A model generated the notes under the pieces. It saw only the letters and a list, made by a program, of their open reading frames with translations. It ran no database searches and was not told where the DNA came from. Of a stretch of DNA of 64,000 nucleotides, positions 1-64,000 are shown one piece after another. Location of the stretch: positions 1-64,000 of the forward strand of contig JAFXUJ010000014.1 in assembly GCA_017525025.1 (NCBI GenBank). Reading direction: 5' to 3'. Positions within the stretch are counted from its first letter, which is position 1. Each line of letters opens with the position of its first letter. Source of the DNA: Elusimicrobiaceae bacterium (GTDB lineage: Bacteria > Elusimicrobiota > Elusimicrobia > Elusimicrobiales > Elusimicrobiaceae). Made by a program: the position numbers and the translations under genes.

Positions 1-3000
1 CCGCAAACAATTCGGCTTGTTTAACCGTATCAATGCCGAGGTCGGCTTCCATGTCTAAATCTAAATCCAGCATGTCTTCCGGATAGCCTGTCTTTTCCGC
101 TACCATATTTACAACTTCTTTCGTAACCGCCGCTTCATCCAACGCAACGGATTTCGGAGCCGGAGCGGCAACCACCGGAGTGGAAACGGCCGGAGCTGCT
201 TGGATGGGAGCTTGCGCCGTAGGTGTTGTTACGGCCGGTGTGGCAGGGGTTTGCACCGGTGTATGGATCGTATTGACTTTATCTACGAATGCTTGCGAAC
301 CTTCCATTACCAAAGACGGTTTTACGCCGTGATGGTAATTATCTTTTACGCGAAGCGTATTTTGTACCACTTCCAGCACCGGAGTTGGTTGTCCGGAAAT
401 AGCTTTAAGCCAAGCTTCATGTTTGGCTGCGTCCGCAATACGAGGTTGCCCTTCTTGCCAAACTCTTTCTAACAACGTCATGCCGATTTGGGAACCAAAA
501 CCCGCCGCCAAACGTAAGGCATATTTAAAATCATAATGTCCGCCTTTACTCAGCGTAATGCCGGTAAGCTCCGGGTCTGCTTCTTTGAAGTTAGCTATCG
601 GCGGCACAATTCCCGTATTCAAACAACGTACCGCAATTACATCTTCTAAGCCGGCCCCCATGGAGTGCCCGGTAAAACCTTTGGTATTGCTGACAATAAT
701 ATTACTGACGTTTTCACCAAAAGTCGTCTTTAACGCATACGCTTCTGCGCTGGCTGAACCACCCCGCGCCGGGGTATATGTTTCGTGCGAGATAAATACA
801 AGTTGTTTCGCAATATCCGCCCGATTGAGACCATTTTCTCTCTCGGCAGTAGACACTAAGCGATTCATTACCTGGGCAATGTGCCCTACATCTAAACGCG
901 TCACATGGAAACCGCTGTTTGCAATTTCCGTAGCTAGCAACTTGGCCAAGGGTTTCATACCGCGTTTTAATACTTCGCTTTCTTCTTCCACCACAAGAGA
1001 CACCGCACCCATTCCTACAATCATGCCGTTGCGGCGGCGGTCAAAAGGCAGGGCGGCCTTGGTTACATCCCCTTCGGTCGTGGCCGCACCGGAAGCTAAG
1101 AAAGCAGTTAAAATCCACTCGGATACGTTATCGTTCGTAATGTCATCTGCTCCGATAACGATTACGCGTTTGCAACGGCCCAAGCGAATCCAATCCTGCG
1201 CAATAGCAACCGCTTGAGCGGTGGAAGCACAGGCGGAGCTCATCGCGGTGGCTGGTCCGCGCGCGCGAATCCATTGGCAGAAATGAGCATGGGCAATAAT
1301 AATGGTTTTTAAAATAAATTCAGAGGTAAAAGCGGCCGGCTCAATTTCTTTCTCTTTAAAGTTGGTTTGATACCAATTTTCAATTTCTGCTTTTAGCACC
1401 GGATCCGCAATTTGAGCGATAAATTTATCACAAAATGCGCGGACTTCTTTGGCTGTTTTGTTATTAAGTAACCCTGTTACCCGTTTAGTTAAATCGCCCA
1501 TCATGCTATTGGCAACCGGGAAAGCAGAGGTGAAAATCACACCGGTCTCATCAATCATCTCAGCCGGCAAGCCCCAACGATCCGGCAGGTAACCACCGGT
1601 AGAAGTCGGTTTATAATAAAGGACTAACGGAATGCCCGCATCTTTGAGGGCTAATATACCCGCCGCAATGGCCAGTTGGAAACTGCGGTCCATGCAGCGT
1701 ACCCATTTGGCGGGAAGCCCAAATTCTTTTTCTAAATCAAACGCGCCCCCCTTCGCCGATAACTTAATAGCTTGCGAAGCGGAAGTTAAACGTTCAAAAC
1801 GGTGGTTGCCGTCCTTAGACTTAATTACAAATTCTACATGTTTATCAATTTGTTTTTGTTGGACTTCCGAAGAAACCGGCTCAATCATATTGCGCCCGGA
1901 AAGGATTTCATCCAATACACCTTCGCGGAAAATTTTATCCCAACTACCAGGTCCGCCCGCAGCGATACCGCTGATAACAACCGATTTATGAAAATCGGCT
2001 TGCGGGGCGTTTGCCTGCGGTTGGGGTTGTTCGGGCTGAGCATGCGGCGGTTGAGCCGGCGTTACGGCAAAACAAGCCGTCATTTCACTTTGGGTTTTGG
2101 TTACAGGAGTTGGATCTCCTTTAATCCAGCCGACGAAAGCCGGGTTATATGTGCTGTGGTTACCGGCCATATCGGTTCCCGTCCAATCAATATGAATGCC
2201 GGAAGAAATTAAATTGGCAAATAAGTCGTTAAATTCCACGATACCACCTTTTTTAGGGTGATTGGAAGCCAAAACTTTAATATCTTTTTTATCGGTTAAG
2301 GTGTTGGAAGCTAATGCGGAGAGAACGCGTTTAGGGCCACATTCCACAAATAAACGTACCCCGGAATCATACGTGGTACGCAACTGTTTCATCCACTCTA
2401 CCGAGTGAGAAATTTGCGTAACCATTAAATCTTTAATTTTCTCGGGATCATTGGGGTAAAACTCAGCCGTTACGTTCGTGGTAATCGGCATTTTAGGAGA
2501 GTGGAAAGTCAGCGTATCCAAGAACGCGCGGTACTGCGGCATAGCCGGTTGTACAATAGCGGAGTGGAATGCATGCGAAACCGGAATCTGCACGGCTTGA
2601 ATGCCCATATCCGTAAACATTTTGATAGCATCATCAATAGATTTAGAGGCTCCGGCAATAACCGTTTGTGTGGGGCAGTTTTTGTTTGCAACCGCCACAT
2701 AACCGGCTACCCGTCCCAATTCCGGCTCTACCCGTTCTACCGGGGCAGCAATAGAAGCCATTTTACCATTGTCTTCTACGCGAATTTCACTCATTACTTT
2801 CCCGCGGGTGCAAACAGCTTTCAACCCGTTTTCAAAATCAAAAATACCGGCTGCTACGGCAGCGGCATATTCACCCAAACTGTGGCCCATCACCACATCC
2901 GGCCGAATACCGAAGGAAGACAACAAACGCATCATGGCAATATCCGCGGTCAGTACGGCCGGTTGAGTCATTTCGGTACGCTTGATGGCGGCTTCACGTT

Positions 3001-5002
3001 CGGCAATTTGTTCTTTGGTTTCACCGGGTTTGCTCCACAAAGTTTCCGTCAACGTTTGGCCGATAATATCGGTAAGCAACCGGTCAGCCTCGTCAAACGT
3101 GTCTTGTACAATTTTATATTTGGAAGCCAAATCTTTCATCATGTCCACATATTGCGAGCCTTGGCCCGGGAACATAAAACAGACTTTCGGTTTGATAGCG
3201 GTAGGCGTAAAAGGATAAATACCTTTCATACGCAAATACAAGGATTCCTGTTCCCATACATCTTGGGAAGAAGCCGTTTTCTTAAAAAATTCAATTTTAT
3301 CTTTCAGTTTTTCCGGAGATTCGGCGTTAATGGTAACTGCAAATTTGCCGGGGTTAGCAATATGATTCTTATAGGAAATGCTGGGCAAGTAGGTGGGATC
3401 ATACTTGATAGAGACAAGGGCCTTGTCAAGCACATTGAAAAGTTCCTGTTTGGTAGCGGCCGAGAAAGTCAGCACATCGCTTTGAATTTTCTCACCCGGT
3501 ACGTGTAAAATATATGAATTGTTCATGGATACTTGCTCCTGTTTGGGGGTTACCGCCGCCGCAGAAGCGGGGGCCGGTTCTTTATGAAGTAAATTGTTGT
3601 TCATTTCTTCCATGGCTACGTGGAAGTTTGTTCCGCCAAAACCAAAAGCGGATACGTTGGCGCGGCGGATTTTACCGTCCGGCCAGGGTTGTGCCTTGGT
3701 GATAACACGGAAAGGACACGTACTCCAATCCACGGTAGGATTGGGGGTTTCAAAATTGACGGAAGGCGGTAACACCTTATTATATAAGGCCAGTGAAGTC
3801 TTAATTAAGGATGCAATACCCGCCGCCGCTTTGGCATGACCGATTTGACTTTTGACACTGCCCAGTCCAATCGTACCGGGTTTGGCATACGGGGCAAAGA
3901 TATCATGTAGCGCGGCTAATTCTACCGCGTCCCCTACGCGTGTGCTGGTACCGTGGGCTTCAATTAACCCCACATCACCCGGCGTATAATCTACTTGTTC
4001 AAAGGTTTTTTCTACGGCAATTTTTTGGCCTTTGGGGTTGGGGGCTGTAATGCCTTTTCCTTTCCCGTCTGAAGAAGCGCCAACGGCACGAATGACCGCG
4101 TATACCCGGTCTCCGTCTTTAACCGCATCCGACAAACGCTTCAAAATAACCATGCCCGCACCTTCAGCCATGACGAACCCATCGGCCTTGGCATCAAACG
4201 GACATGAACCGTTTGCGGAAAGCGCCCCGATTTTGCAGAATTTAATGTAAGAGGCGGGCGCCATCATTTGGTCTACGCCCCCCACCAGCGCCATATCAAA
4301 ATTCCCCATGCGTAGGCCATTAACAGCTTGGTCTACCGCCGCTAAAGAAGTGGCGCACGCCGCATCTACGGTAAAGTTAGTACCGTGCAAATCAAACACA
4401 TTGGCCACGCGCCCGGCAATTACGTTCGCCAACTCTCCCGGCATGGAATCTTCGGTTACGGGCATGAAGTTAGCCCGGACGCCGTCCTCCATTTCGTCCA
4501 ATAATTTTTTTCCCGTATCGGGCGGTAAAGCTTGATAGGTGGGCGTTTTTTTCAAAATTTCATAATAGACCGGACGATTCAAGCGCAGGTTGGAACGGTC
4601 GTTTTTCATTCCGCCCATAGAGTTGCCGATAATAACAGCCGTGCGGTTACGGTCAAATTCTTTTTTATCGTATCCGGCATCCTCTAGTGCCATACTAGCG
4701 GTTTCAATAGCCAAATGCTGAATGGTATCCATTTGCTTGGCAATTTGGGGAGGAATACGGTATTTTAGCGGATTAAATTTAAAAGTTTGCGGGATGAAAC
4801 CGCCGATCTTGGAATACAGCTTATCTTCGGCCTTGTGATCTGGGCTATAAAACAACTTATAATCCCAGTAAGAGGAGGGTACTTCGGTAATACAATACTT
4901 GCCGGTTTGAATATTATTCCAAAACTCATCTTTATTTAAAGCGCCCGGCATAATGGCGCCTATCCCCACAATGGCAATAGGTTCAAGGTTTTTATTCTTC
5001 AT
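1..5002 (-). CDS. PfaA-like type I polyketide/fatty-acid synthase, KS-AT-KS-ACP (3' end outside window)
   Basis: At least 1667 codons are open, running off the left edge. The ATG at 5002 has AGGAG 6 nt upstream. Domains read directly: KS1 about 1-450 with the complete triad Cys216 (DAACATS), His350 (EAHGTST) and His389 (GHAK); an acyltransferase about 600-900 with FPGQGSQ near 611, nucleophile Ser708 in GHSLGEYAA, and SHAFHS near 809, a malonyl-type signature; KS2 about 1005-1520 with Cys1258 (SSACAST), His1406 and His1446 in unusual contexts (SHETYTP, GHSMGAG); a Pro/Ala/Thr/Gln-rich linker; then an ACP. The ACP reads LGIDT, so Thr1659 sits where the phosphopantetheinyl Ser is expected. The order resembles PfaA-type polyunsaturated lipid synthases. 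The product is unknown, and later reductive domains would lie beyond the edge. Domain assignment is firm; pathway is inference. Confidence 0.93.
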   Translation of the reverse strand, partial: MKNKNLEPIAIVGIGAIMPGALNKDEFWNNIQTGKYCITEVPSSYWDYKLFYSPDHKAEDKLYSKIGGFIPQTFKFNPLKYRIPPQIAKQMDTIQHLAIETASMALEDAGYDKKEFDRNRTAVIIGNSMGGMKNDRSNLRLNRPVYYEILKKTPTYQALPPDTGKKLLDEMEDGVRANFMPVTEDSMPGELANVIAGRVANVFDLHGTNFTVDAACATSLAAVDQAVNGLRMGNFDMALVGGVDQMMAPASYIKFCKIGALSANGSCPFDAKADGFVMAEGAGMVILKRLSDAVKDGDRVYAVIRAVGASSDGKGKGITAPNPKGQKIAVEKTFEQVDYTPGDVGLIEAHGTSTRVGDAVELAALHDIFAPYAKPGTIGLGSVKSQIGHAKAAAGIASLIKTSLALYNKVLPPSVNFETPNPTVDWSTCPFRVITKAQPWPDGKIRRANVSAFGFGGTNFHVAMEEMNNNLLHKEPAPASAAAVTPKQEQVSMNNSYILHVPGEKIQSDVLTFSAATKQELFNVLDKALVSIKYDPTYLPSISYKNHIANPGKFAVTINAESPEKLKDKIEFFKKTASSQDVWEQESLYLRMKGIYPFTPTAIKPKVCFMFPGQGSQYVDMMKDLASKYKIVQDTFDEADRLLTDIIGQTLTETLWSKPGETKEQIAEREAAIKRTEMTQPAVLTADIAMMRLLSSFGIRPDVVMGHSLGEYAAAVAAGIFDFENGLKAVCTRGKVMSEIRVEDNGKMASIAAPVERVEPELGRVAGYVAVANKNCPTQTVIAGASKSIDDAIKMFTDMGIQAVQIPVSHAFHSAIVQPAMPQYRAFLDTLTFHSPKMPITTNVTAEFYPNDPEKIKDLMVTQISHSVEWMKQLRTTYDSGVRLFVECGPKRVLSALASNTLTDKKDIKVLASNHPKKGGIVEFNDLFANLISSGIHIDWTGTDMAGNHSTYNPAFVGWIKGDPTPVTKTQSEMTACFAVTPAQPPHAQPEQPQPQANAPQADFHKSVVISGIAAGGPGSWDKIFREGVLDEILSGRNMIEPVSSEVQQKQIDKHVEFVIKSKDGNHRFERLTSASQAIKLSAKGGAFDLEKEFGLPAKWVRCMDRSFQLAIAAGILALKDAGIPLVLYYKPTSTGGYLPDRWGLPAEMIDETGVIFTSAFPVANSMMGDLTKRVTGLLNNKTAKEVRAFCDKFIAQIADPVLKAEIENWYQTNFKEKEIEPAAFTSEFILKTIIIAHAHFCQWIRARGPATAMSSACASTAQAVAIAQDWIRLGRCKRVIVIGADDITNDNVSEWILTAFLASGAATTEGDVTKAALPFDRRRNGMIVGMGAVSLVVEEESEVLKRGMKPLAKLLATEIANSGFHVTRLDVGHIAQVMNRLVSTAERENGLNRADIAKQLVFISHETYTPARGGSASAEAYALKTTFGENVSNIIVSNTKGFTGHSMGAGLEDVIAVRCLNTGIVPPIANFKEADPELTGITLSKGGHYDFKYALRLAAGFGSQIGMTLLERVWQEGQPRIADAAKHEAWLKAISGQPTPVLEVVQNTLRVKDNYHHGVKPSLVMEGSQAFVDKVNTIHTPVQTPATPAVTTPTAQAPIQAAPAVSTPVVAAPAPKSVALDEAAVTKEVVNMVAEKTGYPEDMLDLDLDMEADLGIDTVKQAELFA

Positions 5003-5250
5003 GTAATCTCCTAATCCCTAAAATCCGTAGTTACAACTATATAGGTATATTTTATTAAATTTGCAGAAGCCAAAACAAATTTTAATGCCGTTTTTTAGAT
5101 TACAGGGTTGACAAAAGTTAATTGTCATTATTAGATTTTTAGGTTTACAAAAAAGCAAAATAACATCCGCACGTCTGAGCCAGCTTAGGAGAGAGCGTTG
5201 TCAATTTGCAAATTTGAAGCCAATTTTGCGATTTGGGCCTGCTGAAATAC

Positions 5251-5282
5251 AAAATAAAAAACCGCCGCTTATTTTGCGGCGG
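5251..5282 (-). terminator. Intrinsic terminator of the def-lysC operon
   Basis: A 7-bp GC stem (CCGCCGC/GCGGCGG, 5262-5282) is followed on the minus strand by TTTTTTATTTT. It lies just after the stop of the coiled-coil gene. The rest of 5003-5302 is AT-rich; I see no gene there and only weak promoter-like hexamers. Confidence 0.8.
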
Positions 5283-5302
5283 CCTTTATTTTTCAAGCAA
5301 TT

Positions 5303-5740
5303 TTAATTTTCGGATTGATTTTCAGCCACTTTCATGTTCTCCAATTCTTGGATTAAACTCAGCAAAGTTGGCTGTAATTTTGAAACATACTCTTGCTCAA
5401 AGGTGCCAATGCGGGCCTCCAAGCGGGAAATCTGTTTGGCCATATCGCTAACGGTTTTCTCATGGCTTATTTTCATTTCTTCCAACCGATATTGAAGCTC
5501 TTTTACCTTTTCCTGCAAATCAGCCACCTCTAGCGGAGCCGTATTTTGCAAGGCACCCAACACTGTGGCGCGGGACTCAAAGGCCGGTGGCTGGGCCACG
5601 GTCATAACCGTTACGTCTTCTTCCGTGTCTTCGTTATCGGCTTCCGCCGCCAAGGCCGCGCGGTATTTGGCCGTAAATACAAACAGCAAGATAAAACAAA
5701 CAACAAAACCTATCAATTGTAAAATAACTGTGTTTTCCAT
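5303..5740 (-). CDS. Single-pass membrane coiled-coil protein, unknown function
   Basis: About 145 residues. The N-terminus is one hydrophobic helix (about residues 4-22), followed by an acidic stretch (DNEDTEEDV) and a long charged heptad-like region from about 73 to 130, predicted to be a coiled coil. I recognise no named family. The ATG at 5740 is preferred; an in-frame TTG lies two codons upstream, and no clear Shine-Dalgarno is visible for either. It is the last gene of the def / aspartokinase / small membrane protein operon and is followed by a strong terminator. Confidence 0.75.
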   Translation of the reverse strand: MENTVILQLIGFVVCFILLFVFTAKYRAALAAEADNEDTEEDVTVMTVAQPPAFESRATVLGALQNTAPLEVADLQEKVKELQYRLEEMKISHEKTVSDMAKQISRLEARIGTFEQEYVSKLQPTLLSLIQELENMKVAENQSEN

Positions 5741-5777
5741 ATTCAAATCATACCATATCCATGAAAATATTGCCCGT

Positions 5778-5942
5778 TTATTTGCGGCGGATGGCTACAA
5801 AACTGGCAAAGAAAACCGCCCCATATAGCAAGCCGGAAATAACCGAACGCCCCAGGGAACTAAACCCGGGGCCCCACATATAAATAGCTCCGCCCAATAT
5901 TACAAAAGCAATTATGCCTGTTACGTTCCATTTAATATACAT
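5778..5942 (-). CDS. Small two-helix membrane protein (54 residues), unknown function
   Basis: A short frame of 54 residues whose ATG lies 2 nt after the aspartokinase stop, indicating translational coupling. The sequence has two hydrophobic segments (about residues 7-22 and 34-51) separated by a Gly/Pro turn (MWGPGF) and ends with basic residues IRRK, as expected for a small inner-membrane protein. It matches no family I know. The tight packing between two operon genes and the hydrophobic composition support a real gene. Confidence 0.65.
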   Translation of the reverse strand: MYIKWNVTGIIAFVILGGAIYMWGPGFSSLGRSVISGLLYGAVFFASFVAIRRK

Positions 5943-5944
5943 AT

Positions 5945-6673
5945 TTACTTAATCACCGTTCCGGTTTTGCCGGTTTCATAATAAACAATGCGTATTTCCA
6001 CGCCTTTTTCCTTCGCCAAGCAAACGGCATCCGGGTGGAGTACGCTGGCCCCGTTGAGGGCTAGTTTATACATTTCATCAAAATCCAATACTTCGTATTT
6101 TTGGGCTTTGGAATCCTTGTTGGGATCGGCCGAATAGACGCCGTCCACATCTTTAATCATCTCTACGTGGTCAGCCCCCAATTGGGAAGCCAAAAATACA
6201 GCCGACACATCCGAACCGCCACGTTTTAAAGTGGTAATTTCTTTATTCTCTCCAATGCCCTGGAACCCGGCCACTATCGGCACGTGTCCGGCTTTAATTT
6301 CTTTTTTCAAGCGGTCGCCTTTGAGTGTTAAGATGTCGGCCCCGGTATGGGAAGACGTGGTAATGAGCCCGATTTGGGATCCTGTCAAAGAGACTGACGG
6401 CACCCCAATGGCCCGAAGTGCAATAGACAAAAGAGCCACACTTACACGTTCGCCGGTGGTAATAAGCATATCCAGTTCGCGCCGGTCCGGCTCGCGGGTA
6501 ATACTATAGGCATGGTCCAAAAGTACATCTGTTAAATTCCCGTTGGCAGACGCCACCACCACGGGGATAAATCCTTCATCATAGCGGGATTTAATCAGAT
6601 GGGCCGCTAAGAGTAATTTTTGTTTATTGGCTAGTGTATTACCGCCGAATTTCATGACGCATACTTTTGTCAT
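5945..6673 (-). CDS. Aspartate kinase, catalytic domain only
   Basis: Predicted to phosphorylate L-aspartate, the first step towards Lys/Thr/Met and diaminopimelate. 242 residues. N-terminal KFGGNT is the variant of the family's KFGGTS nucleotide/substrate motif; TTGERVS and LKRGGSDVSA are classic aspartokinase motifs, and MIKDVDGVYSADP follows. The protein ends at the catalytic domain: the usual C-terminal pair of ACT domains (total length 400 or more) is missing, so feedback regulation must come from another protein or be absent. The ATG at 6673 is one base after the def stop; a longer in-frame upstream extension overlapping def is unlikely. A free-standing tandem-ACT protein is encoded at 9487-9897, a possible but unproven partner. 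Other amino-acid kinases are a less likely reading. Confidence 0.85.
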   Translation of the reverse strand: MTKVCVMKFGGNTLANKQKLLLAAHLIKSRYDEGFIPVVVASANGNLTDVLLDHAYSITREPDRRELDMLITTGERVSVALLSIALRAIGVPSVSLTGSQIGLITTSSHTGADILTLKGDRLKKEIKAGHVPIVAGFQGIGENKEITTLKRGGSDVSAVFLASQLGADHVEMIKDVDGVYSADPNKDSKAQKYEVLDFDEMYKLALNGASVLHPDAVCLAKEKGVEIRIVYYETGKTGTVIK

Positions 6674-6674
6674 A

Positions 6675-7196
6675 CTAATCCCATTGGGCACGTAATTTTT
6701 TGATGATTTTTTTGACTTCCGGCTTTGATTTCGGATCCACCAGATCAATGAATAATTTACCGTCCAGATGATCCACCTCGTGTTGAAAAGCCTTGGCCAG
6801 TAACCCGCGCGCACGCATTTTTTTAGGAGTGCCGGTTTCGTCTAAAAATTCTACCGTTACATCCGTATAGCGTTTAACCTCCGCCCATAACCCGGGCAGA
6901 GAGAGGCACCCTTCTTCCTCTATTTTTTCTCCCTGTTTAGCAACGATTTTGGGGTTGATAATCACGTACCGTTTCGGCGGATCTTCTTCTTTTTCGCCGG
7001 GGAGTAAAATGATCGCTAGCCGCAGCGGCAACCCGATTTGGTTAGCCGCCAGACCTACGCCATGAACGGCTAGACACGTTTCTTCCATGTCTTTAAGCAG
7101 ACGCGGCAACTGCGGTGCGATTTTTTGATAATCTACCGGTTTTAATTTTTGGCGCAAAATCGGCTCGCCGTATTTGGTAACGTGTAAGATAGCCAT
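6675..7196 (-). CDS. def: Peptide deformylase
   Basis: Removes the N-formyl group from nascent proteins in the cytoplasm. All three signature motifs are present in 173 residues: GVGLAANQIG (Gln53), EEGCLSLPG (metal ligand Cys97) and QHEVDHLDG (ligands His139 and His143, catalytic Glu140). Length is normal for the family. It is the first gene of an operon continuing into the short aspartokinase one base downstream. The C-terminus has a Lys-rich tail, common in the family. Confidence 0.97.
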   Translation of the reverse strand: MAILHVTKYGEPILRQKLKPVDYQKIAPQLPRLLKDMEETCLAVHGVGLAANQIGLPLRLAIILLPGEKEEDPPKRYVIINPKIVAKQGEKIEEEGCLSLPGLWAEVKRYTDVTVEFLDETGTPKKMRARGLLAKAFQHEVDHLDGKLFIDLVDPKSKPEVKKIIKKLRAQWD

Positions 7197-7296
7197 AGTT
7201 GTATTGTATCATTTAGCAGGTAGGGGCGCAAACAGGGCAGAAAGATTCCCGGATATAAATGACCGGGGACATAGCTACCTAAAATATCTATAAGGT

Positions 7297-7788
7297 TTAA
7301 GGAAGCAAGTAATAATCCCCGGATGAAATTGTAGAAGAAAAAACTCCTCCTAAACTTTTACATACGCGTGCGGCAAAAGCCTTTCCTTTTCTTGCCCAAC
7401 AGAGTTTTCTCTCATTACTAACGGGATAGTAAGTATTATCCCCCATTTTGCAATATAGTGTTAGGCCGCCGCTTCCATCATTAGTTACACAACTGGTTTT
7501 CCTATCCGCTGACACTATTCTTTTACCATTATATTCCAGACTCCAACCGGACGGAATATCCAAATCCAGTTCTTCAAAGTAATCCGTATATACACCGTTT
7601 TCCATACGGTATCTTTCCTCGGATTGCCGGTAAGCATGCGCCAAAATGATTAGTTGCGAAAAACGACTTTTTGCCACAGACAATTCATACTGTGGCAAGG
7701 CCACGGCAGCCAAAATACCAATAATAAGTACTACTACCAACAACTCTATAAGCGTAAAACCTTTCGTACAACTATTTTTATTTCCCAT
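7297..7788 (-). CDS. Type IV pilin-like protein 1
   Basis: 163 residues. A short basic leader (MGNKNSCTKG) is followed by FTLIELLVV, the prepilin peptidase site G/F with Glu at +5, and a hydrophobic N-terminal helix of about 20 residues ending in ALPQYE. The C-terminal globular part contains Cys residues that could pair (for example CVTN and CWAR), as in PilE/PilA pilins. RBS GGGGGAG lies about 5 nt before the ATG. It would be matured by a PilD peptidase such as the one at 47937-48719 and assembled into a pilus or type II-like pseudopilus. It has its own promoter and lies apart from assembly genes. Confidence 0.9.
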   Translation of the reverse strand: MGNKNSCTKGFTLIELLVVVLIIGILAAVALPQYELSVAKSRFSQLIILAHAYRQSEERYRMENGVYTDYFEELDLDIPSGWSLEYNGKRIVSADRKTSCVTNDGSGGLTLYCKMGDNTYYPVSNERKLCWARKGKAFAARVCKSLGGVFSSTISSGDYYLLP

Positions 7789-7820
7789 ACGTACTCCCCC
7801 ACGGTCAGAAAGATAAAATT

Positions 7821-7838
7821 AGTGTATCAAAAAAAAAA
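7821..7838 (-). promoter_or_regulatory. Pilin 1 promoter: T10 tract plus extended -10
   Basis: Read on the minus strand, ten T are followed by TGATACACT, an extended -10 (TG-N-TACACT), 33 nt before the ATG (first base of the -10 to start). No good -35 is visible. The same arrangement and distance recur before pilin 2. Confidence 0.6.
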
Positions 7839-7881
7839 TGGGCAAGACGCTTTTGTTTTTTCCCCCTTATTTAGAAATTCT

Positions 7882-7910
7882 TTTCCTTTCTCCTTCAAAA
7901 AAGATAAAAT
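7882..7910 (+). promoter_or_regulatory. Promoter of the nuclease gene, probably leaderless
   Basis: TTTCCT, 17 nt, TAAAAT; the -10 ends 8 nt before the ATG at 7919 and no Shine-Dalgarno is present, so transcription would start at or next to the start codon. Confidence 0.5.
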
Positions 7911-7918
7911 ACTTACAA

Positions 7919-9409
7919 ATGACCGATTCCGATTTGCAAACCTTATTTAATACACTATCTGCCGGACGGACGCCGGGCAAAGAAGATTTTAATGCATCGC
8001 GGATGTTTTCCTTATTAGAGGATCCTTTTAGCGTGTGGTGCTTTTTTCACGCGCCCAAAGAAGAAGCCGTGCCCGAGCCCAACCGCTACGAAAATTTAAA
8101 AATCCGCACCGACCGCAACGCCCGGGATGAATGGATTAAACAAGAGTTCCCGGAAGTAGTATTCGTATCGGGCGAAACGGAAACGGAACGATTCCGAAAC
8201 ACCTTGCGCGCGATGGCAAATGGGGCTAGTGCTATTGCCAACTGTGTACTGTGGAACCTGCCGAAAAATATTTACGGAAGTGCCAATTTGCTCGTTAAAG
8301 ATGAAACCGCCCCCAGTATCTTTGGCCCCTATCACTATCGTTTATTTCAATTTAAACGCGCACACGATTTGAAGGAACACTATGCGCTACAAGTCAGCTT
8401 ATTAAATCTCATTTTGGGCACTATTCAACAATACACGCCCGAAGAAACTCGCGTCTTTTTAAAAGGACATCACGTAGATGTACCGTACCGCAATCACCAA
8501 ACCCGCTTGGATCGTGAACTAACTTTTTGGCGCGCCATCCGCGACGGAAAAGCCAAGCCGGAAGCCCATAAACCGCCCAAGGCCGCCAGCGCGCCGTGGC
8601 GGGTCTATGCCAATAAAATGGTAGCCCAAAGTAAAGATTTACTGATGCTCCCCGGTTTAAATACCGAAATGCGCCAATGTCTCAAGATCAACGGAATGTT
8701 TAATACTGACGACGTCGCCCACGCGGGACTTGCCAAGCTACAGACCATTTTGGAGGAACCGCACGCAACTGATTCTTATTATAATGCCCAGGCCTATTTA
8801 CACAATAAACCGGTACTGCGTGAAGCGGGGCACTTTCCCCCACCGCCCAAAAAATATAATTTGTATTTTGATTTTGAAGCTACGGAAACTTTTACCAAAG
8901 ACAATGTATCTTTTGTATATTTAATCGGCATTTGGGATAAAGAAAAAGATAAATACGTCAGTTTTGTAGCCAAGACACCGCAAGAAGAAATTTCCATCTT
9001 TGAACAATTTTACGATTATATCCAGGATTTTAAAGATACCGCCCTATACCATTGGACGGAATACGAAGTTAAAAAAATGAAAAACCTGGCGCAGAAGAAT
9101 CCGCAAGATGCAGAAAAATTAAACGCTTTGTGCGCGATTTGCTATGATTTAAAGGTAGCGGTAAATAAAGCATTTTATTTGCCGGCTCCGAGTTTTTCAT
9201 TAAAAGCGGCCGCTCCGGCGTTTGGGTTTAATTGGCGTCAAGATGATTGCGGCGCGATGGATAGTATGGTGTACTTTACCAACTGGCTTAAAACCGGAAA
9301 CGAAGAACTATTAAACAAAGTCCTCATGTACAACGAGGATGATTGTAAGGCCATGTTGGACTTGGAACAAAAATTGCGGAAATCAGAAGTGTTGCATTTA
9401 AAGCCGTAA
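7919..9409 (+). CDS. TM0106-type RecB-like nuclease with DEDDy exonuclease (RNase_H_2) domain
   Basis: 496 residues. The C-terminal third (from about residue 290) has the pattern of a DEDDy 3'-5' exonuclease: YFDFEATE, the middle YHWTEYE and the final YNEDDCKAM, as in the predicted RecB-family nucleases that carry an RNase_H_2 domain. The N-terminal part contains a RecB-like stretch (HHVDVPYRN, then RVYANKMVAQSKDLLMLPG, a helix-hairpin-helix-like region). It likely acts in DNA repair or processing in the cytoplasm; the substrate is unknown. The ATG at 7919 is chosen because the codons upstream overlap the pilin promoter and look non-coding. It is transcribed divergently from pilin 1 and ends in a clear terminator. 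Confidence 0.82.
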   Translation: MTDSDLQTLFNTLSAGRTPGKEDFNASRMFSLLEDPFSVWCFFHAPKEEAVPEPNRYENLKIRTDRNARDEWIKQEFPEVVFVSGETETERFRNTLRAMANGASAIANCVLWNLPKNIYGSANLLVKDETAPSIFGPYHYRLFQFKRAHDLKEHYALQVSLLNLILGTIQQYTPEETRVFLKGHHVDVPYRNHQTRLDRELTFWRAIRDGKAKPEAHKPPKAASAPWRVYANKMVAQSKDLLMLPGLNTEMRQCLKINGMFNTDDVAHAGLAKLQTILEEPHATDSYYNAQAYLHNKPVLREAGHFPPPPKKYNLYFDFEATETFTKDNVSFVYLIGIWDKEKDKYVSFVAKTPQEEISIFEQFYDYIQDFKDTALYHWTEYEVKKMKNLAQKNPQDAEKLNALCAICYDLKVAVNKAFYLPAPSFSLKAAAPAFGFNWRQDDCGAMDSMVYFTNWLKTGNEELLNKVLMYNEDDCKAMLDLEQKLRKSEVLHLKP

Positions 9410-9420
9410 AACAGATTTTG

Positions 9421-9446
9421 CCGTGCATGAAAATGCACGGTTTTTT
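9421..9446 (+). terminator. Intrinsic terminator after the nuclease gene
   Basis: CCGTGCAT-gaaa-ATGCACGG, an 8-bp perfect stem, followed by TTTTTT. Confidence 0.88.
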
Positions 9447-9486
9447 ATAAGATGACTTATATTGCTAACAGCAAACGAGGTTTCAA

Positions 9487-9897
9487 ATGGCACTTAGTGT
9501 GGTTAAACAATACAGCGTATTACTGATCAATGAACCGGGAACTTTGAAAAATTTTGCAGAGCTTCTCATGCGTGAAAAAGTAAATATGATTGCGCTTTCA
9601 CAGGGCGTTCATTATGATGCAGCCACGTTCCGCCTGGCTATCACGCACGATCAAGAAATCAGCCATATTTTAACTAAGGCCGGTTTCACGAGTGTAAAAA
9701 CCGAGGCCATTTGCATTGAAACGCAAGACCGCCCGGGCCTGGTGTACGATATCAGCTCCGTGCTGACGAAACACGATATCAATATCGCTACTATCTACGG
9801 CGCCGTTACTTCAGATGGCCGCAGCCGTTGGATTGCCGTGGTAAATAACATTACCAAAGCACTCAACGCCTTGGAAGCGTCCGGGCTGTTTAACTAG
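9487..9897 (+). CDS. Tandem ACT-domain regulatory protein
   Basis: 136 residues forming two ACT repeats: residues about 1-65 (YSVLLINEPGTLKNF...) and about 70-136 (ICIETQDRPGLVYDIS...). The second has the DRPGL motif typical of ligand-binding ACT domains. No catalytic domain is attached, so it is a stand-alone small-molecule sensor or a subunit of another enzyme. The RBS is CGAGG. Because the aspartokinase at 5945-6673 lacks its own ACT domains, this protein is an attractive candidate regulatory partner, but the genes are 3 kb apart and on opposite strands, so this is only inference. Confidence 0.85.
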   Translation: MALSVVKQYSVLLINEPGTLKNFAELLMREKVNMIALSQGVHYDAATFRLAITHDQEISHILTKAGFTSVKTEAICIETQDRPGLVYDISSVLTKHDINIATIYGAVTSDGRSRWIAVVNNITKALNALEASGLFN

Positions 9898-9911
9898 CAG
9901 AACTTTGACGT

Positions 9912-9945
9912 AAAAAAGGGCCCGCTATAGAACGGGCCCTTTCTA
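9912..9945. terminator. Bidirectional terminator between convergent genes
   Basis: A perfect 10-bp stem AAAGGGCCCG/CGGGCCCTTT (9915-9942) sits between the stop codons of the ACT gene (+) and the ComB-QueC gene (-), with T-rich sequence on both exits. Confidence 0.88.
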
Positions 9946-9960
9946 TTTTCCAAAACGGAA

Positions 9961-11889
9961 CTAATCTAATGCCGTATCATGCACGCCAGCTTCTTCAAAA
10001 CCTTTGGCACGCAACTTGCACGAATCGCAACGTCCGCAAGGTTTACTTCCTCCGGCATAGCAACTCCACGTTAGTTCAAACGGAACCTTGAGCTCGGCCG
10101 CTAGCTTAACAATTCCCGCTTTGCTTAGGCGCATGAGCGGAGCCAAGACTTCAATTCCTTCCCGCACGCCTTGCCGTGTTCCGCGGTTAAGGGCTTCACC
10201 CGCCGCCTTAAAAAAGGCAGGCGTACAATCAGGGTAACCGGAGAAATCAATCGCATTAGGCCCGGCAATAATGGCTTGCGCGTGGACCGTATCCAATAAA
10301 GACCCCGCTATGGATAAAAACATTAAATTACGCCCCGGCACGTACGTAGACGGAACGCCGGCCCGCGTAATTTGCTCCGTAGGTATATCCGGAAGCGGTT
10401 GGGAAGAATCCATCAGCGAGCTTGCTTGCGCTAACCACGGTAAATGCAATTCAATTAAATGATGCCTAATACCCAAACGGCTGGTAATTTGACGGGCAGA
10501 TTCAATTTCCCGCACATGGCGTTGCCCGTAAGAGACCGTTAACGTTTCGCACGTATATCCTTGGTCCAGAGCCCAATACAAGCAGGTAGTAGAATCAAGT
10601 CCGCCGGAAAAAAGAACAATAGCCTTCTTACCGCGGCTCTTGGAAACCGCCACAGACGCAGCCGGAGTTGAAGCCGGGATGGAGTCGTTTTTTTCGTCCA
10701 ACGAAAAGCTCCGCCGGCCGTACTCATTTTGTTCTACTTCTTCGGATTCTACGGAAGATATTTTAATTGTATCTCCTATTCCCGCTTCTTCATGCTGAGA
10801 TGCGTCGGTTGCGCCCAATGAAATACTGCGCTGTCCAAAGGGATCTTTTTCTACCTGATTGTTGCCCACATCGGACATATGAACCGGTTTCCCGTCATCG
10901 GGCGGAGGCGGCGCCGGCCGGGTTGATTTTTTAAGCAACGTATCCATCGGATCATCTACTTGGGGCGTTATTTTGTTGCGATGTTTCAAAGCCGTTTGAC
11001 GGATGGAACGCTCCAAATCTTCTTTCTCTTCTTTGGCCGCACGGACTAAATCCGCAAAAAAACCTTTGATTTTAGATGTGTGCCCTGCCAATCGCTGCGT
11101 TTTTAAATTAACACGCAAATCATCCGGTTTTTTTTCTAGGGAAGGTCCATCCGCTCCTAAGAGACTTAGTGTGATAGGATCGTTTGGATTGGCGTAAGGA
11201 TCCGGCGCTCCTTGTTTTTCGCCATAAGGCAAACAACGGATTTCACCGGCTTGTACCGAAGCCACCTCCGGCACTAATGCAATACCATCAATCCGTAGCG
11301 CACATTTTAAATCACGCGAGGCCGTCCGGGGGCCTTTAGAACGGAATTCCGCAAATCGTACCGTATTGGTAAATTCATCCAAAGCTTCCTGCGGAGTAGC
11401 AATCCCTTCTAAAAAATCTTTCATTCCCTGCGCCACCAGTGCATCTTCTTCTTGCAAATACGGCCCGAAAAGAGAAGCCGGCACTAACAACACATCTTCC
11501 CGTCGTTCCGCCAGGGCTTTTGCCACCGCATCAAAATTGCAAAATCCTCCCAGTAAAATCAAATCGGCAGAACGTAAATTTTGGATAGCCAAAGCTGTTT
11601 CTTCTTCCACCACCAACGCACTTGGAACATCCGTAGCTTCAGCCGCTAAATAAGGAGAATTGTCCGCATAGTCCAGCCCGCTCAACGGTATTTCCGAAAA
11701 TACAACCACCTCTCTGTGCTCGGCTTTAAAACGCGCCGCCACTTGTGCATCTGCACAAACAGTAACCGGGCGCGCGCCTTTATTCAGAAGCGTACAAACC
11801 GTCGTGGCGGTGCGTAATACATCAATCACCACGGCTGTTTTATTCCAAACGGCACACTCTTCCCGAGTTCTAGCTACCAAGACGTTCAT
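9961..11889 (-). CDS. queC: Fusion protein: ComB-like phosphatase + 7-cyano-7-deazaguanine synthase (QueC)
   Basis: 642 residues. Residues 1 to about 222 match the ComB family (2-phosphosulfolactate phosphatase-like; VVIDVLRTATTV and LLGGFCNFDAVA are family motifs). Residues 422-642 are a full QueC: PP-loop SGGLDSTTC (428-436), SYGQRH, and the zinc Cys at 610, 618, 621 and 624. QueC makes preQ0 from carboxy-deazaguanine for queuosine. The 200-residue linker is charged and Pro-rich and has two copies of a short motif (FGQRSISL about 351-358; YGRRSFSL about 390-397). The domains normally occur as separate proteins; I know no functional link. The start overlaps the lipoprotein stop by 20 nt and has AGGA upstream, placing it third in the rlmN operon. 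The QueC half is certain; the substrate of the ComB half is not. Confidence 0.9.
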   Translation of the reverse strand: MNVLVARTREECAVWNKTAVVIDVLRTATTVCTLLNKGARPVTVCADAQVAARFKAEHREVVVFSEIPLSGLDYADNSPYLAAEATDVPSALVVEEETALAIQNLRSADLILLGGFCNFDAVAKALAERREDVLLVPASLFGPYLQEEDALVAQGMKDFLEGIATPQEALDEFTNTVRFAEFRSKGPRTASRDLKCALRIDGIALVPEVASVQAGEIRCLPYGEKQGAPDPYANPNDPITLSLLGADGPSLEKKPDDLRVNLKTQRLAGHTSKIKGFFADLVRAAKEEKEDLERSIRQTALKHRNKITPQVDDPMDTLLKKSTRPAPPPPDDGKPVHMSDVGNNQVEKDPFGQRSISLGATDASQHEEAGIGDTIKISSVESEEVEQNEYGRRSFSLDEKNDSIPASTPAASVAVSKSRGKKAIVLFSGGLDSTTCLYWALDQGYTCETLTVSYGQRHVREIESARQITSRLGIRHHLIELHLPWLAQASSLMDSSQPLPDIPTEQITRAGVPSTYVPGRNLMFLSIAGSLLDTVHAQAIIAGPNAIDFSGYPDCTPAFFKAAGEALNRGTRQGVREGIEVLAPLMRLSKAGIVKLAAELKVPFELTWSCYAGGSKPCGRCDSCKLRAKGFEEAGVHDTALD

Positions 11890-12310
11890 TTAATATTCCT
11901 ATGGCTTTAAAATTCTCAATGGCTTTTTCATCTTGTTCCGTTAAATGATCTACGTATTTAATGGCATAAATAATCAACGTCACTCGCGGGTCGGTGTCTC
12001 CGTCTTCGGCACTATTATATTGACCGATTTGAATGGCATCCGCCCCTTTAGAAGCAGCAAATTTCTTTCCCTTTTCAACCCCCATTAATAATGAATCACG
12101 TTGCGGTCTTAAATTTTTAATACGCAATAGACCTAAATTACCATACGGACGCGTTACATCTTCCCGTCCGCTAATCAGTTGAATATCTTTGGCTTTGGTA
12201 GGCGGAAACTCCGGTCCTATGGCAATCCAATCTATATTTCCCTGGTCCAATGTAGCACACCCGGCCAGTAAAAGAAGCGCCGGCATCACGATCCATTTTA
12301 ATTTCATCAT
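11870..12310 (-). CDS. Small lipoprotein, unknown function
   Basis: 146 residues. The N-terminus is a lipoprotein signal peptide with lipobox LAGC, so the mature protein starts at Cys and is lipid-anchored. The mature part has no motif I recognise; it contains a GADAIQIGQY segment suggestive of a small alpha/beta domain (heavy-metal-binding/YbjQ- or Rcs-like fold, low certainty). Two adjacent ATGs (12310, 12307) follow AAGGAG; the second has better spacing. It lies between rlmN and the ComB-QueC gene in one operon. Confidence 0.78.
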   Translation of the reverse strand: MMKLKWIVMPALLLLAGCATLDQGNIDWIAIGPEFPPTKAKDIQLISGREDVTRPYGNLGLLRIKNLRPQRDSLLMGVEKGKKFAASKGADAIQIGQYNSAEDGDTDPRVTLIIYAIKYVDHLTEQDEKAIENFKAIGILNERLGS

Positions 12311-12317
12311 ATTCTCC

Positions 12318-13340
12318 TTATCTTTTTTGTGCCGCCAACTGCCCACACGCAGCTAAAATATCGTTGCCCATACTTTTGCGTATAGTCACACCGATACCCA
12401 TGGCTTTTAATCCCGCGGCAAAATTTTTAACTACCCGTTCATCCGTTTTTTCACCGCGGCCCAAGTTACAAGCAATCAAATTTACATGCAACAAGTAATT
12501 ATCTTTTATGGAATAAATCCAATCCGCCAGTTTACGGATATGCTCCGGGCGGCTATTCACATTTTCCAACACAGAATATTCCAAAAATACCTGCCGGCCC
12601 GTCATAGCAATATATTCTTCCAAGGCTTTTTTCAGCTCATCCAAATCGTAGCGGCGATTTACCGGCATCAATTTACTACGTTCATCATTGTCCGCATTAT
12701 GCAGGGAAACGGCCAAATTGACCTGCGGTAAATCTACCGCCAGTTTATGCAATTTATCCGCAATGCCCGACGTGGAAATGGAAATATGCCGCATGCCGAT
12801 ATTTAAGTAATCTGGGTTGGACAAATCTTGCACCGCTTTGACCACATTTAAATAATTTAACAGCGGTTCCCCCATCCCCATAAAAACGACGCTGGAAATA
12901 CGATCCCCCAATTTTTCACGGCGCAGATATTGGTACCACATCAAAACTTGGTCGGTAATTTCTTCTTGGGTTAAATCCCGTTTAAACCCCATTTTACCCG
13001 TACTGCAAAACGAACAATGGAGCGCACATCCCACTTGGCTGGAGACACATACACTCCACGAATCTTGCGGCTTTAACAACACCGTTTCAATTTGGAGCCC
13101 GTCGTGCAAAGTAAGCAGTGCTTTGGCAGTGCGGTCTTGGTGCGAACAAACAATTTTGGCTACTTTAAAAGATAAGATCGGCTGTTCTTTTTGTAGTTTG
13201 ACACGCAAATCGGCCGGCAAGTTGGATGCTTCTTCCCACGAGGATATTCCCTGTTTAAAAACAGCCTCGCGTACTTGTGCCAAACGGAAGTTGGGCAACC
13301 CGGCCTCTTTGATATATTGTTTAATTCGTTCAAAATTCAT
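12318..13340 (-). CDS. rlmN: Dual-specificity RNA methyltransferase RlmN
   Basis: Radical SAM enzyme that methylates A2503 of 23S rRNA and, in some bacteria, A37 of tRNA. 340 residues. It has the radical SAM motif CALHCSFC with Cys105, Cys109 and Cys112, the VFMGMGEPLLN motif, the LAVSLHNA segment, and the conserved C-terminal catalytic Cys332 in GNDILAACGQL. Length is typical. The RBS is AAGG before ATG 13340. It is divergent from the phosphohexomutase gene, 92 bp apart, and heads the operon with the lipoprotein and ComB-QueC genes. Confidence 0.97.
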   Translation of the reverse strand: MNFERIKQYIKEAGLPNFRLAQVREAVFKQGISSWEEASNLPADLRVKLQKEQPILSFKVAKIVCSHQDRTAKALLTLHDGLQIETVLLKPQDSWSVCVSSQVGCALHCSFCSTGKMGFKRDLTQEEITDQVLMWYQYLRREKLGDRISSVVFMGMGEPLLNYLNVVKAVQDLSNPDYLNIGMRHISISTSGIADKLHKLAVDLPQVNLAVSLHNADNDERSKLMPVNRRYDLDELKKALEEYIAMTGRQVFLEYSVLENVNSRPEHIRKLADWIYSIKDNYLLHVNLIACNLGRGEKTDERVVKNFAAGLKAMGIGVTIRKSMGNDILAACGQLAAQKR

Positions 13341-13394
13341 ATGTATACCTTATATATGTTTTATTTTACCATTTTATAAAATACACGTCCAAAC

Positions 13395-13423
13395 GTGAAA
13401 ATATCTCTCTTTTTTAGTATAAT
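13395..13423 (+). promoter_or_regulatory. Promoter of the phosphohexomutase-eno operon, probably leaderless
   Basis: GTGAAA, 17 nt, TATAAT (13418-13423); the ATG follows after 9 nt and has no Shine-Dalgarno. Transcription would start within a few bases of the start codon. Confidence 0.65.
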
Positions 13424-13432
13424 ACCTGCACC

Positions 13433-14920
13433 ATGAGTGAAGATATTAAATTTAGCACAGCCGGCTTCCGGGCCACTACCGCAGATGGGCTAACCGCCCA
13501 ATCTGTACAACGTTTAGCATACGGGATTTCCGAACATATTTTGGAACATCCTTTCTATGGTTTTGAAGGCAGCGGGTACCGCAAACATTGCCAAGAACAG
13601 GGTAAGAAACCTAAAAATCCGCTGGTGTTCGTCGGATTTGATACGCGTTTTCTATCCAAACAACTGGCTTATGTGGCGGCTAATGCGCTGGTGCAAAACG
13701 GGATTACCGTACACATGGCCGAATGGCCGCTTCCCACTCCGGTAGCCGAATGGGCCGTGCTGAGTGAATGCGCCGTAGGGGCTGTGGTTGTAACCGGGAG
13801 CGAATCCCCCTACTACGTCAACGGTGTAAAATGGATTTCCTATTACGGCGGAATTGCCAATAATGAAATCAATGAAGATATTGAAAAACGGATTCCCGCC
13901 CCCAGTGCCCAAATTTTAAAAGCTTCCTCAACCGAGTTTGATTCCCTTAACGCCGCCGTGGTGGTTACGAAAGATTTACGTAAGGGCTACTTGGCCCACG
14001 TGGAAAAATTACTCAATACCCGGGCTCTTAAAAAATCCAAACTCAAAATTGCGGTAGATCCGTTATTCGGTTCAGCTAAAAATTATTTCCGCTCTTTTTT
14101 GGAAAAACACGGCGTAACGGTGGAAGGTGTCCACGAACAAGATGACGTGCTCTTCGGCGGGACCATCCCTAATGCAGGCCCGGTGAGTCTACATGAACTT
14201 AAAAACTTAGTAATACGCAAGAAAATGCACTTGGGTATTGCTTGCAACTCCGATTGCGACAAGTTCGGGCTGATTGATGCCGACGGCACCTGGATCTCCC
14301 CCAACGAAATCGCTCCCATGATTTTGCACCATTTAGTAACCAATAAAAAATTGAAAGGACGCGTTTGCCGTAGCGTCATTACTTCCAATTTAATTGACCA
14401 AGTGGCCAAGGCGCATAATTTAATGTTGCGGGAAACGCCCGTCGGCTTTAAATATATTACCGAACTAATGACTACCGGACAATATATTATGGGTATGGAA
14501 GAATCCGGCGGTTTAGCTATTGCTAACCATATCCCCGACAAAGACGGTTTATTGGCCTGCTTACTGGCAGTAGACATGTTAGCGACTGCCGGCAAACCGC
14601 TCAAACAACTACGCAAAGATTTCTATAAGCAGTATAACCAATTGTTTGATCAAAAAGTCAGTATCCCCAAAACGGAAACGGAAATCAACCGTATCATGGA
14701 ACGGTTGGACATCCGCCCGCCCCTGTCTATTAACAAAACTTCTGTTTGGCGCATTGATTCCACAGACGGTTTCAAATTCTTGCTAAAAGGCGGCAGTTGG
14801 TTAGCCATCCGCCCCTCCAGCACAGAACGGTTGATCCGTATGTATGCCGAATCGCAAGATGCCAAAGTACCGGCCGCGCTAATCAAAGAAGGCAAAAAAA
14901 TTATTGACAGTATTGTATAA
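13433..14920 (+). CDS. Phosphoglucomutase/phosphomannomutase family protein with divergent active-site loops
   Basis: 495 residues, alpha-D-phosphohexomutase superfamily. The four family loops can be located but two are unusual. The phosphoserine loop reads VVTGSESPYYVNG, so Ser123 is retained but the usual TASHNP is changed to TGSESP. The metal loop reads CNSDCDKFGLID (272-276) in place of DGDADR, with the first Asp replaced by Asn272 and Asp274/Asp276 kept. The sugar loop GMEESGGL and the phosphate loop RPSSTERLIRM are normal. It probably interconverts hexose 1- and 6-phosphates. It heads a six-gene operon with eno, ftsB-like and lgt. Function by family is likely; altered substrate or kinetics is inference. 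Confidence 0.87.
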   Translation: MSEDIKFSTAGFRATTADGLTAQSVQRLAYGISEHILEHPFYGFEGSGYRKHCQEQGKKPKNPLVFVGFDTRFLSKQLAYVAANALVQNGITVHMAEWPLPTPVAEWAVLSECAVGAVVVTGSESPYYVNGVKWISYYGGIANNEINEDIEKRIPAPSAQILKASSTEFDSLNAAVVVTKDLRKGYLAHVEKLLNTRALKKSKLKIAVDPLFGSAKNYFRSFLEKHGVTVEGVHEQDDVLFGGTIPNAGPVSLHELKNLVIRKKMHLGIACNSDCDKFGLIDADGTWISPNEIAPMILHHLVTNKKLKGRVCRSVITSNLIDQVAKAHNLMLRETPVGFKYITELMTTGQYIMGMEESGGLAIANHIPDKDGLLACLLAVDMLATAGKPLKQLRKDFYKQYNQLFDQKVSIPKTETEINRIMERLDIRPPLSINKTSVWRIDSTDGFKFLLKGGSWLAIRPSSTERLIRMYAESQDAKVPAALIKEGKKIIDSIV

Positions 14921-14938
14921 GGCCGCATTTATGCGGCC
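14921..14938 (+). other. Perfect intercistronic hairpin between phosphohexomutase and eno
   Basis: GGCCGCAT-tt-ATGCGGCC begins immediately after the stop codon, without a U-tract, and is followed by the eno RBS AAGGGGG. It may be a processing or mRNA-stability element rather than a terminator. Confidence 0.6.
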
Positions 14939-14949
14939 AAGGGGGTAAG

Positions 14950-16224
14950 ATGGTTCGCATAAAAAAGATACAAGCGCGGGAGATTTTAGATTCCCGTGGC
15001 TATCCGACAATAGCCGCAGATGTATTGTTAAGTGACGGCTCCGTGGGGACGGCAGCCGTACCGAGTGGAGCTTCCACCGGATCTTATGAAGCACTTGAAC
15101 TGCGTGATGGAGAAAAACGCTTTAACGGAAAGGGTGTGCGTAAAGCTGTAGCCAACGTGCAACGCATTTCGCAACAATTGGCGGGAATGGATCCGTTTGA
15201 TATCCGCCTGATAGATGAAAGTATGCTCCATATGGACGGGACTGAAAACAAATCCCATTTAGGAGCCAATGCCATATTAGCCGTTTCTATGGCCACCTTA
15301 CGGGCCGGATGTCATAGCGCCAAACGGCCCCTTTACGAGCATATCCGCCACGTCTATGAGCTAGACCGTTCTATATATTTATTGCCCACCCCCATGCTCA
15401 ATATTATTAACGGGGGCAAACATGCCGATTCGGGGCTGGATGTACAAGAATTTATGATTGTACCGTGGCACGCGGATACCTTTGCCGGTGCGTTGCAAAG
15501 CGCCTGCGAAACGTACCACACGCTTCGGGAAGAGCTAAAGAAACAAGGGCTTAGTATTTCGGTAGGGGATGAAGGCGGTTTTGCCCCCCACGTGACGAAA
15601 CATGAAGAAGTATTAACAACGATTTTGGCCGCTGCTCAAAAGGCAGGTTACCCGAAGATGGCCCTGGCATTGGATGCAGCCGCCAGCGAATTTTACCGTA
15701 AGGGGATCTATCATTTTGAAGGGGAAAATTTGAATGCCAAAGAATTATCCGCGATATATACACATTGGTGCAAAAAATATCCGCTGATATCCTTAGAGGA
15801 CCCCTTGCAAGAAGATGATTGGACAAGTTGGCAAGTGCTTACCGCCGGTTTGGGTAAAAAAGTAAATTTGGTAGGGGACGACTTATTTGTAACCAATTCC
15901 AAACGCTTGGAAAAAGGCATTAAGTGCCGCGCCGCCAATTCTATTTTAATTAAGTTGAACCAAATCGGCACCGTGTCCGAGACCATAGATGTGATGGCCC
16001 TTGCGCGCCGAAACGGCTATTCGTGTATCGTTTCGCACCGCTCGGGAGAAACGGAGGACACTTTCATTGCCGATTTGGCAGTAGCCACTAATGCCGGTGC
16101 TATTAAAACAGGCGCCCCGGCACGGGCCGAACGGACCGCTAAATATAACCGCCTGTTACAAATTGAAACGGAATTAGGAGAAAAGGCTGTCTACGCACAG
16201 GCCAAAGCCTTTAAAAAAGCATGA
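14950..16224 (+). CDS. eno: Enolase
   Basis: Converts 2-phosphoglycerate to phosphoenolpyruvate in glycolysis. 424 residues, normal length. Motifs: SGASTGSYEALELRDG, the NGGKHAD loop followed by DVQEFM, GDEGGFAP, LEDP and GDD metal ligands, the signature ILIKLNQIGT with the catalytic Lys, and SHRSGETED. The RBS AAGGGGG is strong. The stop overlaps the ftsB-like start (ATGA), the eno-ftsB order seen in many bacteria. Confidence 0.98.
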   Translation: MVRIKKIQAREILDSRGYPTIAADVLLSDGSVGTAAVPSGASTGSYEALELRDGEKRFNGKGVRKAVANVQRISQQLAGMDPFDIRLIDESMLHMDGTENKSHLGANAILAVSMATLRAGCHSAKRPLYEHIRHVYELDRSIYLLPTPMLNIINGGKHADSGLDVQEFMIVPWHADTFAGALQSACETYHTLREELKKQGLSISVGDEGGFAPHVTKHEEVLTTILAAAQKAGYPKMALALDAAASEFYRKGIYHFEGENLNAKELSAIYTHWCKKYPLISLEDPLQEDDWTSWQVLTAGLGKKVNLVGDDLFVTNSKRLEKGIKCRAANSILIKLNQIGTVSETIDVMALARRNGYSCIVSHRSGETEDTFIADLAVATNAGAIKTGAPARAERTAKYNRLLQIETELGEKAVYAQAKAFKKA

Positions 16225-16517
16225 AAACCATGTTTCGCACCTTATTAAAGAACAAAAAGCCACTGCTATGGGCCATCGCACTCATAGCGGTGGCGGTTTT
16301 GTTTTTGGGAGGCAGTTTGGTCAGTTTAGTGCATAACAAAATAGAAATGCGCCGACTCAACCGCTACAATACCCAACTAGATGAAGAATACAAAGATTTG
16401 TTGCAAACCAAACAACAATTAGAAAAAGAGGATCCCGTTCTATTGGAAAAATTAGCCCGTACCCAATATAATTTAGCCAAACCCAATGAAATAGAATTTC
16501 GTTTTCAACCCAAATGA
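16221..16517 (+). CDS. FtsB/DivIC-family septum formation protein
   Basis: 98 residues: a basic cytoplasmic N-terminus, one transmembrane helix (about 15-36), a short coiled coil (about 40-72), then the ARTQYNLAKPNEIEF segment that corresponds to the conserved end of FtsB/DivIC. It would act in the divisome with FtsL and FtsQ. Position directly after eno, with a 4-nt overlap, is the classic context of ftsB. It also overlaps the next gene by 4 nt. Confidence 0.85.
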   Translation: MKTMFRTLLKNKKPLLWAIALIAVAVLFLGGSLVSLVHNKIEMRRLNRYNTQLDEEYKDLLQTKQQLEKEDPVLLEKLARTQYNLAKPNEIEFRFQPK

Positions 16518-17125
16518 ATATGCAAATTGATGTAATCAACTTAGGCCCGATGGATAATTGTACATACCTGGTCAGCAAGGACAAAGACGCCGTGCTGATT
16601 GATCCTGCTTGGGATATGAATTTTTTAACACATACACTCACGCAAAAAAATTTAACCTTACGCGCAGTGTTTTTTACACACGGTCATTTTGATCATGTAA
16701 AATTTGCCCAGACACTTTTAGAACAAACCGCCGTTAAAGGATATATAGAGGCGCAAGATGTAGCGTTATCCGGCATGGACCCCCGATTTTTACACGTATA
16801 TAGCGGCCAACAAACCTTTGAAATCGGCCCTTTCCAAATAAAAATTATCCCCACCCCCGGGCACACGGCCGGCGGGGTTTGTATTCAAATCGGGGACGCT
16901 CTTTTTACCGGGGACACGTTATTCCCCGGCGCTTGCGGACGGGTAGATCTGCCCACGTCCGACCCGCGAGCCATGCGCCAAAGTTTAATTAAACTGGCTC
17001 AATTGCCCGACGATACCCGCGTTTTTGCCGGACACAGTTACGGCGGTAAATGCAGCTCTACCATCGGCTACGAACGCACCCAAAACCCGTTTATGCGTAA
17101 TGCCTTGCGGGGCGAGGAGATATAA
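16514..17125 (+). CDS. Metallo-beta-lactamase fold hydrolase (glyoxalase II-like)
   Basis: 203 residues with the metal-binding THGHFDH motif (HxHxDH), a second His in TPGHTAGG, Asp in FTGDTLF, and a final His in FAGHSYG. These are the ligands of the hydroxyacylglutathione hydrolase-like group of small (about 200-residue) hydrolases. The substrate is likely a thioester; it cannot be specified. It is translationally coupled on both sides: ATGA overlap upstream and TAATG overlap with lgt. Confidence 0.9.
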   Translation: MNMQIDVINLGPMDNCTYLVSKDKDAVLIDPAWDMNFLTHTLTQKNLTLRAVFFTHGHFDHVKFAQTLLEQTAVKGYIEAQDVALSGMDPRFLHVYSGQQTFEIGPFQIKIIPTPGHTAGGVCIQIGDALFTGDTLFPGACGRVDLPTSDPRAMRQSLIKLAQLPDDTRVFAGHSYGGKCSSTIGYERTQNPFMRNALRGEEI

Positions 17126-17913
17126 TGCACCCTGTCCTTTTTAAAATCGGTTCTTTTGAAATGGCCAGCTACGGCTTGATGACGGCTATCGGCTACGGCG
17201 TGGCTTCGTGGTATCTTTACCGGCGAATTGCCAAAATAAATTTAGATAAAGATACCTTTTGGAACTTAATCTTTATCATATTTATGGGCGCGCTTATCGG
17301 TGGAAAACTGATGTTTATTATTGTATCTTGGCCGCAGTTAGGAGCCACCATCGCCGAAAAAATAACGAATATCTTACATGACATCCGTTACGGATTTGTA
17401 TTTTTTGGCGGATTGATCGTAGCAGTAACAGCCCTTATTTATTACATGAAAAAGAAGGGCTTGCCCATACTCCAAACATCTGATTTTATTATTGTCGGTT
17501 TACCGTTAGGGCACGCATTTGGACGTATCGGTTGTTTTTTGGCCGGGTGCTGCCACGGCCGGCCGACCGATATGCCTTGGGGCGTTGTATTTACCGATTC
17601 ACATTCCCTTGTGGCCCCGGAATTGCTTGGCGTACACATACACCCCACGCAATTATACGAATCTCTTTGTAATTTTATTCTCTTTTTCTTACTACACAAA
17701 TTATACAATCGCCCGCATAAAAACGGCACCGTCTTGTTGGCGTACGTAACTTGTTATAGTTTTGTACGCTTTACCTTGGAATTTTTCCGTGGGGATTTCC
17801 GCGGGGGCTACTGGTTAGGTTTATCCCCCTCCCAACTGATTTCCCTGGCTGCCGCGTTATTGGCAGCGGTTGGCTGGTGGCGATTAGCCCACCGGGAGGC
17901 CAAACATGGCTGA
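17125..17913 (+). CDS. lgt: Prolipoprotein diacylglyceryl transferase
   Basis: Inner-membrane enzyme that transfers diacylglycerol from phosphatidylglycerol to the lipobox Cys of prolipoproteins. 262 residues, with about seven hydrophobic helices. The Lgt signature is present as GRIGCFLAGCCHG with the essential Arg, followed by HPTQLYES and the FTLEFFRGD region. The GRIGCFLAGCC form, rich in Cys, is a known variant of GRIGNFINGE. Several lipoproteins encoded in this window are its likely substrates. It overlaps the pseudouridine synthase gene by 8 nt. Confidence 0.96.
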   Translation: MHPVLFKIGSFEMASYGLMTAIGYGVASWYLYRRIAKINLDKDTFWNLIFIIFMGALIGGKLMFIIVSWPQLGATIAEKITNILHDIRYGFVFFGGLIVAVTALIYYMKKKGLPILQTSDFIIVGLPLGHAFGRIGCFLAGCCHGRPTDMPWGVVFTDSHSLVAPELLGVHIHPTQLYESLCNFILFFLLHKLYNRPHKNGTVLLAYVTCYSFVRFTLEFFRGDFRGGYWLGLSPSQLISLAAALLAAVGWWRLAHREAKHG

Positions 17914-18811
17914 TAAAAAAAAGATCGTATTTGAAGGGTATTCCAAACGCTTGGATGTATTCGTAGCGGACGAGCTGGAAAACCTTTCCCGCTCGCTGGT
18001 GCAAAAACTGATTAAGGACGGACACGTAACGGTAAACGGGAAAAATGTAAAACCCTCCTGGCCGCTTACCGCCGGAGAAACGGTAGAAATTACCCTGCCG
18101 CAAGCCCACAGCCAAACAAAATTAGCGGACCTTATTATCCATGACGGTAAAGATTTTTTTGTACTTATCAAACCGGCAGGTATGCTCGTTCACCCGCAAA
18201 GTCCGGTATGGGAAGAACACCCGGAAACTGTTTTTTCTTCCGAAGAAACTTTGGTATCGGTTCTCTTGGCTAACCCTCCTAAAGGGTTTGATACGTCCAT
18301 GCCCCGTGCAGGTCTCGTCCACCGTTTGGACCGCGAAACAAGCGGCGTGATGGTGATAGCCAAAACGCAAGAATTTCAACAAGAAATGATTTCTTTATTT
18401 GCCAATCGCGAAGTTCACAAAACGTATCACGCCATTGCCTGCGGAGAAGTGCCCGATGACGAAGGGACTATTGACGTGCCGATTGGACGCGTGGCAGGCG
18501 GGAAAATAAAAGCATCCGACGTCGGACGTGAAGCCGTAACCGACTACAAAGTACTAGAACGAAAAAACGGATTTACCTATATAGAACTCTACCCGCGTAC
18601 GGGCCGCACCAACCAACTGCGTGTACACTTAAATTGGCTGGGGTATCCCGTCCTGGGCGATTGGCTCTACGAAGGTGCCACCGCAGACAGGTTAATGCTA
18701 CACGCGCGGCGCATTGAATTTAAACATCCGCTGACAAATAAAAAGCTAAAATTTGAAGCTCCCGTTCCGCAAGATTTTTTAGACGCATGGAAGCGGGTAA
18801 CAAAGAAATAA
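17906..18811 (+). CDS. RluA/RluD-family pseudouridine synthase
   Basis: Isomerises uridines in rRNA or tRNA. 301 residues: an N-terminal S4 RNA-binding domain (about 10-65, with SRSLVQKLIKDGHVTVNG), then the catalytic domain with HRLDRETSG (catalytic Asp142) and the TGRTNQLRVHL motif. Overall closest to RluD (23S helix 69), but target sites cannot be read from sequence. It is the last gene of the operon and stops 5 nt from the convergent pilin 2 gene. Confidence 0.93.
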   Translation: MADKKKIVFEGYSKRLDVFVADELENLSRSLVQKLIKDGHVTVNGKNVKPSWPLTAGETVEITLPQAHSQTKLADLIIHDGKDFFVLIKPAGMLVHPQSPVWEEHPETVFSSEETLVSVLLANPPKGFDTSMPRAGLVHRLDRETSGVMVIAKTQEFQQEMISLFANREVHKTYHAIACGEVPDDEGTIDVPIGRVAGGKIKASDVGREAVTDYKVLERKNGFTYIELYPRTGRTNQLRVHLNWLGYPVLGDWLYEGATADRLMLHARRIEFKHPLTNKKLKFEAPVPQDFLDAWKRVTKK

Positions 18812-18816
18812 ACAAT

Positions 18817-19275
18817 TCACAGCCTTTGGTCAAACACGTTGTAGTATTTATAGTTACCGGAAGTATGGTGATATTTTCCACCCACGGCGACACAAAGCCG
18901 ATTGGCCCGTTCGTTGTCCGCAGGCACTCTGCAAAAGAAGAAAATTCTATTTGTTAAGTAACGTGCAATTTCAAAGGTCGCCCCTGCAATAGCACCGGAT
19001 TTATTACAATAAGCCGATCCTACATGGCAGGTCCAATCCGGGGCCGTTACATCCAACACCTCCAGATCCGAACTCCAACTACCGGTTTGTGTGTAATGTA
19101 ATTTTTGAGCATTCAGTAAGGCTCTCCCTTGTACAACAGCTTCCATGGCTTTTGATTTATCCACCGCTTTTTGATATTGCGGTAAAGCTATACTGGCAAG
19201 TATACCTATAATTAGTACCACTACCAACAATTCTATTAGGGTAAACCCTTTTTTATTACTGATTTTATTTTTCAT
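18817..19275 (-). CDS. Type IV pilin-like protein 2
   Basis: 152 residues. Leader MKNKISNKKG, cleavage before Phe, Glu at +5, and an N-terminal helix nearly identical to those of pilins 1 and 3 (GFTLIELLVVVLIIGILAS). The globular part has paired Cys residues (CHVGSAYC; later CRVP and LCVAVGG). The RBS region is less clear than in the other pilins (GTGTAGGAATACGT). It lies convergent to, and very close to, the rluD-like gene, so it is a single transcription unit driven by the promoter at 19308-19329. Confidence 0.9.
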   Translation of the reverse strand: MKNKISNKKGFTLIELLVVVLIIGILASIALPQYQKAVDKSKAMEAVVQGRALLNAQKLHYTQTGSWSSDLEVLDVTAPDWTCHVGSAYCNKSGAIAGATFEIARYLTNRIFFFCRVPADNERANRLCVAVGGKYHHTSGNYKYYNVFDQRL

Positions 19276-19307
19276 ACGTATTCCTACACGAGGGAGATAA
19301 CAAAGTC

Positions 19308-19329
19308 AGTGTATCAAAAAAAAAAAAAA
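19308..19329 (-). promoter_or_regulatory. Pilin 2 promoter: T14 tract plus extended -10
   Basis: On the minus strand, fourteen T (19316-19329) are followed by TGATACACT; the -10 TACACT starts 33 nt before the ATG, exactly as in pilin 1. A weak TTGTTT lies 18 nt upstream. Homopolymer length may vary between cells. Confidence 0.6.
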
Positions 19330-19659
19330 TAAAACAAGATTGATCTGTTTTTTACCGACACAAGAAATACCCATAAAATCTAACCCTTTTTTGATGTTGC
19401 GGGGCGAAATCTAATCTCTTATGATAATATTTGTAGTTAATTTGTTCGGGGGGAATCGTAAAAGATTCTTCCTTTAAGGGGACAACAACACAGGGGATAA
19501 GAGGAACGTGGTACACAGGGGTAGCACGCACCTCAAAGAAGCCCCGGCCGGAGTACCCGGTGGGGCTTCTTAAATTTTCATCCGACTCGGCACGGGAGGG
19601 GACCCGCACGCCGGGCAATCCAAGGGGCCTTATTTCGTGGGAAAGATAAGGCCTCTTTC
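19330..19659. other. Hairpin-rich intergenic region without a convincing gene
   Basis: About 330 nt between pilin 2 and the GNAT gene. It contains a 10-bp inverted repeat AAGAAGCCCC/GGGGCTTCTT (19536-19571) with further internal complementarity, and a second one GGCCTTAT/ATAAGGCC (19626-19653) followed by T-rich sequence on the plus strand. G/C-rich blocks between them (19580-19625) look structured. An 88-codon minus-strand frame runs through the hairpins but has non-protein-like composition. A structured RNA is possible; I matched it to no known class. Confidence 0.4.
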
Positions 19660-20766
19660 TTATAATTCTTTTTGGTATACCCGGTAGCGCTTATAGGGGT
19701 GGCAACCGCACTCTTCTATCCCGCGGATCATACCCGCGTTATCTTCCAATACCCAAGAAAGTTCGGCCGCGTCCCACACGGCTACTCCGTGGGTAACGAT
19801 GTGCTTAATCAAGATCAAATCCAAACCGCGTTTTCTAAACTCCGGCAATACCCCCAACATAATAAGCCGGGCGTCTTTAATATGTTTCCAAGCCCACAAA
19901 GCTTTCAACACGCGCCACGGATTCTTGAGTGATCCGTTCAAAATTTTAAGCACATGATTCATGTTAGGTATGCAAATATAAAAGCCCGCCGGCTTGCCAT
20001 TTTCTTCTATGACACAGGTTCCTTCCAAGCGTAAAATAGGTTTAAGCTCTTTAACAATATCCATCATGTCTTGGCGTGTGAGCGGCACAAAGCCCCAGTT
20101 CTCCGCCCATGCTTCATTATAAATGCGGCGGATTGTTTCGGCTTCTTCGTCAATTTTATGTAAATTAAGACGCCTTAGCGTAATCCCTTTGGCGCGTTCA
20201 CACCGCGCACATACTTTTAAAAACCGCTCGGAAAATTTATCATCCCGGGTGCGGTAAAACGCCAGCAAATCCTTCACCTTGGCAAAGCCGGCTTTCTCTA
20301 TTAAATCTGCATAATAAGGAAAATTGTACGGCATCATGATAGACGGCAGAGAATCAAAGCCGTCCACCAGCAAACCATACACGTGGTTACTGGACGGATT
20401 GGCCGGGCCGCGCATAGCCGTGGCCCCTTGTTCCTTAAGCCATTTTTCGGCTGCCGCAAACAAAGCCGCTGATACTTTTTCATCTTCAATACAATCAAAA
20501 AACCCAAAAAAGCCGATTTCTTCTTGGTGATATTCGTTATGGGCTGTATTCACAAGGGCCATAATGCGTCCAACGGGTTTCTCCCCCTCGTACGCCAGGA
20601 ACAAAGCCCGGGAAGCCTGTTGCCAAAACGGATTATGATGATCTAACAAATGGCGCGTATCGGCTTTTAATTCCCCTACCCAATACGGATCATTTTTATA
20701 TAAAGTAAAAGGGAAATCGATAAACTCATTTATTTCTTGCGGCGTATGAATTTGTTTTACTTGCAT
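19660..20766 (-). CDS. GNAT-type N-acyltransferase, candidate bacterial ceramide synthase
   Basis: 368 residues from the ATG at 20766, which has AGGAG 5 nt upstream. The sequence has two GNAT-like halves; the second ends with LGVLPEFRKRGLDLILI, a GNAT acyl-CoA-binding loop. The first half contains ANPSSNHVYGLLVDGF, typical of the large family of about 375-residue acyltransferases found beside alpha-oxoamine synthases. Its immediate neighbour upstream encodes a serine-palmitoyltransferase-like enzyme; in Caulobacter the ceramide synthase bCerS is, to my knowledge, of this superfamily and linked to spt. Acylation of a sphingoid base is therefore inferred, not shown. A terminator hairpin separates the two genes. 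Confidence 0.75.
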   Translation of the reverse strand: MQVKQIHTPQEINEFIDFPFTLYKNDPYWVGELKADTRHLLDHHNPFWQQASRALFLAYEGEKPVGRIMALVNTAHNEYHQEEIGFFGFFDCIEDEKVSAALFAAAEKWLKEQGATAMRGPANPSSNHVYGLLVDGFDSLPSIMMPYNFPYYADLIEKAGFAKVKDLLAFYRTRDDKFSERFLKVCARCERAKGITLRRLNLHKIDEEAETIRRIYNEAWAENWGFVPLTRQDMMDIVKELKPILRLEGTCVIEENGKPAGFYICIPNMNHVLKILNGSLKNPWRVLKALWAWKHIKDARLIMLGVLPEFRKRGLDLILIKHIVTHGVAVWDAAELSWVLEDNAGMIRGIEECGCHPYKRYRVYQKEL

Positions 20767-20777
20767 ACAAACTCCTA

Positions 20778-20805
20778 AAATAAAACCCCGCACCTGGCGG
20801 GGTTT
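20778..20805 (-). terminator. Terminator/attenuator between SPT-like and GNAT genes
   Basis: AAACCCCGC-caggt-GCGGGGTTT followed on the minus strand by TATTTTAG. It ends just before the GNAT gene RBS, so the downstream gene would depend on read-through or be expressed at reduced level. Confidence 0.75.
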
Positions 20806-20819
20806 ACACCTATTACAAA

Positions 20820-22010
20820 TTATTTAATCACACCGACGGCTCGCCCGGCTTGGGCAAAGGCGTCTATGATTTTTTGAACGTGTTCATCCGTATGAGTAGC
20901 CATCAGCGTAATGCGTATTAACGCACGGCCGGGCGGCACCGCGGGGCTGACAACCGGGTTGGCAAAAATGCCGATTTCGTGCAAGGCCCGCCACATCTTA
21001 AAGCAATTTTCATTGCTGCCTACGTGGACCGGCAAAATAGGTGTGGTGCTGGTGCCCAAATCATACCCTAAATCTTCCAAGCCCTTTTTCAACTTGGCAG
21101 TTAAGCGGAAAAGATTATCCCGGCGGGAAGTATCGTTTTCAATCAGTTCAAGCGCTTTGGTAATGGACGCAATGCACGAGGGCGGCATAGAGGCCGAGAA
21201 AATTTGGCTGCGGGCATTGTGGCGCATGTAGTGAATAATATCGGCATCTCCCACCACAAATCCTCCCACCGTAGCAAACGTTTTGGAACAGGTCCCAACG
21301 ATCAAATCTACTTCCCCGTTTTCTAAACCGAAATGTTCGCACGTACCGCGGCCGGTTTTACCAATAATGCCCGTAGCATGGGCATCATCTACCATAATGC
21401 GCGCGCCGTATTTCTTGCCGATTTTGACAATGTCCGGTAACGGACAAATATCCCCCTCCATGCTAAACACACCGTCTACAATAATTAGTTTGCCTGCGTC
21501 GGCCGGGAGCTTGGCTAAAACGCGCTCCAAATCGGCCATGTCGTTATGTTTAAAGCGAACCATTTCCCCTTCGGACATTTTAATCCCGTCTAAAATACTG
21601 GCATGGTCTAACTTGTCCACGATGGCATAGTCGCCTTTTTTAACCAGACACGACACTACCCCCAAATTCATTTGGTACCCGGTAGCAAACAACAATCCGG
21701 CTTCTTTACGTTTAAACTTGGCTAATTTTTCTTCTAACGCATCGGCGATTTTCGTATTTCCGTTTAGCAAACGCGAACCGGCTACACCCGTACCGTATTT
21801 TTGCACCGCCTCTAAAGCAGCTTGTTTCATTTCCGGATCGTTGGCTAAACCTAGGTAGTTATTGGAGCCCGCCATGATGTATGTCTTGCCGCCCAATACC
21901 ACCTCCGGCCCTTGGGCAGATTCTATGGGTTGAAAATAACCATAGATTCCCATGCGCATGGCAATTTTGGCATCCTTATAATTTTTACATTTCTCAAAAA
22001 TATCAGCCAT
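20820..22010 (-). CDS. Alpha-oxoamine synthase, serine-palmitoyltransferase-like
   Basis: PLP enzyme that condenses an amino acid with an acyl thioester. 396 residues from ATG 22010 (GAGGA upstream). Motifs: DHAS with His136 stacking on PLP, VDDAHATG with Asp208 and His211, and the Schiff-base Lys243 in GTCSKTFATVGGF. Segments HNDMADLE, KLIIVDGVFSMEGDI and RHNARSQIFSAS, and the end segment PAVPPGRALIRITLMATHT, recall Bacteroides-type serine palmitoyltransferases more than glycine C-acetyltransferase (Kbl) or BioF. No bioA/bioD/tdh is nearby. Adjacent to a GNAT acyltransferase, it suggests sphingolipid synthesis. Kbl is the main alternative. Confidence 0.82.
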   Translation of the reverse strand: MADIFEKCKNYKDAKIAMRMGIYGYFQPIESAQGPEVVLGGKTYIMAGSNNYLGLANDPEMKQAALEAVQKYGTGVAGSRLLNGNTKIADALEEKLAKFKRKEAGLLFATGYQMNLGVVSCLVKKGDYAIVDKLDHASILDGIKMSEGEMVRFKHNDMADLERVLAKLPADAGKLIIVDGVFSMEGDICPLPDIVKIGKKYGARIMVDDAHATGIIGKTGRGTCEHFGLENGEVDLIVGTCSKTFATVGGFVVGDADIIHYMRHNARSQIFSASMPPSCIASITKALELIENDTSRRDNLFRLTAKLKKGLEDLGYDLGTSTTPILPVHVGSNENCFKMWRALHEIGIFANPVVSPAVPPGRALIRITLMATHTDEHVQKIIDAFAQAGRAVGVIK

Positions 22011-22049
22011 ATTTTCCTCACGAAATACACCTCTCACGGTACAGAGAGG

Positions 22050-22514
22050 CTATTTACTCACCTTTTTAATAATGTTAGTAGTGGAACGTCCTTTTAATAA
22101 GGCAAAACGTACCACTTTTTTAGCAAATTCCCTGCCTACAATTTCCGTCGGTTTATAGTCTCCGCCTTTTACAAGCACATCCGGGCGAATCAATTTAATT
22201 AAGTTATAAGGGGTATCTTCTTCAAAGATACAAACTGCCGATACACTTTCCAACGCGGCTAATACCAACGCCCGGTCCCTTTGCGAATTAACCGGACGGG
22301 AAGGCCCTTTTAACCGCTTGACGGAAGCATCGCTGTTAAGCCCTACTACCAGCAAATCTCCTTTACTGCGCGCAAACTCCAACACGCTTACGTGGCCGGC
22401 ATGTAAAATATCAAAACATCCGTTGGTAAATACCACTTTTTGGCCTTGGGCTCGTACATCCTCTATCCATTTTTTGAGTGCCCGCGGCCCTTTTATTTTA
22501 TCTTTCGCTTTCAT
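22050..22514 (-). CDS. D-glycero-beta-D-manno-heptose-1-phosphate adenylyltransferase (HldE C-terminal domain type)
   Basis: Activates heptose for lipopolysaccharide core. About 154 residues from ATG 22514. The nucleotidyltransferase motif [10 protein letters not shown] (HxGH) lies near residue 40; [24 protein letters not shown] and VKGGDY are characteristic of RfaE domain II. There is no fused kinase domain, so it is the separate-subunit form. The PfkB kinase at 60287-61198 is far away and not an obvious partner. It overlaps the end of accC by 17 nt. Confidence 0.92.
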
Positions 22515-23889
22515 GTTGTTTCTTTTCCAAGGCCACCATCCGCTCAATCAAGCCGGTATCGGTATTACCTTGTATAAAATCCGCATTATTCACAATTTTC
22601 CGGTGGAAAGGAATGGTCGTTTTGACACCTTCTATCACAAACTCATCCAAACAACGGCGACTGCGGGCCAGTAAATGTTCCCGATCCGGAGCCGTTACAA
22701 TAAGTTTAGCAATTAAACTGTCGTAATAACTGGGAATAGTATAACCGCTATACATATGGCTATCTACCCGCACGCCCAACCCACCCGCCGGGATCCACTC
22801 TTCGACGGTGCCGGGGCAAGGGGCAAAGTTATGCTCGCTGTCTTCGGCATTGATACGATGCTCTATCGCATGGCAATGGATAGCGGCTGCTTCTTTCTGG
22901 GTTAAATCTAACGCTTGGCCTTGGGCAATTTGGATCTGCATTTTTACCAAATCGCGCCCGCATACTTCTTCCGTTACCGGGTGTTCCACCTGTAAACGGG
23001 TATTCACTTCCATGAAATAAAATTCCCGGGTGGGAGCCATTAAAAATTCCACGGTACCTACTCCGTGATAATGAGCGGCCAGAATCAATTTACAAGCAGC
23101 TTCTTGCAATTTTTTGCGGGTAGCCCCGTCCACAAACGGAGAAGGTGATTCTTCCACCAATTTTTGATGGCGGCGTTGCAAGCTGCAATCGCGCTCGGTA
23201 AATGCGACTACGTTTCCGTAGTTATCCGCGGCCACTTGCACTTCTATATGACGCGGATTTAAGACAAGCTTTTCAAAATACATGCGCTCATCGCCGAAAT
23301 TGGCACGCGCCTCAGCTTGGGCCGTTTTCAACATGCGGTCTAAATCTTCTTCTTTCAGGCAAGCCCGCATGCCCTTTCCCCCTCCGCCCAAAGCGGCCTT
23401 AATCATGATGGGGAACCCAATTTGCCGGGCCACCGTCCGGTAATTTTTACCGACAACCCCGTTGGAACCGGGCGTAACCGGAACTCCGGCTTTTACAGCC
23501 AGCGCACGCGCCGTAGACTTAACCCCTAACATAGAAATAGAAGCTGCGTCCGGCCCGATAAACACAAGCCCGGCCTTAGCCACCGCGGCCGCAAAGTCGG
23601 CATTTTCCGATAAAAACCCATAACCCGGGTGAACAGCATCGGCCCCGGTGATTTTGGCAGCCGTTACAATGGCATCTATGTTTAGATAACTTTGGGAAGA
23701 TGATGCCGGCCCTATACAAACCGACTCATCCGCCATGCGCACGTGTAGGGAATTGCGGTCCGCCTCCGAATATACGGCCACGGAACGAATGCCCATTTCT
23801 TTGAGGGTACGAATGACGCGCAAAGCAATTTCGCCCCGGTTGGCAATAAGCACTTTTTGAAAAGAAACAGTGGATAAATGAGCGGACAT
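22498..23889 (-). CDS. accC: Biotin carboxylase (AccC)
   Basis: Carboxylates the biotin of a carrier protein using ATP and bicarbonate, as part of acetyl-CoA carboxylase or a related acyl-CoA carboxylase. 463 residues. N-terminal [14 protein letters not shown], the ATP-grasp glycine-rich loop GGGGKGMR, and the catalytic region [14 protein letters not shown] are all intact. The partner encoded directly upstream is an AccB-like protein that lacks the biotinyl-lysine, so the true carrier must be elsewhere or the complex is unusual. It overlaps the heptose nucleotidyltransferase gene by 17 nt. Confidence 0.96.
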
Positions 23890-23898
23890 ATAGCCAGG

Positions 23899-24273
23899 TT
23901 ACTCCTCAATAAAAAAGAGCGGCAAGCCAAACTCCACCGCCGCGCCTTCTTGGGCATTAATGACGCGCAATTTACCATCAACCGGGGCCGTAATTTTATG
24001 TTTTTGGGAAACCGTTTCCACCCATCCCATCGTGGTCCCTTGTTTAATGGTTTGTCCTTCGGTAAAAATTAAATTTTTGCCTTTTTCGGCCGCGTGGTAA
24101 ATCCCCACCGCCGGCGCACAAACAGCCGTCAGCGGGCAGGAAAAATTCGTAGGTTCGGGCAAGGCTTCTTGGGTTTTAATTTCAATAGAATCGCCGTTAT
24201 TCTCGTAGCAAAATTCGGCCAAATCGGTGGTTTTAAACCAAGCGGTTACTTCCTTAATAAGTTTGGTATCCAT
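23899..24273 (-). CDS. AccB-like biotin/lipoyl-domain protein lacking the biotinylation lysine
   Basis: 124 residues. The C-terminal half (about 48-124) has the biotinyl-domain fold pattern: CPLTAVCAPAVGIY, EGQTIKQGTTMGWVE, APVDGKLRVI, and AAVEFGLPLFFIEE, which aligns well with AccB. Where AccB has EAMKM, this protein reads ETVSQK: Ser89 stands at the biotin-lysine position and the nearest Lys are 91 and 93. The N-terminal helix resembles AccB. It may be a non-biotinylated regulatory homolog, comparable in concept to plant BADC proteins. It is directly upstream of accC (9 nt apart), with RBS GAGGA. Confidence 0.85.
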   Translation of the reverse strand: MDTKLIKEVTAWFKTTDLAEFCYENNGDSIEIKTQEALPEPTNFSCPLTAVCAPAVGIYHAAEKGKNLIFTEGQTIKQGTTMGWVETVSQKHKITAPVDGKLRVINAQEGAAVEFGLPLFFIEE

Positions 24274-24359
24274 AAAATCCTCAATCCGTACAAAATACGT
24301 GTAGTTTTATTTTACCATTTTTTGTATCGGTTCGCGCAGGAACTAGTATTTTTCTTACC

Positions 24360-24388
24360 TGGACAGAGGATTAGCAAAATCTTACTAT
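24360..24388 (+). promoter_or_regulatory. tspO promoter, leaderless
   Basis: TGGACA (24360-24365), 17 nt, TACTAT (24383-24388), then the ATG 6 nt later and no Shine-Dalgarno. Confidence 0.68.
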
Positions 24389-24394
24389 ACCCCT

Positions 24395-24862
24395 ATGAAA
24401 AAAAATACATCCTTACTGATTAAGTTGTTTTTGTGGCTGGTGATTTGCCAAATCCCCAGTCTGTTGGGAGCGCCGTTTGTATATGCAAACATGAACTGGT
24501 ACAACCAACTGGTTAAACCTACGTTCACTCCGCCGGATGCATTATTCGGCATGGTATGGGCTGCGCTGTATGTGCTACTGGGGTTAAGTGCTTTTTTGGC
24601 CTTTCGTGAAAAATTTCACGCCCGTACGCTGGCGCTTTTCGCCGGGCAACTGGCGCTTAACATCTGTTGGACGCCTATTTTCTTCGGCGCGCACAGTTTG
24701 CCGGGGGCAATGCTTTTATTACTGGCTATGCTGGGGGAAATGGTAGGATTGCTGCGGGCATTTTGGAAAACAAACCGCGCAGCCGGCTGGCTGCTCGTGC
24801 CCTATACAGGTTGGTTGATTTTCGCCACCTATTTAAGTATCGGGATGTGGTGGCTTAATTAA
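24395..24862 (+). CDS. tspO: TspO/MBR family protein
   Basis: 155 residues, five hydrophobic helices. WYNQLVKPTFTPPD and the helix-loop MVWAALYVLLG, NICWTPIFFGAH and the final PYTGWLIFATYLS correspond to TspO (tryptophan-rich sensory protein), which binds porphyrins and sterol-like ligands in the inner or outer membrane. The function in an anaerobe is unclear. The ATG at 24395 follows the -10 box by 6 nt. It is a single transcription unit, convergent with the DUF948-like gene. Confidence 0.94.
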   Translation: MKKNTSLLIKLFLWLVICQIPSLLGAPFVYANMNWYNQLVKPTFTPPDALFGMVWAALYVLLGLSAFLAFREKFHARTLALFAGQLALNICWTPIFFGAHSLPGAMLLLLAMLGEMVGLLRAFWKTNRAAGWLLVPYTGWLIFATYLSIGMWWLN

Positions 24863-24870
24863 ACGGGCAT

Positions 24871-24898
24871 AAAAACTCCCCGGCAATTGGCCGGGGAG
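24871..24898 (-). terminator. Terminator of the DUF948-like gene
   Basis: CTCCCCGGC/GCCGGGGAG, 9-bp stem, followed on the minus strand by TTTTTATG. It lies between convergent genes; the plus exit has no T-run. Confidence 0.82.
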
Positions 24899-24921
24899 CG
24901 GTATACTTGCCAGATTCTTGA

Positions 24922-25182
24922 TTATTTGTCTTTGCGAAAATGCCGGACCAGTTCAAGCCCCGTTTTGGCTGCTTTGTAAAAACCAGAATCCAAAAACGAA
25001 GCTACATTGTCCAGCAATTCAAATGTGCTCTTCGTCTTATCCACCTTTTCCGCCGTTGAGAGAGCCAAATACTCTACGGCTTCTGCCGTGTGCGCAATTT
25101 GAATAAAGGTTTTTATAGCAAAAATAACTAGCGCCAAAAACGCCAACACCGCGACTAACACACATCCTTGATAAAAATCCAT
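24922..25182 (-). CDS. Small DUF948-like membrane protein
   Basis: 86 residues: one N-terminal transmembrane helix (about 6-28), then an amphipathic, Lys/Glu-rich helical tail including HTAEAVEYLALSTAEKVDKT, the pattern of short DUF948/YtxG-type proteins. Function unknown. The ATG at 25182 has AGGAGGG at good spacing. It is transcribed alone. Confidence 0.7.
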   Translation of the reverse strand: MDFYQGCVLVAVLAFLALVIFAIKTFIQIAHTAEAVEYLALSTAEKVDKTKSTFELLDNVASFLDSGFYKAAKTGLELVRHFRKDK

Positions 25183-25276
25183 AAGCAAACCCTCCTGTTT
25201 TTTAAATTAAATCAGTTTCATACGGATACGTCAAGAACAAAATGCCTTATTTTGCACTCCCCCGACAGAAAAACCC

Positions 25277-25316
25277 CGGTTTAAGGATAAAAATTATCAT
25301 TTTTATCCCCAAACCG
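25277..25316. repeat. Long imperfect palindrome upstream of nrdD
   Basis: CGGTTT-aa-GGATAAAAAT-tatc-ATTTTTATCC-cc-AAACCG: sixteen paired positions in two arms around a 4-nt loop. It lies between the DUF948-like and nrdD promoters and may be a DNA-binding site or cruciform. There is no T-run to make it a terminator. Confidence 0.6.
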
Positions 25317-25359
25317 CATGCTTAATTTGCTTATTTTTTCGCTACTATTCTATTTTTTG

Positions 25360-25395
25360 TTGACATCCTTTTGCTTTTTAGTAATAATTACTAAT
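25360..25395 (+). promoter_or_regulatory. nrdD promoter with palindromic operator-like sequence
   Basis: TTGACA (25360-25365), then TAATAA or AATAAT at a spacing of 16 or 17. A perfect 17-nt palindrome TTAGTAAT-A-ATTACTAA (25379-25395) overlaps the -10, as a repressor site would. It does not resemble an NrdR box. A 5' untranslated region of about 180 nt follows, with one small hairpin CGCTGG/CCAGCG near 25538; I see no known riboswitch. Confidence 0.6.
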
Positions 25396-25577
25396 AAGCA
25401 GAAAGAAAAACTTTCCCCCTTAGAATCAATCATTTGTTGTTTTTATCGTCGGAAGTTTACTTTTTATGCTGCAAGCAAGTCAAAATGCTCCGTCGTAATT
25501 TGCATTTTTGGTTTGATTTTGTCAAAATTTTAGTTGCCGCTGGTTTCCAGCGACCAAATTACCTAGGACAAACAATT

Positions 25578-27638
25578 ATGGAAAACTCGGAAGTTATTAC
25601 CCACATCGTCAAAAGAGACGGTAGTACGCAACCTTTTGACTCTAAAAAAATTACAAAAGCTATTGCTAAAGCGGCCGAAACAACCGGCGAATTTAATGAA
25701 GATACCGCCAGAAAATTAACCATTCGCGCCATCAACATCATTCAACAACTTTATTCGGATAAAGTCCCCAATGTAGAAAACGTGCAGGACGTGGTGGAAG
25801 ATGTTTTGTTAACCTCAAACTATCACAAAACAGCCAAAGCCTATATCTTATACCGCGACCAGCACGCCCGTTTGCGTGAAATTTCTTCCAAATTCAACGT
25901 AGACTTGGTAGACCAATATTTGCAACAGATTGACTGGCAAGTCAACGAAAACAGCAATATGGGCTATTCCTTACAGGGGCTCAACAATTATATCTCTTCC
26001 GAAATCAGCAAAGTCTATTGGCTTAATAAAATTTATCCGGCTGATGTAAAACGCATGCACTCCGAAGGAGATTTCCACTTGCACGATTTGGGCTTGTTGG
26101 GTGCCTACTGCGTCGGTTGGGATTTGCAAGATCTGCTCTTGAGCGGTTTTACGGGCGTTGTCGGCAAAGCAGAAAGCAAACCTGCCAAACACTTGCGCAC
26201 CGCTTTAGGGCAGGTAGTAAACTTCTTCTATACGTTACAAGGCGAATCGGCCGGGGCGCAAGCTTTCAGCAACTTTGATACCCTTTTGGCTCCGTTCATT
26301 TATTACGATAAACTTTCGTATGATGAAGTGAAACAAGCGTTGCAAGAATTTTTATTTAACGTCAACGTTCCTACCCGCGTCGGGTTTCAAACTCCGTTTA
26401 CCAACTTAACGCTGGATTTAACGGTTCCTTCCTATTATAAGGATCAACCGGTTATCATCGGCGGAAAATTGCAAGACAAAACCTATGGCGAATTCCAAAA
26501 TGAAATGGATATGCTCAACCGCGCATTTTGTGAAGTTATGCTCGCGGGAGATGCTAAAGGCCGTGTGTTTACCTTCCCGATTCCTACTTATAATATTACC
26601 CGGGATTTTGATTGGGATAACCCGAAATTGACCCCGCTGTGGGAAATGACCGCGAAATACGGAATCCCGTATTTTGCTAACTTCATCAATTCGGATATGA
26701 ACCCCGAAGATGCCCGCTCCATGTGCTGCCGGTTACGTATTGACAACCGCGAACTGCGCAAACGCGGCGGCGGACTCTTTGGCTCGGCTCCGCTTACCGG
26801 CTCTATCGGGGTGGTAACGATTAACTTGCCGCGCTTAGGGTACCTGTCCAAGAATGAAGATGAATTCTTCGCCAATTTGAAAAACCGCATGGAAGTAGCT
26901 AAAAAAAGCTTGGAAATCAAGCGTAAAGTCATTGAACGCTTTACCAAAGGGAATCTCTATCCTTATATGAGTTTCTACTTGCGCTCGGTACGCCAACGCT
27001 TTAACGAATACTGGAAAAACCACTTCTCCACCATCGGTTTAGTAGGCCTGAACGAAGCCTCCGTCAACCTCATTGGGGAAGACATCGGCACCGAAAAAGG
27101 CCGTGCGTTTGCCGAAAAGGTACTTACCTTTATGCGCGAGACCTTGGTTAAATTCCAGGAAGAAACCGGAAACAACTACAACTTGGAAGCTACCCCGGCC
27201 GAAGGTACTTCCTATCGTTTGGCGAAACTGGACAAAGAACGCTACCCGGATATTATCTGCGCCAATGAAGAGTTATACAAACAAGGCCACCAACCTTTCT
27301 ACACCAACTCTTCGCAACTGCCGGTCAACTATACGGATGATGTATTTGAAATGTTAGATTTGCAAAGCACCATCCAATCCAAATACACCGGCGGAACGGT
27401 ACAGCATATCTTTACCGGTGAACGCATTAAAGATTTGGAAGCAATGAAGAAGTTTATCCGCACTGTATGTGAAAAATATACCTTGCCGTACTTCTCCATT
27501 ACCCCCACGTTCAGCGTCTGCCCCAAATGCGGCTACATTGAAGGCGAACATTTTGAATGCCCCAAATGTAAAGCCGAACGGATGCAGGAGTTGGACCGTA
27601 AGGTAAGATTGTTGGAAGAACAACTTTACAGTAAATAA
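25578..27638 (+). CDS. nrdD: Anaerobic ribonucleoside-triphosphate reductase, large subunit without glycyl-radical domain
   Basis: Reduces ribonucleotides to deoxyribonucleotides under anoxia. 686 residues from ATG 25578. Starts with an ATP-cone (HIVKRDGSTQPFDSKKITKAI), followed by the catalytic 10-stranded barrel with MCCRLRIDN and GSIGVVTINLPRLGY, and ends with a zinc site CPKCGY...CPKC and a short coiled tail. In ordinary NrdD the radical-bearing RVxGY segment follows the zinc site in the same chain; here the chain stops, and that segment is a separate gene at 27796. The activase gene follows. The two-gene split is direct from sequence. Confidence 0.93.
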   Translation: MENSEVITHIVKRDGSTQPFDSKKITKAIAKAAETTGEFNEDTARKLTIRAINIIQQLYSDKVPNVENVQDVVEDVLLTSNYHKTAKAYILYRDQHARLREISSKFNVDLVDQYLQQIDWQVNENSNMGYSLQGLNNYISSEISKVYWLNKIYPADVKRMHSEGDFHLHDLGLLGAYCVGWDLQDLLLSGFTGVVGKAESKPAKHLRTALGQVVNFFYTLQGESAGAQAFSNFDTLLAPFIYYDKLSYDEVKQALQEFLFNVNVPTRVGFQTPFTNLTLDLTVPSYYKDQPVIIGGKLQDKTYGEFQNEMDMLNRAFCEVMLAGDAKGRVFTFPIPTYNITRDFDWDNPKLTPLWEMTAKYGIPYFANFINSDMNPEDARSMCCRLRIDNRELRKRGGGLFGSAPLTGSIGVVTINLPRLGYLSKNEDEFFANLKNRMEVAKKSLEIKRKVIERFTKGNLYPYMSFYLRSVRQRFNEYWKNHFSTIGLVGLNEASVNLIGEDIGTEKGRAFAEKVLTFMRETLVKFQEETGNNYNLEATPAEGTSYRLAKLDKERYPDIICANEELYKQGHQPFYTNSSQLPVNYTDDVFEMLDLQSTIQSKYTGGTVQHIFTGERIKDLEAMKKFIRTVCEKYTLPYFSITPTFSVCPKCGYIEGEHFECPKCKAERMQELDRKVRLLEEQLYSK

Positions 27639-27647
27639 TTTTACTAC

Positions 27648-27773
27648 CTTTTTTGGGTTAGTTTGCCCCGCAAGTTAACCCAAAAAAGCAGTTGCAACAG
27701 AGGTTGTAAAAATGGATAATGAGGTAACGGGTTTTTCACGGGCCCGTTCAAACAGCCAAAACTGTTGTACCCG
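27648..27773 (+). other. Structured region between nrdD and the glycyl-radical gene
   Basis: Two folds are visible. A perfect 13-bp inverted repeat CTTTTTTGGGTTA/TAACCCAAAAAAG (27648-27688) closes a 15-nt loop. Then CGGGT/ACCCG (27728-27773) encloses the palindrome ACGGGCCCGT (27737-27746) and the hairpin AACAG/CTGTT (27751-27766), a possible three-way junction. Neither has a terminator-type T-run after it. It may set the ratio of the two reductase chains. Confidence 0.55.
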
Positions 27774-27795
27774 AAGATAATTAGGAGAAATTCAT

Positions 27796-28008
27796 ATGAC
27801 CACACAAGAAAGACAAGCTGTTGAAAACAAGATCTCAGAACTTAAAAAAGAAATGGCCGATGTTCACGGTTCCAAATGTGAAGTATATTCCCGCGTAGTA
27901 GGTTACCTGCGCCCGGTACAAAACTGGAACAAAGGCAAAAAAGAAGAATTTGAAATGCGCAAAAACATGAACGTCGCCTGCGGCTGCGGTTGTGGTTGCG
28001 ACAAATAG
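27796..28008 (+). CDS. Free-standing glycyl-radical subunit of anaerobic ribonucleotide reductase
   Basis: 70 residues. The segment SRVVGYLRPVQNWNKGK has the radical-site consensus (RVxGY) of class III reductases, with the expected radical Gly36. It replaces the C-terminal domain missing from the preceding nrdD product. An N-terminal helix (QERQAVENKISELKKEM) might dock on the large chain. The end is CGCGCGC (Cys62, 64, 66, 68), a metal-binding-like tail not usual in NrdD. RBS TTAGGAGA is strong. Together with the activase at 28039 it completes the three-part enzyme. Confidence 0.85.
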   Translation: MTTQERQAVENKISELKKEMADVHGSKCEVYSRVVGYLRPVQNWNKGKKEEFEMRKNMNVACGCGCGCDK

Positions 28009-28038
28009 TTTCCTCTTTCACTTGGCAGCGGGACTTGG

Positions 28039-28662
28039 ATGAAAATAGGTGGATTGATTAAATTTACACTCATTGATTTCCCGGGCCGGCCGGCAGCAGT
28101 CGTATTCACCCAAGGGTGCAATTTTCGTTGCCGCTATTGCCACAACCCGGAACTCGTGTATCCGCACTTATTTACCGAGCCCGTTGCCGAGGAAGAAATC
28201 TTTTCTTTTTTACAACGCCGCCAGGGAAGCCTGGAGGGCGTTGTTGTTTCCGGGGGTGAACCCACCCTGCATGACGATTTACCCGCCTTTATGGCCCGTA
28301 TCAAAGCCCTCGGCTATGCCGTTAAGTTAGACACCAACGGCTCCCGCCCGGATATGATTCAAGAGCTCATTGATAAAAAATTGGTAGATTATATTGCCAT
28401 GGACTTAAAAGCCCCGTTGGACAAATACCGCGAAATTACGGAAGTAGATACTAATACGGATATTTTGCGCAAATCGATGGATTTAATCCGGCAGAGCGGT
28501 TTAGCATATGAGTTTCGCACTACGTACGACAAAGAAGTATTAACCGAGGCAGATATTGAAAATTTAAAACAACTCACCGATAATATTCACTACCGCGTAC
28601 AAGAATGTTTACCGGTTGCTAAAGAAAAAGCCACCCTCAAGGTATTACATAAAGAGATTTAA
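28039..28662 (+). CDS. nrdG: Anaerobic ribonucleotide reductase activating enzyme (radical SAM)
   Basis: Generates the glycyl radical using SAM and a 4Fe-4S cluster. 207 residues with the cluster motif CNFRCRYC (Cys27, Cys31, Cys34) and VVVSGGEPTLHD, LDTNGSRP and YIAMDLKAP typical of this activase family. The reductase pieces lie immediately upstream, and the activase should act on Gly36 of the 70-residue peptide. It ends in a bidirectional terminator. Confidence 0.93.
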   Translation: MKIGGLIKFTLIDFPGRPAAVVFTQGCNFRCRYCHNPELVYPHLFTEPVAEEEIFSFLQRRQGSLEGVVVSGGEPTLHDDLPAFMARIKALGYAVKLDTNGSRPDMIQELIDKKLVDYIAMDLKAPLDKYREITEVDTNTDILRKSMDLIRQSGLAYEFRTTYDKEVLTEADIENLKQLTDNIHYRVQECLPVAKEKATLKVLHKEI

Positions 28663-28682
28663 AACTTCTGTAAAAATACATA

Positions 28683-28714
28683 AAAATATCCCGGCATTTA
28701 GCCGGGATATTTTA
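28683..28714. terminator. Bidirectional terminator between nrdG and pilin 3
   Basis: AATATCCCGGC-attta-GCCGGGATATT stem with A/T tails on both sides, between convergent genes. Confidence 0.82.
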
Positions 28715-28728
28715 GTAACGGAATCTTT

Positions 28729-29268
28729 TTATTGGAATACGCCAAATTGGCTGCCGGTTATTACTTGGCAAATGGGATCAATCGTATTGATCTGCCCCAT
28801 ACTCCGACCGCATCTGCGTTGGGAGAAAGTGCCATCGGGTTCCACCGTAAACATAAGCGTGTACTGGTTGTCTTGGGAACCATCCCCCGTGATAACCACC
28901 CCGTTGTTAGCGCGCTCGGCCCAAATCTGGGCAAAAGTATGCCCATTGCCGAAATCTCCTACCGAGTTGGTAATTAAAAAATTACTCACTACAGCTTTGT
29001 TGGTACCGACGGCCGCTCCGTTAACCGTAGCATTGATACCGGGGATCTCTATATCCAATTCATTTAAATTTTGGGCAAATGTATTCGTCGCTAAATAATG
29101 GGCAATCTGGCCTTTCGCCACGGTTTCCAACATTTGAATACCCTCACTGGCACGGGCCTTTTCAACGGCCCGCATATATTGCGGCAACGCAATGCTGGCC
29201 AAAATACCGATAATAAGAACAACTACCAATAACTCTATAAGAGTAAACCCTTTATTTTGGTGTGACAT
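28729..29268 (-). CDS. Type IV pilin-like protein 3
   Basis: 179 residues. Leader MSHQNKG, prepilin site GFTLIE, the shared hydrophobic helix ending ASIALPQYM. The globular domain has two Cys (CGRS and CQVITG) and ends FGVFQ, resembling a PilE-type D-region. RBS AAAAGGAG. It has a recognisable sigma70-type promoter, stronger than those of pilins 1 and 2. It is a single gene between terminators. Confidence 0.9.
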   Translation of the reverse strand: MSHQNKGFTLIELLVVVLIIGILASIALPQYMRAVEKARASEGIQMLETVAKGQIAHYLATNTFAQNLNELDIEIPGINATVNGAAVGTNKAVVSNFLITNSVGDFGNGHTFAQIWAERANNGVVITGDGSQDNQYTLMFTVEPDGTFSQRRCGRSMGQINTIDPICQVITGSQFGVFQ

Positions 29269-29306
29269 TTCATATTCTCCTTTTAAAAAAATAAGCTAAC
29301 ATGTAG

Positions 29307-29335
29307 AGTTTAGCAGAAAAAAAATAGAGCGTCAA
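29307..29335 (-). promoter_or_regulatory. Pilin 3 promoter with T8 in the spacer
   Basis: TTGACG (29330-29335), spacer 17 nt that contains eight T (29317-29324), and TAAACT (29307-29312) on the minus strand. Change in the length of the T-run would change -35/-10 spacing. Confidence 0.7.
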
Positions 29336-29363
29336 GAAACAACCGGATATTATCCTTACAAAC

Positions 29364-29395
29364 AAAAAACCCGCCTTATAAACAGGCGGGTTTTT
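29364..29395 (-). terminator. Terminator after the secreted paralog at 29411
   Basis: On the minus strand AAAAACCCGCC-tgtttataa-GGCGGGTTTTTTG: a 7-bp GC core stem with a T-run. Confidence 0.85.
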
Positions 29396-29410
29396 ACATG
29401 CTTTCAAAAC

Positions 29411-30283
29411 TTATTTTTCTTGGGAAGCTTTGACTAAGAACTTGGCAAAAATATCCAATTCATCAGCCGGAGCATGGCTCTTCCAGGCTTTGTCAGCTTC
29501 GTATATGTGAGAACCGATATAATCGGCTATTTTGATGGTCGCATTCGCGTTCCAACCCACTTTAATAGGCGCGTTAATTTCACGTGCTACGCTAGCCGCT
29601 AATTGGGGGTTTTTAGCTACGAAACGATCTGTTTTCTCGCCCGGATTTTGAGCATATTCATCAAAAAACACATCCGCCATATACACCGCCGCTTGCATCA
29701 CCATCAACGGGTTTTCCTTTTCGCTCTTGCCCACATAACTGCGGAAATGCCCCAAGGATCTTTGCATGGCTTTGTATGCTTGAAATTCTTGCTCGGTCAT
29801 AGGCGGGTATTGCTTTAAGATTTGGTTCATGCTCATTAATTCATCCGTCGGCTCACGGCTACCCCATTCATGTGATAGGACATCCGTAAACTCATCAATA
29901 GCTTTGGAAACCACAAATACGCCATCGGCAGACCAACCCACTTTTACCGGAGTTTCTATCTCATAGACCAACTCTCTCACATCTCCGTTTCCGGCGGCTA
30001 CATAGGGCAAGAAGAAATCTGCCACTCTAACAACCCCTTGCATGATAATAGACACGTTTTCTTCCTTCGCATTTTTTATCATGTTGCGTAGCGCCTTGAC
30101 TTGAGACATAACGTCCTCTTTAGTTACTTCGCGCTTCGCGGGTTGAGATTTTTTTGGTTGCATTGACATCAATTTTTGAGCTACGGCTTTTTTAATGGCC
30201 CCTTCCAATTGCAAAGTTGGCTGGGCACACAAAGCCGGAACCGCTACCATCGATACAAGGACTACCCACAACGCCTTTTTCAT
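29411..30283 (-). CDS. Secreted protein with internal duplication, paralog of the 30472 gene
   Basis: 290 residues, signal peptide (MKKALWVVLVSMVAVPALCAQ). Two related modules are visible: about 66-130 with NVSIIMQGVVRVADFF followed by PVKVGW and AIDEF, and about 185-265 with NPLMVMQAAVYMADVFF followed by PIKVGWNANATIKIADY. The consensus is NxxxIMQxxxxxADxFF ... PIKxGW ... I..AID.F, then an ELxxF motif. No named domain is recognised. Its promoter carries the shared upstream element described in the findings. The next gene upstream encodes a one-module homolog with the same signal peptide start (MKKALW). Confidence 0.8.
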   Translation of the reverse strand: MKKALWVVLVSMVAVPALCAQPTLQLEGAIKKAVAQKLMSMQPKKSQPAKREVTKEDVMSQVKALRNMIKNAKEENVSIIMQGVVRVADFFLPYVAAGNGDVRELVYEIETPVKVGWSADGVFVVSKAIDEFTDVLSHEWGSREPTDELMSMNQILKQYPPMTEQEFQAYKAMQRSLGHFRSYVGKSEKENPLMVMQAAVYMADVFFDEYAQNPGEKTDRFVAKNPQLAASVAREINAPIKVGWNANATIKIADYIGSHIYEADKAWKSHAPADELDIFAKFLVKASQEK

Positions 30284-30328
30284 AACTCCTCCTCATTTTA
30301 TAGATTGTTTTCATCCCTTCCTACTAAT

Positions 30329-30390
30329 ACTATACTGTTTCTATCCTGCCGCCACAAGGGTCTTTGGACCCAGAAACACAATAGGTCTTT
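30329..30390 (-). promoter_or_regulatory. Shared-element promoter, copy B
   Basis: -10 TATAGT (30329-30334), 17-nt spacer, -35 TTGTGG (30352-30357), then upstream GGTCC AAA GACC and the distal GACCTA half (30382-30387). The stretch 30352-30395 is the same as in copy A, base for base. Confidence 0.75.
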
Positions 30391-30411
30391 TTTCCCCTTT
30401 AACCGGGGCCA

Positions 30412-30441
30412 AAAAAACACCCACCTCCTTAAAGGTGGGTG
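30412..30441 (-). terminator. Terminator after the 30472 gene
   Basis: CACCCACC-tttaag-GAGGTGGGTG followed by TTTTTTT on the minus strand. Confidence 0.88.
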
Positions 30442-30471
30442 CCGGTTAGTATGTGTACATGCAAAACGCTC

Positions 30472-31083
30472 TTATTGTCTTAAGTGCGTTGATAAAGGTA
30501 ATACGGCTTCTTTATGCGATGGTTTCTGGGTTTGGGTTTTGTTTAAATCTTTGCCGGACTCCTCTTTTTTCTCCGCAGATCCCCAGGGAGAATACTTTTT
30601 AATAATCGCACTAAACATAGCCAATTCTTGTTTTTCTTTTTCTCCGCGCCATTGGTAAGCATCTTCTTGTAAGAATTGATCAATGGCCTGGCTAATTACA
30701 AAAAAGTCGCTTTCCCCCCAGCCGGCTTGAATCGGCCGGTCAATCAATAGAGCCCAAGCACTCATTTCCTGTTCTTGTTTGGTATGGAAATCTTCTACAC
30801 GCGCCGGGACGCCTGCTTGTTCGGGCATATAAGCAAAGAAAACATCTGCCAATCTCAATACGGCTTGCATAATAAGAGAAGGGTTATATTCTTCCGATTT
30901 TGTTACCAAACTGCGCACATTATCTAATTGCCGCAAGATAATCCCTTTTTGTTCATCGGTAATCTGCTGAGCAAGTTGCGCTTGGGTGACCTCCCGCGCC
31001 ACACGAATTTCCAAATCGTTGTAGGCAAATACGGTCGGTGCAACTACTGTCAATAAAGCTGCCATCCATAATGCTTTCTTCAT
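30472..31083 (-). CDS. Secreted protein, one-module paralog of the 29411 gene
   Basis: 203 residues from ATG 31083 (RBS AAAGGAG); a longer upstream reading overlaps the promoter and is rejected. Signal peptide MKKALWMAALLTVVAPTVFA. The mature protein has one copy of the family module: NPSLIMQAVLRLADVFFAY, then PIQAGWGESDFFVISQAID and QELAMFSAIIKKY. The C-terminus is a Ser/Lys/Gln-rich tail. Function unknown; periplasmic or extracellular location is inferred. Its promoter (31129-31190) shares the upstream element with the adjacent paralog. Confidence 0.8.
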   Translation of the reverse strand: MKKALWMAALLTVVAPTVFAYNDLEIRVAREVTQAQLAQQITDEQKGIILRQLDNVRSLVTKSEEYNPSLIMQAVLRLADVFFAYMPEQAGVPARVEDFHTKQEQEMSAWALLIDRPIQAGWGESDFFVISQAIDQFLQEDAYQWRGEKEKQELAMFSAIIKKYSPWGSAEKKEESGKDLNKTQTQKPSHKEAVLPLSTHLRQ

Positions 31084-31128
31084 GCTTTTCTCCTTTGGTA
31101 GATGAAGTTCTCCCTCATCCTCATTTAT

Positions 31129-31190
31129 ACTATATCGTTTTAATAATACCTGCCACAAGGGTCTTTGGACCCAGAAACACAATAGGTCTT
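31129..31190 (-). promoter_or_regulatory. Shared-element promoter, copy A
   Basis: -10 TATAGT (31129-31134), spacer 18, -35 TTGTGG (31153-31158), then GGTCC AAA GACC and the distal GACCTA half (31183-31188), 46 nt to about 107 nt upstream of the ATG at 31083. Confidence 0.75.
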
Positions 31191-31207
31191 TTTTCCCGCC
31201 AAGGGAA

Positions 31208-31240
31208 ACAAAACACCTGCTGTTTAAAGCAGGTGTTTTA
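31208..31240 (-). terminator. Terminator after the M29 aminopeptidase gene
   Basis: On the minus strand AAAACACCTGC-tttaaaca-GCAGGTGTTTTGTTT. Confidence 0.83.
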
Positions 31241-31273
31241 ACGAAATATATGTCATTGCGCCTAAACGATGGG

Positions 31274-32479
31274 CTAGTAGCTAAATTCGCCCTTTTCATA
31301 TATAGTTACGGTGGTCCCGTTTTTGAGTTTGGCGGTTACACGTTTATTTTCTGTATTGATTAAGTCCCAATGCAAAGAAGAATCATTAAAACCTAATTTT
31401 TCTTTTAACTTTTTATCCAGCTTGGCTTGCGGCCCGGTAAACGTATCGGCATAACTGGCACCGACGGCTACGTGGCAGTTGCCATATTTGCCGCCAAAGT
31501 TTTCGTCATATAAAATATCGGCCATGAATTTGGTAATTTTGGAAAACCGCCTATCCGTAAGTGAAAACTCACCGATTTGGCTGGCCCCCCGGTCCATGGC
31601 CAACATTTTACGCACAAATTCAGCCCCTTGCTCGGCATCGGCTTTTACAACCCGGCCGTTTTTAAATTCCAACCGAACTCCTTTGACGTAATTGCCACTA
31701 CGGTACGAAGATAGATCGGCAAAGTATACCCCGCGGGTACCGCGCCAATCGGGCGAGGTAAAAATTTCAAATGACGGGATATTACACCCGCTGCCGCCGA
31801 TAAACTTGCGTTGTTCGCCCAGGAGCACTTCAAAATCCATATGGGCCGATTCAATATGCAAGGTTTCAATCGGCAAGGAAGAAAGCCACGCACCGATTTC
31901 ACCGATTTGCTTGGTAACTTCTTTCCATTTTTTAACGGGATCTTTTTCATTTAAAAAACAGGCCCGCGCCACTTGGTTGGCATATTCTTTGGCAGATAAG
32001 CCCGCCCGTTTAGCCAGTTCTTCCGTCGGGTAATTGCAAAGCGTCCAAGAAAAAAGTCCTTTTTGCTCACGTGCATCTAAAATTTCACGAATCGGTTTAC
32101 GCGCCACGGCAGATACCGCAATCCGCGCCGGATCCACCGTCTTTAAATGGGTTAAATCTTGCGGAGCGTGCAGGGCAATTAAACCGTTAATCCCGCCTTG
32201 AAATTCTTTTTCTCCCGGAGCTAAAAAAGCCAGTTGCTTCTTATCGGCCGTTAAATAAAAGGTTTTAGCAAATTCTTCCGGCATATTAATACGCAAAGCC
32301 GGGTGAAACCGCCCTTTGAGTAATTTTTGATAAATAGATTTCGCCAGCGGCAACGCAGCTACATCCGTACGCAACAAAATCGTATCATACGGCTTAACCG
32401 TTCCGTTGCGGCGGGCCGTTTTGAGGGCCCAAATCATTACATCGGCGTATTTTTCAAGTTGAGTGTTCGTGAGTAACAT
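31274..32479 (-). CDS. M29-family aminopeptidase
   Basis: Cytoplasmic metalloaminopeptidase that trims oligopeptides. 401 residues from ATG 32479, which has GGGGGAG upstream. Family motifs: ESAHMDFEVLLGEQRKF (substrate/metal region), IPSFEIFTSPDW, SYRSGNYVKGVRLEF, ASQIGEFSLTD with a metal Glu, and the end HVAVGAS and SLHWDLI with His and Asp ligands. Length is typical of AmpS/aminopeptidase T. It adds to the peptidase load of this region. No signal peptide. Confidence 0.92.
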   Translation of the reverse strand: MLLTNTQLEKYADVMIWALKTARRNGTVKPYDTILLRTDVAALPLAKSIYQKLLKGRFHPALRINMPEEFAKTFYLTADKKQLAFLAPGEKEFQGGINGLIALHAPQDLTHLKTVDPARIAVSAVARKPIREILDAREQKGLFSWTLCNYPTEELAKRAGLSAKEYANQVARACFLNEKDPVKKWKEVTKQIGEIGAWLSSLPIETLHIESAHMDFEVLLGEQRKFIGGSGCNIPSFEIFTSPDWRGTRGVYFADLSSYRSGNYVKGVRLEFKNGRVVKADAEQGAEFVRKMLAMDRGASQIGEFSLTDRRFSKITKFMADILYDENFGGKYGNCHVAVGASYADTFTGPQAKLDKKLKEKLGFNDSSLHWDLINTENKRVTAKLKNGTTVTIYEKGEFSY

Positions 32480-32500
32480 TTTTTCTCCCCCTTTTTCTCT

Positions 32501-32514
32501 TATAATGTTATAAT
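32501..32514. promoter_or_regulatory. Overlapping divergent -10 elements
   Basis: TATAATGTTATAAT: two overlapping TATAAT boxes on the plus strand, and TATAAC on the minus strand, between the M29 gene (-) and the orphan membrane protein (+). The genes lie 63 bp apart and likely share this region. No convincing -35 for either. Confidence 0.5.
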
Positions 32515-32542
32515 ACAAAATAAAGAAAACCGATGGTAAGAT

Positions 32543-33301
32543 ATGAAAAAATTATCCTTTTTATTTTTACTCACAGCGTTATTTGTTCCGGCTTGGGCCG
32601 ATGTTTCCCCCAAACCGGAAATGGAGTTTTCCTTCGTCTATACTACGGAGCAAAAACCGCTGATTAACCCAGCTCTAAGCGAACAAATCCAATGCGCCGA
32701 CAACCAATGTTTGGAAAGTAAACCGCTAGGGCACTACGGCATACAAAAATTGTATTGCTCGGCGAATGGTTGCTTTGCCGTAGCCTATGAATTTACCGAT
32801 TATCAAAAATTGATTATTACGTTTGAAGACGGCTCCACGCGCGAAAGCAATATTTTCCCTGCGTCTCATAAATTACGTTCCCGCTACAATGTATACGTTC
32901 ATGCGGATAGCTTGACCGTGGAACCCACCAATATCGTGCCGGATTTGGGAGCTTGGGCGCGCAAAGATGCGTTGTTCTCCCTCATCATTATTTTACTCTT
33001 GGAATTGGTAGCCGCCGCCGCTTACCTGACTTACACGCAAAAGAGCTTTTCTATTCTTTTTAGTGTAGCCATTGCCAATGTGGTAACCACAGGGGTGTCG
33101 TGGGTATTGCTCTCGTGGTATGCATCCGATACGGCCTTTTTATGGATTTTCTATGTGCTGGCCGAAACTCTCATCATGCGGCTAATGAACTTAAAGAAAC
33201 TCAAACTCAAAGATGCTTTTACCCTCAGTATTACGATAAACGTAACTAGCTATTCTTTGGGAATGATTTTATCGTTTTGGTTAGCCGAACTGATTTTCTA
33301 A
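32543..33301 (+). CDS. Membrane protein with exported N-terminal domain, unknown function
   Basis: 252 residues. Signal peptide to about residue 19 (AWADVSP), then an extracytoplasmic domain of about 125 residues with four Cys (IQCADNQC; YCSANGC), and four hydrophobic helices from about 145 to the end. The arrangement is unlike any family I can name. Start ATG 32543 with GGTAAG-type RBS. It ends in a bidirectional terminator shared with zupT. Confidence 0.72.
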   Translation: MKKLSFLFLLTALFVPAWADVSPKPEMEFSFVYTTEQKPLINPALSEQIQCADNQCLESKPLGHYGIQKLYCSANGCFAVAYEFTDYQKLIITFEDGSTRESNIFPASHKLRSRYNVYVHADSLTVEPTNIVPDLGAWARKDALFSLIIILLLELVAAAAYLTYTQKSFSILFSVAIANVVTTGVSWVLLSWYASDTAFLWIFYVLAETLIMRLMNLKKLKLKDAFTLSITINVTSYSLGMILSFWLAELIF

Positions 33302-33318
33302 ATATCTTTTTTGTGAAT

Positions 33319-33347
33319 AAAAAAGCCACCCGACCGGGTGGCTTTTT
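33319..33347. terminator. Bidirectional terminator between convergent genes
   Basis: AAAAAGCCACCC-gac-CGGGTGGCTTTTTT, serving the orphan membrane gene (+) and zupT (-). Confidence 0.88.
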
Positions 33348-34120
33348 TAAAACATTAATAAAGAAACAGCCATTATCATCATCCCGCCGATCACGCCCCA
33401 AATAACAAAATGTCCTTCCCCGTACTCATGGGCCGTGGGGAGCAGTTCATCTAATGCTATATACACCATAATTCCGGCAATAACAGCAAACAAAAAACCA
33501 AATACCGCCTCGTTTAGAAAATGACGCAAAACTAAAAACCCGACTAACGCCCCCACCGGTTCGGCTAGGCCGGATAAGGTGCTATACACAAATGCTTTTG
33601 AACGCGAACCTGTGGCATGAAAGACCGGCAAAGCAACTGCCACCCCTTCGGGGATATTATGTATTGCCACGGCCAACGCTACCGAGCTGCCCAACGTCGT
33701 GCTTTTAAGAGCGGCCACAAAAGTAACAAGCCCCTCCGGAAAATTGTGTACGGCAAGAGCTAAAGCCGTAAATAAACCTAAACGTTTTAATTTATTAGAC
33801 GCATCTAACGTGTGCACTTCCACGTGGTGCGAAGGCAACGCCCAATCAATGCCCCACGCCAACAAGATCCCCGCAAAAAACAACCCTATGGCCTTCCACT
33901 CACCCGAATACACGCCGTAAAAATCTTGTAACGCTTTCCGGGCTTGCGGTAATAATTCCATAAAAGAAACATAAATCATCACTCCGGCCGAAAATCCTAA
34001 ACCGATGGCCAAGGCTGCTAAGTTTTCTTTTTTAATGATAAATGCCAGCGCGCCCCCCAACATCGTAGCCGCACCCGCTAAAAAACTAAGCCCCAAGGCC
34101 AGCAAGACAGATTCATTCAT
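33347..34120 (-). CDS. zupT: ZIP-family metal transporter (ZupT)
   Basis: Imports zinc and other divalent metals across the inner membrane. 257 residues, eight predicted helices. The two metal-binding helices carry HNFPEGLVTF and HNIPEGVAVALP, the ZIP signature, with the usual His/Glu ligands. Length and motif order match ZupT. It is a single gene, divergent from the helicase gene. Confidence 0.94.
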   Translation of the reverse strand: MNESVLLALGLSFLAGAATMLGGALAFIIKKENLAALAIGLGFSAGVMIYVSFMELLPQARKALQDFYGVYSGEWKAIGLFFAGILLAWGIDWALPSHHVEVHTLDASNKLKRLGLFTALALAVHNFPEGLVTFVAALKSTTLGSSVALAVAIHNIPEGVAVALPVFHATGSRSKAFVYSTLSGLAEPVGALVGFLVLRHFLNEAVFGFLFAVIAGIMVYIALDELLPTAHEYGEGHFVIWGVIGGMMIMAVSLLMF

Positions 34121-34193
34121 GTTTGTATCGTAGCAAAAAGTATGCTTCTTGCCTGTTCGTAAAACCGGTTAGTTTTCCAACCGGCAGAAAAGT

Positions 34194-34199
34194 TATAAT
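34194..34199 (+). promoter_or_regulatory. Leaderless -10 of the helicase gene
   Basis: TATAAT (34194-34199) ends 6 nt before the ATG at 34206; no Shine-Dalgarno. No good -35 is seen. Confidence 0.5.
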
Positions 34200-34205
34200 A
34201 CAAAT

Positions 34206-35504
34206 ATGTCCCAGGATGCAAATTCCATTATTTTAACGGATGAATTTAAAGACGCTCTTGCTCTGTTGGAAGCCAGGCCGGCTATCCAACCGCTTGTTTT
34301 TATTACCGGACGTGCCGGCACAGGAAAAACCACCCTGCTACGCTATTTCGCCGCACACACTGCGCAAAATGCCGTGGTGCTGGCCACAACGGGACTGGCG
34401 GCCATTAACGTGCGCGGGCAAACGGTGCACTCCTTTTTCCGCTTAAAGCCGGGCAACTTATTAGATTATGCCAACCTAAAACGATTGCCGCGCAGAACGG
34501 TAGAAGCATTTGATACCCTTATCATTGATGAAGCTTCTATGTTACGGGCAGATTTACTGGATGCGATGGATTATATTTTGCGTATTTCCACCCACACGGA
34601 TGAACCCTTCGGCGGTAAAAAAATCGTACTGTTTGGAGATTTATTCCAACTTCCTCCCGTAGAGGAAAAACAAGACGGCGGACTTTTTGATTATTTTCAA
34701 GCCCGGTACAAAAGCCCCTATTTTTTTGAAGCACAGGTAATGCGTCATATTCCGCTGGAAGTATTTGAATTGAAACGTATTTTCCGCCAAAAATCGGACC
34801 CGGATTTTGCCCGTCTTTTAAACCTCATTCGCGAGGGCACCATTTCTCAACCGCAACTGGACTTGGTACTGAACACGCATAAAACATTTGAACTGCCCGA
34901 GCAATTTGAAAACTGCATTATTTTGGCTCCTACCAACCGCGAGGCTTCTGCGCGCAATTTACATTATTTAGCGCGTTTACCCGGAGAAGAATTTATTTAT
35001 CAGGCCCAAACAGATGAAGGATTTTCCACCAAAAACACCTTGGCCGAGCCGGAACTGAAACTAAAAAAAGGTGCTAAAATTATGATGCTTACCAATACCG
35101 ACGATTGGGTAAACGGGGATATCGGTACCGTCTATGATTTAGGGCCGGACTTTATTAAAATAGAACTCAACGGCGCCGTGTACCAAGTAGAACAGCACGT
35201 ATGGGAAGATGTACGGTACGAATTCAATGCTCTTACGCAAAAATTAGAGCCCAAAGTAAAAGGATTTTTTAAACAGTACCCCCTTAAACTGGCTTGGGCT
35301 ATTACAATCCATAAATCCCAAGGGCTTACCTTTGATAACATTTATTTGGATATGGGTCGCGGCGCATTTGCCCCGGGACAAACCTACGTCGCGCTAAGCC
35401 GTTGCCGCACGTTAAGCGGGGTACATCTAAAAAAAGATATTTCCGTACGAGACGTACAATGTGACGGCCGCGTCAAACAGTTTTTTGAGCAAGTGCGCGG
35501 CTAG
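34206..35504 (+). CDS. Pif1/RecD-like AAA helicase
   Basis: 432 residues. Walker A GRAGTGKTT (near residue 36), Walker B IIDEASM, GDLFQLPPV (motif III), and the C-terminal UvrD-like motif TIHKSQGLTF followed by YVALSRCR. These define SF1B helicases of the Pif1/RecD2 group, 5'-3' translocases. It is shorter than RecD2 and lacks an N-terminal extension, so Pif1-like is the better call. Likely a repair or replication accessory. Confidence 0.9.
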   Translation: MSQDANSIILTDEFKDALALLEARPAIQPLVFITGRAGTGKTTLLRYFAAHTAQNAVVLATTGLAAINVRGQTVHSFFRLKPGNLLDYANLKRLPRRTVEAFDTLIIDEASMLRADLLDAMDYILRISTHTDEPFGGKKIVLFGDLFQLPPVEEKQDGGLFDYFQARYKSPYFFEAQVMRHIPLEVFELKRIFRQKSDPDFARLLNLIREGTISQPQLDLVLNTHKTFELPEQFENCIILAPTNREASARNLHYLARLPGEEFIYQAQTDEGFSTKNTLAEPELKLKKGAKIMMLTNTDDWVNGDIGTVYDLGPDFIKIELNGAVYQVEQHVWEDVRYEFNALTQKLEPKVKGFFKQYPLKLAWAITIHKSQGLTFDNIYLDMGRGAFAPGQTYVALSRCRTLSGVHLKKDISVRDVQCDGRVKQFFEQVRG

Positions 35505-35518
35505 GCCTTTGTAAGTGA

Positions 35519-35524
35519 TATAAT
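35519..35524 (+). promoter_or_regulatory. Candidate -10 of the aquaporin gene
   Basis: TATAAT, 45 nt before the ATG at 35570. A clear 5' leader with AGGAG follows, so this one is not leaderless. Confidence 0.5.
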
Positions 35525-35569
35525 AGAAGTGTCTTATACTTTCCCTTGTTTGGGACTTTAGGAGAACAA

Positions 35570-36241
35570 ATGAAAAAATATTCTGCAGAATTATTAGGGA
35601 CTTTTGTTTTAACCCTATTTGGTTGCGGTTCCGCAGCCATCGCCGGGGCTGCTTTGGGCACCTTGGGCATTGCTTTTGCTTTTGGTTTGTCCATTGTTGC
35701 CATGGCATATGCGATTGGAAACGTGTCCGGCTGCCACATTAACCCCGCCGTATCTTTGGGCGTACTGTTAAGCGGCAAAATGAGCGGTAAAGATTTTGTG
35801 GGCTATGTAATTGCCCAGTTTATCGGTGCGATTTTAGCCGCCGTGGTCTTAGCCGCTATCATTAACGCTTCTAACTTAGGCGGTATTGCCACCACCGGGT
35901 TAGGCGCGAACGGTTTTGGCACGGCTTCCGCCGTAGGTTTGTCCGCTTGCGGGGCTTTTGCCGTAGAAGTCATTTTGACCGCCGTATTTATACTGACCAT
36001 TCTAGGCGTTACCTCCGGTGAAAAAACCGGTACCCTTGCCGGGCTAGTTATTGGTTTGACATTGACTTTCGTGCACATCATGGGGATCCCCCTTACCGGC
36101 ACTTCCGTCAATCCCGCCCGTAGCTTTGGTCCGGCTCTTTTGTTGGGCGGACAAGCACTTAGCCAAGTGTGGTTGTTTATCGTGGCTCCGTTAGTGGGGG
36201 CCGCGGTAGCCGCTTTGATTTGGAAATGCTTGAATAAATAA
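35570..36241 (+). CDS. aqpZ: Aquaporin (AqpZ type)
   Basis: Water channel of the inner membrane. 223 residues from ATG 35570 (AGGAG). Six helices and two NPA half-helices: GCHINPAVSLG and GTSVNPARSFGPAL. The residue after the second NPAR is Ser, as in water-specific AqpZ; glycerol facilitators have Asp there. Length fits AqpZ. Confidence 0.93.
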   Translation: MKKYSAELLGTFVLTLFGCGSAAIAGAALGTLGIAFAFGLSIVAMAYAIGNVSGCHINPAVSLGVLLSGKMSGKDFVGYVIAQFIGAILAAVVLAAIINASNLGGIATTGLGANGFGTASAVGLSACGAFAVEVILTAVFILTILGVTSGEKTGTLAGLVIGLTLTFVHIMGIPLTGTSVNPARSFGPALLLGGQALSQVWLFIVAPLVGAAVAALIWKCLNK

Positions 36242-36249
36242 CAACCATT

Positions 36250-36288
36250 CAAAACACCTCCCGAGCTAATCGCCCGGGAGGTGTTTTT
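36250..36288. terminator. Terminator between aquaporin and the DUF3592 array
   Basis: AAAACACCTCCCG-agctaatcgc-CCGGGAGGTGTTTTT, a long perfect stem usable in both directions. Confidence 0.88.
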
Positions 36289-36304
36289 TATGCAAGCAAA
36301 ATAC

Positions 36305-36865
36305 TTAGCGAACCTCTTTGAAAAGCCACTTGGTGAGTATTCCCCCACCTTCCTCTATCATACTAAGAAAAAATCCGCCCATCACCACTATAAAACCAAT
36401 GGTTCCCCCCAGCGAGGAACAGGGCGTCCACCCTATAATGGCTATCCCCATAAAAAGCCAATGCCAAAACTCCAACTTACACGCATACACCCGATTGGGA
36501 TTGGCAGGATCAATGCCCACGCCCCGCGTAAGGCCGGACAATTTCTTTCTTTCATCTCGGCATCTGGCATCCGACAACCAACTGTGACTTGTCACTGTTC
36601 TTTCTTCGCCTTCCCACATAAAAGCGACTATTTCCCGGTAGCCTTTCCACCCCCAGCGGGAAATATACCGATTACAACTGACCACTTCGCCGCGCACTTT
36701 AATAGCCCGTTGGAAAAAAGCCAACTTATACGTAAAAGGGAACCACCCCGCCGCAAATAGCACGCTCGCTCCCAGCCAATATGACCAGGAGAATTCTCCC
36801 CGGTATTGCAGAATAAAAAACCCGAATGCGATGATTACAATATATCCAAGTATCCATTTTTTCAT
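36305..36865 (-). CDS. DUF3592-like membrane protein, array member 1
   Basis: 186 residues, MKKW start, two or three hydrophobic helices. Central exposed segment with VRGEVVSCNR... and a GVGIDPANPNRVY stretch: the family pattern of a membrane-anchored beta domain that ends ..VNPxNPxxxR. Function unknown. It is one of three neighbours with the same plan, transcribed in the same direction. Confidence 0.75.
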   Translation of the reverse strand: MKKWILGYIVIIAFGFFILQYRGEFSWSYWLGASVLFAAGWFPFTYKLAFFQRAIKVRGEVVSCNRYISRWGWKGYREIVAFMWEGEERTVTSHSWLSDARCRDERKKLSGLTRGVGIDPANPNRVYACKLEFWHWLFMGIAIIGWTPCSSLGGTIGFIVVMGGFFLSMIEEGGGILTKWLFKEVR

Positions 36866-36897
36866 AAGCGGATTCTACACAGAATACTTAAAATAAA

Positions 36898-37377
36898 TTA
36901 CAACATAATTGCACAAAGTGGCACAAAAGCAAAAAAAATCATCCAAAATATGGATTCTTTTTTATTACCAAAAACGCGTGCGTCCCCAGTTAGGGGGTCA
37001 ATACCTACTTCGCGGGGAGTCCCTAAATCGGGCTTGAAAAGGAAAGGCCAGCGCACAAAATTTCCATATGTTTCCCCTTGTTCTCCATCAAATTCAAACG
37101 CAACAATTTCTACCCAGCTGCGCCTCCTTCCGATAAATCGTGGGTTACATTCGTCCCGCCACCAATCATGTTTTTCAAAATCTATTACTTTACCGGGCAC
37201 AATAATAGCTCGTTTAAAAAATTCATATAGCCAAAAAAAACGAAACCAAAAATAGGCAAATATAATATCCAAAATCGACACAAATAATATAATATGTTGT
37301 TCCGGCTCACGACATTTCAATACTATTGCTAATGTACCCAAGACAATACAGAAATAAAGAATTGTCCATTTTTTCAT
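36898..37377 (-). CDS. DUF3592-like membrane protein, array member 2
   Basis: 159 residues from ATG 37377 (MKKWTILYF, identical to the first nine residues of member 3). Single domain: RAIIVPGKVIDFEKH, VEIVAFEFDGE, then REVGIDPLTGDARVFG, and two flanking transmembrane regions. The region with RRRSW differs from member 3. Function unknown. Confidence 0.78.
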   Translation of the reverse strand: MKKWTILYFCIVLGTLAIVLKCREPEQHIILFVSILDIIFAYFWFRFFWLYEFFKRAIIVPGKVIDFEKHDWWRDECNPRFIGRRRSWVEIVAFEFDGEQGETYGNFVRWPFLFKPDLGTPREVGIDPLTGDARVFGNKKESIFWMIFFAFVPLCAIML

Positions 37378-37402
37378 AGTTTTACCTATCCTTGCCAACC
37401 TG

Positions 37403-38116
37403 TTAGGCGAAAGCAGACACTAATAACAACAGTACCCCAATTGCTAAGAATATTCCAAAAAACCACTTTCCTTCGCGCACGCGGAATTTATTGATGTCTC
37501 GGGGATCCACCCCCACTTCCCGCACAGTACCGATTTTGGGCTTCCACGATCTGCCTATCATTCCGGAAACGGTATGCTGCTCCCCGTCAAACTCAAACGT
37601 AATTTCTTCCACGTAAGAAGTACCCCCTTTACTTCCCCGGCGCGTACTAAAAGATGTAACTGTGCCTTTGACGATAATAGCCCGGCGGAAAAATTCGTAA
37701 TTATTTGTGAGAAAAAACCACCCCACTCCAAAAAATACCGCCCCCATCATCCACATAAAACCCATGTTAGGATGATTTTTAATGGTTGACGGAAACAAAA
37801 ATTCCCATATAGCGGCCAGTTTTACACGAGAGTGTTCCGGATTGGACGGATTGACAATAACTTCACGCGTGCGGCCTATTTTTGGGCGTCCGCTAGAAGA
37901 AAAACCGCGCGTTAATTGGTGTTTTTCTCCGTTAAACTCAAACGAAACAATTTCGGCATATGTGGTACCTCCCTTGGAAGAACGGTGCACCTCCGCATCC
38001 ACCACCGTTCCGGGTACTATAACGGCGGTCTTTTCCCAATTATCGGCATGGCGATATATCCCCACCCCAAAAACTACCGCTACAATTACAAAATATAAGA
38101 TAGTCCACTTTTTCAT
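37403..38116 (-). CDS. DUF3592-like protein with two tandem modules, array member 3
   Basis: 237 residues with two copies of the module: about 30-90 (VIVPGTVVDAEVHRSSKGGTT, EIVSFEFNGE, TREVIVNPSNPE) and about 145-215 (AIIVKGTVTSFS, YVEEITFEFDGE, REVGVDPRD). The modules are separated by a transmembrane helix pair. It overlaps the HAD gene stop by 4 nt (ATGA), so the array may be translated from the HAD transcript. Duplication of one module likely produced the array. Confidence 0.82.
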   Translation of the reverse strand: MKKWTILYFVIVAVVFGVGIYRHADNWEKTAVIVPGTVVDAEVHRSSKGGTTYAEIVSFEFNGEKHQLTRGFSSSGRPKIGRTREVIVNPSNPEHSRVKLAAIWEFLFPSTIKNHPNMGFMWMMGAVFFGVGWFFLTNNYEFFRRAIIVKGTVTSFSTRRGSKGGTSYVEEITFEFDGEQHTVSGMIGRSWKPKIGTVREVGVDPRDINKFRVREGKWFFGIFLAIGVLLLLVSAFA

Positions 38117-38913
38117 AATTTGCTCCCTTTTAAACTGTCTTCAAAAGAGGTAAAAAAATAATCGCCCGTCGCTTTCACTTGTGCTTCATACGCTTCGTCA
38201 TAGTGTGCGTCCGCAATTCCCGCCGTTAGAAATCCGGCTTTTTCAGCCGTCTGCAAGGCATAAAGCGCATCTTCTACCACCAGGGTGCGTTCTTTTGTCG
38301 TACCCAAGCGTTTAAGAGTTTCTTCGTAAATTTTGGGAGATCGTTTTCCTTCACCTACTTCATTGCAATCAATCATAAATTCAAAATAGGGCAGTAATCC
38401 TGTGCGGGTAAAAGCACCCCGGGCCATATCTGTATTAGCAGCTGTGGCGACGGCGATTTTAATGCCTTGCGCGTGCAGCCGTTTAAGGAGTTTCTTTGCA
38501 CCGGGCTTAGGTTGAATCGTTTTCATATACCGTTCACGGACCGGAGCGACCGTGGCCGCTATCAATTCTTCCGGCGTATCCGGCAAATTAAACATTTCTA
38601 TCAAATAGTTAGCCCCTTCCATCAAAGACATATGTTCAAGGCGCGCTTCCACATCCGGCGGGAGTTCTATCCCCCGCGTACGCAAATAATTAGCCGAAGC
38701 GTGCTCCCACGCAGAAAGGGAATCTAATAGTGTGCCGTCCATATCAAAAATCACAGCATCTATTTTACTTTTATCCGGAAAAACGGACGTGCTCTGCAAA
38801 ACCGCCGACACTTTCGCCGTGCGTGCCGGGAAAGTAGAACAACCCGCGTTCGCCAAGGAAAACACCGCGGCAACGAGGACCAAACGCATCAAATAAGCAT
38901 ATCTTTTTAACAT
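38113..38913 (-). CDS. HAD-superfamily hydrolase with lipoprotein signal peptide
   Basis: 266 residues. The HAD domain is complete: IFDMDGTLLDSL (nucleophile Asp57, acid Asp59), ATAANTD motif II, Lys in KRSPKIYEE, and VVEDALYAL (motif IV). It is similar to beta-phosphoglucomutase-like phosphatases. The N-terminus is a signal peptide with lipobox and Cys25 (LANAGCS), which would place the enzyme on a membrane outside the cytoplasm, uncommon for this class. The start at 38913 lies 6 nt after TACAAT and is leaderless. Confidence 0.85.
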   Translation of the reverse strand: MLKRYAYLMRLVLVAAVFSLANAGCSTFPARTAKVSAVLQSTSVFPDKSKIDAVIFDMDGTLLDSLSAWEHASANYLRTRGIELPPDVEARLEHMSLMEGANYLIEMFNLPDTPEELIAATVAPVRERYMKTIQPKPGAKKLLKRLHAQGIKIAVATAANTDMARGAFTRTGLLPYFEFMIDCNEVGEGKRSPKIYEETLKRLGTTKERTLVVEDALYALQTAEKAGFLTAGIADAHYDEAYEAQVKATGDYFFTSFEDSLKGSKL

Positions 38914-38919
38914 AATTAC

Positions 38920-38948
38920 ATTGTACCTATTTCACAGAAAGCGTGTAA
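38920..38948 (-). promoter_or_regulatory. Leaderless promoter of the HAD lipoprotein gene
   Basis: TTACAC (38943-38948), 17 nt, TACAAT (38920-38925), then the ATG after 6 nt; no Shine-Dalgarno. Confidence 0.6.
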
Positions 38949-38991
38949 AAATTCCTTGCCAACTGCTACAATATAAAAAAGGAGAAATTTT

Positions 38992-39528
38992 ATGAAAAAC
39001 GTACTTATCATTTCTGCCAGCCCGCGTAAAAACGGTAATTCGGATTTGCTGTGCGACCAGTTCTTAAAGGGAGCCCAAGAAGCCGGTCATACTGTAGAAA
39101 AAATAAATTTACAAAATAAGAAAATCAATTATTGCTTAGGTTGCGGAGTCTGCAATAAGACACATGCTTGCGTACAAAAAGATGACATGAAACCGCTCCT
39201 TGATAAAATGGTAGCGGCAGACGTAATCGTCCTGGCTACACCGGTCTATTTTTACTCCATGGACGGCCAACTTAAAACATTTATTGACCGTTGCGTCCCT
39301 CGCTACACGGAAATGACTAATAAAGATTTCTATTTCATTTTATCTGCCGCCGATACGGAAACCAAAAATCTCAAACGCACCGTGGAAGCCCTGCGCGGAT
39401 TTACGGAAGACTGCTTGGACGGCACAAATGAAAAAGGAATCATTTACGGCGTAGGCGCATGGCAAAAAGGCGAGATTAAAGATACCCCCGCCTATGAAAA
39501 AGCCTATAAAATGGGCCAAAAGTGCTAA
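38992..39528 (+). CDS. Flavodoxin-fold NAD(P)H-dependent FMN reductase family protein
   Basis: 178 residues. N-terminal FMN-binding loop SASPRKNGNSD, LATPVYFYSMDG, and a Cys-rich patch CLGCGVCNKTHAC (Cys spaced as in iron-sulfur flavoproteins). It likely transfers electrons with FMN and possibly an Fe-S cluster. RBS AAGGAG; TACAAT is about 25 nt upstream. Substrate unknown. Confidence 0.88.
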   Translation: MKNVLIISASPRKNGNSDLLCDQFLKGAQEAGHTVEKINLQNKKINYCLGCGVCNKTHACVQKDDMKPLLDKMVAADVIVLATPVYFYSMDGQLKTFIDRCVPRYTEMTNKDFYFILSAADTETKNLKRTVEALRGFTEDCLDGTNEKGIIYGVGAWQKGEIKDTPAYEKAYKMGQKC

Positions 39529-39537
39529 GGAAAGGAT

Positions 39538-40029
39538 ATGACATCAAGGTTCTTTATCCCATTGCTTGGAACCATTTTCTTTATAGGATTTTTCTGGTTC
39601 ATCCTTTCGTTACTTATCAAGCAATTAGGGCGAGCATTTCCCCTGAAATACAAAACCTACCGAAAAACATTGCCACCGGCTCTGCAGACGTATCGCCGAA
39701 AGACAGGGGTGTTAAGCACCGTCCGGCATAATGGTTTTCGTTTGAAAGGTATGCTTAAAGTAGAAGTATTTGATGAGGGTTTGTTAGTTAGTACGTTTGG
39801 CAGAGCGCTTTGGCTACCTTATACGCAACATCCTTTTACCGTAACATCTTCCCTCTTGTTTCCCAGATTATCGGTAGAAGATATTCCTGTTTCTCCGGAT
39901 TCTTTCTGGGGCCCGTTTGAAATTTTCCGGCATACCACTACACTTACTGTGGATCTTTCCGCAAAAGCGTGTGAAGAAATTATGTCTCTGCGGGAAAGAC
40001 TGATCCAAAACGAAAAGAAAAACCGTTAA
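39538..40029 (+). CDS. Small membrane-anchored protein, unknown function
   Basis: 163 residues, one N-terminal transmembrane helix (about 6-27), then a soluble beta-rich domain with LLVSTFGRALWLPYTQHPF. No family recognised. The RBS GGAAAGGAT places the ATG at 39538, 9 nt after the flavoprotein stop, so it is cotranscribed with it. Confidence 0.7.
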   Translation: MTSRFFIPLLGTIFFIGFFWFILSLLIKQLGRAFPLKYKTYRKTLPPALQTYRRKTGVLSTVRHNGFRLKGMLKVEVFDEGLLVSTFGRALWLPYTQHPFTVTSSLLFPRLSVEDIPVSPDSFWGPFEIFRHTTTLTVDLSAKACEEIMSLRERLIQNEKKNR

Positions 40030-40208
40030 ATTTTCGGAGAGAGAGATTCGTCCTACATAAATTTCGTGACGGAAATTTTGCCCGGAACCGCCCTCGCGGT
40101 TTTTGCCTTTCGCGGCTTATGCACGCTCTAACAAAAACATCGCTCCGGGCTTCGAATCTCTACGCGACACCAAGCAGTTGGTGTCGCTTTCACTCTTTCT
40201 TTATGAAT
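40030..40208. repeat. Region with a degenerate tRNA-Ser 3'-end copy and hairpins
   Basis: 40035-40053 (CGGAGAGAGAGATTCGTCC) resembles the 3' end of the tRNA-Ser gene at 40246 (CGGAGAGGGAGAGATTCGAA) with a two-base deletion; a second patch, CTTCGAATCTC, lies near 40150. Hairpins: CCGC/GCGG near 40090 and GCGACACCAA/TTGGTGTCGC near 40172. It may be a remnant of integration or a decayed tRNA copy. Confidence 0.45.
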
Positions 40209-40238
40209 TAAAAAAACACCCTTTCGGGTGCTTTTTTA
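40209..40238 (-). terminator. Terminator of tRNA-Ser
   Basis: On the minus strand AAAAAAGCACCC-gaaa-GGGTGTTTTTTTAATT, just after the tRNA 3' end. Confidence 0.87.
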
Positions 40239-40245
40239 ATTCATA

Positions 40246-40332
40246 CGGAGAGGGAGAGATTCGAACTCTCGATACGGTTTCCCGTATGCAGTCTTTCCAG
40301 GACTGTGCCTTAAACCGCTCGGCCACCTCTCC
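40246..40332 (-). tRNA. tRNA-Ser (anticodon GGA)
   Basis: Cloverleaf read by eye: acceptor GGAGAGG/CCTCTCC, D-arm GCCGAGCGGTTTAAGGC, anticodon stem-loop CAGTC-CTGGAAA-GACTG (GGA), long variable arm TACGGGAAACCGTA, T-loop GTTCGAATC, discriminator G. The CCA end is not encoded. Reads UCC/UCU. Confidence 0.95.
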
Positions 40333-40397
40333 AAAATCGGTGTGCGGTATAATAATTACCTATATTATTATAGCAAATTAAAAGGAAATGAAAAAAT

Positions 40398-40649
40398 TTA
40401 CCGTCGGAAAGAACGCACTTCAAAGTGTAGCAGCCGCCCCAGCAGCATCAGCGGGCACAAAATAAACACGCTAAACAAAATTACCGCCGCCGTCGCCAAA
40501 AACCCTACCGCCAACACCAACATCCCGCCAAGCAGCCCGCCGTTATCCCCTTCAGGCCGTGCATGATCACGCGGGGCTTGAGCGGTAACAGGCAAACCGT
40601 TTTCGTCTATAATTTCCGGTTCTATCACTGTATTTTTCGGAGAGTTCAT
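40398..40649 (-). CDS. Small membrane protein, unknown function
   Basis: 83 residues from ATG 40649. A hydrophilic N-terminal half (EPEIIDENGLPVTAQAP) is followed by a hydrophobic stretch of about 30 residues (GGMLVLAVGFLATAAVILF) and a second hydrophobic segment, and ends in Arg-rich RSFRR. No family recognised. The start lies 6 nt after TACAAT with a TTGCCA at 17-nt spacing, so the mRNA is likely leaderless. Confidence 0.7.
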   Translation of the reverse strand: MNSPKNTVIEPEIIDENGLPVTAQAPRDHARPEGDNGGLLGGMLVLAVGFLATAAVILFSVFILCPLMLLGRLLHFEVRSFRR

Positions 40650-40655
40650 GTTAGT

Positions 40656-40684
40656 ATTGTACACCTTGACACGCTACCTGGCAA
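40656..40684 (-). promoter_or_regulatory. Strong leaderless promoter
   Basis: TTGCCA (40679-40684), 17 nt, TACAAT (40656-40661), then the ATG after 6 nt. Confidence 0.68.
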
Positions 40685-40697
40685 AAACAAAATGAGG

Positions 40698-41414
40698 TTA
40701 CTTGCTCGCGAATTGCGCTGTTAATGCGTGCAACAGTGCCCAGGTACGCGCAAAACCTTTATCGGCCATTGTTTCCCAAAAATGCTCATACTGAGCCATG
40801 TTGGAAGATTCTTTCCCGGCCACATCACTAATCAAACGCATACTCAAAAACGGCACATGGTAGCGGTAGCAAACCTGTGCAATAGCTGCCGATTCCATAT
40901 CGCACGCTAAGGCTTGCGGGAAATGATGTAAAATTTTTGCAATAGATTCCTTACCGGAAATAAATTGATCCCCCGTACAAATCAGCCCCGTATGCACCGC
41001 TTCTCTGTTTTGCGCATGCAATTTTTCAGCGGCAGTAAGTAATGTTTTATCCGCCGGATAAAAAGTGGGCAATTCTTGCACTTGGCCATACTCGTTACCG
41101 TCGCCACACCACACATCGTGATAAACGTACTGCTCCCCGATAATGGTATCCATGGCATGCAAATGTCCCGCCAGCCCCCCTCCTACACCGGAATTGATGA
41201 CAGAGTCCGGCATAAAATTTTTAATCATTTCCAACGCATTCATGGCCGCATTGACTTTACCCATGCCGCTTTGCGAAAGAACAATTTCACACCCGTTTAA
41301 CGTTCCGTGTACAAACTCAAACGGACCGGCTTGTACTTTTTTCTGCCCCTGCAAACGCGAAAGAAGCTGGTCTGCCTCGCGCTTCATGGCACAAATAATT
41401 CCTATTTTTTTCAT
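40698..41414 (-). CDS. mtnN: 5'-methylthioadenosine/S-adenosylhomocysteine nucleosidase
   Basis: Cleaves MTA and SAH, recycling products of SAM-dependent reactions. 238 residues. N-terminal IICAMKREAD, the nucleoside-binding SGVGGGL region, FISGKES, CDMESAAIAQVC with the catalytic Glu and the end SDVAGKES. Length typical. RBS AAAGGAC. Confidence 0.95.
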   Translation of the reverse strand: MKKIGIICAMKREADQLLSRLQGQKKVQAGPFEFVHGTLNGCEIVLSQSGMGKVNAAMNALEMIKNFMPDSVINSGVGGGLAGHLHAMDTIIGEQYVYHDVWCGDGNEYGQVQELPTFYPADKTLLTAAEKLHAQNREAVHTGLICTGDQFISGKESIAKILHHFPQALACDMESAAIAQVCYRYHVPFLSMRLISDVAGKESSNMAQYEHFWETMADKGFARTWALLHALTAQFASK

Positions 41415-41530
41415 AAAAAGTCCTTTGTTATATTTTTACATAAATTTCCCCGCGGTGCAAGATTTAGTAAAATATATATAGGTTACGCGTGAAGTCACAT
41501 CACGCAATTTTAAAAACCGAGGAAGAAAAT

Positions 41531-44242
41531 ATGTTACCCAAAGCGTATGAACCGCAAGAAGTAGAACAAAAACTCGCCGAGAAATGGCAAAACGCCAAAC
41601 TATTCGCCGCCAAGGCCGATAAAAATAAAAAACCTTTTGTAATTGTTATCCCTCCGCCCAATATTACGGGTGCCTTACACATGGGCCACGCGTCTACGAA
41701 CACGTTGCAAGACGTGTTAATTCGCGCGCACCGCATGTTTGGCGAAGATGCCTACTGGGTACCGGGAACGGACCACGGCGGCATTGCCACCCAAAACGTC
41801 ATTGAGAAAAAGCTTTCCAAAGAACAACATAAATCCCGCCACGACTTGGGCCGCGAAGAATTTGTCAAAACCGTGTGGGAATGGTACAACGAGTGCGGCA
41901 ATGCAATTTATACGCAATTTCGCAAAATGGGTTGGGCGCTTGATTTAAGCGATATCCGCTTTACCATGGACGAAAAACGCGCCAAAGCTGTCTATGAATG
42001 TTTTAAACAGTGGTGGGAGAAAAAATATATTTACCGCGGCAAACGCCTCATTAACTGGTGCGTGCGTTGCTCTACCGCCTTGTCCGACATTGAAGTAGAA
42101 CACGAACAACACGCCGGAAAATTGTGGCATCTGCGCTACAAAGGGGAAGACGGCTCTGACGGAATTGTCATTGCCACCACCCGCCCCGAAACCATTTATG
42201 CCGACGCCGCAATTGCCGTCAATCCCAAAGATAAACGCTTTGCAAGTATGCTTGGCAAAAAAGTAATTATTCCGCTGGCTAACCGGGCTATCCCGATAAT
42301 TGCAGACGAAGCGGTGGAAATGGAATTCGGTACAGGTGCTTTAAAAATTACTCCCGCACACGACGCGACCGACTACGAAGTCGGCAAACGCCACAATTTA
42401 CCCATTCTAACGGTTATTAACGATAAAGGCAAGATGATTAACTGCCCGGAAAAATACCTGGGCATGGACAGAGACCTCTGCTGTAAAGAAACCGTCAAAG
42501 ATTTGGATGCGGCCGGGTTACTGGTTAAAGAAGAAAAATACAACAATGCCGTGTCCACCTGCTACCGTTGCCATAGCACCATTGAACCGTTTATGAGTGA
42601 ACAATGGTTCGTAAAAATGGATAAACTGGCCGCGCCGGCTATCAAAGCCGCCGAAACGGGCGAACTTGCTTTCCACCCTGCCAACTGGAAAAATCCCTTT
42701 TTGAACTGGCTTAAAAACATACAAGATTGGTGCATTTCGCGCCAAATTTGGTGGGGACACCGTATCCCGGTTTGGTATTGCCGCAAATGTAGCGAAAAAG
42801 GTCTTACCTTCGCCACCGATCAGCAAGGTAAAGAACAACTTACCAAGGTTTCATTTGAAGACGGAGCGCAACCGATTGTTTCCTTTGAAAAACCGGCCGC
42901 CTGCCCGCATTGCGGCGGACATGATTTGGTGCAAGATCCCGATGTATTAGACACGTGGTTCTCTTCCGCCTTGTGGCCGATGTCCGTTTTCGGCTGGCCG
43001 GAAAAAACAGCGGATATGGAACACTTTTATCCCACAAGCGTCATGGTAACAGGATATGAAATCCTCTATTTGTGGGTAGCACGCATGGTAATGACCGGGC
43101 TTGATTTTACCGGCAAACTTCCTTTCAAAGATGTGTACTTGAACGGAATTGTACGCGATAAAAGCGGCCAAAAAATGAGCAAGTCCAAAGGAAACGTCAT
43201 TGATCCTTTGGATATGACCGCCAAATACGGAACCGACGCCGTGCGTTTTTCGCTACTCATGCAAGCCGTTCCCAGCAAAGATATTCCGTACGCCGAAGAA
43301 AGCATTACCGGCGCGCGTAATTTCTGCAATAAGCTTTACAATGCTTCGCGCTTCATTCTAATGAATATGGAAGGTATTAACGGTCCGCTTGCCATGCCCA
43401 AGCAAGTAACGGAACTGGCTGACCAATGGATTTTGGACCGCTTTACCCAAGCAATTAAAACGGCCCGCGAAGGTATTGAAAAATACAACTTGGCACTTAC
43501 GGCCAATACCTTGTATCACTTCCTATGGGGTGATTTTTGCGACTGGTATATTGAACTGGCTAAGCAACGCTTTCAAACAGAAGAAAAAGAGCACGTCATG
43601 GCCTTGTGCGTCAATATTTTATACGGCACGCTCAAAGCATTGCACCCGCTTATCCCGTTCGTAACGGAAGAAATTGCTGCGTCTTTGCGTCCGTATGTAG
43701 GCGAGACGGAAGAATTTTTACTCAATCAATCCTACCCGCAATTTGATCCGGCCCTTTGCCACCCGCAAGCCGTGGAAAAAATGAACACGGTACAGGGTGT
43801 TACGCGGGAAATCCGCACCATCCGCTCTCAGTTTAACGTACCGCCGGGTCTTAAAATTTCCGCGGTACTGACGGCCTCCAACGCAGCCGATTTGGCTATC
43901 GTACGCGAATACGCCGATTATATTAAACTCATGGCTAAAATAGATAATTTGACCATTGAGACAAATGCCGCTAAGCCCGCTCAAACCGCTACCGCCGTAT
44001 TTGAAAACATTACGGTATATGTACCACTGACCGGGCTGATTGACTTTGAAAAAGAACGCAAACGCTTGGAAAAAGATTTGGCCCAAGCCAAAGCCAATAT
44101 CGCTTCGCGCGAAGCGCGGTTATCGCAAGAAAACTTTATCAAACACGCCCCGGCCGAACAAATCCAAAAAACTAAAGACGAACTGGCAGCTGCCAAGTTA
44201 GCTTTAGCGCAAGTAACCGCTTCGTTGGAGGATTTGAAATAA
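41531..44242 (+). CDS. valS: Valyl-tRNA synthetase
   Basis: Charges tRNA-Val. 903 residues. Class I motifs: PPPNITGALHMGHA (HIGH-type) and KMSKSKGN. The editing domain (ATTRPETIYADAA) and the C-terminal coiled-coil arm (FEKERKRLEKDLAQAK) are both present. ATG 41531 has GAGGAAG upstream; an earlier in-frame GTG at 41489 lies inside a 6-bp hairpin GCGTGA/TCACGC (41487-41505). No T-box was seen in the 116-nt leader. Cotranscribed with the exported peptidase gene that starts at the last base. Confidence 0.97.
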   Translation: MLPKAYEPQEVEQKLAEKWQNAKLFAAKADKNKKPFVIVIPPPNITGALHMGHASTNTLQDVLIRAHRMFGEDAYWVPGTDHGGIATQNVIEKKLSKEQHKSRHDLGREEFVKTVWEWYNECGNAIYTQFRKMGWALDLSDIRFTMDEKRAKAVYECFKQWWEKKYIYRGKRLINWCVRCSTALSDIEVEHEQHAGKLWHLRYKGEDGSDGIVIATTRPETIYADAAIAVNPKDKRFASMLGKKVIIPLANRAIPIIADEAVEMEFGTGALKITPAHDATDYEVGKRHNLPILTVINDKGKMINCPEKYLGMDRDLCCKETVKDLDAAGLLVKEEKYNNAVSTCYRCHSTIEPFMSEQWFVKMDKLAAPAIKAAETGELAFHPANWKNPFLNWLKNIQDWCISRQIWWGHRIPVWYCRKCSEKGLTFATDQQGKEQLTKVSFEDGAQPIVSFEKPAACPHCGGHDLVQDPDVLDTWFSSALWPMSVFGWPEKTADMEHFYPTSVMVTGYEILYLWVARMVMTGLDFTGKLPFKDVYLNGIVRDKSGQKMSKSKGNVIDPLDMTAKYGTDAVRFSLLMQAVPSKDIPYAEESITGARNFCNKLYNASRFILMNMEGINGPLAMPKQVTELADQWILDRFTQAIKTAREGIEKYNLALTANTLYHFLWGDFCDWYIELAKQRFQTEEKEHVMALCVNILYGTLKALHPLIPFVTEEIAASLRPYVGETEEFLLNQSYPQFDPALCHPQAVEKMNTVQGVTREIRTIRSQFNVPPGLKISAVLTASNAADLAIVREYADYIKLMAKIDNLTIETNAAKPAQTATAVFENITVYVPLTGLIDFEKERKRLEKDLAQAKANIASREARLSQENFIKHAPAEQIQKTKDELAAAKLALAQVTASLEDLK

Positions 44243-45597
44243 TGCACCGGCTCTTACAAGGCGTCGCTTTGCTTTTAACCGTTGGGTTGCCGTTTTGCGC
44301 GGCAGCCCAAACGGCGGACGATTGGAAATCCGTCTCCCGTTACGATAAAGCCGCTGCCAAAAAGCAACTGACGCAACGTTTAAGCAAGTACGTTACGTTT
44401 GATACACAATCCCAAGAAACAGATAACGTACCCAGTACTCCGGGCCAAATGAAATTTGCTAAGGAGCTAGCCAAAGAACTCAAAAAAAACGGAGCCGTAA
44501 ACGTTCAAGTCAATTCGTCCGCAATTGTAACGGCCGAAATTCCTTCCAATTTAAATAAACCTACCCCCGTCGTGGCCCTTTTGGCTCATATGGATACCGC
44601 ATTGGAGTCATCCGGCAAAAACGTAAAACCTCAAATCCATGCGAATTATCAAGGGGGAGACCTTATTATTAACAAAGAGCGCAACTTGGTTCTCAATGCC
44701 TACAATGCCCCCCAGCTCTTGCGCGCGCGCGGACATGATATCATGACCGCTTCGGGCGGTACTTTACTGGGCGCAGATGATAAGACCGGAGTGGCCATCA
44801 TCATGACACTGGTACAATATCTTTACGACCACCCGACTGTCAAACATGGAACCGTCAAAATTGCTTTTACCCCGGACGAAGAAACCGGTGCCGGCATTTC
44901 CCATTTTGACGTGCCGGCTTTCAAGGCCGACTATGCCTACACCTTGGACGGGAGTGATTTAGGGGAGATTACCGTTGAAACTTTTAATGCAAAATCCTTT
45001 ACTGTTTCGTTTGACGGGTACCGTGCCGTACATCCCGGCAATGCCATGCACACCCCCTTTGCAGACAATGTGCTTATGGCTGCGGATTTTTATACGTTGC
45101 TACCGCGCCATAAACGGCCTGAAACGACCAGCGGTATGCGCGGATTTATTTTGGTGGATAGCATTACCACCCAAGGTGATCACACCGAAATTAAGGGAAT
45201 CATACGGGCATTCTCCAAAGAAGAAATGCAAACCTTAATGAATGACCTTACCCAAGCTTTCAATACGGTAAAAAGCATGAACTTGAACGGAAAAAATTTC
45301 TCTCTTACGTTTACCGACCAATACCAAAACATGAAAGAAGTTTTGCCGGAAAAAGTGATTCACTTAGCCGAACTGGCCATGCAAGCCGAAGATATTACCC
45401 CCAAACGCTACGCGGCACGGGGCGGAACAGATGGTGCCCAGTTATCTTTCCGGGGGCTGCCCACACCCAATTTGTTTTCCGGGCAGTATAATATACATAG
45501 CGAATTAGAATATGCCGATATAGATGTGATGGAGGCCTCTTTACGCACGCTACTACGCTTAACGACTCTTTGGGCTCTCCAACCTACCGACGAATAA
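44242..45597 (+). CDS. Exported PepT-like M20 peptidase 1
   Basis: 451 residues. A cleavable signal peptide (about 22 residues, CAAAQ end) directs export. The M20 metal ligands are present: HMDTAL (HxD), GADDKTG, PDEETGAG, LDGSDLGEI, and final His in NIHSELEY; overall close to tripeptidase PepT. In most bacteria PepT is cytoplasmic; this one would act in the periplasm. Starts on the valS stop (TAATG). Confidence 0.92.
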   Translation: MHRLLQGVALLLTVGLPFCAAAQTADDWKSVSRYDKAAAKKQLTQRLSKYVTFDTQSQETDNVPSTPGQMKFAKELAKELKKNGAVNVQVNSSAIVTAEIPSNLNKPTPVVALLAHMDTALESSGKNVKPQIHANYQGGDLIINKERNLVLNAYNAPQLLRARGHDIMTASGGTLLGADDKTGVAIIMTLVQYLYDHPTVKHGTVKIAFTPDEETGAGISHFDVPAFKADYAYTLDGSDLGEITVETFNAKSFTVSFDGYRAVHPGNAMHTPFADNVLMAADFYTLLPRHKRPETTSGMRGFILVDSITTQGDHTEIKGIIRAFSKEEMQTLMNDLTQAFNTVKSMNLNGKNFSLTFTDQYQNMKEVLPEKVIHLAELAMQAEDITPKRYAARGGTDGAQLSFRGLPTPNLFSGQYNIHSELEYADIDVMEASLRTLLRLTTLWALQPTDE

Positions 45598-45613
45598 ATC
45601 CTTGTTAAGTCTT

Positions 45614-45641
45614 TGGCCTTTTCCTTAAGAGGCCTCTTTTT
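45614..45641 (+). terminator. Weak terminator after exported peptidase 1
   Basis: GGCCT/AGGCC stem followed by CTTTTTC. It is weak compared with others here, and overlaps the start of the shared-element promoter region. Confidence 0.4.
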
Positions 45642-45650
45642 CGGTTAAAA

Positions 45651-45711
45651 AGGACCTAGGCCCTTTTAGGTCCTTTGGCCCTTGCGGATTTTTCAAATAG
45701 ATTACTACAAT
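45651..45711 (+). promoter_or_regulatory. Shared-element promoter, copy C
   Basis: AGGACCTA (45651-45658), 10-nt gap, GGTCC TTTG GCCC, -35 TTGCGG (45682-45687), spacer 18, -10 TACAAT (45706-45711), ATG at 45742. Confidence 0.75.
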
Positions 45712-45741
45712 AAGAGTATCTTTTAAGGATTTGGAGGAACC

Positions 45742-47253
45742 ATGAAAAAATTTTTAACCCTGTGGCTGGCTACGCTGATAACGGGAATTTATACAATCCC
45801 CGTACAAGCGGCCCCCGTATCTACATCTTTGCTGTCCCGTAAAGTACTGCAGCAAGTAACGTCCCAACAAAACGATCCGGACAAAAATGCTCGGTACAAC
45901 AAAAATTTGGCCGATCACTACCGCCCTACTTTACTCAAACGCTTTTTGCACTATGTTACTTATAATAGTCAAAGCAGTTATACGGAAGAAATTACACCCG
46001 ATCAAATTGAAACGGCTAAAAAATTGCATCAAGAAATTAAAGCCATGGGATATGACGATGCCTTGTTGACCGACCACTATTACATTTTTGTAAAAATCCC
46101 CTCCAACTTACCCGACGGCCAACACGCTCCCGTTTTAGGTTTCAGCGGGCATTATGATGTAACTCCGGATGTCACTACCAACAATGTACATGCGCAAGTT
46201 ATCCAAAATTATCAAGGGAATAAAATTGAACTGGGTAATAACCCGCAAGGAGAGCCCCAAATCTTGGATCCGCAAACACCGCGGGATGCTTACTTAAAAA
46301 CGCAAGTGGGCAATCTGATTGTAACGTCTGACGGAACAACCAATTTAGGCGCCGATAACCGGGCCGGACTTTCTATTTTAATGACCTTATTACAAACTTT
46401 AAAGGATCATCCGGAAAAACTCCATGGAGAAATTCAGCTTGTCATTGCCCCCAACGAAGAAACCGGCGGAGCTGCCGATTATATTGCCGGCGTACCTTAC
46501 CGGCCGGAAATTGCCTTTGATTTTGACGGATCCGTAGATGGCGAATTGATGACGGACAACTTTAACGCACTGCAAATCTTATGCACGGTCAAAGGACATG
46601 AAGGGCACCAATCCAATGCCGATGGCCCATACGTAAACCACGGCTTGGCCGCAGGGGACCTGATTAGACTTGTCTATGAGCACCCTTCTATTCCTACCCG
46701 CTTGGCCAATAATAGTATTGTTAATACGCGCGCCACAAACGGACGCTGGTTACGCTTGCCCTCGGAAAGCCGTGGCAAAGAAGGTTATTTAGATGTATTT
46801 ATCCAACGCCCGGCCAACGATGTAACCCTGGTGGATTTCCGCGCCCGCAGTTTCAAACAAGCCGATTTAGACGAATTGGAAAATTTTATTCGGGAAGTTA
46901 CCAACTTCCTCGCCGTGAAATATCCTAAAATTGACTTCTCCATTGAAACTAAATCTACCTATAATAATATAGGTGAAACAGCCCATCCGGCCTCTTTTGA
47001 GGTAGCCAGCAAAGCTTTCCAGGCCGCCGGTGTAAGAATGAGACCGGTATCGGAACGTGCCGGCACTACCGGTGCTATCTTCTCCGCCGCGACCAAGAAC
47101 GAACCTGAAAAAATTGTCGGTTCGTATATGTTATTTACCGGTCAAAATAACATGCACTCATACACCGAGTGGCTCAGCGAAGATGATATGTATAAGTCCT
47201 TTTTAGTAGGCTTGAACCTTATTGATCAGGTAGTAGCCTTAGGAAAAGAATAA
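45742..47253 (+). CDS. Exported PepT-like M20 peptidase 2
   Basis: 503 residues, signal peptide to about residue 23 (VQAAP). Metal ligands: GHYDVTPD (HxD), GADNRAG, NEETGGAAD, DFDGS, and His in NMHSYTEWL. Similar in plan to peptidase 1 but with an N-terminal extension and only moderate similarity. Its promoter has the shared element. The next gene rdgB follows after 6 nt, so it is probably read through. Confidence 0.9.
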   Translation: MKKFLTLWLATLITGIYTIPVQAAPVSTSLLSRKVLQQVTSQQNDPDKNARYNKNLADHYRPTLLKRFLHYVTYNSQSSYTEEITPDQIETAKKLHQEIKAMGYDDALLTDHYYIFVKIPSNLPDGQHAPVLGFSGHYDVTPDVTTNNVHAQVIQNYQGNKIELGNNPQGEPQILDPQTPRDAYLKTQVGNLIVTSDGTTNLGADNRAGLSILMTLLQTLKDHPEKLHGEIQLVIAPNEETGGAADYIAGVPYRPEIAFDFDGSVDGELMTDNFNALQILCTVKGHEGHQSNADGPYVNHGLAAGDLIRLVYEHPSIPTRLANNSIVNTRATNGRWLRLPSESRGKEGYLDVFIQRPANDVTLVDFRARSFKQADLDELENFIREVTNFLAVKYPKIDFSIETKSTYNNIGETAHPASFEVASKAFQAAGVRMRPVSERAGTTGAIFSAATKNEPEKIVGSYMLFTGQNNMHSYTEWLSEDDMYKSFLVGLNLIDQVVALGKE

Positions 47254-47259
47254 TAAAGT

Positions 47260-47874
47260 ATGAAAATTTTGATCGCAACGAAAAACCCTCACAAACTTAA
47301 AGAGTTATTGGGTATTTTACCAACAAAAACCAAAAGAGGGACGCTATTAGAATACGTCAGTTTGGCCGATTTTAAAGATTTACACTTGCCACCGGAAACC
47401 GGCAGTAGCTTGGAAGAAAATGCGGCCCTAAAAGCCATCTATGCGGCCAAACGGACCGGGCTGGTTACTATCTCCGATGATACGGGGTTGGAAGTAGATG
47501 CACTCAACGGAGCTCCGGGCGTACACACAGCCCGTTATGCCGGGGAACAAGCAGATGATGACGATAACAACCGCAAATTACTGCATGCCTTGGAAAACAA
47601 ACAATCCCCCCAACGCACGGCCCGCTTCCGCACGATTGCCTGTTTAGCCAACACACAGGGACAAACTCTGTTGTTTGAAGGAATACTGGAAGGCTTTATT
47701 GGGTTTGGTTACCGTGGAAATAATGGATTCGGTTATGATCCGATCTTTATGGTAAACGACGGCAAAAAGGCCTTGGCGGAATTAACCGAGACACAAAAAA
47801 ATAAAATCAGCCACCGCGGGCAAGCTTTCCGCAAGTTAGCCCAACAACTGGCGGCCACCATTCCCAACAAATAA
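47260..47874 (+). CDS. rdgB: XTP/dITP diphosphatase (RdgB/HAM1)
   Basis: House-cleaning enzyme hydrolysing non-canonical purine nucleotides. 204 residues. IATKNPHKLKEL at the N-terminus, SLEENAALKA, SDDTGLEVDALNGAPGVHTARYAG, NNGFGYDPIF and ISHRGQAFRKL are the family motifs. Length typical. Starts 6 nt after the peptidase 2 stop. Confidence 0.96.
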   Translation: MKILIATKNPHKLKELLGILPTKTKRGTLLEYVSLADFKDLHLPPETGSSLEENAALKAIYAAKRTGLVTISDDTGLEVDALNGAPGVHTARYAGEQADDDDNNRKLLHALENKQSPQRTARFRTIACLANTQGQTLLFEGILEGFIGFGYRGNNGFGYDPIFMVNDGKKALAELTETQKNKISHRGQAFRKLAQQLAATIPNK

Positions 47875-47884
47875 GTTTTTGCCT

Positions 47885-47925
47885 AAAAAAAACGGTACCC
47901 ATCTTAAAATGAGTACCGTTTTTAT
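47885..47925. terminator. Bidirectional terminator between rdgB and pilD
   Basis: AAAAACGGTAC...GTACCGTTTTT stem with flanking A/T runs, between convergent genes. Confidence 0.85.
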
Positions 47926-47936
47926 TACAAGGCAAT

Positions 47937-48719
47937 TTAAAACTCAATCAGTAACATAGACGGCAATATTAAAAACCACAAGTTAATAAGCGCACCTAAA
48001 CTTAAAAAGGGGCCAAACGGAATCACATCTCCGCCTTTTTTCCCTTTAAAAATCATCAGCCCCAACGAATAGACAAGGCCGAAAAAAGAAGCAAATACAA
48101 TCGTCGTAATAACCCCTTGCCAACCGAGTAACGCGCCAATTCCTCCCATGAGTTTTACGTCTCCGCCGCCCATGGCTTCTTTTTTAAATATCCACGTGCC
48201 GATTAGCGCAATCGCCAACACGCCAAACAGCCCCACTCCGGCACCCAGCAAGGCATATAATTCTTTCTGCCACCACACCCCTTCAAAATTCGGGTTTAGC
48301 CATGCGAAAAGCAAGCCCCAAACAATAAGCCCCAGCGAAAAACGATCCGGAATAATCATAAATTCCAAATCAATGACCGATAACGCTATCAATGCATAGA
48401 CAGCCGCCACTACCACAAACATCCACGGGCTCAATCCTAACCGCCACACAAATAAAACGGTCAGAACCGCGGTGAGTAGTTCAATGAGCGGATATTGAAT
48501 AGAAATAGGCGCTTTACAATGGCGGCATTTTCCCAACAAACACAAATAACTAAACACCGGTATGTTATCATACCAGCGTATGCGCGCGTTACACTTGGGG
48601 CAAGTTGAAGGCGGCCAAACTAACGATTTCTCCCGCGGAATGCGGTAAATGCATACATTAAGGAAACTACCGAAAATAAGACCAAACAAACCGGCAAACA
48701 CCAATACTAGCGTATCCAT
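47937..48719 (-). CDS. pilD: Prepilin peptidase PilD/GspO
   Basis: Inner-membrane aspartic protease that cleaves the leader of pilins and N-methylates the new end. 260 residues. Zinc motifs CPKC and CRHC in the N-terminal methylase region, first catalytic Asp in SVIDLEFMIIPD, second in GGGDVKLM. It is the only peptidase of this type in the window and is the expected maturase of the pilin-like proteins at 7297, 18817, 28729 and 48767. RBS AAGGAG. Confidence 0.95.
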   Translation of the reverse strand: MDTLVLVFAGLFGLIFGSFLNVCIYRIPREKSLVWPPSTCPKCNARIRWYDNIPVFSYLCLLGKCRHCKAPISIQYPLIELLTAVLTVLFVWRLGLSPWMFVVVAAVYALIALSVIDLEFMIIPDRFSLGLIVWGLLFAWLNPNFEGVWWQKELYALLGAGVGLFGVLAIALIGTWIFKKEAMGGGDVKLMGGIGALLGWQGVITTIVFASFFGLVYSLGLMIFKGKKGGDVIPFGPFLSLGALINLWFLILPSMLLIEF

Positions 48720-48766
48720 ACAACTCCTTTTTGTGACAAAAAATAGGGAAACCGCTACTCAATCCG

Positions 48767-49183
48767 TCAATGCGTATACCAAACTTTTCCATAGCTATCT
48801 TCTTTATCGGAATTGACAAAGAAATCGCCGTAGCGGGGATCGGCCGGATCGTTTACATACGCCCATCCACCGGTTTTGGTAAATGCTTGCTCAAAATTAC
48901 CGACGGACACATGCGCGCTGGGCTCATAACCCGGCACACGTGCTTGTGGCATTTTTTCTAGGAATTGCGGTACCAGGCAAGACAAATCATCCGTAGGATA
49001 ACGGCCTTGGTTTTCGCCGTAATAAGCGGCGATAGCGCTGCGCACCCGCATCAAGTGATGCTTGGTGCTACCTTCTTGGGCTTTGTGTACCAGCGTCATA
49101 AATTTAGGCACCGTAAAACCGAATAAGCACGCTAATACCACAACTACAACTACTATTTCCGTTACCGTGAACCCTTTTTTCAT
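48767..49183 (-). CDS. Type II secretion/type IV pseudopilin-like protein
   Basis: 138 residues. Leader MKKG, F at the site, Glu at +5 (FTVTEIVVV), then a hydrophobic helix different from that of pilins 1-3 (ACLFGFTVPKFMTLVH). The C-terminal part with YGENQGRYPTDDLSCL, KMPQARVPGY and GGWAYVNDPADPRYG is of the GspG/major pseudopilin type. Located between an M20 gene and pilD, likely on the same transcript (RBS GAGGTGG). Confidence 0.87.
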   Translation of the reverse strand: MKKGFTVTEIVVVVVVLACLFGFTVPKFMTLVHKAQEGSTKHHLMRVRSAIAAYYGENQGRYPTDDLSCLVPQFLEKMPQARVPGYEPSAHVSVGNFEQAFTKTGGWAYVNDPADPRYGDFFVNSDKEDSYGKVWYTH

Positions 49184-49198
49184 GAGCCGCCACCTCTT

Positions 49199-50431
49199 TT
49201 ATTTAAAACGCATGGCTACCAACGCAAATACTTTAGCATCACCCAGCGTATTTTTAATGCTGGAATATTCATTGGGTTGGTGCATGGTTTCATCTAGTTT
49301 GGAATATACTACTGCCGGGTAACCCACGTTGCGCAAGTACGCCCCGACGGTCCCGCCACCTACTCCCATCACACGGGGTTGGTTACGGTAAATCTCTTTT
49401 ACAGCTGCTTGAGTCAACTTTACCACAAATTTATTTTTATCTGTCGGTTTAGAAACGTCATCTATCGGCGTTTCCAGCTGGATTTTTGCTTTGAATTTCT
49501 TTTCCACCTGTTTGATGACCCGCTTTATTTCCGCTAATACCTGTTTGTTGGAATAGCAAGGCAAAATGCGGCAATCTAAATAAAATACATCTTTACCCGG
49601 AATAGTATTCACATTGGGTACATTGGCCTCACGCTTGGTCGGCTCAAAAGTGCTGGCCGTTTCCGGCGCAAATAAATTATTTTTTTTGTTAAATTTCTTA
49701 TGTAATGCTTCATCTAACGCTACTTGCAAATAAGCACCCACGCGATTAGCATTCAAGCCGGATTTAGGGGTAGAACCGTGCGTTTGTTTACCCAGTACGG
49801 TCAATTTAACCCACAACATGTTCTTCTCGGCAATTTCAATCATAGTACCGTCCTGCACGCCACCGTCCGGCACCAAAAATTCATCGTTTTTGCCAAAGAA
49901 ATGCGTATGTTTTTTAAGCATTTCCAATAAACCGTATTCACTGCCGACTTCTTCATCCGCATTGAATAGGAGGGCATAGTTGCACGGCGGACGAATCCCC
50001 TGATCCATCATCGCTTTTACAGCCAGCAACCCGGAAACAATCCCTTGTTGGTTGTCTTCCGCACCCCGCCCGTAAATTTTATCGCCTTTCACTACAGCTT
50101 TGAACGGATCCGTTTTCCACAAAGACAAATCGCCGGCCGGCACTACGTCCATGTGCGCCATAACCCACAAGGTTTTATTCTTATTTTTCCCGTAATATTT
50201 GGCCATCAAATTAGGGCGCACTCCTTTTTTGGCTTTGGGATCTTTTACGTTGACTACGTTTACTTCGTCAAATTTCATTTGTTTAAGTACAGATAATAAA
50301 TAAGCTGCTTTGGCATCTTCTCCGTCCCCCCCTTCGTGCGGAGATACCGCCGGGCAGGCAATCATATGCGTTTGCAAATCAATTACCAGCGGTTTATATG
50401 TATCAATTCTTTTTAATAATTCTTTTTCCAT
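49199..50431 (-). CDS. M20-family dipeptidase (PepV/Sapep type)
   Basis: 410 residues from ATG 50431 (GGAGG). Cytoplasmic; no signal peptide. Metal ligands: HMDVVPAG, GRGAEDNQQG, NADEEVGSEYG, a VPDGG region, and the His in MHQPNEYSS. It would hydrolyse dipeptides, in line with the other peptidases here. Follows the NIF3 gene after 18 nt. Confidence 0.9.
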   Translation of the reverse strand: MEKELLKRIDTYKPLVIDLQTHMIACPAVSPHEGGDGEDAKAAYLLSVLKQMKFDEVNVVNVKDPKAKKGVRPNLMAKYYGKNKNKTLWVMAHMDVVPAGDLSLWKTDPFKAVVKGDKIYGRGAEDNQQGIVSGLLAVKAMMDQGIRPPCNYALLFNADEEVGSEYGLLEMLKKHTHFFGKNDEFLVPDGGVQDGTMIEIAEKNMLWVKLTVLGKQTHGSTPKSGLNANRVGAYLQVALDEALHKKFNKKNNLFAPETASTFEPTKREANVPNVNTIPGKDVFYLDCRILPCYSNKQVLAEIKRVIKQVEKKFKAKIQLETPIDDVSKPTDKNKFVVKLTQAAVKEIYRNQPRVMGVGGGTVGAYLRNVGYPAVVYSKLDETMHQPNEYSSIKNTLGDAKVFALVAMRFK

Positions 50432-50449
50432 CGAATCCTCCAAACTATA

Positions 50450-51202
50450 TTAAATCGGGTTAGGTACATCTATAAATTCCGTAGCCACGTTAAAGCGTTT
50501 GGCCACTACCTTCATCAAGGCAATTAGCCCGGGCTTTTCCGAATTGTAATGGCCCAATGCCACACAATTAATATGCCCTTCACGGCACCATTCTTGTACC
50601 GGTTCATCTACTACGCCGGTAACAAACAAATCCAAGCCTTGCGCAATGGCTTGCGGCAACAGGCTGTGCGCCCCGCCGCTCACGACTGCCAACGATTTTA
50701 TTTCTTTCGGTCCAAAGGCGAATACTTGCGCTTTCGTTTGGCATGCTTTTTCCCACTTTTTAACCAAGGCAGTTAACGGTTGGGCCTTTACTTTTCCTTC
50801 AAAACCAATCGTCCCCCCGTGATATAACCCAAACGGCCGCACTTGTTTGGCTCCAGTCATGCGCATTAAACAAGCATTGTGCCCACTTACCGGGTGTTTG
50901 TCCAACGGCAAGTGATAAGCCGCCAAGTTTAGATTATGCTCTAACAAAAAAGCAACCCGCTTACGCAATAACCCCGTCAACGGTTCCAACTGCCCCCACA
51001 ATAAGCCATGATGTACCACAATTAAATCGGCCCCGGCCGCTTCGGCACGGCGAAACAACTCCAACGAAGCCGATACGCCAAAAACAATCTTCTTTATCTG
51101 AGATTTTCCAGCTACCTGTAAACCGTTGCAACTGGCATCAGCTATTTGCGGACTGTTGAGGTACGTATTTAAAAATTGGATAACATCTTCGCAATTGGCC
51201 AT
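50450..51202 (-). CDS. NIF3-like dinuclear metal-centre protein
   Basis: 250 residues. Family motifs: NGLQVAG near residue 27, VVHHGLLWG (two adjacent His ligands), AYHLPLDKH and the C-terminal GHYNSEK with a His/Glu pair. NIF3/YbgI proteins form hexameric rings with a dimetal centre; the catalytic activity (GTP cyclohydrolase-like has been suggested) is not settled. Divergent from the amidase gene, with start codons only 25 bp apart. Confidence 0.94.
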   Translation of the reverse strand: MANCEDVIQFLNTYLNSPQIADASCNGLQVAGKSQIKKIVFGVSASLELFRRAEAAGADLIVVHHGLLWGQLEPLTGLLRKRVAFLLEHNLNLAAYHLPLDKHPVSGHNACLMRMTGAKQVRPFGLYHGGTIGFEGKVKAQPLTALVKKWEKACQTKAQVFAFGPKEIKSLAVVSGGAHSLLPQAIAQGLDLFVTGVVDEPVQEWCREGHINCVALGHYNSEKPGLIALMKVVAKRFNVATEFIDVPNPI

Positions 51203-51227
51203 AGAATTATGTTATCATTTTATAAGG
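51203..51227. promoter_or_regulatory. Compact divergent promoter region
   Basis: Only 25 nt separate the NIF3 ATG (-) from the amidase ATG (+). TATCAT (51213-51218) on the plus strand ends 9 nt before 51228; TATAAA on the minus strand (51219-51224) lies 16 nt before 51202. -35 elements, if any, must lie in the opposing coding sequence. Confidence 0.45.
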
Positions 51228-53165
51228 ATGAAAAGAATACCTTTTTTATTAATTTCCATTTTATTTTCCGGTTTTCCTCTCTATGCCCAATCCATTGAGG
51301 TGGCCCCTTATTTGCCGGCGCAAGAAAAAACAGCACCGGCAGACGCTCCTATTACCGTACAATATCCCTACGAAAAAATGACCGTTACGCGGGGAGCTAA
51401 AAATATTTTTATCTTCGGGAAAATCAACTTACCCGAGCCTATTACACTCACTATTAACGGTTCCAGCGTGCCGGTATATAATCGAGGAACTTTCGTTTCG
51501 TTCTTGCCGGTGCAAAGCGGAGAATTTGAATTTTTGCTGACCGCCACCAGCCAAGGCCGCATTTACCAGGCTACCCGCCATATTATCGTGCCCGGGGCAG
51601 ACATTAAAGATTTTTCACAAAAAGCCAAATTTGACGAGGAAGAAATCTTCCCGCAACACCCGGTGGAAGTGCTCCCCGGTGATACGTTGGATTTATATGC
51701 CCGCGGCACTCCGCACGGGCAAGTAACAGCCACTCTTTCGGGCATAAAAGACGGTAAAAATATTCCGCTTAAAGAAGATGCCGTCTCCCCCGGCATTTAC
51801 CGCGCGCAATATGTAATTGCCCCGGAACAAAAAGCGAAAACCGTTAAAATAACCTACCGATTAAAAGAAGGCCCTAACGATTCTTCATCTAAATCTACCG
51901 CGCCTGCCAAAATTAAAATCCTTTCCGAAAAAGAATCGGCCCGGCCGGCCCTTATTACGGCACCGGGTGTAAAATTACGCAAAATCCCCACCGCACGTGA
52001 AAATCTCTATCCGTTTTACCGGGCGTACGGTTATGTGGAAATATCCGGCCGACTCAATAATCAATATCGTTTGTCTTTAGGCGAAAATGAAACGGCATGG
52101 TTGGAAATGGAAAAAATCAAACTATTGGATAATCCCCCCACGCCCAACCGCATTCACACCCTTACTCAAACCGCGTGGCCCGATAAAACACGCTTCGTTT
52201 TTGCCGGAGCACAAGCCGTACCCATACAAATACATGAATTTAACAACCGCTTGGAATTAACCTTATATTACACGGAAGGGTTTGATGAGAATTTTAGTTT
52301 AGATGAAACGAGCCCGCTGGTTGAAAATATTACTTGGTCTGTGCCGGCCCCCCGCACGCTATCATTTAAAATCTACTTTAAGCCCAACGCAACCCCCTGG
52401 GGACATGCGTATAATTTTGAAGAAGATAATTTAGTCTTGGATCTCATGCACAAACCGGAGCTCACCCCCACCAAAGATAAACCCTTGGCCGGAGCCCGCA
52501 TTTTATTAGATGCCGGGCACAGCCCGCAACGCAAAGTACCGTACGACGGGGCAATCGGCCCGGGCGGATACTTAGAGTATGAAGCAACCATTGCTTTGGC
52601 CGAAGATTTAAAACCTTTGTTGGAAGCAAAGGGGGCCACCGTTATTTTAACCCGCCACGGAAATAATCACATGTCGCTGCAAGACCGTTACCAGCTGGCT
52701 CTTAAAGAGCAAGCCCATATTTTTATCAGTCTGCATTATAACGCCTTGCCGGAAACTGTTAACCCCATGGCACGTGCCCGCGGCTATTCCGTATACTACA
52801 ACTATCCGCACAGTTTTGCGTTAGCACAAGCGGTCTATAAATCTTTCACCCGGCAAGTCCCTCTGCCCGACAATGGCATGATTGCTAATGATATTTTATT
52901 TATTCCGCGGATCCCGCATTTGCCTTCTATTTTAGTAGAAAATGCCTACTTGATTTTACCCCAACAAGAAGAAATGGCCCGCGATAAAGAAAAGCGTCAG
53001 GTATTTGTACAGGCGCTTTATGAAGGAATCTTAGATTTTTACGGGGTGCCTCTGCCTCCCGCTAAAAAAACAGCCGTTTCTAAACGTAAGCCGTTTAAAA
53101 AGCCGGCCAAACAACTGTACCTACGCCCGGCGCCGGCCCCCGTTTTGTCCCCTCTAAAAAAATAA
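51228..53165 (+). CDS. N-acetylmuramoyl-L-alanine amidase (Amidase_3) with N-terminal extracytoplasmic domains
   Basis: Exported peptidoglycan hydrolase. 645 residues from ATG 51228; signal peptide about 1-18 (PLYAQ). The C-terminal domain (about 425-620) has the zinc motifs of Amidase_3: ILLDAGHSP (His), GGYLEYEAT (Glu), SLHYNA (His) and LVENAYL (catalytic Glu). The N-terminal 400 residues are predicted beta-sandwich-like and unrelated to the AMIN domain motifs I know. The C-terminal tail is Lys/Pro-rich. Confidence 0.9.
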   Translation: MKRIPFLLISILFSGFPLYAQSIEVAPYLPAQEKTAPADAPITVQYPYEKMTVTRGAKNIFIFGKINLPEPITLTINGSSVPVYNRGTFVSFLPVQSGEFEFLLTATSQGRIYQATRHIIVPGADIKDFSQKAKFDEEEIFPQHPVEVLPGDTLDLYARGTPHGQVTATLSGIKDGKNIPLKEDAVSPGIYRAQYVIAPEQKAKTVKITYRLKEGPNDSSSKSTAPAKIKILSEKESARPALITAPGVKLRKIPTARENLYPFYRAYGYVEISGRLNNQYRLSLGENETAWLEMEKIKLLDNPPTPNRIHTLTQTAWPDKTRFVFAGAQAVPIQIHEFNNRLELTLYYTEGFDENFSLDETSPLVENITWSVPAPRTLSFKIYFKPNATPWGHAYNFEEDNLVLDLMHKPELTPTKDKPLAGARILLDAGHSPQRKVPYDGAIGPGGYLEYEATIALAEDLKPLLEAKGATVILTRHGNNHMSLQDRYQLALKEQAHIFISLHYNALPETVNPMARARGYSVYYNYPHSFALAQAVYKSFTRQVPLPDNGMIANDILFIPRIPHLPSILVENAYLILPQQEEMARDKEKRQVFVQALYEGILDFYGVPLPPAKKTAVSKRKPFKKPAKQLYLRPAPAPVLSPLKK

Positions 53166-53191
53166 TTGTTTATATAAAGGAAAGTTGCTAT

Positions 53192-53779
53192 TTAAAAACG
53201 GATTCCACCACGGAAAAGGAAGATCCGTTCCCAACGGTTACTCAGAGCGGTAAAATTGTCCAACTTCCGGTGGGCATTATAGCGGCCTTGGGTTTCCAAC
53301 CCCACATAGCCCCAACGACCAATATCCAACTCCACGCTGATACCCAACATGGCATAAGGGCGCGTAATGGAATGTTCCCAGTTTCCCGCATAAGATAACG
53401 TCCGCCGGCTAAACCCACCCCCAAATATAAAACACGTCCGGATGTCATCCCGTTCCCGCAACACCCATTTACCCACCGCCCCATAATAGAGATGGCGATA
53501 CGTGTTTGGGAACGGCACGTATTCTTTGTGGCTGATCCCACCTTCTATGCCGACCCAAAACCGCTTGGAAAGAGAATATAAACCCCGGGCGGAAACACCA
53601 TCTTCATTGGTCAAAAGTTCTTCCCATACAGCATCCACCAATTGTACCTGTGCTTGATAACTGGCCACCGATATATCCCAAAAAGGCCCGGAGGCGGAAA
53701 CTTCTTCGGGACTTTGCCCAAAGCAAAAAGACGACCACACCATACCCATAAGAACGAGAATAACTTGACGAATTTTCAC
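53192..53779 (-). CDS. Small outer-membrane beta-barrel protein
   Basis: 195 residues, signal peptide (MKIRQVILVLMG...FGQ), then alternating hydrophobic strands (FWVGIEGGISH, YYGAVGKWVL, AMLGISVELDIG, YVGLETQGRYN, IFLFRGGIRF) ending in the C-terminal Phe of outer-membrane barrels. Probably an eight-strand barrel. The start is GTG at 53779. Function unknown; convergent to the amidase gene. Confidence 0.78.
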   Translation of the reverse strand: MKIRQVILVLMGMVWSSFCFGQSPEEVSASGPFWDISVASYQAQVQLVDAVWEELLTNEDGVSARGLYSLSKRFWVGIEGGISHKEYVPFPNTYRHLYYGAVGKWVLRERDDIRTCFIFGGGFSRRTLSYAGNWEHSITRPYAMLGISVELDIGRWGYVGLETQGRYNAHRKLDNFTALSNRWERIFLFRGGIRF

Positions 53780-53907
53780 GTATACACTCTCAACAATAAA
53801 AACCTACCTTAATATAGTATAAAAAATTACTTTCCGTGCGGCTCAAAATATTTTAAACTTGCCCGCCGCTTTTCTCCCCCTCGGACCGGGCCCAGAAAGG
53901 GGACCAA

Positions 53908-53968
53908 AGGTCCTAGTCTCAAAATAGGTCCTTTGACTCTTGCGGTCCGTTGTATTTAATTTTATAGT
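53908..53968 (+). promoter_or_regulatory. Shared-element promoter, copy D
   Basis: AGGTCCTA (53908-53915), gap, GGTCC TTTG ACTC, -35 TTGCGG (53940-53945), spacer 17, -10 TATAGT (53963-53968). The ATG at 54027 follows a leader of about 50 nt with RBS AAGGGA. Confidence 0.75.
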
Positions 53969-54026
53969 GTAGGTAGAGGCTGTGTTTGTTACGGTCTTCT
54001 CATTATCTCGTTCACAAGGGAATTTT

Positions 54027-57000
54027 ATGAAAAATATTACACTAACCCCCAAAGGACTTATTTCTATTTTGCTTTCTTTTTCTTTATTATGTAATATGGC
54101 AGCTCCTGCATTCGCACAAGTACGTGTCCCGTCCACCCACCAAATCCAAGAAGCCGTCGTTCAACAAATGCCCACCCCTTTACAAGATACTATTGTTCCC
54201 GGTTTTGACCCCACGAAATCTTTCCAAGAATTAGCTAAATTTATAGACAAAGAAATGAGAGGTTCTTTAACAGACGGACAAGTGGCCCGCATTAAAGAAA
54301 TAGAACAAATCTTTGCCCCGGCCGATCCCTCCCAACCGGTTCAATCTGATTTTGATTTTTTTGAGCAAACTTACCACAACCGTATTGACGAAGAATTTGA
54401 ACGCGAATCCAACGCCATACAGGCTTCCCGTCGGGAAATTCAACAGAAAATTGACAAAAACGAACAAGACTACCGCGAAGAAATTTACTCATTTATTGCA
54501 CCCAAAACCGCCGAGCGCGTACTGAATGAACAACAAGCCGCTCCGGATATACTGACTACCTTGTTAGCCGATATTAAAACACTGTCCTTTGACAAAGACA
54601 AACCACTTGCCGCTCAATTAAATAAGCTGGGAAACAAGTATGCGCCCGCCAGCCCACAAGCTGATTTATTTGTACAAATTTCCCAAGAAGTCCAACAGGC
54701 AGCTGATCTTCGCGAAGGGGCTATCCAAGAATGGAGAACAAAAGCCGAAACAAAGTTGCAAGAATGGTACACGAGCAACATGCAAGCTTTGAACAAGTGG
54801 CGCCAGGATGCTAAGCAACACACAAAAGAAGTTTTTGAAAAAGAATATGAACCGCAAATACTCAAAGAGCGGGAACAAATTGTTCAAGAGTCTGTTCAAA
54901 CGTTATGGAATTACAAAGATTTAGCCCCTTTAGCAAGCGACACGTTACTTCACATAGCTCCCATCATTGCTCCCATGAGCACTCTGGACGGAAAATCTTT
55001 CTTCACAGCGGAACAAAAAGATTGGCTCATTAGCCATTACCTGGACACTTTACGTAATAACCATGAATGCGGTGAACGATTTCCGGATAATCTGCCTTGC
55101 GATGTTGCCTTGCGCGCCGTAGGCGGATTAGGTTTACTGACAGATTCACGCGATGTAGCTTGGGAAATAGAAGAATTTATGGAAGCCAAACGCGATACCG
55201 ACCAATCGGTACCGGCCTTATTATTAGGAACGGCTTCCTTGCTGGCCATGAAGCAATACTCGGTATTGCGGGGTTTCTTGCACCGGGCTACGGAAGCGGA
55301 ACATAACGTAGATAATATAGATTTCTTCAGCGTGGAAACTTATGTTAATATGACCGCCAACCGCAACGGCCACTATCTAGGCGAAGTTTCCAAATACGCA
55401 CAATATCCTCTCCATGAAAAAGCAACCGATAAGACCGCCTTGGGTAATGCATGGGAAGATATGGCCCAAATCTTAGCCGATGAAGGCTCCGAAGAGGCCC
55501 TAGCCCTCTTACGTGAATTTGGGGTAGAAAAATGCGGAGTATATAACTACCTTAAAGTAAATGCCAAGGAAGAAACTAGATTTGCTTGTTCCGGTATCAT
55601 TCCTTTCTTGGTTGGGGCATTGGCGAGCGGCAAAAGCGGTGCCGAAAATTATGACCCGCAAATCAGCAATATGCAAGCCGGAAATACGATTTCTGCCAAC
55701 GGGAGCGGATATGTTACGGAAGAACAAGCCCGCCATAACCGTGCCTTGGCACAAAGAAATGTCCAGGTTTTCCGACAATTTGCCGCAGACAGAGGCTTAA
55801 CCTTAGCCGGTGCCATTATTTACCACCTATTCATACAAAGCATGGGCGATTTGAATGCCGAATCGGAACTGCGTTTAGATACACGTTTATACGAAGCTTT
55901 CCAAGCCCAAAACCAAACCCCCAAGCCCGAGTTTACCCTTACTCCTTATACACGCAACTCCGCCGAATACAACGCCAAACGCCTGCGCCAAGATCGCACC
56001 CAAGTATTTCGTAAACTGGGACGCTTGGCTGATATAGCTATTTTGGTATGGTGTTTGATTGATTTTACCAAGTGGGGCATTTCCGGAGTAAAAATAGCCG
56101 GGGCGTTCTCGCGGATGGCCCGCATGGCGCGCCAAGGGGCTACCGTTGCCCAACGGGCCGCTTATTTGCGTAGCTTAAAAATTGCACCTAAGGCTATAAA
56201 AATAGCCCGCCTGCCCGCCAAAATGAAGATGAGCGTTTCCAGCGTAGTATTGGAGCAGCTCCCGTTATTTGCAAACCAAGATTCTAAATTACTCTCTTTA
56301 CCCGGAGCCATGAAGTCTATCGGTACCTTGACAGCGGAAAATTTAGTCTTGTCCGCAGAGACGGGTAACTTAATGGTTAACTATCAGGGTTTACGCGCCG
56401 GAGGCTTAACCGCTAAACAAGCTTTTGATATTCAAAAAACCGTAGAAGGGGCTACCCAAACCACCAATTTTGCTTTTGCTAATTCTTCCCGTTTCATGCT
56501 GAACAAAAATGCGGCCTATCAGCGCATGTTCTTTGCCAATCTGGAACAGGGATTAAACGAACTGTCTCTTGCAAACCGCACGACTCTGACCAAACAATTG
56601 GTCTCGCCTTTGCAAATGATTAAAATTACGGATATAACCGCAGCCGATGGTTCTAATCTCCTCAGGCCGTTATCCGAAACCGATCGTTTTAATATTATTA
56701 AATTGAGGAATATGTCCGCTGCGGATCGTGCTACTGCTGCCCGACTGAACAATTTATCGGCCTTGGAACGCACGTCCTTGTTTAGGCCCATATCCGCCGC
56801 TGACCGCACCGCAATCATTAGCCAAGCCGGCAGTTTATCCTTGGCAGTGCCCGGCAATATTACCGCCTTTAAAACACCCGATTTGTTCCATACACTCCAT
56901 GGAATAAACATTAAAGGGACGGCTCCGCAACTCAATACCACCGCACTAAGCGGGCTCATGACTACCGCTTTAGGACGCACTCCCGCAAAGACCGAATTGC

Positions 57001-59567
57001 AAAACGCCACCAAGCTGGTTAACAGTTCCTTGTACAACGCAAATATCCAATTTGCCCAGAACCCTTGGTGGAAACGTACGAATAAGGGATATAAGAAGAT
57101 TTTTATGAATAATTTGACCGCCGCCTTTGACAAGGATGGCCAAATATTCCGAAGCGCTTCTTATCGCAATTTTTATACTTCTCTTTTAGCCACGGTGGAA
57201 AAAGACCGCTCTTTGACGGCTCCTTCCCGGATTTCTTCTTGGCGTGCCTTGGCCCAAACGCATCCTAACGCCCAATTTGTACAATTGGGTAAGGTGCTCT
57301 TTGTCCCAGCGGGAGCCAAAGACTTGGCAGGCGCACAAGAGTTACCGCTTACCTTGCAAGCCGATCCGAAGTTAAGAAACATAGAACGCGGCTTCTACCA
57401 ACGGGTAACCTTCACACCGGCATTGGACAAAGGAAATCCGTTTATTGAGTTGGGCATTGACGGCAAACGCCTCCCGCTGGCTAAAATACAATTGAATCAA
57501 GCTGAAATTCCGGCCTTGTTCCAAGCGGCGGCTCAAGCGAATATGCCGCTACGTGTAAAAATCTCTGCTGCCCAACCGTTTAATTGGAGCACGTTCCGCG
57601 AGAACTACCGCTTGACGCGTAAATTAGACAAGAAACGTTATTTCTTCCGCGGCAGAGGCGAATTATTCACGCACGAAATCCCGGTATCTATCCGCCAAGC
57701 GGACGGCTCATTACAGGCTACCCAAATTATTTTAAATGCGGATTCCCACTTAGGTTGGCGTAACACCACGGCCGTGTTAAACGGTAAAAATCTATCCTTA
57801 TACAAAGACGGCAAATTACTGCAAATAACCAAACCGGTGTTCTCTTTACCTAAGAACCAATTAACTCCTTTCTTGGATATTTTACGTGCCACCAAACCGG
57901 AAAAACCGTTCTCTTTAACACTCGTCCGCGGTAAAAATAAGATTACTCCCTTAATCTTAGCAAACGGTTTAAGCTTGAGTTCAGCTTCCGTCAGCTTAAT
58001 TGTCCCGTTGGAAAACACTTACGGAGACCAAATTACAGAAGGGCAAAAGGTAGCCATTTCCCTGGCGTTGCCCTATATTCCGGCGGCACTTTCCCCTTTC
58101 ATTTCTCCTTTCGTTATGCGCTATGGGGCCCTCAAAGTGCTTAAAACCTCTATGGTATTCTCGTTAGCCGGGTTGGGTTTTGCCGGGGCAGCCGGATTCC
58201 GCGGGTATGCTTCTCAACAAAGTCCGCTCCCACCGCTATGGCCGTTGTTTGTATCCGGTGCAGCTATTGGGATTTCTTCTTCGTTAAGCCGCTCTTCGCT
58301 GAACTTGCTTATTGACGGAATGGGTGGCGGCGGAAAACTCTTAAAGAGTATGCTTGCGAAAAATGCCGGTTCCGTATTCTTATTATTGCCGCCGGTAGTC
58401 TATAACTTTTTAGACCCCAAGATTGACTTCTCGGCCGCCTTCCCGACCATGAGCGCGCTATCATTAGCCATGCTTACGTGGATCTCCGCTACCCGCATTG
58501 ATCCCACAATTGGGCTCAAAGCCAATTTTAGATTGTTCAAGGACTTCGGTCTTGCAAAAGAAGGCTTGAGCGCTATGCGCCTCTTGTTTACCAAACAGGT
58601 AGGCCCGCTCGTTTTGGCTACTACGGCGTTTACCGGTTTTGAATCGGCCGCTTTCTATAAAGCGGGGAACCAGTTGTTAAAACCAACTGTGAAGAAAACG
58701 GGACTCGTTAATGCTATGCCGGAAAGTAACCGCCAAAATACAACGGCCTTACTAACGGCTATGGCCATCCAGTTGGTTCCGTTCTTGACTCGCTGGAAAG
58801 CCGAGCCGCTTACCAGAGCCTTGAAAAAACCGAACGTAGTGGGCCAAGAATATCGCCGTATTTTGATGATGTCCTACGCGCTAAATATCACCGGCGGCAG
58901 TTTACTGTTCGCTAATGGCCTGCAAGGGGACACAGCCCCCTTAGGTTTATTGGGCTTGGTGATGATGGGGATGGGAACGGCTAACGTTACGCAATCTTTG
59001 CAAAAGCTTTCTAACTTGCGCGTATTGGAAACTTCCTATGTATTGCGCAAAACAGCCGGTATGACCGGCCTGGCCAAACAGTTGGAAACGCAAGCCATGG
59101 TTACCAAAACCATGACGGGTTTCTCCTCCTCGCAGTTAGGTTTAGCCATTGTACCTTTAATTGTCAGCCACTATACAGACAACCAAATTGCACAAGGGGT
59201 AGAAATTAAATCTCAAGCCGCACTGGATTCTATGTGGATTCCTTTAATATCCATTGGACTCAGCGCTATTCTAGCCGGCCCTGCTATTGGAATATTACCC
59301 AAACATATTCCGCAAGGAATACCCTTCTTGGCTAAGGGAATCTTCGGCTCCTACCCGAACGCGGTTAAGCAAATAACAAGCCCGCAGTTCTACCTCAAGA
59401 AACCGCTCTATGGGGTACCGCCCGGTTGGTTGCCGCTTACCACCGAGCCCATCATCAACATGCAGGAACTAATCCCGCCCCGCCGGACTATGGAAAATGC
59501 CGAGTCGCAACTGAAACAACAAGGCAAGCCGGCCGAAGAACCCTTGCAAATAGGGCCGGGAAAGTAG
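54027..59567 (+). CDS. Giant exported protein with C-terminal MFS-like membrane domain
   Basis: 1846 residues from ATG 54027. A signal peptide (to about residue 32, AAPAFA) is followed by a coiled-coil-rich Gln/Glu region (about 60-300), a helical region, a hydrophobic helix at about 668-690, and four short repeats of about 12-14 residues (about 872-930) such as SAADRATAARL and SALERTSLFR. A beta-rich region follows to about 1310. From about 1330 to 1770 there are about ten to twelve hydrophobic helices resembling an MFS transporter. It ends in a Gln/Pro-rich tail. I know no protein of this build; single-gene unit with the shared-element promoter. No frame break is visible. Confidence 0.82.
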   Translation: MKNITLTPKGLISILLSFSLLCNMAAPAFAQVRVPSTHQIQEAVVQQMPTPLQDTIVPGFDPTKSFQELAKFIDKEMRGSLTDGQVARIKEIEQIFAPADPSQPVQSDFDFFEQTYHNRIDEEFERESNAIQASRREIQQKIDKNEQDYREEIYSFIAPKTAERVLNEQQAAPDILTTLLADIKTLSFDKDKPLAAQLNKLGNKYAPASPQADLFVQISQEVQQAADLREGAIQEWRTKAETKLQEWYTSNMQALNKWRQDAKQHTKEVFEKEYEPQILKEREQIVQESVQTLWNYKDLAPLASDTLLHIAPIIAPMSTLDGKSFFTAEQKDWLISHYLDTLRNNHECGERFPDNLPCDVALRAVGGLGLLTDSRDVAWEIEEFMEAKRDTDQSVPALLLGTASLLAMKQYSVLRGFLHRATEAEHNVDNIDFFSVETYVNMTANRNGHYLGEVSKYAQYPLHEKATDKTALGNAWEDMAQILADEGSEEALALLREFGVEKCGVYNYLKVNAKEETRFACSGIIPFLVGALASGKSGAENYDPQISNMQAGNTISANGSGYVTEEQARHNRALAQRNVQVFRQFAADRGLTLAGAIIYHLFIQSMGDLNAESELRLDTRLYEAFQAQNQTPKPEFTLTPYTRNSAEYNAKRLRQDRTQVFRKLGRLADIAILVWCLIDFTKWGISGVKIAGAFSRMARMARQGATVAQRAAYLRSLKIAPKAIKIARLPAKMKMSVSSVVLEQLPLFANQDSKLLSLPGAMKSIGTLTAENLVLSAETGNLMVNYQGLRAGGLTAKQAFDIQKTVEGATQTTNFAFANSSRFMLNKNAAYQRMFFANLEQGLNELSLANRTTLTKQLVSPLQMIKITDITAADGSNLLRPLSETDRFNIIKLRNMSAADRATAARLNNLSALERTSLFRPISAADRTAIISQAGSLSLAVPGNITAFKTPDLFHTLHGINIKGTAPQLNTTALSGLMTTALGRTPAKTELQNATKLVNSSLYNANIQFAQNPWWKRTNKGYKKIFMNNLTAAFDKDGQIFRSASYRNFYTSLLATVEKDRSLTAPSRISSWRALAQTHPNAQFVQLGKVLFVPAGAKDLAGAQELPLTLQADPKLRNIERGFYQRVTFTPALDKGNPFIELGIDGKRLPLAKIQLNQAEIPALFQAAAQANMPLRVKISAAQPFNWSTFRENYRLTRKLDKKRYFFRGRGELFTHEIPVSIRQADGSLQATQIILNADSHLGWRNTTAVLNGKNLSLYKDGKLLQITKPVFSLPKNQLTPFLDILRATKPEKPFSLTLVRGKNKITPLILANGLSLSSASVSLIVPLENTYGDQITEGQKVAISLALPYIPAALSPFISPFVMRYGALKVLKTSMVFSLAGLGFAGAAGFRGYASQQSPLPPLWPLFVSGAAIGISSSLSRSSLNLLIDGMGGGGKLLKSMLAKNAGSVFLLLPPVVYNFLDPKIDFSAAFPTMSALSLAMLTWISATRIDPTIGLKANFRLFKDFGLAKEGLSAMRLLFTKQVGPLVLATTAFTGFESAAFYKAGNQLLKPTVKKTGLVNAMPESNRQNTTALLTAMAIQLVPFLTRWKAEPLTRALKKPNVVGQEYRRILMMSYALNITGGSLLFANGLQGDTAPLGLLGLVMMGMGTANVTQSLQKLSNLRVLETSYVLRKTAGMTGLAKQLETQAMVTKTMTGFSSSQLGLAIVPLIVSHYTDNQIAQGVEIKSQAALDSMWIPLISIGLSAILAGPAIGILPKHIPQGIPFLAKGIFGSYPNAVKQITSPQFYLKKPLYGVPPGWLPLTTEPIINMQELIPPRRTMENAESQLKQQGKPAEEPLQIGPGK

Positions 59568-59587
59568 TTTATAATCATCGTTACATT

Positions 59588-59617
59588 AAAAAGCCGCTTT
59601 ACACAAAGCGGCTTTTT
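59588..59617 (+). terminator. Terminator after the giant gene
   Basis: AAAAAGCCGCTTT-acac-AAAGCGGCTTTTT, starting 20 nt after the stop codon. Confidence 0.88.
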
Positions 59618-59682
59618 AATAATTTGGGTTTTCAAGTCCTTTTCGTAGGCCAAGCGGTTTGCCTGCTCTCCGACAAAAATAT

Positions 59683-59712
59683 AAAAAACCACCTTTTTAG
59701 GTGGTTTTTATA
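59683..59712 (-). terminator. Terminator of tRNA-Leu
   Basis: On the minus strand AAAAACCACC-taaaaa-GGTGGTTTTTTATATTTTT. Confidence 0.87.
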
Positions 59713-59716
59713 TTTT

Positions 59717-59800
59717 TACCGGGGAAGGGACTTGAACCCTTAAGCCCGTGCGGGCAATAGTTTTTGAGACTATCCTGTATACCAATTCCAGCACCCCGGC
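59717..59800 (-). tRNA. tRNA-Leu (anticodon CAA)
   Basis: Cloverleaf read by eye: acceptor GCCGGGG/CCCCGGT, D-arm GGAATTGGTATACA, anticodon stem-loop ATAGT-CTCAAAA-ACTAT (CAA), variable arm, T-arm AGGGTTCAAGTCCCT, discriminator A. No CCA encoded. Reads UUG. Confidence 0.93.
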
Positions 59801-59852
59801 TACAAATCTCTATTTATTATAACAAATTTCTCATTAAAAGGGAAACCGACTT

Positions 59853-60275
59853 CTATTCGTGCTCCGGCGAAAACTCCACCAATTTACCGGACGCATTAAA
59901 AACATACTTGGGGCCTTGCGCAAACAACACCGTTACAAAACCATACTGAGCATTTTTGGCAGATATACTGCGGTTGGTATGAATAGCAATGCCCCCCTCC
60001 AACATGTACGTGGTACTACCACCGTCTTGAAAAAGCTCACCGGCCACCACTTTAATTCCCAACGCGGTTAAGTCCGGGTTTTTATACATGGCGGTAGGGC
60101 GTCTTTGATCGGCTTGCTCCGTACTTGACGGCTCTATTGGGATTCGCTTGGTGTTCTCAAGAAGTTGAGCGACATGCCAACAATCTTGTCCGTTTATGCT
60201 GCAGGGTTGTGTAGGACGAACCGCGCCGCATCCGGCCAGCAACAAAATTCCACTTAATAAAAAAACAAAACGCAT
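59853..60275 (-). CDS. Lipoprotein, unknown function
   Basis: 140 residues. Signal peptide with lipobox LAGC (Cys16), mature part includes PCSINGQDC and a C-terminal segment KYVFNASGKLVEFS. It resembles no family I know. Probably the last gene of the M23/bactofilin operon, although the 11-nt gap and weak RBS leave room for doubt. Confidence 0.75.
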   Translation of the reverse strand: MRFVFLLSGILLLAGCGAVRPTQPCSINGQDCWHVAQLLENTKRIPIEPSSTEQADQRRPTAMYKNPDLTALGIKVVAGELFQDGGSTTYMLEGGIAIHTNRSISAKNAQYGFVTVLFAQGPKYVFNASGKLVEFSPEHE

Positions 60276-60286
60276 AAATATTATTC

Positions 60287-61198
60287 TCAGTTAAAAGACA
60301 ACATCGTCGTGTATTCTTTTAGACGTTTGTTGATGTCCCGTTTTGTGAGTCCGGCCAAGCGGTCAACACTGAACGATTCAATAGTAAAAGAGGCCATCAC
60401 GTTGCCTATCATCATAGCCCGTTTAATGGATTTAAGCGTATCCCAATTCTTTAAACTGGCCAAATAAGCGGTAAAACCACCGCCGAAAGTGTCTCCGGCT
60501 CCGGTAGTATCATGTACGTGCTCCAAAACATAGGGCGGCAACTGAGCGACTCCCTTTTTACTCACCAACATGGAGCCGTTGGAACCCAACTTAATAATGG
60601 CATATTTAACGCCCTTGGCCAGCAGGCTCTTTCCGGCTTTCACTAAATTATACTCTCCGGTTAAAAGGCGCGCTTCCGTTTCGTTTAAGAAAATAATATC
60701 TACCCGTTTAATTACTTTTAAGAGGGATTCTTTCTTGGAAGAAATCCAATAATTCATGGTATCGCACGCCACTAAGCGCGGCCTTTTCACTTGCTTTAAG
60801 ACGGACAGCTGCAAATCCGGGTCTATGTTTGCCAAGAAGATAGCTTTGGCTTGTTGCTGCTGGGGCGTAAGGACCGGATTAAAATCTTGGAATACATTTA
60901 ATTCCGTAAATTTGGTAACGGCAGTATTGAAATCTTTATCGTAACTGCCCCCCCAATGGAACGTTTTTCCTTCTTTGACTTCCAACCCACTTAAATCTAC
61001 CCCGCGTTTTACGAAACAAGCGCGGTCATCTTCGGTAAAGTCCGTACCGACCACCGCTACCATCGCCGGTTGCGTAAAGTAACTGGCACAAACGGAAGCA
61101 TAACTAGCGGCTCCACCCAACACACGTTTGACGCTTCCATTGGCATTATCAATCGTATCAAACGCAACGGAACCTACTACCAGTATTTCATTTGCCAT
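60287..61198 (-). CDS. PfkB-family carbohydrate/nucleoside kinase
   Basis: 303 residues. N-terminal GSVAFDTIDN, GGAASYAS, and the ATP/catalytic motif DTTGAGDTFGGGFTAYL with the catalytic Asp. Overall closest to sugar/adenosine kinases of the ribokinase superfamily; the substrate cannot be set from sequence. RBS AGGA overlaps the end of the SurA-like gene, showing close coupling. Confidence 0.92.
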   Translation of the reverse strand: MANEILVVGSVAFDTIDNANGSVKRVLGGAASYASVCASYFTQPAMVAVVGTDFTEDDRACFVKRGVDLSGLEVKEGKTFHWGGSYDKDFNTAVTKFTELNVFQDFNPVLTPQQQQAKAIFLANIDPDLQLSVLKQVKRPRLVACDTMNYWISSKKESLLKVIKRVDIIFLNETEARLLTGEYNLVKAGKSLLAKGVKYAIIKLGSNGSMLVSKKGVAQLPPYVLEHVHDTTGAGDTFGGGFTAYLASLKNWDTLKSIKRAMMIGNVMASFTIESFSVDRLAGLTKRDINKRLKEYTTMLSFN

Positions 61199-61200
61199 AA

Positions 61201-61881
61201 TTAATCCTGTAAGTAGGTTTTAATTTCCACTTGTTGGTTAAATTCATCCAAGAAAGCCCGTTGGGCCGTTTCCATTTTGGTATCCATCAACTGGGGAATG
61301 AATTCTTTTTTATTTTCGTCAAAATTCTTTAGGTCGCCGTGCTGGGTTTTGTAAGCATATTGAATTTCGGCCGGGGTCAGTTTATAAAAAGAAAATAACG
61401 TCTGGCGAAAACGATCCGCCATTTTCCCGCGGCGTAATTGTTCTTCAAATTCGGCCGGAGTCATGCGAGCCGAGCCCCGCAACATGGCCACGTACGCTTC
61501 TCTGTTAAATTCTCCGTTGGGGCCGCCGAAAGCTCTTTTGATATCAACAGCCATTTCATAATCGGAAACGGACAACCCCGCCTTTTGGGCAGCTTGGTTT
61601 AAAACCTCTTCACTTACCAAGGCTGCTAACATTTGTTGGCGTAACAATTTCTGGATATTTTCATCCGTATCTATTCCTTGGTTACGCATGCGTGCGGCTT
61701 GTTCGTCCGCCAAGCGGTCTACTTGCCGGATAGTTATTTTTTTCGTTCCCACTTTGGCAGCCAATTGGCCCGCGCTTCCCCGGTGATAAGCATCCAATCC
61801 GATATAGATAATACTTCCCAAGAAAAATGCCAATGTAATAATTAAAATACTTTTTTTGTGCTTAATCAAAAACGAAATCAT
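61201..61881 (-). CDS. SurA/PpiD-like chaperone without PPIase domain
   Basis: 226 residues. One N-terminal transmembrane helix (about 11-31, signal anchor), then a SurA_N-like helical domain: KVGTKKITIRQVDRL, QMLAALVSEEVLNQAA, AFGGPNGEFNREAY, TPAEFEEQLRR. The parvulin PPIase domain that usually follows is absent. Probably a periplasmic chaperone for outer-membrane proteins, operating in the membrane with the bactofilin/M23 module. RBS GGAG. Confidence 0.83.
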   Translation of the reverse strand: MISFLIKHKKSILIITLAFFLGSIIYIGLDAYHRGSAGQLAAKVGTKKITIRQVDRLADEQAARMRNQGIDTDENIQKLLRQQMLAALVSEEVLNQAAQKAGLSVSDYEMAVDIKRAFGGPNGEFNREAYVAMLRGSARMTPAEFEEQLRRGKMADRFRQTLFSFYKLTPAEIQYAYKTQHGDLKNFDENKKEFIPQLMDTKMETAQRAFLDEFNQQVEIKTYLQD

Positions 61882-61896
61882 GCTTTTTTCACTCCA

Positions 61897-62286
61897 CTAT
61901 TCTTCATCTGTTTTTTCTTCGGAAGAAGCTTCTTCGGCCGCGCCGATAACGCACTGGCCGTCAATCCGTCCGCCTTCTTCCACAATCATTTTTTTGGCGC
62001 GGATATCGCCTTTAATGCATGCCGGGGCTAACACTTCCAGCATTTCCGCGCAAACATTCCCTTCAATTGCGCCACCGCATACAACGACTTGGGCAGATAC
62101 ATCTCCAATCACTTTCCCGTCTTTGCCTACAATCACGTGCCGGGCATTATCCACAGATCCTTCCAATGTTCCGTCTACCCGCAAAGATCCTTGCACACTA
62201 AGCGTTCCTTGGAAATAGCACTCTGCGCTTACAACAGAGTAATGCTCCCCAGAGGAAAAATCAGAGTCCTTTTGTAAAAATCCCAT
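61897..62286 (-). CDS. Bactofilin
   Basis: 129 residues. The conserved bactofilin core of short beta-helix repeats: VSAECYFQGTLSVQGSLRVDG, then GSVDNARHVIVGKDGKVIGD and EGNVCAEMLEVL. It polymerises into membrane-associated filaments that position cell-wall enzymes. The M23 endopeptidase gene upstream is the usual partner (as in Helicobacter CcmA-Csd systems). RBS AGGAGGAG. C-terminal acidic tail EEKTDEE. Confidence 0.93.
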   Translation of the reverse strand: MGFLQKDSDFSSGEHYSVVSAECYFQGTLSVQGSLRVDGTLEGSVDNARHVIVGKDGKVIGDVSAQVVVCGGAIEGNVCAEMLEVLAPACIKGDIRAKKMIVEEGGRIDGQCVIGAAEEASSEEKTDEE

Positions 62287-62301
62287 ACGCTCCTCCTGAA
62301 A

Positions 62302-63222
62302 TTATTTAAAATAGTTACTTGGATTGACGGCTTGACCGTCTTTCCAAACTTCATAATGCAAATGCGTCCCTGTGGAACGGCCACTTGAACCCATTGTAGC
62401 AATTTTATCCCCGCGTTTGACAACGTCCCCCGCTTTCACCTGGATAGCCGTTGTATGGGCATATAGCGTAGAATAACCAAATCCGTGATCTACCAAAATA
62501 GCTTGCCCGTAACTGGGCACCCAACCCGCGTGCCGCACGACACCGTCTGCGGTAACTACGATAGGGCTATCGGGTTTCCCGGCAAAATCTACTCCGTTAT
62601 GACGTCTGGACGTACGGCGGCCCACCGGGTCCAACCGGTAACCAAAGCCCGAACTGATACGCGCCGTGGAAGGCCGGATAGAAGGGGTAGAGTTCAACCC
62701 TTCGCGGCGGTTGGCGTAAAACCAAGCAATTTCCTGAAAGCTTGATAAACGCATTTGCACGGCTTCTTCCAGCGAATTAATATATTCTTCAAATTCTTCT
62801 ACCGATAAATCTTTAACATCTTTTTGGAACAAGGCCCGGGCGCGGTCATCTTCTTTTTCTTTGGTAGTCTCCCATCCTTTAGGTAAATTAATAAATTTTC
62901 CGTCAGGCATGCCCAGCATTTGGCGCATTTGTTTATCCGTGGTGCGGATCAGCTCCAACGACTTGCGCCCGCGTTCTAATTCCTCGCCGATTAACTTCAT
63001 TTTTACACGCATCAGTTCATTATCGGCCTTGGTAATTTGGTAATCATACCCGCGTGTAAAAAACAACAACCCCGCTACGGTAATGCCCACCCACAAGATG
63101 ATCAAAGCCAGTAGCGTCAACGCGTGCATTTTAAACTTAATGGAAGAACCCAAGCGGGGCATAATTAAAATATCTACCCGCTCTCCCAAAAGTTTACCTA
63201 AGGAATTGATTCTTTTCCCCAT
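62302..63222 (-). CDS. M23-family peptidoglycan endopeptidase
   Basis: 306 residues. Transmembrane helix at about 34-55, then a coiled-coil region, then the LytM/M23 domain: HNGVDFAG (metal His and Asp), YAHTTAI, and HLHYEVW near residue 286 with the catalytic His. It cuts peptidoglycan cross-links, probably to shape the cell, and its gene sits directly before the bactofilin gene. ATG 63222 follows TAGAAT by 7 nt, so it is probably leaderless. Confidence 0.93.
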   Translation of the reverse strand: MGKRINSLGKLLGERVDILIMPRLGSSIKFKMHALTLLALIILWVGITVAGLLFFTRGYDYQITKADNELMRVKMKLIGEELERGRKSLELIRTTDKQMRQMLGMPDGKFINLPKGWETTKEKEDDRARALFQKDVKDLSVEEFEEYINSLEEAVQMRLSSFQEIAWFYANRREGLNSTPSIRPSTARISSGFGYRLDPVGRRTSRRHNGVDFAGKPDSPIVVTADGVVRHAGWVPSYGQAILVDHGFGYSTLYAHTTAIQVKAGDVVKRGDKIATMGSSGRSTGTHLHYEVWKDGQAVNPSNYFK

Positions 63223-63229
63223 CTTTTGT

Positions 63230-63235
63230 ATTCTA
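63230..63235 (-). promoter_or_regulatory. Leaderless -10 of the M23/bactofilin operon
   Basis: TAGAAT on the minus strand, 7 nt before ATG 63222; no clear -35, no Shine-Dalgarno. Confidence 0.45.
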
Positions 63236-63281
63236 TCATAATAAGAGCCCCCGGGGCGAATTTATATTTAAAGGAGAAAAT

Positions 63282-63767
63282 ATGAAGAAAGTATACTTAG
63301 CCGTATTATTAGCGGTTTGCAGCGCGGCTTGTTTAACGCCGTTACCTGCTATTACCACCTTGCCTGACGTGCAACTGCCGGTAGCCACCCAAAAAGATGC
63401 TACGTGGAAATCGGCCGATTATGATCAAAAACCCATTTTAATGGTGTTTATGGGTTCGTGGTGTCCCTATTGCAAGATGACTATTCCGGCCGTCAACGTC
63501 ATTGCGGAAGAATACGGAGACCGGGTAGAAGTTATCAGCGTATTTATGGACCAAGACGCCGAAGCCGTACAAAAAGCCATTAAAGAGCATGATTTGAAAG
63601 TAACTGCCTTGTATAACGGCGGAGAACTGGCCGAAACCATGGAAGTACAAGGTTTGCCGCACTCCGTACTGTTTGATAAAAAACACCAAGCCATCAAACA
63701 CTGGGAAGGCTTTGATCCTAACCGCGTAACACACTTCCGTGAAGCGTTAGACAAAGTCGTTAAATAA
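63282..63767 (+). CDS. Thioredoxin-fold TlpA/ResA-like exported protein
   Basis: 161 residues. Signal peptide (MKKVYLAVLLAVCSAAC); Cys at 16 may be lipidated although the lipobox (SAAC) is poor. Active site SWCPYCKM, Pro in the cis-Pro loop (QGLPHSVLF). It resembles TlpA/ResA thiol-disulfide oxidoreductases that reduce apo-cytochromes or other periplasmic proteins. RBS AAGGAG. Confidence 0.9.
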   Translation: MKKVYLAVLLAVCSAACLTPLPAITTLPDVQLPVATQKDATWKSADYDQKPILMVFMGSWCPYCKMTIPAVNVIAEEYGDRVEVISVFMDQDAEAVQKAIKEHDLKVTALYNGGELAETMEVQGLPHSVLFDKKHQAIKHWEGFDPNRVTHFREALDKVVK

Positions 63768-63783
63768 ATTAAACAACTATAAC

Positions 63784-63813
63784 AAAAACCCCCGGTATTA
63801 AACCGGGGGTTTT
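63784..63813. terminator. Terminator after the thioredoxin-fold gene
   Basis: AAAACCCCCGG-tatta-AACCGGGGGTTTTG, between convergent genes; usable in both directions. Confidence 0.86.
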
Positions 63814-63830
63814 GCATTTATTTTTAAAAA

Positions 63831-64000
63831 TTAGTTAGCGTACTGTTCCAGCGTTACGCCTTGTGCTTGGCATTGAGCAAGGGCATCCGCGCCAGCCGGA
63901 TAATGACGTTCTCTAAGCCATTGGCAAAGAACCTGATTGGGCTCCTCCCGTATCCCAGAGATATACCATGTTCTGGATCCATTGTCTCTGCGCAAAGGGA
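63831..64000 (-). CDS. C-terminal fragment of an unknown protein, possibly pilin-like (5' end outside window)
   Basis: The frame stays open to the right edge and ends at a TAA at 63833-63831. The last 56 residues include SRTWYISGIREEPNQ, two Cys separated by about 18 residues (LCQWL and QCQAQ) and QGVTLEQYAN. Two C-terminal Cys would suit a pilin D-region and the gene context fits, but this is weak. A terminator is located just downstream. Confidence 0.55.
   Translation of the reverse strand, partial: PLRRDNGSRTWYISGIREEPNQVLCQWLRERHYPAGADALAQCQAQGVTLEQYAN

What the first reader, a model, noticed from the sequence alone, without database searches (positions are those of the whole stretch)
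9961..11889. ComB-like phosphatase fused to QueC through a 200-residue linker with a repeated motif
The two domains are complete by motif (VVIDVLRTATT; PP-loop SGGLDSTTC and four zinc Cys). ComB belongs to a sulfonate/coenzyme M context, QueC to queuosine, with no known link. The linker has two similar motifs, FGQRSISL and YGRRSFSL, which may be a binding or phosphorylation peptide.
Basis: partly seen in the sequence, partly recalled or inferred. Interest (0 to 1): 0.55.

Follow-up and report, generated by a model that had tools for sequence, protein, structure and literature searches.

The report
ComB-like domain fused to QueC
In one group of Elusimicrobia, the enzyme that makes a precursor of the tRNA base queuosine carries an extra, slightly worn phosphatase-like domain that used to be the neighbouring gene; the fusion is real and old, but what the extra domain does is unknown.

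Summary
The fusion is real. Window 9961-11889 (-) is one 642-aa frame: PF04029 (ComB family, aa 13-172, E 1.9e-20) and QueC (aa 422-634, E 5e-71). It is no frameshift. In the genus, 19 of 37 genomes have a ComB hit, all 19 in one 570-786 aa frame with QueC; the other 18 have QueC alone. In the sister family comB is a separate gene, directly upstream of queC in 22 of 23 genomes, typically followed by queE and a small protein, c18. So neighbouring genes fused, and ComB was later lost, probably twice. No ComA in 61 genomes: no sign of a coenzyme M link. The window's genome has FolE, QueD, QueE, QueF and TGT. A different element, KGFFS.I..VKEEKEELE...DDPLD.LLKK, is found in 17 of 19 fused genomes, nowhere else in the 61, and weakly resembles the tail of c18. 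The ComB domain is under purifying selection but has lost residues invariant in separate ComBs. Most likely: the genome's sole QueC, tethered to an accessory, dispensable phosphatase-like domain of unknown substrate.

The parts
9961..11889 (-). 642-aa ComB-like/linker/QueC fusion protein
   Evidence: open frame; PF04029 and PF06508 hits; one frame in 19 of 19 ComB-bearing genomes of the genus
11224..11889 (-). ComB-family domain, aa 1-222
   Evidence: PF04029 aa 13-172; model pLDDT 83-97 over blocks 1-220, mostly about 95; matches 2z0j Z 24.5, 1vr0 Z 23.8, 2yyv Z 23.0 within aa 1-224
10630..11223 (-). linker, aa 223-420, mostly disordered
   Evidence: pLDDT under 50 at 233-276, 304-316 and 318-418
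10984..11061 (-). conserved linker helix (M1, FFADLVRAAKEEKEDLE...), aa 277-302
   Evidence: pattern in 20 of 27 linkers, 0 in 300 rounds of shuffled linkers; profile A3 E 3.3e-25 here, but this row is in the profile; helix at pLDDT about 72
10927..10956 (-). second conserved linker motif (M2, DDPMDTLLKK), aa 312-321
   Evidence: pattern in 21 of 27 linkers, shuffled mean 0.01; helix 314-321 in the model
10816..10839 (-).
   Evidence: present here, in 0 of 26 other linkers
10699..10722 (-).
   Evidence: present here, in 0 of 26 other linkers
9961..10629 (-). QueC domain, aa 421-642, and stop
   Evidence: PF06508 E 5e-71; TIGR00364 215.9 bits over the cut-off of 150.3; 3bl5 Z 18.5
10591..10608 (-). 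PP-loop SGGLDS, aa 428-433
   Evidence: invariant in the 21 fused proteins
10018..10062 (-). zinc-type Cys cluster C610, C618, C621, C624
   Evidence: invariant in the 21 fused proteins
11870..12346 (-). c0: small predicted lipoprotein gene, overlaps the fusion's start by 20 bases
   Evidence: a c0 relative lies upstream of comB in many sister-family loci too; no Pfam family over its cut-off
12318..13340 (-). RlmN, next gene upstream, overlaps c0
   Evidence: TIGR00048 318.9 bits over the cut-off of 290
9915..9942 (.). terminator-like hairpin after the fusion gene
   Evidence: 10-pair stem; listed by the scan on the + strand only, and such sites were no commoner than in shuffles (5 against a mean of 5.3)

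Best explanation
This is the genome's only full-length QueC (the enzyme that turns 7-carboxy-7-deazaguanine into preQ0), carrying at its N-terminus a divergent ComB-family domain. Shown by gene order and trees: the likely ancestral arrangement was a cluster lipoprotein (c0) - comB - queC - queE - c18 with comB and queC close or overlapping; in the lineage of this genus the two genes became one frame, the join is now a long disordered linker, and ComB was lost in part of the genus (probably twice) without loss of QueC. Inferred: the QueC half works as ordinary QueC; the ComB half is an accessory domain kept by selection, no longer (or never) a phosphosulfolactate phosphatase. I think it most likely binds or slowly dephosphorylates a small phosphorylated metabolite and is tethered to QueC mainly for co-production or co-location, so the two domains work as separate beads. 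The conserved linker helix is most likely a docking segment for a partner or for ComB itself, since it is seen only with ComB present.
For: QueC: over the equivalog cut-off, motifs invariant, the only strong QueC hit in the genome. The rest of the route is in the window's genome: FolE, QueD, QueE, QueF, TGT. Across the 61 genomes: PTPS/QueD family in 59 (in two of these only the weaker second PTPS), a QueE hit that is strong or beside QueD in 57 (the 61 of 61 of the tally includes other radical-SAM proteins), strong QueF in 58 (60 in the tally, two of them FolE-type cross-hits), TGT in 60, 59 over the cut-off. Origin: separate comB upstream of queC in 22 of 23 sister-family genomes and, in the named collection, within about 200 bases in 46 of 49 loci other than Bdellovibrionales, all 46 with queE and c18 hits too; one genus of the window's family (G165) has the two genes with 4 bases between the matches and another (G090) a 484-aa fusion with a 54-aa linker. 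Loss: 16 ComB-less QueC rows fall into two starred clades inside the genus's fused rows, 2 changes for that label; the RlmN tree also needs 2. Selection on ComB: dN/dS 0.10, 0.11, 0.05, 0.04 in the four closest pairs, against QueC 0.02-0.06 and linker 0.12-0.37; no stop inside any of the 42 ComB hits. Divergence: of residues invariant in 54 of 54 separate ComB rows, D23, S78, P79, N118, E148 and D149 are kept in 26 of 26 fused proteins of the genus, but R26 in 20, E66 in 13, T95 in 9 and G98 in 13. Separate beads: pTM 0.45 and 0.55 although the ComB part and most of the QueC part are well folded. Linker element: hits in 17 of 19 fused and 0 of 42 other genomes, none outside the fused frame (12 of the 17 are rows of the profile itself, 5 are new).
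Against: No activity or substrate is known for either half here; all function is inferred from sequence. Low pTM in models from 21-25 related rows does not prove that the domains do not pack. Long conservation of the comB-queC pair argues for a functional link stronger than mere co-production; on the other hand it is not universal: in G169, of the window's own family, comB is separate with no queC, queE or c18 on the 10 kb around it, and in G053 it lies about 6.7 kb from queC on the other strand. Of four further dN/dS pairs one gave 0.12 for ComB and the others were saturated or failed. The starred branches of the RlmN tree force only 1 change and the bootstrap of the QueC tree had not settled; the 484-aa fusion has a very long branch in both trees, so one or two origins of the fusion are not settled.
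Confidence: 0.6

Rival explanations
1. The ComB domain is a catalytic partner of QueC: it removes a phosphate- or pyrophosphate-containing product or inhibitor of the preQ0 route (QueC consumes ATP), so the fusion channels or pulls the reaction.
For: Tight and old neighbourhood comB-queC-queE; the one order relative without QueC, QueD and QueF (G052) also lacks ComB; six candidate active-site residues kept in all 26 fused proteins.
Against: ComB is absent in 18 of 37 genomes of the genus that keep QueC; the route has no missing step to fill in the window's genome; T/G loop, R and E positions decay in the fused form; comB stands apart from queC in G169; G052 is a single 89%-complete genome.
Confidence: 0.2
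2. The ComB domain is a pseudo-enzyme on its way out: fused by chance through gene overlap, no longer needed, surviving only until it is deleted.
For: Loss of residues invariant elsewhere; clean loss in ComB-less genomes: in one clade the lipoprotein gene ends 8-18 bases before the QueC core KKAIVLF, in the other a 17-24 residue N-terminal extension remains (17 of 19 loci read).
Against: dN/dS of 0.04-0.11 in close pairs, no stop inside any ComB hit, a well-folded model, and a conserved linker element that goes with it.
Confidence: 0.15
3. Artefact: assembly or sequencing error joined two genes.
For: None found; the sister family does have two genes there.
Against: 26 genomes of the genus plus one genome of another genus, with different linker sequences and lengths, have one open frame.
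Confidence: 0.01

Closest known systems
QueC, 7-cyano-7-deazaguanine synthase (TIGR00364 / PF06508; structures 3bl5, 2pg3)
   Same: Whole domain, PP-loop and four Cys, over the curated cut-off; fold match Z 18.5 and 17.4.
   Different: About 420 extra N-terminal residues with a second domain.
2-phosphosulfolactate phosphatase ComB family (PF04029; structures 1vr0, 2yyv, 2z0j)
   Same: Family score over the Pfam cut-off; fold match Z 23-24.5; D, SP, N, ED positions kept.
   Different: 35.8 bits against the equivalog cut-off of 175.05; no comA in the genome; T/G loop changed; covalently joined to QueC.
c18, a small protein (about 96-117 aa as read) after queE in the sister family's cluster, no Pfam family over its cut-off
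   Same: Its C-terminal half resembles the conserved linker element in letters and in order.
   Different: Its N-terminal CPxC part is not in the linker; hhalign probability is only 30-49%, and the element is short and rich in K and E.
comB beside petR/petP in cyanobacteria (PMC9252766, passages read)
   Same: A ComB-family gene with a moderately conserved neighbourhood outside coenzyme M synthesis.
   Different: Different neighbours; the words QueC and queuosine do not occur in that paper's main text.

Membership tests
QueC (TIGR00364) | score over the curated cut-off | tested here: met
   215.9 bits against 150.3
QueC (TIGR00364) | PP-loop SGG(L/Q)DS and four zinc Cys | tested here: met
   present, and invariant in 21 fused proteins; that these are the defining motifs is recalled
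QueC (TIGR00364) | rest of the preQ0/preQ1 route in the genome | tested here: met
   FolE, QueE and QueD side by side on contig C9; QueF at C2:153113; TGT at C7:23407. QueD (79 against 89.25) and QueE (150 against 200) score under the NCBIfam equivalog cut-offs
QueC (TIGR00364) | conversion of CDG to preQ0 | not testable with these tools
   needs an assay
ComB family (PF04029) | Pfam score over the cut-off | tested here: met
   73.4 bits against 26.4
ComB family (PF04029) | fold of 1vr0/2yyv/2z0j | tested here: met
   Z 23.8, 23.0 and 24.5 within model residues 1-224
2-phosphosulfolactate phosphatase (TIGR00298 equivalog) | score over the equivalog cut-off | tested here: not met
   35.8 bits against 175.05
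2-phosphosulfolactate phosphatase (TIGR00298 equivalog) | comA, maker of its substrate, in the genome | tested here: not met
   PF02679 in 0 of 61 genomes at E 0.001; the control rang in Bacillus subtilis and Methanocaldococcus jannaschii
2-phosphosulfolactate phosphatase (TIGR00298 equivalog) | conserved residues of the family (D, R, E, NSP, T..G, N, ED) | tested here: not met
   window keeps D23, R26, E66, N77-P79, N118, E148, D149 but has E95 and T98 where 54 of 54 separate ComB rows have T and G; that these line the active site is inference from conservation
c18-like element in the linker | profile similarity beyond composition | tested here: inconclusive
   for: hhalign E 1.7e-4, first of 33 gene clusters, 0 of 200 column permutations reach its score, the five best of 570 sister-family ORFs are c18. 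Against: hhalign probability 49% and 30%, and those five hits have E 0.005-0.25
c18-like element in the linker | whole c18 domain, with the CPxC part | tested here: not met
   only the C-terminal helix and tail align

The most novel reading that the evidence does not exclude
Three genes of one cluster, comB, c18 and queC, were merged into a single tripartite protein (ComB, c18-tail helix, QueC), and ComB and c18 are unrecognised working parts of queuosine-precursor synthesis in Elusimicrobia: a phosphatase-type or ligand-sensing module that docks on QueC through the c18 helix. In favour: no separate c18 gene was found in the genomes of the fused lineage searched while a tail-like helix sits in the linker, and the element is absent in all 18 ComB-less genomes of the genus. 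Against: G090 has the fusion, no separate c18 and no such element, so loss of c18 and gain of the element need not be one event; G052 keeps c18 without QueC.
Probability: 0.25. Interest if true: 0.7.

Novelty: new variant of a known kind. Interest (0 to 1): 0.45.

Why it matters
ComB-family proteins are found here in bacteria without ComA (0 of 61 genomes), where their role is unclear. A stable comB-queC-queE neighbourhood that turned into a fusion gives that family a concrete partner pathway (queuosine) and a testable handle. The genus also offers a natural experiment: close relatives with and without the ComB half on the same QueC.

Tried and rejected
Coenzyme M or sulfonate role: rejected as the context, no ComA in 61 of 61 genomes; comC and comDE were not searched. 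ComB as a missing enzyme of the queuosine route: rejected for the window's genome, whose route is complete without it. Frameshift or assembly join: rejected. Membrane-binding amphipathic helix for the linker element: mean hydrophobic moment 0.45, but in 10 of the 20 helices more than 5% of shuffles did as well, and mean hydrophobicity is mostly near or under zero, so no support beyond an ordinary amphipathic helix. Linker element as a module used in other proteins of these genomes: no hit outside the fusion in 61 genomes. Association of comB with queC outside this order: not seen, but barely tested; the one locus of the scan titled as another group (Bdellovibrionales, L184) has no queC on its 5.8 kb, and in the phylum sample all 35 ComB-bearing genomes of 149 are of this order. 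The fold search listed no row for the linker; that is no evidence either way.

Results against the simple story: in G169 comB has no queC within the 10 kb fetched; in G053 it lies about 6.7 kb away on the other strand. L169, L178 and L182 are the three of 49 loci without an adjacent queC (L178 stops at a contig end inside comB; L169 has 2.2 kb after comB without queC; L182 is the same contig as G053). Of those 49 loci 43 are titled Elusimicrobi-something and 6 only 'bacterium'.

Corrections and dropped rows: my notes say 20 fused and 17 ComB-less genomes in the genus; the tables give 19 and 18, used here. The QueC tree leaves out G003, G027, G043 and G047, whose QueC my pattern missed, and genomes not fetched. 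One search gave no result for L086 and L087. The first RlmN tree found only 8 rows; (35 rows) replaces it. One search failed to read the loci and one search replaced it; one search printed nothing and one search replaced it. Of the 54 separate ComB rows, 6 are second copies of the same contigs (L089/L183, L090/L177, L091/L182, L092/L179, L093/L176, L124/L180), so 48 are distinct. The 27 fused frames were picked as long open frames, so they cannot show broken copies; one search reports no stop inside any ComB hit. The linker patterns were written after seeing 19 of the 27 linkers. Profile A3 was built from 14 fused proteins, 12 of them among the 17 genomes hit.

Literature: (QueC + fusion + phosphosulfolactate; phosphosulfolactate phosphatase + queuosine; Elusimicrobium minutum + queuosine) found 0 papers each; PF04029 0; COG2045 1. 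Only passages were read of PMC9252766, PMC11130926, PMC5041015 and PMC2876114; other papers only as listings. The library holds open-licence PMC papers only, so absence there is weak. The structure paper for 1vr0 was not seen.

Full report
What is there. The minus-strand frame 9961-11889 codes for 642 residues without a stop. Profile searches place a ComB-family domain at aa 13-172 (PF04029, E 1.9e-20) and a full QueC at aa 422-634 (PF06508, E 5e-71; TIGR00364 215.9 bits over its cut-off of 150.3). The start codon lies inside the end of a small lipoprotein-like gene (c0), which itself overlaps rlmN. A predicted model folds the ComB part (aa 1-222, pLDDT about 95 for most of it) and most of the QueC part, with a disordered linker between them that holds one longer helix, aa 277-302, and a short one, aa 314-321. 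The solved ComB-family structures 2z0j, 1vr0 and 2yyv match within aa 1-224 at Z 24.5, 23.8 and 23.0, and QueC 3bl5 matches aa 420-637 at Z 18.5.

How old it is. The window's contig belongs to a genome of 1.55 Mb. Order relatives come back from the named collection with Elusimicrobia titles (50 loci, 43 titled Elusimicrobi-something, 6 only 'bacterium', 1 Bdellovibrionales). Among 37 genomes of the genus, own included, 19 have a ComB hit; in all 19 the hit lies in a 570-786 aa frame that also holds QueC; the other 18 have QueC alone in frames of 224-261 aa. In the sister family (24 genomes) 23 have a separate ComB; in 22 of 23 it lies just upstream of queC on the same strand, and in the last (G053) about 6.7 kb away on the other strand. 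In the named collection 46 of the 49 loci other than Bdellovibrionales have queC within about 200 bases after comB, and all 46 also have queE and c18 hits on the locus. Of 14 pairs whose mechanical gene ends were compared, 8 overlap by 1-29 bases. In the window's own family, G165 has two genes with 4 bases between the matches, G090 has a 484-aa fusion with a 54-aa linker, the window's genus has linkers of 134-351 aa on the same count, and G169 has a separate comB with no queC, queE or c18 on the 10 kb around it. Apart from G169 this reads as stepwise: neighbours, fusion, linker growth. G090 is a single contig of 1,643,562 bases, which matches my memory of Elusimicrobium minutum; that name is recalled, not checked.

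Loss of ComB. On a QueC tree of 56 rows the 16 ComB-less rows sit in two starred clades inside the genus's fused rows (its bootstrap had not fully settled). A tree of the neighbouring RlmN (35 rows) also needs two changes, though its starred branches force only one. In one of the ComB-less clades the lipoprotein gene ends 8-18 bases before the QueC core KKAIVLF; in the other a 17-24 residue N-terminal extension remains. So QueC does not need ComB.

Is the ComB half still doing something? In the four closest pairs dN/dS is 0.10, 0.11, 0.05 and 0.04 for ComB, 0.02-0.06 for QueC and 0.12-0.37 for the linker; of four more distant pairs one gave 0.12 for ComB and the rest were saturated or failed. 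None of the ComB hits has a stop inside. But residues that are invariant in all 54 separate ComB rows (48 distinct) are relaxed in the 26 fused proteins of the genus: R26 kept in 20, E66 in 13 (D in 11), N77 in 20, T95 in 9, G98 in 13, whereas D23, S78, P79, N118, E148 and D149 are kept in 26. The window itself keeps R26 and E66 but has E95 and T98. I read this as a domain under selection whose original chemistry has changed or weakened; that is inference, no activity has been measured.

The linker. A different element, roughly KGFFS.I..VKEEKEELE, a variable spacer, then DDPLD.VLKK, is common: first part in 20 of 27, second in 21 of 27, against almost none in shuffles (the patterns were drafted on part of the same set). 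A profile built from 14 of these proteins hits 17 of the 19 fused genomes (12 of them rows of the profile, 5 not), always inside the fused frame, and none of the other 42 genomes. It resembles the C-terminal half of c18: hhalign E 1.7e-4 with a probability of only 49%; with more c18 rows E 5.6e-4 and 30%, yet first of 33 gene clusters and with 0 of 200 column permutations as high. By hmmsearch the five best of 570 sister-family ORFs are c18, at E 0.005-0.25, and with a c18-tail profile the 13 best of 27 real, 540 shuffled and 27 reversed linkers are real ones, at E 6e-6 to 0.5. The c18 gene is in 24 of 24 sister-family genomes and in G165 and G169, but has no convincing hit in the 37 genomes of the genus, in nine more of it, in G090, or in eight genomes of a further genus (g12) in which no ComB was found. 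The best weak c18 hits in the genus include the fused linkers of G028 (E 0.01) and G134 (E 0.09), beside hits of similar strength in unrelated frames. G090 lacks both c18 and the element, and G052 keeps c18 without QueC, which argues against c18 being a dedicated queuosine protein. Capture of the c18 tail by the linker is therefore possible but not proven; K/E-rich helices look alike.

Metabolic context. ComA is absent from all 61 genomes, and the ComB half is far under the phosphosulfolactate phosphatase equivalog cut-off (35.8 against 175.05), so the name ComB should be used for the family only. In the window's genome FolE, QueE and QueD lie side by side on contig C9, QueF and TGT elsewhere; the preQ1 route is complete without ComB. 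Across the 61 genomes the tallies need care: the QueE search counts 61, but only 57 have a hit that is strong or beside QueD; QueF counts 60, of which 58 are strong; PTPS counts 59, two of them only the weaker second PTPS; TGT counts 60, 59 over the cut-off. The one order relative lacking QueC, QueD and QueF (G052) also lacks ComB, which is a single case at 89% completeness.

Verdict. A real, genus-wide fusion that arose from an old gene neighbourhood; QueC half ordinary; ComB half an accessory domain of unknown substrate, selected but dispensable over evolutionary time. New domain architecture of known families, of moderate interest because it ties a little-understood phosphatase-like family to queuosine synthesis.

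Noticed in passing
window 2-5002 (-): A frame of at least 1667 aa, open at the window edge, with ketoacyl synthase and acyl transferase domains (PF00109, PF02801, PF00698), so polyketide- or PUFA-synthase-like; relatives lie near queC in several genomes of the genus (cluster c28).
   Followed up: partly
window 53982-59567 (+): An 1861-aa frame with no Pfam match at E 1e-5.
   Followed up: no
window 11870-12346 (-): Small lipoprotein-like gene c0 upstream of comB or of the fusion in many loci of both families, overlapping the fusion here; no Pfam family over its cut-off.
   Followed up: partly
L089:7263-7553, L098:3950-4255: c18, a small protein with a CPxC motif, a K/E-rich helix and the tail KPINPMDLD, after queE in the sister family.
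   Followed up: partly
L123 (G000:C9:52000-70000), 58352-58702 of the contig: A second PTPS-family protein beside folP- and folK-like genes, in addition to QueD; two PTPS hits in most genomes of the genus, one in most of the sister family. The names folP and folK are read by eye from the translation.
   Followed up: no
L184:4634-5344: A separate ComB-family gene in a Bdellovibrionales genome, 26% identical to the Elusimicrobia query, without queC on the contig piece.
   Followed up: partly
window 7297-7788 (-): A type IV pilin-like protein ([24 protein letters not shown]) near the locus; members of this cluster appear at several loci of the genus (cluster c21).
   Followed up: no
L128 (G121:C12:1-7000), 723-1172: A weak second ComB-profile hit (E 5.5e-4, under the cut-off) inside a 689-aa frame whose N-terminus looks like a signal peptide; probably chance.
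   Followed up: partly

What the first reader, a model, noticed from the sequence alone, without database searches (positions are those of the whole stretch)
19308..19329. Poly-T tracts of 14, 10 and 8 nt in the promoters of three pilin-like genes: possible phase variation
Pilin 1 (T10, 7829-7838) and pilin 2 (T14, 19316-19329) have the tract directly before TGATACACT at the same distance from the ATG; in pilin 3 the T8 tract lies within the 17-nt spacer between TTGACG and TAAACT. Variable homopolymers in promoter spacers switch fimbriae on and off in Bordetella, which is the analogy. Tract instability is inference.
Basis: partly seen in the sequence, partly recalled or inferred. Interest (0 to 1): 0.58.

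Follow-up and report, generated by a model that had tools for sequence, protein, structure and literature searches.

The report
T-tract promoters of Elusimicrobium pilin genes
A gut Elusimicrobium relative starts about twenty of its 58 pilin-like genes from look-alike promoters whose middle is a run of Ts, and relatives hold that run at one favoured length, so slips in the run could tune each pilin gene separately, although switching itself was not shown.

Summary
The tracts are real. T10 and T14 belong to a promoter family: -35 (TTG...), a run of T, then an extended -10 (GATAMACT). In this 1.55 Mb genome 20 of 58 N_methyl genes carry it, and all 15 T/A homopolymers of 10 or more lie in it. 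Pilin 3's T8 is a different promoter, and T8 runs are background. The family is widespread: 345 matches of one form in 42 of 66 congeneric genomes with 0 in the control, and 116 of another in 8 of 24 genomes of sister genera.

Two findings bear on phase variation. Against free switching: length is held. 111 of 146 listed pure tracts are exactly T12 (16-nt spacer), and where the flanks are shorter the run is longer, so the spacer stays at 15-16. For instability: promoters with identical flanks in one genome differ by one or two T (T10-T14 in one genome), and the window's own genome spreads over T9-T15.

Best reading: a length-constrained homopolymer spacer whose slippage would weaken or strengthen each pilin gene independently (Mycoplasma vlp-like). 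Architecture and constraint are shown; switching within a population is inferred. No read-level or same-species comparison was possible.

The parts
18817..19275 (-). pilin 2, type IV pilin-like gene (152 aa)
   Evidence: PF07963 36.6 bits; PDB matches to type IV pilins, e.g. PilE/PilA, geopilin
19276..19307 (-). 5' leader of pilin 2 with AGGA ribosome-binding site; shared leader type with the other T-tract pilins
   Evidence: mean ungapped identity 0.57 over 30 nt after the -10 in 20 genes vs 0.29 for 37 other pilin upstream regions
19308..19313 (-). -10 hexamer TACACT, extended -10 context TGATACACT
   Evidence: sequence; family comparison
19316..19329 (-). T14 tract, in an 18-nt spacer
19332..19337 (-). 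-35 hexamer TTGTTT (in CTTGTTTTA)
7297..7788 (-). pilin 1, type IV pilin-like gene (163 aa)
   Evidence: PF07963 34.7 bits
7821..7826 (-). -10 hexamer TACACT of pilin 1
7829..7838 (-). T10 tract, in a 13-nt spacer
7840..7845 (-). -35 hexamer TTGCCC of pilin 1
28729..29268 (-). pilin 3, type IV pilin-like gene (179 aa); different promoter class
   Evidence: PF07963 36.8 bits
29307..29312 (-). -10 hexamer TAAACT of pilin 3
29317..29324 (-). T8 run in a 17-nt spacer; not of the family and at background frequency
29330..29335 (-). -35 hexamer TTGACG of pilin 3

Best explanation
The tracts are the spacers of a family of sigma-70-like promoters that drive many of the type IV pilin-like genes of this Elusimicrobium-related lineage (and, in a sister genus, also secreted-looking Cys-rich proteins). 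RNA polymerase must reach a -35 (TTGACN, degenerate in the window's species) and an extended -10 (TGATAMACT) across a spacer made almost entirely of T. Selection holds the spacer at 15-17 nt, usually 16 = CG-T12-GA. Because the spacer is a homopolymer, slipped-strand mispairing adds or removes a T and moves the spacing off or back to the optimum, so each pilin gene can be turned down or up on its own, heritably and reversibly. Shown: the family, its near-confinement to surface genes in the loci read, the length constraint, the compensation, and the length differences between otherwise identical promoters. Inferred: that slippage is frequent within a population, that it changes transcription, and that the variation is useful.
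For: 20 of 58 N_methyl genes of the genome have the promoter; 15 of 15 T runs >=10 in 1.55 Mb lie in it. Motif T9GATACACT with up to 2 mismatches: 20 places vs 1 control, 19 directly before an N_methyl gene and one 158 nt farther upstream of one. Genus-wide: 345 matches in 42 of 66 genomes, 0 control; 116 matches in 8 of 24 genomes of other genera of the family, 0 control. Downstream gene is a pilin in 59 of 60 fetched loci of five genomes and 10 of 10 in G014. Constraint: T12 in 111 of 146 listed pure tracts; spacer 15 or 16 in 94 of 116 in g5 although flanks mostly give 1, 3 or 4 non-T nt and the modal T counts shift to 14-15, 12-13 and 11-12. Lability: same flank letters, same genome, T10-T14 (18 loci of G076), T10-T13 (17 of G083), T13-T15 (13 of G085); in the own genome 172 of 190 promoter pairs differ in length, and the four supported sister pairs of T-class pilins all differ (tree with lengths). 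Spacer-tract indels switch vlp, maa2 and vmm in mycoplasmas (PMC2268961, passages); meningococcal homopolymers of 8 or more were mostly variable in colony sequencing (PMC5084427, passages).
Against: Length is far more uniform than free switching would predict: G013 14 of 14, G045 19 of 20, G019 41 of 47 at T12. A T-tract directly upstream of the -10 of the Mycoplasma agalactiae vpma promoter was reported not to generate variation (PMC2268961). The window's genome is the outlier in length spread, and its -35 is degenerate, so its spread may be relaxed constraint. No expression data, reads or same-species strains were available. In meningococci A/T tracts made up most weak candidates (157 of 165, PMC5084427).
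Confidence: 0.55

Rival explanations
1. Static promoter architecture: the T run is a rigid, easily recognised spacer that fixes the spacing and strength of a pilin promoter. Slippage products are simply deleterious and removed; nothing is switched.
For: Sharp T12 mode over many genomes, compensation of flank and tract length to a 15-16 nt spacer, own-genome total-spacer variance 2.0 against 6.8 and 6.3 for its two parts (partly arithmetic where a substitution interrupts the run), vpma precedent of a non-switching T-tract.
Against: A mixed-sequence spacer would give the same spacing without instability, yet the runs stay pure and T runs >=10 are absent elsewhere in the genome. Lengths differ among identical-flank promoters.
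Confidence: 0.33
2. The element is a recognition site for a dedicated regulator or alternative sigma factor of a pilin regulon, with the T run read as sequence or DNA shape.
For: Conserved letters on both sides of the run (CTTGACNCG ... GATANANT) shared by dozens of loci; promoter and leader conserved while the proteins are only about 24% identical beyond residue 27; two surface-protein families share it in g5.
Against: The -35 and -10 look like ordinary sigma-70 elements, -10 letters drift between species (TAAATT, TACACT, TACAAT), and the flank before the run changes between genomes.
Confidence: 0.1
3. Similarity by recent duplication or gene conversion of 5' cassettes, with length inherited rather than selected.
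For: G013 leaders are 0.88 identical over 30 nt; in G076 length goes with -10 haplotype (7 of 8 GATACAGT promoters are T12, GATAAATT ones mostly T11).
Against: T12 recurs in at least 20 congeneric relatives with different leaders and -10s; T-class genes are not one clade on the pilin tree (11 changes, at least 3 forced).
Confidence: 0.02

Closest known systems
Mycoplasma hyorhinis vlp promoters (poly-A tract in each vlp promoter)
   Same: A multigene surface-protein family; each gene has its own promoter with a homopolymer tract, and indels in the -35/-10 spacer turn transcription on or off (PMC10502178 and PMC2268961, passages).
   Different: Here poly-T; tens of loci per genome rather than a handful (vlp number recalled); pilins; a length shared by most loci and species; no switching shown.
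Mycoplasma agalactiae vpma promoter T-tract
   Same: Run of T immediately upstream of the -10 of a surface-protein promoter (PMC2268961, passages).
   Different: One promoter only, and the authors report that the tract generated no variation: a warning for the present case.
Helicobacter pylori sabA T-tract rheostat
   Same: T-tract length tunes a sigma-70-like promoter of an adhesin in a graded, multiphasic way (PMC4081817, passages).
   Different: There the tract is adjacent to and outside the core spacer; here it is the spacer itself.
Bordetella fim poly-C promoters
   Same: Homopolymer length controls fimbrial gene transcription (recalled).
   Different: Poly-C, activator-dependent (recalled); here poly-T between -35 and -10, and the genes are type IV pilin-like.

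Membership tests
Homopolymer-spacer phase-variable promoters (M. hyorhinis vlp kind) | Pure homopolymer between -35 and -10 | tested here: met
   16 own-genome promoters with T>=9
Homopolymer-spacer phase-variable promoters (M. hyorhinis vlp kind) | Members of a surface multigene family each have their own tract | tested here: met
   20 of 58 N_methyl genes; 59 of 60 loci in relatives
Homopolymer-spacer phase-variable promoters (M. hyorhinis vlp kind) | Tract length differs among loci or strains | tested here: inconclusive
   Differs among loci but strongly modal at T12; strains of one species not available
Homopolymer-spacer phase-variable promoters (M. hyorhinis vlp kind) | Length changes within a clone and correlates with ON/OFF transcription | not testable with these tools
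   No reads, no expression data
H. pylori sabA-type rheostat | Tract adjacent to the -35, outside the core spacer | tested here: not met
   Tract lies between -35 and -10
Bordetella fim-type switch | Poly-C tract (recalled) | tested here: not met
   Tract is poly-T; no C or G run of 8 or more in the window
Type IV pilin-like proteins | N-terminal prepilin/methylation motif with hydrophobic helix | tested here: met
   PF07963 over cut-off in all three; PDB type IV pilins match pilin 2
Type IV pilin-like proteins | Assembly ATPase encoded in the genome | tested here: met
   Four PF00437 matches in G000
Type IV pilin-like proteins | Prepilin peptidase encoded in the genome | not tested
   No search made

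The most novel reading that the evidence does not exclude
Elusimicrobium-related bacteria carry a genome-wide combinatorial contingency system: tens of pilin genes (and, in a sister genus, secreted Cys-rich proteins), each behind its own homopolymer-spacer promoter kept near one length, so that single-T slips continually reshuffle which pilins a cell makes.
Probability: 0.35. Interest if true: 0.8.

Novelty: new variant of a known kind. Interest (0 to 1): 0.58.

Why it matters
It would explain how small-genome gut bacteria use 58 to 106 pilin-like genes per genome, and it offers a large natural experiment: tens of promoters per genome that differ mainly in the number of Ts, held near one value. 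That lets the balance between promoter optimum and slippage be measured directly from metagenome reads. If the tracts prove stable, it is still a clear case of a homopolymer kept at a fixed length by selection on spacer length.

Tried and rejected
Same-species comparison: no second strain found. L097 (named GTDB r220 record) is the same DNA as G057:C39, 100% over 2,501 nt, so it gives no strain comparison; the closest species has 86% identity in nrdD. Viral contigs: the T7 pattern gave 1 stretch and the spacer pattern 48, none with a pure run longer than T8 and none with a pilin motif within 330 nt downstream; a protein search with pilin 2 found no relative there. This served as a background control.

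'Pilin 3 belongs to the family' was rejected: no GATAMACT, T8 at background. 'T-rich spacers are general in this genome' was rejected for the window: of 21 sigma-70-like matches only pilin 3 has a T run over 6.

Literature: Elusimicrobi with pilin, type IV pil or phase variation, and Elusimicrobium with pili, gave 14, 13, 4 and 14 papers (listings read, passages of PMC8809381). By title and start of abstract none is on pilin promoters or phase variation in this phylum. The E. minutum genome paper is not held, so no claim is made that the pilin expansion is unpublished.

Caveats of method: one search listed 150 of 345 matches (in handle order); its pattern asks for at least 6 T, and the loci were chosen by a pattern that asks for 9, so short tracts are missed; the pattern also truncates short tracts. 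Four impure or N-containing rows were dropped from the length count. One of 21 own-genome rows (C2:177568) was left out as too far from its gene. One 70-aa fragment was dropped from the tree. The gapped upstream identities are inflated; the ungapped values replace them. One search printed each hit up to three times with shifted positions because of my file reading; only the sequences were used.

Full report
What is there. On the minus strand, pilin 1 (7297-7788) and pilin 2 (18817-19275) have T10 (7829-7838) and T14 (19316-19329), each starting 41 nt from the ATG and running into GATACACT; pilin 3 (28729-29268) has T8 (29317-29324) in TTGACG-17-TAAACT. All three match N_methyl PF07963, and pilin 2 resembles solved type IV pilins over its N-terminal region. 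The genome has 58 N_methyl matches and four PF00437 ATPase matches in 1.55 Mb. A record whose DNA is identical to a contig of a congeneric genome is titled 'uncultured Elusimicrobium sp.'.

A promoter family. Searching the genome for T9GATACACT with up to two mismatches gave 20 places against 1 in the reversed control; 19 lie directly before an N_methyl gene and one lies 158 nt upstream of another copy. Reading upstream of all 58 genes gave 20 with a T run followed by [GA]ATA[ACT]ACT. They share -35 CTTG..., the run, the -10, and a leader ending in CGTATAGGAGTACGTATG-like sequence. Over the first 30 nt after the -10 they are 0.57 identical, while the proteins are about 0.24 identical beyond residue 27; the comparable region of 37 other pilins is at 0.29. 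T-class genes are clustered but not one clade on the pilin tree (11 changes, at least 3 forced, shuffled mean 16.7).

Not chance. In the window no other homopolymer exceeds 8 nt. In 220,725 nt held of the genome all 16 runs of 9 or more lie 53-67 nt upstream of an N_methyl match (this sample is enriched for pilin loci). The whole-genome search found 24 T runs of 9 or more on both strands: the same 16, and eight others that are all exactly T9 and not of this promoter type. So every T/A run of 10 or more, 15 of 15, is in a pilin promoter. G and C runs were not searched genome-wide.

The family in relatives. CTTGANNCG-T6+-GNTANANT occurs 345 times in 42 of 66 congeneric genomes, 0 in the control. 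Fetched loci of five genomes show a pilin after 59 of 60 such promoters; the remaining one (L110) was not resolved. In G019, 42 of 47 have a listed N_methyl within 250 nt; of the other five, two are pilins, one is a pilin with a stop in its motif, and two end at contig edges. In G014 all 10 of 10 are pilins. In other genera of the family, 8 of 24 genomes (all in genus g5) have 116 promoters with different flanks. Of 13 examined there, eight precede pilins and five precede proteins that start with a signal-peptide-like stretch (by eye) and are Cys-rich; the three scanned have no Pfam match over the cut-off.

Length is constrained. Of 146 pure tracts listed, 111 are T12, 18 T11, 7 T10, 3 T13, and 7 are T7-T9. 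T12 with CG before and GA after makes a 16-nt spacer. In g5 the flanks mostly give 1, 3 or 4 non-T nt, and the modal T counts are 14-15, 12-13 and 11-12, so that the spacer is 15 or 16 in 94 of 116. In the window's genome the spacer also varies less than its parts (variance 2.0 against 6.8 and 6.3; rho -0.65, p 0.002), though part of this is arithmetic where a substitution breaks the run.

Length is also labile. Promoters with identical flank letters in one genome have T10-T14 (18 loci, G076), T10-T13 (17, G083), T13-T15 (13, G085), T11-T13 (18, G086) and T10-T14 (10, G088). In the window's genome 20 tracts run from 5 (interrupted) to 15, spacers from 13 to 19, and 172 of 190 pairs differ. The four supported sister pairs of T-class pilins all differ (T14/T12, T13/T12, T8/T13, interrupted/T14; tree, lengths). 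Pilin 1 (spacer 13) and pilin 2 (spacer 18) lie on opposite sides of the 16-17 optimum, which would fit two weakened states. That is inference.

How it most likely works. Polymerase recognition needs a 15-17 nt spacing. The spacer is a homopolymer, so slippage moves it in steps of one. Selection keeps most loci near 16 and slippage supplies neighbours. This gives a per-gene rheostat or switch. The uniform T12 in several relatives means that most loci in those assemblies are at the favoured length, so if there is switching it is biased to one state. In the window's species the -35 is degenerate and the extended -10 may carry the promoter, which would relax the spacing and could equally explain the spread.

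Comparison. The nearest kind is the poly-A tract of each Mycoplasma hyorhinis vlp promoter (PMC10502178, PMC2268961; passages). The H. pylori sabA T-tract tunes a promoter in a graded way but lies beside the -35 (PMC4081817; passages). The M. agalactiae vpma T-tract, placed like this one, was reported not to vary (PMC2268961; passages). So position alone does not prove switching. In meningococci, homopolymers of 8 or more were mostly variable in colony sequencing, but most weak candidates were A/T tracts (PMC5084427; passages).

Verdict. Observation confirmed; interpretation partly supported. The promoter family and its fixed-length T spacer are firmly shown and more interesting than the three tracts; switching remains to be tested with reads.

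Noticed in passing
L099-L109 (G062), L119-L132 (G045): In two relatives the -10 TACACT is followed in most promoters by only 6-7 nt before the ATG (TTTTGCATG, TTTCGCATG), which predicts leaderless pilin mRNAs, whereas the window's species has a leader with a ribosome-binding site.
   Followed up: no
L174, L175, L177, L178, L180 (genus g5): The same T-spacer promoter type stands before secreted-looking Cys-rich proteins; three scanned have no Pfam match over the cut-off.
   Followed up: partly
L015:1780-1800 and 1928-1956 (C7:226683 and C7:226841): A second copy of the promoter core lies 158 nt upstream of the working one, perhaps a relic of a lost gene.
   Followed up: no
G014, G019: 106 N_methyl matches in each of two genomes of 1.6 and 1.3 Mb, against 58 in the window's genome.
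   Followed up: no
L121, L165: Pilin genes behind T-promoters with a damaged N-terminal motif (CTLIEL; stop in FTLI*L), possible pseudogenes.
   Followed up: no
19276-19307 and homologous leaders: The leader CGTATAGGAGTACG of many T-class pilins has short complementary arms (CGTA/TACG) around the AGGAG, a possible small hairpin at the ribosome-binding site.
   Followed up: no

What the first reader, a model, noticed from the sequence alone, without database searches (positions are those of the whole stretch)
23899..24273. AccB-like protein beside accC lacks the biotinylation lysine (ETVSQK in place of EAMKM)
Alignment by eye around the hammerhead turn gives Ser89 at the biotinyl-Lys position; flanking residues align without gaps. 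The gene is coupled to an intact accC. Plant BADC proteins are precedents for biotin-domain homologs that lack the lysine and regulate acetyl-CoA carboxylase. Inference: either a regulatory or structural subunit, or a degenerate carrier with biotin moved to Lys91 or Lys93.
Basis: partly seen in the sequence, partly recalled or inferred. Interest (0 to 1): 0.62.

Follow-up and report, generated by a model that had tools for sequence, protein, structure and literature searches.

The report
Bacterial biotin-carrier paralogue without its lysine
A bacterial phylum keeps a second copy of the biotin-carrier protein of fatty-acid synthesis next to the gene for its partner enzyme, and in many lineages, including this one, that copy has lost the lysine that holds biotin while a separate normal copy keeps it, which looks like a bacterial counterpart of a helper subunit known from plant chloroplasts.

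Summary
The 124-aa protein at 24273..23899 (minus strand) is an AccB/BCCP homologue with Ser89 at the biotinyl-lysine position; accC starts 9 nt after its stop. It is not a decayed gene. The same genome has a normal AccB (EAMKV) elsewhere, one accC and two BirA-like ligases. Sampling across the phylum (Elusimicrobiota) shows two anciently separate AccBs. The unlinked AccB kept the lysine motif in all 39 aligned. The accC-linked "AccB2" has a non-lysine residue in all 30 genus members read, has lost the motif throughout a large clade, and shows scattered AMK-to-AMR/AMQ changes elsewhere; on an AccC tree the motif changes state at least 8 times. AccB2 is under purifying selection (median dN/dS 0.115), strongest in its N-terminal segment. 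AlphaFold places Ser89 in the hairpin turn and Lys91/Lys93 in the next strand. Best reading: a non-biotinylated structural or regulatory subunit that docks on AccC, working like plant BADC but probably of separate bacterial origin. Binding and function are inferred, not shown. Other phyla were not tested: both scans meant for that failed through my typing errors. Lys-bearing AccB2 of family f2 could still be biotinylated.

The parts
23899..24273 (-). accB2: lysine-less AccB/BCCP paralogue, 124 aa
   Evidence: ORF; families; orthologue in 60 of 61 genomes searched (own included)
24175..24273 (-). N-terminal segment (residues 1-33), the most constrained part; proposed AccC-docking part by analogy with E. 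coli AccB
   Evidence: model helix 3-14 and strands 20-25, 28-33 at moderate confidence (block pLDDT about 71-73); lowest pN/pS 0.168; binding is inferred
23902..24126 (-). BCCP-type barrel (residues 50-124)
   Evidence: PF00364 residues 51-121; 1bdo match
23992..24021 (-). hairpin that carries biotinyl-Lys in BCCPs, here VETVSQKHKI (residues 85-94)
   Evidence: ungapped alignment; turn 87-90 in model
24007..24009 (-). Ser89 codon (TCC) at the biotinyl-Lys position
   Evidence: sequence; TCC or TCT in 27 of 30 genus members
22498..23889 (-). accC: biotin carboxylase, 463 aa, the only accC over cut-off in the genome; starts 9 nt after the accB2 stop
   Evidence: TIGR00514 633.9 bits over cut-off 626.5; single copy; spacing

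Best explanation
AccB2 is a non-biotinylated paralogue of the biotin carboxyl carrier that is made together with AccC and works as a structural or regulatory subunit of the biotin carboxylase part of the acyl-CoA carboxylase. It probably docks on AccC through the same surfaces as AccB, while the unlinked canonical AccB, biotinylated by BirA, carries the carboxyl group to a carboxyltransferase. Shown here: the lysine is absent, a normal AccB exists, AccB2 is conserved, constrained and accC-linked, and the motif has changed repeatedly. Inferred: binding to AccC and/or AccB, and whether the effect is assembly ('glue'), inhibition by competition, or both. Assembly is slightly favoured because the gene stays beside accC in most genomes read.
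For: Canonical AccB with EAMKV elsewhere and one accC, two BirA-like genes, so biotin carriage is covered. AccB2 in 60 of 61 genomes and in all 43 of the more complete ones. Purifying selection: median dN/dS 0.115, pN/pS lowest in the N-terminal segment (0.168) and highest at the tip (0.305). accC on the same strand within the fetched stretch in 53 of 61 AccB2 loci and 19 of 19 more. AccB and AccB2 fall on two sides of one branch, SH-aLRT 99, motif columns removed. Lys motif in 39/39 canonical AccB against scattered AMR/AMQ and a motif-decayed clade in AccB2. At least 8 changes on an AccC tree, 6 forced by well-supported branches. Motif-decayed AccB2s are shorter: median 125 aa against 149 (AMx AccB2) and 161 (AccB), as expected if no swinging linker is needed. 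Plant BADC proteins lack the motif and assemble or inhibit the plastid enzyme (PMC11926652; PMC7712654).
Against: No binding or biochemical data, and no complex was modelled. The N-terminal segment is modelled with moderate confidence. In family f2, 15 of 20 AccB2s have a lysine at the tip in a changed context (VEVGKDHK), which might still be biotinylated. Most outer families keep the AMK motif, so biotin carriage by AccB2 may be ancestral and still in use there.
Confidence: 0.65

Rival explanations
1. AccB2 is still a carrier, with biotin moved to a nearby lysine such as Lys91 or Lys93.
For: Several lysines follow the turn in this sequence.
Against: No lysine position near the tip is conserved in the genus (e.g. 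L015 SAKHK, L029 SKTYP); Lys91 and Lys93 lie in the strand after the turn; a normal AccB is available.
Confidence: 0.03
2. AccB2 is a dying duplicate with no function.
For: The motif is degraded and the hairpin tip is the least constrained part.
Against: One intact full-length copy in nearly every genome of the order, low dN/dS, kept beside accC.
Confidence: 0.04
3. AccB2 no longer works in the enzyme and acts elsewhere, for example as a regulator of accC expression or an adaptor for another protein; its place beside accC is inherited.
For: In families f2 and f7 a 420-600 aa zinc-ribbon protein gene lies between accB2 and accC; E. coli AccB regulates its own operon (own knowledge, not tested here).
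Against: In the window's genus accB2 directly precedes accC; the BCCP fold and the N-terminal segment are retained.
Confidence: 0.18
4. AccB2 is a working biotin carrier in most of the phylum, perhaps for a second carboxylase sharing AccC, and only some lineages such as this genus turned it into a non-carrier. This differs from the best explanation in the role of the lysine-bearing AccB2s, not in the reading of the window's own protein.
For: AMK is kept in 36 of 43 outer AccB2s read.
Against: Seven scattered AMR/AMQ changes among those lineages suggest that the lysine is dispensable there too, while canonical AccB never changed in 39.
Confidence: 0.1

Closest known systems
Plant BADC (biotin attachment domain-containing) proteins of the plastid heteromeric acetyl-CoA carboxylase
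   Same: BCCP homologue without the biotinylation motif; coexists with a normal BCCP; acts on the biotin carboxylase-BCCP part (PMC11926652).
   Different: Bacterial and encoded beside accC; groups with the phylum's own lysine-bearing AccB2, which argues for separate origin, but plant sequences could not be placed in a tree here; binding not shown.
Canonical bacterial AccB (BCCP), e.g. E. coli AccB
   Same: N-terminal segment, barrel fold (1bdo, 1.4 A) and accC linkage.
   Different: Lacks the biotinyl-Lys and the rest of the MKM motif; short linker; a separate canonical AccB exists in the same genome.
Non-catalytic 'glue' subunits (epsilon, AccE) of actinobacterial acyl-CoA carboxylases
   Same: Bacterial precedent for a non-catalytic assembly subunit (cited in PMC11926652).
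   Different: Not known to be BCCP homologues (own knowledge); no sequence relation tested or claimed.

Membership tests
BCCP / AccB (TIGR00531, PF00364) | BCCP-type barrel domain with hammerhead hairpin | tested here: met
BCCP / AccB (TIGR00531, PF00364) | Biotinyl-lysine in an (E)AMKM-like motif | tested here: not met
   Ser89; 0 of 30 genus members have Lys
BCCP / AccB (TIGR00531, PF00364) | Score over the curated BCCP equivalog cut-off (115.2 bits) | tested here: not met
   43.4 bits; the genome's canonical AccB also falls short, 98.9 bits, so this criterion is weak here
BADC | BCCP homologue lacking the biotinylation motif, coexisting with a normal BCCP | tested here: met
BADC | Shares ancestry with plant BADC to the exclusion of bacterial BCCPs | not tested
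   no plant sequences in the collections used; AccB2 groups with the phylum's lysine-bearing AccB2
BADC | Binds biotin carboxylase and BCCP and alters assembly or activity | not testable with these tools
   needs co-purification and enzyme assays
Lipoyl domain / GcvH | Lipoyl-lysine at the hairpin tip | tested here: not met
   Ser89 at the tip; GCV_H match below cut-off

The most novel reading that the evidence does not exclude
Bacteria of the phylum Elusimicrobiota evolved, independently of plants and several times over, a non-biotinylated BCCP paralogue as a dedicated accC-coupled subunit of acyl-CoA carboxylase, and even the lysine-bearing AccB2s act mainly as structural or regulatory subunits.
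Probability: 0.4. Interest if true: 0.75.

Novelty: new variant of a known kind. Interest (0 to 1): 0.62.

Why it matters
BADC proteins have been described as unique to the plant enzyme (PMC11926652), and whether they are glue or inhibitor is disputed. A bacterial case with repeated changes at the lysine, set beside lysine-bearing orthologues in the same phylum, gives natural before/after pairs in which the role of a non-biotinylated carrier subunit can be tested in a simple system.

Tried and rejected
Pattern scan of 194 genomes in the phylum of a cyanobacterial record: one N too many (length 97 instead of 96), so zero hits mean nothing. Hence nothing is claimed about other phyla. Biotin on Lys91/93 rejected. 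Pseudogene rejected. A carboxyltransferase gene between accB2 and accC in family f2 was suspected from the gap size and rejected: the gene is a zinc-ribbon protein. Literature searches found no report of an Elusimicrobiota AccB2; most subscription papers are not held.

Full report
What is there. The minus-strand ORF 24273..23899 encodes 124 aa. It matches BCCP models (TIGR00531 4.8e-11, PF00364 6e-8). Alignment to the 1.3S biotinyl subunit is gap-free through the hairpin and puts Ser89 on the biotinyl-lysine. The accC ATG follows 9 nt after the stop; a GAGGAG lies inside the last accB2 codons, 12 nt before that ATG, so the two genes are probably co-expressed (inference).

Structure. An AlphaFold2 model from 21 orthologues (mean pLDDT 84; barrel blocks mostly above 90, N-terminal segment about 71-73) has strands 81-86 and 91-95 around a turn at 87-90 that holds Ser89. 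The best PDB match is 1bdo, the E. coli BCCP biotinyl domain, 1.4 A over 76 columns; 4hr7 (the AccB-AccC complex entry) is third. Lys91 and Lys93 are in the strand, not at the tip.

The genome. G000 (1.55 Mb, 99% complete) holds a second AccB, P0002, 168 aa with IEAMKVFNE, at C7:277891-278394, away from accC; a single accC over cut-off; two BirA-like ligases; and an OadA-like protein with EAMKM. No accD over cut-off was found; the only hit is a 534-aa MmdA/PccB-type carboxyltransferase. This fits a published table in which the one Elusimicrobia genome examined had the ACC biotin carboxylase but no CT-alpha or CT-beta (PMC3199775).

Which organism. G081, in the same phylum by the tool's grouping, is one contig of 1,588,979 bp, exactly the published length of the Endomicrobium proavitum chromosome (PMC4505116). 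The phylum is therefore very probably Elusimicrobiota. G090 (1,643,562 bp, same family as the window) is probably Elusimicrobium minutum; that length is from memory and was not checked. Its AccB2 has alanine at the tip (VETSAKK).

Conservation. AccB2 orthologues, one full-length copy each, occur in 60 of 61 genomes (own included) and in all 43 of the more complete ones. Among 30 genus members the tip residue is S (27), G (2) or T (1); serine is always TCC or TCT, three base changes from a lysine codon. Positions 90, 91 and 93 vary. Median dN/dS is 0.115; pN/pS is 0.168 in the N-terminal segment, 0.282 in the barrel and 0.305 at the tip (simple counting method, saturated pairs left out).

Phylum history. 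Of 295 genomes 289 match the AccB2 profile at E <= 0.001 (this count can include canonical AccB). Forty-two representatives of 26 further groups or genera and 27 more genomes were examined besides 20 of family f2. Two AccB types are present nearly everywhere. Canonical AccB, unlinked to accC, has EAMKV[MF][NT]E-type motifs in all 39 aligned. AccB2 has accC on the same strand within the fetched stretch in 53 of 61 loci and 19 of 19 more; some stretches end before accC could be reached. A tree without the motif columns separates the two types by one branch (SH-aLRT 99; few columns, quick method).

Loss of the lysine. In AccB2 the outer families mostly have [ATC]MK, but AMR or TMR occurs in G062, G064, G069, G099, G106 and G157 and AMQ in G088, with four different arginine codons among the five checked. 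In a large clade (f1, f2, f7, f8, f10, f13, f14) and in f5 the motif is gone; the tip residue there is K in 21 of 44 and otherwise S, A, N, R, G, T, C or P. On a tree of AccC, which does not use the trait, the motif changes state at least 8 times, 6 forced by well-supported branches, against about 24 for shuffled labels. I read these as losses because canonical AccB and most outer AccB2s have the lysine; the tree itself is unrooted.

Interpretation. A normal carrier is kept unchanged while an accC-coupled paralogue repeatedly loses the attachment site yet stays under purifying selection, most strongly in its N-terminal segment. The motif-decayed forms are also shorter (median 125 aa against 149 and 161). 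The simplest mechanism is a docking subunit that need not swing or carry biotin: an AccC-bound structural or regulatory subunit, like plant BADC in working, probably separate in origin. Whether it helps assembly or competes with AccB is open, as it is for BADC.

Limits. No other phyla were tested: the two scans meant for that were mis-typed. BADC sequences could not be compared. For family f2, biotin on the tip lysine is not excluded. No binding partner was tested.

Noticed in passing
window 19660-22547, minus strand: Downstream of accC on the same strand lie an rfaE domain II-type adenylyltransferase, a serine palmitoyltransferase-like enzyme (NF047600 511 bits, below cut-off 640) and a 377-aa GNAT protein; a possible sphingolipid-type gene set next to accC.
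   Followed up: partly
L045 2621-4411, L055 529-2148, L126 2480-3745: In families f2 and f7 a 420-600 aa protein with an N-terminal double zinc ribbon sits between accB2 and accC; no other domain recognised.
   Followed up: partly
L194 1357-2961 (G000:C7): The only carboxyltransferase found is MmdA/PccB-type, downstream of a phosphopantetheinyl-transferase-like ORF; no canonical accD over cut-off.
   Followed up: partly
L195 1486-2190 and L196 1483-2073: Two BirA-like biotin ligases in one small genome, one next to the OadA-like gene; single copies are said to be the rule (PMC3199775).
   Followed up: no
L124, L126, L127, L128 (family f7 AccB2): One extra residue at the hairpin tip (e.g. EKGKGAVAQV), changing the turn length.
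   Followed up: no
window 24395-24862, plus strand: TspO/MBR family protein divergent from accB2.
   Followed up: no
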